A DNA stretch of 10,220 nucleotides from an uncultured Saprospiraceae bacterium. Its GTDB lineage: Bacteria; Bacteroidota; Bacteroidia; Chitinophagales; Saprospiraceae. Below, piece by piece: positions 1 to 10,220 of this stretch. Both the position numbers and the translations under genes were made by a program. The notes beneath the pieces were generated by a model. The model did not search any database. It was not told where the DNA came from and was given only the letters and a program-made list of their open reading frames with translations. The first letter of the stretch is position 1. Each line of letters starts with the position of its first letter. The stretch covers positions 1 through 10,220 of the forward strand of contig CALGLY010000682.1 of the NCBI GenBank assembly GCA_937959095.1, written 5' to 3'.

Positions 1-63
1 TCTAAAATTCATATTTTGAAATGTCACAATGGAACAAGTAAATAATTTGAATTTAAACAATGT

Positions 64-77
64 ATCAAAATTTTGAT
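64..77. promoter_or_regulatory. 14-bp perfect palindrome upstream of gltB
   Basis: ATCAAAATTTTGAT is identical to its own reverse complement. It lies about 150 bases upstream of the gltB start in a gene-free AT-rich leader. A dimeric regulator could bind it, since glutamate synthase genes are commonly nitrogen-regulated, but AT-rich palindromes also arise by chance. Related TTTGAA/TTTGAT words occur near 15-20 and 46-51. No exact TAnnTTTG promoter box was found in 1-227, so the gltB promoter itself is not located. Confidence 0.25.
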
Positions 78-177
78 TGCTTAATCATCATAAAAACCAA
101 GTATTTTACTTCAAAAAGCATAAAATCATTTCCTTTCTTTACAAGCCAAGACGAAGCACAATTAATTAGATAGTAGC

Positions 178-211
178 GTATTAAGTAAAAGCCAACCCAC
201 CTACTTAATAC
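178..211 (+). promoter_or_regulatory. Hairpin in the gltB 5' leader
   Basis: GTATTAAGTA (178-187) and TACTTAATAC (202-211) are perfect 10-bp inverted repeats separated by 14 bases, ending 16 bases before the gltB ATG. The stem is AT-rich and no T-run follows it, so it is not a standard terminator. It could be a leader RNA structure affecting gltB translation or mRNA stability, or a dyad operator. The repeats are seen directly; the role is inferred. Confidence 0.3.
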
Positions 212-227
212 CTAATACTTACAAAAC

Positions 228-3200
228 ATGGCACAGCAAGGAAAAGGATTGTACGTTCCCTCTATGGAAAAGGACTCTTGCGGAGCAGGACTTATCGCCA
301 ATCTCAATGGCAATAAAACACATAAAGTCATAGAAGATGCCCTAGTGATGCTCCAAAATATGGAACATCGAGGCGCATGCGGTTGCGAACCCAATACAGG
401 CGATGGCGCGGGTATTTTGATACAAATGCCCCATGAGTTTTTCCAGAAGAAATCCCGTGAATTAGGTTTTGAATTACCCAACTTTGGAGAATACGGAGTA
501 GGAGTAGTTTTCTTCCCAGAAGAACGCAATTTGCGCCGCCAATGCCGTGTCCTCTTCAATGATTATGCGGATGATCTGGGTTTTGAAATACTGGGCTATC
601 GCAAAGTCCCCACCGACCACGAAGATTTAGGTGATTCGGCACTCGCTACCGAGCCACGTGTAGAACATGTCTTTGTGAAGCCTGTAGAGCCAATGGATAA
701 AAAAGCACTAGAGCGTCGTCTTTATATTCTACGAAAATTTGCCACGCACAATATCCATAAGACCTATCCGCAATCCGCAGCCTCTTTTTATTTGACCTCT
801 TTTTCCTACAAAACAATCGTTTATAAAGGACAATTGACGACCTATCAAGTCCGTCCTTATTTCCCTGATTTGCATGATGAATTGTGTAAATCTGCAATCG
901 CGCTGGTACATTCGCGCTTTTCTACCAATACGACACCGAAGTGGAAGCTCGCGCAGCCTTTCCGTTACATTGCGCACAATGGCGAAATCAACACCATACA
1001 AGGCAATCTAAATTGGTGGAAATCGAAAGAAGTACAATTTGCTTCGTCTTTGTTCTCAAAAGAAGAACTCGAAATGCTCATGCCTATATGCGGAACAGGG
1101 CATTCCGATTCAGGGCATTTTGATAATGTAGTAGAATTTTTGGTACTTAGTGGTCGTTCGCTACCGACTGCTTTGATGATGATGATACCAGAAGCTTGGC
1201 AGCACGATGAACAAATGGACGACAACAAACGCGCGTTCTATCAATACCACAAAAACCTGATGGAAGCTTGGGATGGACCAGCCTCTATGTGCTTCACGGA
1301 TGGTATTTTGGTCGGCGCGACTTTAGATAGAAATGGTTTGCGTCCTGCGCGCTACTGCCTCACCGATGATAATACGTTAATCGTCGCGTCCGAAGCAGGT
1401 GCGTTGCCGATAGACCAATCGAAAGTCGTACTAAAAGGACGCTTGCAACCAGGTAAAATGCTCATTGCTGATCTCGACGAACACCGCATCATTGGCGATG
1501 AAGAATTGAAGCAGGTTATTTGCAATCGACAACCATACCGCGAATGGCTGAATGAATATCAAATAAGTCTCAATGATCTCCCTGAAACAACAAGCCTAAA
1601 CGAAGAAGTGCTATTAGACGAAAAAACACTTTTTACTAAGCAACAAGCATTTGGCTACACCAAAGAAGATCTAAAATTCATCCTCGAACCGATGATAAAA
1701 GCAGGCAAAGACCCGCTCGGTTCTATGGGAACAGATACGCCGCTTGCCGTTTTGTCGCATCAGGCGCAGCACTTAGCGAATTACTTTAAGCAATTGTTCG
1801 CGCAAGTGACCAATCCTCCGATTGACCCGATTCGGGAGCGTTCGGTGATGTCGCTCTACGCGCTTTTGGGCGGTGCAAGAAATATATTGGTCGAAACGCC
1901 CGAACATTGTGAAGCAATTCATTTAGATACGCCTATTCTTAAAAATGAAGAAATAGCGAAGCTCAAATACCTCAATCATCCGCGTTTCAAATCGGGTATG
2001 ATTGATATGGTTTTCAAAGCCGACCATCAGAAAGGGCGACTGAGTGCAGCTATTGACCACATTTGCGCTATCGCGGAAGATTATGCTCGAAATGGCGTGA
2101 ATATCCTTATTCTTTCGGATCGAAATATCTCTAGTAATCTCGCTCCTATTCCATCTTTGATGGCTGTCGGCGCGATTCACCACCATCTCATTCGTAAAGG
2201 ACTTCGTTCTGAAACGTCCATTGTAGTAGAAGCAGGGGACATCCGCGAAACGCATCATTTTGCTACCCTTATAGGCTATGGTGCAAGTGCGATAAATCCC
2301 TATTTGACGTTCTCGACTTTGGCTTCTTTGCATAAAAAGAACCTCTTCGGAGAAGATATGTCGCTCGATAAAATTTTCCAGACTTATAATAAAGCGATTG
2401 GAAAAGGCATCTTGAAAATCATGTCTAAAATCGGCATTTCTACTTTGCAATCCTATCAAGGTGCGCAGATTTTCGAGGCTTTAGGTATTCATAGTGAAGT
2501 GGTAGAAAAGTGTTTCACTGGCACGGTTTCTCGTATACAAGGCGTAGGTTTCGATGGCATTGCAGCAGAAGCTTTGGCATGGCATAAACTTGCCTTTCCA
2601 GAAAAAGCTGCCGCTCGTCCACAGCTACAAGATGGCGGTATTTATCAATGGAAACGACGGGGAGAAGTGCATATTTTCAATCCGCAATCGGTGCATTTGC
2701 TTCAACATGCTGCCCGAAAAGCAGATTATACTGCCTATAAAAAATATGCGGCACTCATCAATGAACAAACCAAAAAAGCCTTTACGTTACGTGGCTTATT
2801 AGACTTCCGAAAAGCAGCTTCTATTTCTATAGATGAAGTAGAACCAATAGAAAATATCCTAAAACGATTCGTGACAGGCGCGATGTCTTTCGGCTCTATT
2901 TCGCATGAAGCACACTCGACTTTAGCGATTGCAATGAACCGCATAGGCGCGAAAAGCAATAGTGGCGAAGGCGGGGAAGATGAAATGCGCTTCGCTAAAA
3001 AAGAGAATGGCGATTGGGAACGCTCTGCTACTAAACAAGTTGCTTCGGGACGCTTCGGAGTCACCATAAATTACCTCACCAATGCCGAGGAACTCCAAAT
3101 AAAAATGGCACAAGGCGCGAAACCCGGAGAGGGCGGACAACTGCCAGGGCATAAAGTCGATGAGTGGATTGGGCGCGTCCGACACTCGACACCAGGAGTA

Positions 3201-4766
3201 GGTTTGATTTCGCCACCACCGCACCACGATATCTATTCCATCGAAGATTTAGCGCAGCTTATTTTTGATTTAAAAAATGCCAATCGCGCAGCACGTATAA
3301 ATGTAAAGCTGGTCTCCAAAGCAGGCGTGGGCATTATCGCATCGGGTGTAGCGAAAGCACATGCGGATGCTATCTTGATTTCGGGACACGATGGCGGAAC
3401 GGGTGCGTCGCCTTTGAGTTCTATTCGTCATGCAGGTTTGCCGTGGGAATTGGGCTTGGCAGAAACGCACCAAACCCTCGTAAAAAACAAACTCCGTGAT
3501 CGTGTACGTGTCCAAACCGATGGACAAATCCGTACAGGACGCGACCTAGCAATTGCCACGCTTTTGGGTGCAGAAGAATGGGGCGTAGCTACTGCCGCGC
3601 TTGTAGTGGAGGGCTGCATTATGATGCGTAAATGCCACATGAATACCTGTCCTGTCGGTATTGCTACACAAAATCCTGACCTACGGAAACGCTTCACCGC
3701 CAAGCCAGAACACATTATCAACTTTTTCACCTACTTAGCAGAAGACCTCCGCGAATACATGGCACAACTGGGCTTCCGTACCGTAGATGAAATGGTAGGA
3801 AAAGTGGAACTACTGCGCTTCAAGAAAGGCGTAAATTATTGGAAATACAAGCAACTTGATTTAAGTCCAATCCTTTATAAAGAACCCGTGGAAGAAGATG
3901 CAAAAGTCTATAAATCGGTGGAGCAAGATCATGGCTTGGAGCAGATTTTAGATTTAAGGCTTATCAATAAAGCGCGGCTTGCGCTGAATCATGGCAAGGG
4001 CATCAGTGCGGATTTTCCTATCCGAAATGTGGATAGAGCTACAGGCACGATGCTATCGAATGAAGTGGCGAAAAAATACGGCAGTCAAGGCTTACCCGAT
4101 GGTACAATTAAGTACCGCTTCCGAGGTTCAGCAGGACAAAGCTTCGGCGCATTTGGTGCGAAAGGTCTAGAATTCATCCTAGAAGGCGAATCGAATGACT
4201 ATTTCGGTAAAGGGCTTTCTGGTGCGCGGCTCGTCGTGCGTCCTGATCGTAACGCAAAATTTGAAGCACACGAAAATATCATCATCGGGAATGTCGCTTT
4301 CTATGGCGCGACTTCGGGCGAAGCCTTTATACGCGGTAAAGCAGGGGAACGCTTCGCTGTGCGGAATTCGGGCGTACATACGGTCATCGAAGGCATCGGC
4401 GATCATGGTTGTGAGTATATGACAGGTGGTCGCGTGGTTATCCTTGGTGAAACAGGTAAGAATTTCGCGGCAGGTATGAGTGGCGGCATTGCTTACGTCT
4501 ATAATCCGAAAGGCAAATTTGAAGAAAATTGTAATGCGGAAATGGTGGATTTAGACCCGCTTTCTAAAGCAGATGCAGAGGAATTAAAAACGCTTATTTC
4601 TAAACATTTTCAATATACGGATAGCAGCGTCGCGCTACATATTTTGGACAATTGGAAAACAGAAAGCAAGCATTTTACCAAAGTCATGCCGCGTGATTAT
4701 AAGCGGGTATTGCAGGAGCAGAAAGAAAAATCGAAGAAGGAAAAGGTCGCGAAGGTTGCCGCCTAG
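228..4766 (+). CDS. gltB: Glutamate synthase, large (alpha) subunit
   Basis: This is the large subunit of glutamate synthase (GOGAT). It hydrolyses glutamine, channels the ammonia inside the protein, and forms glutamate from 2-oxoglutarate using electrons passed on by GltD. At 1512 residues it is close to the usual bacterial length of about 1500. The N-terminal class II amidotransferase has its catalytic cysteine at Cys18 (SCGAG), implying a 17-residue propeptide that is cleaved off. HSRFSTNT (228-235) and HNGEINT (250-256) are typical active-site segments. A central domain follows, then the FMN-binding synthase domain starting near GAMSFGS (884-890). Cys1130, Cys1136 and Cys1141 (C-x5-C-x4-C) match the 3Fe-4S ligands. 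A GXGXG beta-helix domain starts around residue 1300. The tail is lysine-rich. The ATG at 228 fits the family N-terminus; no clear ribosome binding site is visible. No frameshift or missing key residue was seen. The enzyme acts in the cytoplasm. Confidence 0.98.
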   Translation: MAQQGKGLYVPSMEKDSCGAGLIANLNGNKTHKVIEDALVMLQNMEHRGACGCEPNTGDGAGILIQMPHEFFQKKSRELGFELPNFGEYGVGVVFFPEERNLRRQCRVLFNDYADDLGFEILGYRKVPTDHEDLGDSALATEPRVEHVFVKPVEPMDKKALERRLYILRKFATHNIHKTYPQSAASFYLTSFSYKTIVYKGQLTTYQVRPYFPDLHDELCKSAIALVHSRFSTNTTPKWKLAQPFRYIAHNGEINTIQGNLNWWKSKEVQFASSLFSKEELEMLMPICGTGHSDSGHFDNVVEFLVLSGRSLPTALMMMIPEAWQHDEQMDDNKRAFYQYHKNLMEAWDGPASMCFTDGILVGATLDRNGLRPARYCLTDDNTLIVASEAGALPIDQSKVVLKGRLQPGKMLIADLDEHRIIGDEELKQVICNRQPYREWLNEYQISLNDLPETTSLNEEVLLDEKTLFTKQQAFGYTKEDLKFILEPMIKAGKDPLGSMGTDTPLAVLSHQAQHLANYFKQLFAQVTNPPIDPIRERSVMSLYALLGGARNILVETPEHCEAIHLDTPILKNEEIAKLKYLNHPRFKSGMIDMVFKADHQKGRLSAAIDHICAIAEDYARNGVNILILSDRNISSNLAPIPSLMAVGAIHHHLIRKGLRSETSIVVEAGDIRETHHFATLIGYGASAINPYLTFSTLASLHKKNLFGEDMSLDKIFQTYNKAIGKGILKIMSKIGISTLQSYQGAQIFEALGIHSEVVEKCFTGTVSRIQGVGFDGIAAEALAWHKLAFPEKAAARPQLQDGGIYQWKRRGEVHIFNPQSVHLLQHAARKADYTAYKKYAALINEQTKKAFTLRGLLDFRKAASISIDEVEPIENILKRFVTGAMSFGSISHEAHSTLAIAMNRIGAKSNSGEGGEDEMRFAKKENGDWERSATKQVASGRFGVTINYLTNAEELQIKMAQGAKPGEGGQLPGHKVDEWIGRVRHSTPGVGLISPPPHHDIYSIEDLAQLIFDLKNANRAARINVKLVSKAGVGIIASGVAKAHADAILISGHDGGTGASPLSSIRHAGLPWELGLAETHQTLVKNKLRDRVRVQTDGQIRTGRDLAIATLLGAEEWGVATAALVVEGCIMMRKCHMNTCPVGIATQNPDLRKRFTAKPEHIINFFTYLAEDLREYMAQLGFRTVDEMVGKVELLRFKKGVNYWKYKQLDLSPILYKEPVEEDAKVYKSVEQDHGLEQILDLRLINKARLALNHGKGISADFPIRNVDRATGTMLSNEVAKKYGSQGLPDGTIKYRFRGSAGQSFGAFGAKGLEFILEGESNDYFGKGLSGARLVVRPDRNAKFEAHENIIIGNVAFYGATSGEAFIRGKAGERFAVRNSGVHTVIEGIGDHGCEYMTGGRVVILGETGKNFAAGMSGGIAYVYNPKGKFEENCNAEMVDLDPLSKADAEELKTLISKHFQYTDSSVALHILDNWKTESKHFTKVMPRDYKRVLQEQKEKSKKEKVAKVAA

Positions 4767-4786
4767 TCATTTGTATGTTATTTTTG
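4756..4786 (+). promoter_or_regulatory. Bacteroidota-type promoter (TTG-N20-TAnnTTTG)
   Basis: TATTTTTG at 4779-4786 matches the Bacteroidota -7 consensus TAnnTTTG exactly. A TTG at 4756-4758 stands 20 bases upstream, as expected for the -33 element. The promoter overlaps the 3' end of gltB and lies about 78 bases before the SRPBCC gene. It could let the genes from 4864 onward, possibly including gltD, be transcribed separately from gltB. The match is seen; activity is inferred. Confidence 0.45.
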
Positions 4787-4863
4787 TAGGAACACCTGAA
4801 TTGAAAATGCTTGATGCAAAGCCTATTTTTAGTTCATTTTTTCTAATACAAAAACATAAACAA

Positions 4864-5463
4864 ATGAAAATTTTGAAATACGTCCTTTATGCAATTATTG
4901 CACTCGTAATTCTATTTTTCGCAATGGGCTTTATGAATCCTTTTGTCAAATACGGTCATAGTATTACCGTAGATAAGCCGATTAAGGAAGCTTGGGCGGT
5001 CATGCAGGATGCGTCTAAGTTTGAGCAATGGCTCGCTGGGTTTAAGAGTATTGAATTGATTAGTGGAGAAGAAGGAGCAGTTGGGAGCAAGTATAAAGTT
5101 ATAGTGAAGCCAAGCGAAGAGGAAGATGATTTTGAAATGATACAAACGATTACATCCTTGAACGAATTTGACCATGTTACCTTAGATTTCGATAGCGATT
5201 TCATGGATTTTGTGCAAACGACTTCTTTTGAAGAAAAGGATGGAACAACAAAGATAACTACAGATTCTAAAGTGATTGGCAAGTCTATAATATCGCGCGC
5301 TATGTTTGCCATCATGGAGAAATTAGGGAGGGCTTTTACGACACAAGAAGCCGAAAATATCGAAAATTTGAAAAAAGTAATCGAGGAAAATACGACGGAT
5401 TATTATCCAACAATCAAGGTCGTAGAGGATGAAGTTGTAGAAGACTTGATAAATGGAAACTAG
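4864..5463 (+). CDS. Membrane-anchored SRPBCC (START/polyketide cyclase-like) protein
   Basis: The product is 199 residues. A hydrophobic helix at about residues 5-22 follows a short basic N-terminus, suggesting one transmembrane anchor with the rest outside the inner membrane. Residues from about 31 (SITVDKPIKEAWAVMQDASK) have the opening beta strand and helix of the SRPBCC ligand-binding fold, with the later pattern also fitting (beta strands, then a long C-terminal helix around 140-170). The ligand is unknown; the family binds hydrophobic molecules or acts as cyclases and hydrolases. The C-terminal 30 residues are acidic. I chose the ATG at 4864. The frame stays open upstream to 4693, but that part overlaps gltB, reads as a basic out-of-frame copy of the gltB tail, and would sit upstream of the candidate promoter. 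It lies between gltB and gltD, and the next gene's start overlaps its stop codon. Confidence 0.75.
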   Translation: MKILKYVLYAIIALVILFFAMGFMNPFVKYGHSITVDKPIKEAWAVMQDASKFEQWLAGFKSIELISGEEGAVGSKYKVIVKPSEEEDDFEMIQTITSLNEFDHVTLDFDSDFMDFVQTTSFEEKDGTTKITTDSKVIGKSIISRAMFAIMEKLGRAFTTQEAENIENLKKVIEENTTDYYPTIKVVEDEVVEDLINGN

Positions 5464-5572
5464 ATTTCAAGCATATGTTCAACTATTAGAACGTACGGGA
5501 GATTGGGCAGCTAAGCGCGGACTATCTACAAATAATGGAAGATTACTACGCAGAAGATATAGTACAAATTGA
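5453..5572 (+). other. Out-of-frame 5' part of the NTF2-like gene
   Basis: An ATG at 5453 overlaps the stop codon of the SRPBCC gene by 11 bases, an arrangement typical of translational coupling. It opens a 39-codon frame starting METRFQAYVQLLERTGDW, which resembles the first amphipathic helix of NTF2/SnoaL-like proteins, and stops at TGA 5570-5572. The conserved remainder of such a protein continues in another frame from 5490 onward. Joining the two with one base removed, for example in the GGG at 5505-5507 or 5497-5499, gives a 127-residue protein of normal family length. This is either a real frameshift mutation or a sequence error; I cannot tell which. Confidence 0.55.
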
Positions 5573-5837
5573 AAATTCAGATGCACCAATACAAGGTAAA
5601 ACACGATTACTGGCGATGGAAGTACAGAATTTTGAAGGGGTACATGCTGTCGAAACGAAACTTAGTGATTGTGTAATAGACGAAGCAACAGCTAGCGTTT
5701 GGGGTATAATGACCATTCGATTTCACTCGAAAAAATTAGGCAAGAAACGCTTAGAAGAAGCCTTTTTACAAAAGTGGAAAGATGGAAAAATTATCTATCA
5801 GCGATTTTTTTACAAGCAATATTTGGACGATATATGA
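5535..5837 (+). CDS. NTF2/SnoaL-like protein, probably missing its N-terminus by frameshift
   Basis: The open frame gives 100 residues from the first ATG (MEDYYAEDIVQIEN). The pattern YYAEDIVQIEN, then a helix (GKTRLLAMEVQNF), then long beta strands ending in W-x-DGKI-x-YQRFFY is characteristic of the NTF2-like cone fold, whose members are small enzymes or ligand binders; no substrate can be assigned. The family is usually 110-150 residues and begins with a helix that is absent here. The frame is open upstream only back to a TAG at 5487-5489, and the missing helix is encoded in another frame from ATG 5453. The gene may therefore be a pseudogene or carry a one-base sequence error; a short product starting at 5535 remains possible. 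It follows the SRPBCC gene directly and ends 57 bases before gltD, so all four plus-strand genes may share a transcript. Confidence 0.65.
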   Translation: MEDYYAEDIVQIENSDAPIQGKTRLLAMEVQNFEGVHAVETKLSDCVIDEATASVWGIMTIRFHSKKLGKKRLEEAFLQKWKDGKIIYQRFFYKQYLDDI

Positions 5838-5856
5838 GCTGCGGAAGCATCCAAAA

Positions 5857-5888
5857 ATCTCATATCTCGCGTCTCACATCTCAAATCT
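5857..5888. repeat. Short degenerate TCTCA-type tandem repeat
   Basis: Between the NTF2-like gene and gltD the sequence consists of near-copies of a 7-base word: TCTCATA, TCTCGCG, TCTCACA, TCTCAAA, TCTAG. It fills most of the 57-base gap and ends 6 bases before the gltD ATG. It is too short and too degenerate to be a CRISPR. It probably arose by slippage; no function is evident. Confidence 0.5.
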
Positions 5889-5894
5889 AGAAAA

Positions 5895-7364
5895 ATGGGC
5901 AATCCAAAAGGGTTTTTAACACATACGAGAGAATTACCATCCGCACGCGACCCGAAGGTCAGAGTGGGTGACTATAAGGAGATATACGAAGAATTTCCAG
6001 TAGAAAAAACGACCACGCAAGCCTCGCGCTGCATGGATTGTGGGATTCCCTTTTGCCATAATGGTTGCCCTTTAGGAAATATCATCCCAGAGTTCAATGA
6101 TGCCGTCTATGAAGAGAATTGGGAACTGGCTTTTGAGATTTTGAGTTCCACCAATAATTTCCCTGAATTCACGGGACGCATCTGTCCTGCGCCTTGCGAA
6201 TCGGCTTGTGTGTTGGGCATCAATCAGCCACCCGTAGCGATTGAGCATATCGAAAAAACGATAGCCGAGGTAGCTTATGAAAAAGGCTACATTCGTCCGA
6301 AACCACCGACGGTGCGAACGGGTAAAAAGGTGGCTGTAGTAGGTTCTGGTCCATCGGGTTTGGCGGCAGCCGCGCAGTTGAATAAAGCAGGTCATTTCGT
6401 GACCGTTTTTGAGCGCGACGATAGAGTAGGGGGCTTGCTCCGCTATGGCATTCCTGATTTTAAATTGGAAAAATGGGTCGTAGAGCGCAGAGTAGCAATG
6501 ATGGAAGCGGAAGGCGTACGCTTTCGCACGAGTACTAATATTGGTGTGGACATCAGCGCGAAGGAACTACAAGCAGAATTCGATGCAGTAGTGCTATGTG
6601 GTGGTTCTACCGTTCCGCGTGATTTACCGATTGATGGACGCAACTTGAAAGGCATTCACTTTGCCATGGACTTTTTGAAGCAAAATAATAAACGTGTAGC
6701 AGGTGACAACATCCCCAAAGCTGGCACATTAACTGCAAAAAATAAAAATGTCCTCGTCATAGGTGGCGGTGATACAGGCTCGGATTGTGTGGGAACATCC
6801 AACCGACATGGCGCGAAGAACGTCACGCAGATTGAACTCCTAGTCAAGCCACCTGCAAGCCGTTCGGAAGAGACACCTTGGCCGCTTTGGCCAATGCAAA
6901 TCCGCACTTCCTCTTCCCATGAAGAAGGCTGCGAACGGAAATGGGCAATTTTGACCAAAAAATTCATAGGCGATAAAAACGGCAAACTCAAAGCCGTAGA
7001 ACTCGTAGACATCGAATGGCAATTTGAAAAAGGAAAACGTTCTCGTTTCGTGGAAGTAGAAGGTTCTGCACGAGAAATTCCTTGCGAATTAGCATTGCTT
7101 GCAATTGGCTATTTACACCCACAGAAAAAAGGTATGTTGGAACAATTCGGATTGGAATTGGATGGACGCGGTAATGTACAAACAACCGACTACGCCACTT
7201 CCGTAGCAGGCATTTTTTCCGCAGGTGATATGCGACGCGGGCAATCGCTCGTGGTGTGGGCAATCAGCGAAGGGCGCGAGGCCGCAAAAGCGGTGGATAC
7301 CTACCTGATGGGTAGCACGGTGCTGGAAGGGAAGGATGATTCGCGGGTAGAAGTGACTGTCTGA
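5895..7364 (+). CDS. gltD: Glutamate synthase, small (beta) subunit
   Basis: This 489-residue protein is the NADPH-oxidising subunit of glutamate synthase. It takes electrons from NADPH through FAD and iron-sulphur clusters and passes them to GltB. The N-terminal domain carries the two cysteine groups expected for 4Fe-4S clusters: Cys46, Cys49, Cys54, Cys58 and Cys97, Cys101, Cys105. The FAD-binding Rossmann motif GSGPSG lies at 150-155, followed by the VFERDDRVGGLLRYGIP segment typical of the family. The NADPH-binding motif GGGDTG lies at 290-295. The second FAD motif GIFSAGDMRRGQSLVVWAI is near the C-terminus. Length and motifs are normal for GltD. The ATG at 5895 starts the conserved N-terminus (MGNPKGFLTH); no ribosome binding site is obvious. 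Homologous modules occur in other oxidoreductases such as dihydropyrimidine dehydrogenase, but gltB upstream settles the assignment. Confidence 0.97.
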   Translation: MGNPKGFLTHTRELPSARDPKVRVGDYKEIYEEFPVEKTTTQASRCMDCGIPFCHNGCPLGNIIPEFNDAVYEENWELAFEILSSTNNFPEFTGRICPAPCESACVLGINQPPVAIEHIEKTIAEVAYEKGYIRPKPPTVRTGKKVAVVGSGPSGLAAAAQLNKAGHFVTVFERDDRVGGLLRYGIPDFKLEKWVVERRVAMMEAEGVRFRTSTNIGVDISAKELQAEFDAVVLCGGSTVPRDLPIDGRNLKGIHFAMDFLKQNNKRVAGDNIPKAGTLTAKNKNVLVIGGGDTGSDCVGTSNRHGAKNVTQIELLVKPPASRSEETPWPLWPMQIRTSSSHEEGCERKWAILTKKFIGDKNGKLKAVELVDIEWQFEKGKRSRFVEVEGSAREIPCELALLAIGYLHPQKKGMLEQFGLELDGRGNVQTTDYATSVAGIFSAGDMRRGQSLVVWAISEGREAAKAVDTYLMGSTVLEGKDDSRVEVTV

Positions 7365-7452
7365 ATTGATTATTTTGATTCTCAGGCAAATCCCGTTAAT
7401 TAGTCAAAAGCGACTAAAATAGGTAATTTGAGGTGTTCAAAACCAGACAGTC
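7355..7452. terminator. Nested inverted repeat after gltD, possible bidirectional terminator
   Basis: GACTGTCTG (7355-7363, overlapping the gltD stop codon) is perfectly inverted at 7444-7452 (CAGACAGTC). Between them, TTAGTC (7400-7405) and GACTAA (7412-7417) form an inner stem with a 6-base loop, and further partial complementarity lies in between. The stretch separates the plus-strand gltD from genes pointing toward it on the minus strand, where a two-way terminator would be expected. There is no strong GC stem or T-run, so intrinsic termination is uncertain. It could also be remains of a palindromic element. Confidence 0.35.
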
Positions 7453-7457
7453 CAAAG

Positions 7458-7478
7458 GAGATATGTTTCAAATATCTC
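7458..7478. terminator. Small hairpin between convergent genes
   Basis: GAGATAT (7458-7464) and ATATCTC (7472-7478) form a perfect 7-bp stem with a 7-base loop, 12 bases from the stop codon of the minus-strand P-loop gene. It could help end or protect that transcript. The stem is AT-rich with no clear U-run, so the terminator call is tentative. Confidence 0.25.
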
Positions 7479-7490
7479 AAATAGTTGTTC

Positions 7491-8256
7491 CTAGTTTGAC
7501 AACTCATTAATAGGATTAGGAAAAGTAGTTGTGAGCTCATAAAAGGTAATAATTTTCTCTGCTGCTTCTGTTGCCGTTAAATTGGTATTATGAACTTTAA
7601 ACATTGATTTATCCTGAAGATCACCTTCTTGGGAATTCATTCTATATTTTCCATCATGGTATAATAAGCGTTTTTCAGAGGCTTCCACATCTCTTTTAGA
7701 GGCTTTGTGGTGTAGTCTATTTTCGTGCTTGTTTCTTCGTAGTCGCTCTTCTAAATTACAGACTAATTCTACGAAACACACCTTGGGATTTTTTTTTTCA
7801 AAAATTGCTATTATTTCATCTATATAAGCTTCGTCTTCTGCTTCATTAAATGCCCATACCATCGTGAAAATCAGTCCTTCTAGCTTACTATTTGCAACTT
7901 CTTCAAAGATATTAAACCTGATTTTCTTGTCTAAATTTCTAAAGTTAGGCGTTCCAAAATCAAAGAATTGATTCACCAATTCTAAGTACACTGTAACAGA
8001 AATTTCTTTGCATTTATGACTGCTTTTTTTTCCAGTTTTCTTCGTTCCAAAATCGGGCTTCATAACCAGTTATGTTCCCAATTTTGCGCCTCGAATACTA
8101 AAAAAATAAGCTTAGTCAAAATACAAATAAACTTTTGTTACAGTGTACTAAGGACATATGATTATGAAATAACTTAAACCCTGTCAGTTTTTGCAATTCT
8201 TGCCCGACAGTCATTTTCCCTGATGCTGGTGGCCCGCAAACGATTATTAAATTCAT
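7491..8256 (-). pseudogene. P-loop ATPase/kinase-like gene interrupted by a palindromic MITE
   Basis: Read on the minus strand from ATG 8256-8254, the gene begins MNLIIVCGPPASGKMTVGQ, with a Walker A P-loop GPPASGK at residues 8-14, then KLFHNHMS, and then enters an inserted element at codon 36. Within the element the frame ends at TGA 8118-8116 after 46 codons. The conserved sequence resumes beyond the insert as LELVNQFFDFG. Removing 166 bases (element plus one TAA copy) joins HMS-L-ELVNQFF in frame and gives exactly 200 codons including the stop. The intact protein would resemble small AAA/shikimate-kinase-like ATPases starting GPPA-x-GK-x-T and containing HNH; their substrate is not established. 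The later part has charged helices (for example LEERLRRNKHENR) that fit a nucleotide-kinase lid. The frame from 8063 to 7491 remains open (190 residues) but lacks the P-loop and begins with about 26 element-derived residues, so a working ATPase is unlikely. Confidence 0.85.
7986..8148. mobile_element. 163-bp palindromic MITE with 25-bp terminal inverted repeats
   Basis: The terminal repeats 7986-8010 and 8124-8148 match at 22 of 25 positions when one is reverse-complemented; the outer 13 (GTACACTGTAACA) are identical. TAA flanks the element on both sides (7983-7985 and 8149-8151), consistent with a 3-bp target duplication; a TA duplication is an equivalent reading. The pairing continues inward to a centre at CATAAC-CA-GTTATG (8061-8074), with CAAAAT-x-GGG and CCC-x-ATTTTG further out (8048-8057, 8077-8086), so the whole element can fold back around its exact midpoint. 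It encodes no transposase and must have been moved by one elsewhere. A 3-bp TNA-like target is known for some IS5-family elements and a TA target for IS630, but the parent family cannot be decided here. It interrupts the P-loop gene, supplying a stop codon and a spurious start. Confidence 0.88.
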
Positions 8257-8332
8257 TTTCTTCCCTTTTATAGTTTACCCTACTTTCTTCAATTCAATAG
8301 CTGTATACCTTTTACAATTACTTCCTTACAGA

Positions 8333-9427
8333 TTATTCCCACGGGCCAGCTTTTGTCACATTTATAAAGTAGGTTCCATTGAAGTGAAAAAGCCCACCAG
8401 AAAACCCGAACCAAAGTCGCCCTTTTTTATCTTCTAAAATTGATTGAAGCCCAAAACTATAGGTTAGGTCTTCTCGTTCCCGTTCCTTAAAAAGTTCGAA
8501 TTGTTCTCCATCATAGCGATACGCGCCCACCCCTATTGCTCCTATCCACACCTTACCCGATTTGTCTTTATAGATGGTGTAAATGTCATTTTCACTAAGT
8601 CCTTCTATCGCTGGAAATTGCGTAAAATTCTCCCCATCATAATGACTCAAGCCGCCGACTTTGATGGATTCAGGAAAATCGGAAGTGAGCGATCCAAACC
8701 ACATATTTCCCTGACTATCTTCTACGATGCTGCTTACATTGTTGCTGCATAGTCCATCTTTTTGAGTGAAATGCGTGAAGGAAGTGCCATCAAATTTACA
8801 AGCTCCGTAGCCATCTCGACCAAACCAAATGTTGCCTTTGCTGTCTTCGATTAAGCTCCAAATTTTACCCGCTTCCCATTTGTAAGAGGGCTTTTCTATG
8901 ATAGGTTTTGGGATTTCAAACTTAGAAAATTTCGTGCCATCATAGCGAAACGCTCCATGATTGGTGCCAGCCCAAATGTTTCCATTGCTATCTACAAGTA
9001 TATTACAGCCAGGACCAGATAAGCCTTCTTTAGTTCCAAAATTAGTAAAGCTTTTTCCATCATATTTGGACGCGCCAGTGTGCGTGCCGAACCACATATT
9101 TCCTGCTTTATCTTCCGCAATACTGGCTACGGTATTGCCAGGCAAGCCGTCCGTTATTGAAAAGTAAGTGAGTGTTTCTCCATCGTAGCGCGCTGCTCCA
9201 TAGCCCATTGTTCCGAACCATAGATTTCCTTTGCTGTCTTCCATTATTTCTACTACATATTCGGCTATTTGAACGGCAGCATCTCGTTCTAACCCTTCTG
9301 AATCCAGTGTAAAAGGAAGCTCTTCCGTTGCTGTTGTTTTTGCTGCTGATTTTTGCTTCTCTTGCGCCGCACAAGACATAAGAAAGATGACTAGAAAAAA
9401 GGAGAGATAGATATGTAAATTATTCAT
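8333..9427 (-). CDS. Lipoprotein with seven Reg_prop beta-propeller repeats
   Basis: The 364-residue product starts with a lipoprotein signal peptide: hydrophobic residues 6-17, then a lipobox LMSC with the lipidated cysteine at 19. A short linker follows, then seven repeats of the form D-x-x-GN-[LIM]-W-x-G ... G-[AG]-x-x-[YF]-[DN]-G-x-x-[FL], with the key tryptophans at 70, 112, 152, 201, 243, 294 and 339. The spacing of about 40 residues and the count of seven fit one complete beta-propeller of the two-component-regulator-propeller type. In Bacteroidota such repeats usually form the periplasmic sensor of hybrid histidine kinases; here no kinase or transmembrane domain follows, so the protein is a free-standing lipoprotein, perhaps a ligand-binding or protein-binding propeller. 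The aspartate/glutamate-rich surface-export signal often seen after the cysteine is absent. I chose ATG 9427 over a TTG at 9445 because it places the signal peptide normally. It is 76 bases upstream of the broken P-loop gene. Confidence 0.88.
   Translation of the reverse strand: MNNLHIYLSFFLVIFLMSCAAQEKQKSAAKTTATEELPFTLDSEGLERDAAVQIAEYVVEIMEDSKGNLWFGTMGYGAARYDGETLTYFSITDGLPGNTVASIAEDKAGNMWFGTHTGASKYDGKSFTNFGTKEGLSGPGCNILVDSNGNIWAGTNHGAFRYDGTKFSKFEIPKPIIEKPSYKWEAGKIWSLIEDSKGNIWFGRDGYGACKFDGTSFTHFTQKDGLCSNNVSSIVEDSQGNMWFGSLTSDFPESIKVGGLSHYDGENFTQFPAIEGLSENDIYTIYKDKSGKVWIGAIGVGAYRYDGEQFELFKEREREDLTYSFGLQSILEDKKGRLWFGFSGGLFHFNGTYFINVTKAGPWE
8690..9245. repeat. Diverged DNA repeats encoding propeller blades
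   Basis: Plus-strand words like AACCACATATTTCC recur at 8697, 8823 (diverged), 9090 and 9216, two pairs being exactly 126 bases apart, with a further variant near 8971. They encode the G-N-x-W-F-G core of successive blades. The similarity extends to a following TGTCTTC/TATCTTC word for the E-D residues. This reflects blade duplication within the lipoprotein gene, not a separate element. Confidence 0.6.
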
Positions 9428-9440
9428 GTGCTGTTTTTTA

Positions 9441-9486
9441 GGCAAACTAAATTAATAAAATGGCTAATTTGTTATTTTAATTTGCC
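9441..9486. repeat. Imperfect hairpin filling the gap before the lipoprotein gene
   Basis: GGCAAA (9441-9446) and TTTGCC (9481-9486) are perfect inverted repeats, with AAAAT (9457-9461) and ATTTT (9474-9478) pairing inside. The structure fills most of the 59-base gap between the methyltransferase stop and the lipoprotein start. It might end the methyltransferase transcript or be a regulatory structure; no T-run follows on the minus strand. Confidence 0.3.
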
Positions 9487-10220
9487 TTAGCAACGCTCCG
9501 CCACCACCACATAAGTAGGGAAAGCATAAGCTGCTTTATCAATAAATTCTTTGATTTTGAAATTATTTAAGGTAAGCAAAATTTCTATTTCATTCCTCGT
9601 AAAGGTTCTTACCGTAGATGTATCTTCCGCTATCTTGATCAAGTTATTTCCTTCTTGTTTATTATAGATGGAATGCCAAGTGAAATCCATTCCGTTCTTC
9701 AAATTCACTTCCCATTTACTTTCTCGAACGTATTGTACATCCTTATACATCGCCTCATGTATTATTTTTTTATCTGCTGAAATTTTAGGGATAAATCTAT
9801 TCGCATCAATAAAATCAAAGCTTAAAATGCCGCTTTTTTCTAAGTTTTTGGAAATGCTTTTAAAGGTAGAAACTACATCTTCATTTGTCAACAGATAACT
9901 AATTGTTCTCCCAGTTATGATAACGCTATCGACTAAATCATTCAACTTGAAATCGCGCATATCCCCTTCTGTAAAGGTGCTTTCTGGCGACTTTTTTTTG
10001 GCAATGGCTATCATTTCATTACTCAAATCCATGCCCTGATAGTTATATCCATTTTCTTCAAAAAGGCGAGCTAAATTCCCCGTTCCGCTTCCAATTTCAA
10101 GGAGATTTTTGGACTTATATCGCGAAAGTATATTGCCGTAAAAATTATATTCTTCTTCGTAGTTGATAAAGGTCATATACATTGCTTCATATACGCCTGC
10201 TAATGTAGAATAGAGTTGCA
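9487..10220 (-). CDS. Class I SAM-dependent methyltransferase (5' end outside window)
   Basis: The first in-window ATG (10182) opens 231 residues containing motif I LLEIGSGTG at 27-35 from that Met, the acidic residue after strand 2 (GMDLSNEMI), and the GDMRDF motif. These are the signatures of a class I Rossmann methyltransferase that binds S-adenosylmethionine; a small-molecule substrate is likely but unknown. The frame is open without a stop from 10182 to the window edge and reads LYSTLAGVYEAMY, which matches the usual N-terminus of this family just before the YEEEYNFY helix. The true start is therefore beyond 10220, and the ATG at 10182 is internal. The C-terminus ends in strands with TYVVVAERC, normal for the fold. 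The gene is rich in Lys, Asn and Ile codons compared with gltB and gltD. The lipoprotein gene follows after 59 bases on the same strand. Confidence 0.88.
   Translation of the reverse strand, partial: QLYSTLAGVYEAMYMTFINYEEEYNFYGNILSRYKSKNLLEIGSGTGNLARLFEENGYNYQGMDLSNEMIAIAKKKSPESTFTEGDMRDFKLNDLVDSVIITGRTISYLLTNEDVVSTFKSISKNLEKSGILSFDFIDANRFIPKISADKKIIHEAMYKDVQYVRESKWEVNLKNGMDFTWHSIYNKQEGNNLIKIAEDTSTVRTFTRNEIEILLTLNNFKIKEFIDKAAYAFPTYVVVAERC

Follow-up and report, generated by a model that had tools for sequence, protein, structure and literature searches.

The window, a stretch of 10,220 nucleotides analysed as a whole, is contig C682 of an uncultured Saprospiraceae genome (4.45 Mb, 857 contigs, 73.9% complete). 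Open reading frames (ORFs) at 228-4766 and 5895-7364 resemble what we take to be the large and small subunits of glutamate synthase, with two shorter ORFs between them. Beyond these lies a P-loop gene interrupted by a short fold-back element (Table 1).

Table 1. Features of the interrupted gene and its insertion, in window coordinates
Feature	Position	Strand	Basis
MITE without a transposase gene, fold-back along its full length (161 bp)	7987..8147	none	shared ends of differently flanked copies, fold z, copy number
Target duplication, left copy (CTAAG)	7982..7986	none	copy comparison and repeat check
Target duplication, right copy (CTAAG)	8148..8152	none	copy comparison and repeat check
Left terminal inverted repeat	7987..8012	+	22/26 bases match the right repeat
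Right terminal inverted repeat	8122..8147	-	partner of the left repeat
P-loop gene, interrupted, 5' part (MNLIIVCGPPASGK...HNHMSL)	8148..8256	-	reconstruction; orthologues L325 and L326; Pfam on orthologues
P-loop gene, interrupted, 3' part (ELVNQFF... to stop)	7491..7986	-	ORF list, orthologue search, reconstruction

The ends of the element, TACACTGTAACAG...CTTTTGTTACAGTGTA, were fixed by comparing copies with different flanks; among 30 loci of the host genome, 22 left and 20 right ends could be aligned, and they share these termini with nothing in common outside them. A sequence-only reading of the locus had placed TAA borders around an element of 163 bp; the shared ends shorten it to 161 bp (7987-8147), and the G and C formerly counted as its terminal bases belong, together with TAA, to a 5-bp target duplication. 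The terminal inverted repeats described there as 25 bp long (22/25 matching) are present, with a measured extent of the outer 26 bases. Its fold-back structure is borne out by inverted arms at 7982-8015 and 8119-8152 (34 nt each, 85% complementary) and by a predicted fold of 7980-8155 whose energy is -56.8 kcal/mol where shuffled sequences average -23.8 (z = -10.35; 0/200 shuffles as good); the two strands of this copy are only 74% alike. The element had also been said to have no coding capacity, and a transposase gene is indeed absent, but a start codon within it opens a 190-aa ORF (7491-8063), which lacks the P-loop. Short, bounded by terminal inverted repeats, and without a transposase gene, the element is a genuine MITE. 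A 12-bp direct repeat, CGTTCCAAAATC, is common to the host gene (7950-7961) and the element (8043-8054), and reflects either chance or local copying; its element half relies on one (element position 61) of the two positions at which the window copy deviates from the host-copy consensus.

Deleting the 161 bp together with one CTAAG (166 bp) leaves an open frame of 199 residues and a stop, reading ...HNHMSLELVNQFF... Because the deletion is 166 bp under either reading of the borders, the frame reconstructed earlier was correct, and it matches the orthologues L325 and L326 at the junction. Among 23 other genomes searched, two have an uninterrupted orthologue, G006 (74% identical, ...HNHMSLELVNQFF...) and G025 (73%, ...YNHMSLELVNQFF...), with both junctions unbroken; none of the three same-genus genomes searched has a match to the gene. 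The empty site that had been proposed as a check thus accompanies the target duplication, with the intact genes coming from genera other than the host's. The interrupted gene encodes a P-loop protein; among Pfam families, AAA_18 falls just under its cut-off of 29.4 in both orthologues (27.6 and 28.9 bits), and KTI12 is narrowly above its cut-off of 22 in one (24.0) and under it in the other. Since the insertion parts the Walker A motif from the remainder of the protein, the gene is very likely inactive.

At least 40 distinct places in the host genome match a 169-bp query (the element plus one to four flanking bases per side), excluding self-matches of the palindrome to the opposite strand; this is a lower bound, with 40 of 105 first-look candidates scored, and three of these places match the element interior alone (C355, C415, and C191:6187). 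Eight complete 161-bp copies differ from one another by 2-14 bases, and three copies are 180 bp long. The copies share their ends and differ in their flanks, so the expectation of multiple copies at different target sites holds, and the element has been mobile. A DNA search with the element matched seven of 147 other genomes: G002, one of three other same-genus genomes, has full-length 161-bp copies (85-87% identical; five of 80 candidates scored), and the other six have partial matches of 29-121 bases. Of 298 Saprospiraceae genomes, 44 (host counted) contain the exact end pattern TACACTGTAANNNAARTT, with two or more matches in 27 and a single match in 17; the reversed control gave one match in each of five of the 298, so part of the 17 single-match genomes may be chance. 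Outside the family, 389 other Bacteroidota genomes (the phylum scan took in 395, 6 of them Saprospiraceae) gave five single matches against 10 for the control, which is chance level. The literature search, covering titles and abstract openings with most subscription papers outside it, returned no report of a Saprospiraceae MITE.

Several individual copies deserve description. Six of the seven copies compared in G162 differ by just 0-6 bases, the seventh having been compared in the opposite orientation, and four loci there (L234, L236, L237, and L238) hold near-identical 160-bp copies with 0-2 differences. At L144 (G040:C80, 1347-1478), a 127-bp MITE adjoins the end of a related IS630 element, with CTAG alone between them. 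The stretch TAGCTATGGCTATGCCCTCGAAAAAGAGCTTT, or part of it, is common to two contigs, in L055 from about 3060 and in the left flank of the L013 copy, and adjoins or sits within elements of the MITE family.

Many host copies lie at contig ends of this fragmented and incomplete assembly, and three (L003, L004, and L006) have mismatched flanks within 22-57 bases of one, which is what an assembly artefact might look like. The window copy, however, is some 2 kb away from the closer end of its contig and has an exact 5-bp duplication, its deletion yields the orthologue sequence at the junction, and the same structure is found in a genome of three contigs (G306) and in one Latescibacteria chromosome record, so that an artefact is a vanishingly small prospect.

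The length of the target duplication was read from 70 complete short elements (90-320 bp) picked, blind to the duplication, by their TACACTGTAA ends and repeat similarity: two or fewer mismatches per end and three or fewer in total, at least 15 of 24 repeat matches, 12 flank bases on both sides, and one element kept per set of identical flanks. An exact 5-bp duplication is present in 42 and a 4-bp duplication in eight; the remaining 20, which include L003, L004, and L006, have neither, and none of the 70 has an exact duplication of 2, 3, or 6-10 bp adjoining ends of the 161-bp type. The 42 5-bp duplications are mostly YTNAR: position 4 is A in all 42 and position 2 is T in 41, a pyrimidine (C or T) comes first in 36 and a purine (A or G) last in 41, and position 3 is free. 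Could the duplication nevertheless be TAA (or TNA, 3 bp), with an element of 163 bp whose outermost base varies? The window alone, with C-TAA-G on both sides, fits such a reading, and the 3-bp core matches in 48 of the 70 elements, its T and A near-invariant (41 and 42 of 42). Among those 48, however, the bases next to the core also agree between the two sides of the element in 45 and 44 (shuffled means 18 and 22, maxima 30 and 35 in 10,000 shuffles), and asymmetric sites are copied in full, CTTAT, CTAAA, and GTTAG among them. With outer bases that differ from copy to copy but agree on the two sides of an element, the duplication is 5 bp, and we regard the 3-bp core as a highly improbable alternative. 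A 154-bp element in G186 (L105), which has an internal run of N, carries CTAG (4 bp) on either side.

A transposase gene with the same ends had been suggested as confirmation, and elements of this type are found in other Saprospiraceae. One of these, L117 (in G073), is 1197 bp long, ends in TACATTG/TACACTG with CTTAT on each side, and has two ORFs, a 145-aa helix-turn-helix protein and a 212-aa DDE_3 protein. The partner is an IS630-family element: on NF033545 (NCBIfam IS630, cut-off 100), the second ORF of L117 scores 113 bits, L143 scores 137, and L155 scores 146.9; the first ORF of L117 by itself scores 62 bits, under the cut-off. Relatives of the L143 protein at E <= 1e-20 were found in 26 of the 298 family genomes searched, and TACACTGTAA-like ends lie on both sides of seven loci of 1185-1218 bp (L154, L155, L157, L160, L161, L162, and L164, the last being L117). 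The flanks of these seven match exactly over 5 bp in L157 and L164 and over 4 bp in L160, with neither in the other four. Transposases at least 48% identical to L143 are present in 13 genomes, with paired ends in seven, a single end in G040, and no TACACTGTAA-type end pair in G310, G196, G250, G044, and G352; seven of the 13 are among the 44 genomes with the exact end pattern. Eight elements of the partner group have two overlapping ORFs that meet where seven to nine A stand in a row. Six of them have the second ORF in the -1 frame, which makes a programmed frameshift likely in these six; L117 and L160 have it in the +1 frame and may be broken.

The host assembly itself yielded no transposase of the partner clade: its sole DDE_3 match (L153) is without these ends, and host loci with single ends and other interiors (L055, L058, L059, L064, and L065) gave no long transposase-bearing element (ORFs checked in L054, L055, and L058). 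The PF01609 transposases of the host (four matches, L089-L092) were considered as partners and rejected, none of them having these ends. A DDE_3 search of seven MITE-bearing genomes gave no match in five, including G306 and G162 (70 contigs, 100% complete), and the small differences among the G162 copies point to recent movement there without a visible enzyme. A repeated element of 1.2 kb may simply have dropped out of a fragmented assembly; with only 3 contigs in G306, a missed element is unlikely, and that genome has probably lost the enzyme or receives it from outside. Among solved structures, no sequence relative was found at E 0.1. Judging from these comparisons of sequence, we put at about 0.9 the probability that the 161-bp element is a non-autonomous DNA transposon (MITE) moved, now or formerly, by an IS630-family transposase that recognises TACACTGTAA ends.

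When named genomes were searched with the transposase alignment, 113 relatives were found and 80 loci kept; ends were called similar with three or fewer mismatches in 10 per end and four in all. Similar ends are present in Bacteroidota, Chloroflexota, Acidobacteriota, Cyanobacteriota, and Latescibacterota. One Latescibacteria chromosome has 29 loci, 26 of them with both ends, and among these 26 the duplication is an exact 5 bp in 21 and 2 bp in one; the 21 5-bp duplications comprise 14 different sequences, with position 4 always A. Both ends are present in 30 of the other 51 loci (5 bp in eight, 4 bp in four, neither in 18). The end pair is absent in 24 of the 80 loci (3/29 in Latescibacteria and 21/51 in the others), and these counts overlap with those for the Saprospiraceae loci, some of which are apparently repeated (e.g., L244 and L143). 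Insertion at TA with a 2-bp TA duplication, as in the studied IS630 elements, is thus not the pattern here: 5 bp prevails in 21 of the 26 Latescibacteria loci and in 42 of the 70 short elements. No 5-bp IS630 duplication was reported in the titles and abstract openings covered by the literature search.

Other groups of the family have 4-bp flanks. CTAG stands on either side of eight IS630 loci that have other ends (L167, L173, L174, L175, L177, L178, L179, and L182), and a more distant IS630 relative in G185 has an exact 4-bp duplication in 10/10 copies fetched (CTAG in seven and CTAC/GTAG, a single site read on either strand, in three). The outer bases match across the element in the three informative copies from G185, which makes the duplication 4 bp and not TA. 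In a transposase tree of 65 rows, built from tblastn pieces of at least 150 residues with duplication labels given by hand, a fork with 99/97 support, at which there is a long-branch warning, unites 15 rows: every one of the six CTAG rows, seven rows without a label, and two 5-bp rows (L180 and L181, ends TAGTAAG), with none that has TACACTG ends. The position of L180 and L181 within this fork suggests that 5 bp may have arisen more than once. Treating the duplication labels as single clades was tried and rejected, the 5-bp label needing 11 changes on the tree, no fewer than when shuffled (mean 10.3); this poor clustering is largely due to the many copies that share the same ends but, their duplications having decayed, carry another label.

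The fold-back is the other persistent feature. A length of 160 or 161 bp is found in 41 of the 70 short elements; 69 elements were grouped into 29 sets, and 14 elements from 13 genomes, hand-picked from the ~160-bp class, were aligned over their full length. Their consensus fold has 47 pairs, 27 of them with changes on both sides that preserve pairing, and 107 paired-change cells compare with 35.2 in shuffled alignments (0/500 as high) and 19-36 with slid partners; because the consensus structure was drawn from this very alignment, the percentage paired is inflated, and the contrast with shuffles may be somewhat inflated too. The fold-back is kept by paired changes across the 14 elements.

What maintains it is a separate question. 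The long RNA hairpin proposed by the sequence-only reading is supported as a predicted fold, and the element could be kept as a functional RNA, a transcribed hairpin acting on neighbouring mRNAs in the manner proposed for RNase III-cut repeats of Neisseria. The fold is very stable and conserved by paired changes over 14 elements, one alignment strand folds better than the other (-36.1 versus -21.6 kcal/mol), and G-U cells exceed A-C cells 49 to 26 over the union of both strands' pairs, with the orientation fixed by homology. By structure, the G-U and A-C counts are 49 and 17 for the plus strand, 25 and 24 for the minus strand, 25 and 15 for pairs common to both strands, and 31 and 23 for the interior of the union. 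However, 21 of the 49 G-U cells come from three columns, of which two belong to the terminal repeats, and the counts for the common and interior pairs also weigh against an RNA role. An earlier count, in which the orientation was chosen by the count itself, was biased and set aside. Rfam returned no family at its gathering score, with eight weak rows, seven of them microRNA precursors, and a best score of 28.8 bits against 140; moreover, the window element breaks a gene. The counts give no clear sign of selection on RNA over DNA, so symmetry of the DNA or template-switch repair would do, and we consider a functional RNA unlikely.

Template switching during replication could keep the fold-back without selection by correcting one arm from the other. 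Quasi-palindrome correction is an established process in bacteria, and the lack of a clear strand bias agrees with it. Against it, the window copy shows just 74% agreement between its two strands, yet the eight complete host copies differ by no more than 2-14 of 161 bases; we treat such correction as possible, at less than even odds.

Returning to the movement of the MITE by an IS630-family transposase, we envisage that the enzyme would bind both TACACTGTAA ends and excise the element. Two transposase subunits, each on one YT half-site, would recognise a target of inverted half-sites, YT and AR, usually with one base between them; joining at the outer edges of the half-sites, 5 bp apart or 4 bp apart when the spacer is absent, and gap repair would then produce the YTNAR duplication. 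In the window, the insertion entered CTAAG in the minus-strand P-loop gene of about 200 codons. The fold-back may have been retained despite much sequence change because a symmetric, compact element is perhaps a better transposition substrate; alternatively, one arm is perhaps mended from the other by template switching. More broadly, we think it probable that a multi-phylum branch of bacterial IS630 elements has departed from the TA rule of the IS630/Tc1/mariner group, with YT/AR half-sites and a flexible spacer giving 5 bp (YTNAR) or 4 bp (YTAR), that a distant group in the same host family duplicates 4 bp (CTAG, CTAC/GTAG), and that the branch gave rise in Saprospiraceae to a lineage of ~160-bp MITEs whose fold-back is maintained by paired changes.

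If such a 5- or 4-bp branch exists, a single transposase family can alter the distance between its joining points, a change that the related 4-bp and 5-bp groups open to testing. The MITE family also offers a natural series of ~160-bp fold-back substrates, and may account for many breaks between contigs, and for one or more disrupted genes, in the host genome.

Parallels are found among described elements. One is RUP of Streptococcus pneumoniae, described in the relevant section of one account as a 107-bp non-autonomous repeat whose ends match IS630-Spn1, its proposed mover (PMC2229807); like the Saprospiraceae MITE, it is short, non-autonomous, and matched at its ends by an IS630-family element. 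By that description, RUP is reported at TA-containing targets, whereas the Saprospiraceae element duplicates 5 bp, mostly YTNAR. The same account gives the Correia/NEMIS elements of Neisseria as MITEs of 107 and 155 bp, similar in length to ours, with stem-loop transcripts for which RNase III processing is proposed (PMC2229807); the Saprospiraceae hairpin RNA, by contrast, is a predicted fold.

IS630, ISY100, and the MITE partner all have IS630-family transposases with helix-turn-helix and DDE domains. ISY100 duplicates TA, in 34 of 39 in vitro products according to the excerpted results (PMC2170065), whereas the partner group duplicates 5 bp, sometimes 4 bp, and has two ORFs overlapping at a run of A. 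Duplications other than TA are also found in other branches of the same superfamily: the sections concerned describe TAA or TAAA for Fot and Fot-like elements (PMC7386202) and TATA for most Sailor elements (PMC8533490). A duplication of 5 bp does not appear for pogo/Fot or Sailor in those sections (PMC7386202, PMC8533490), and in the Saprospiraceae MITE position 3 of the duplication is free.
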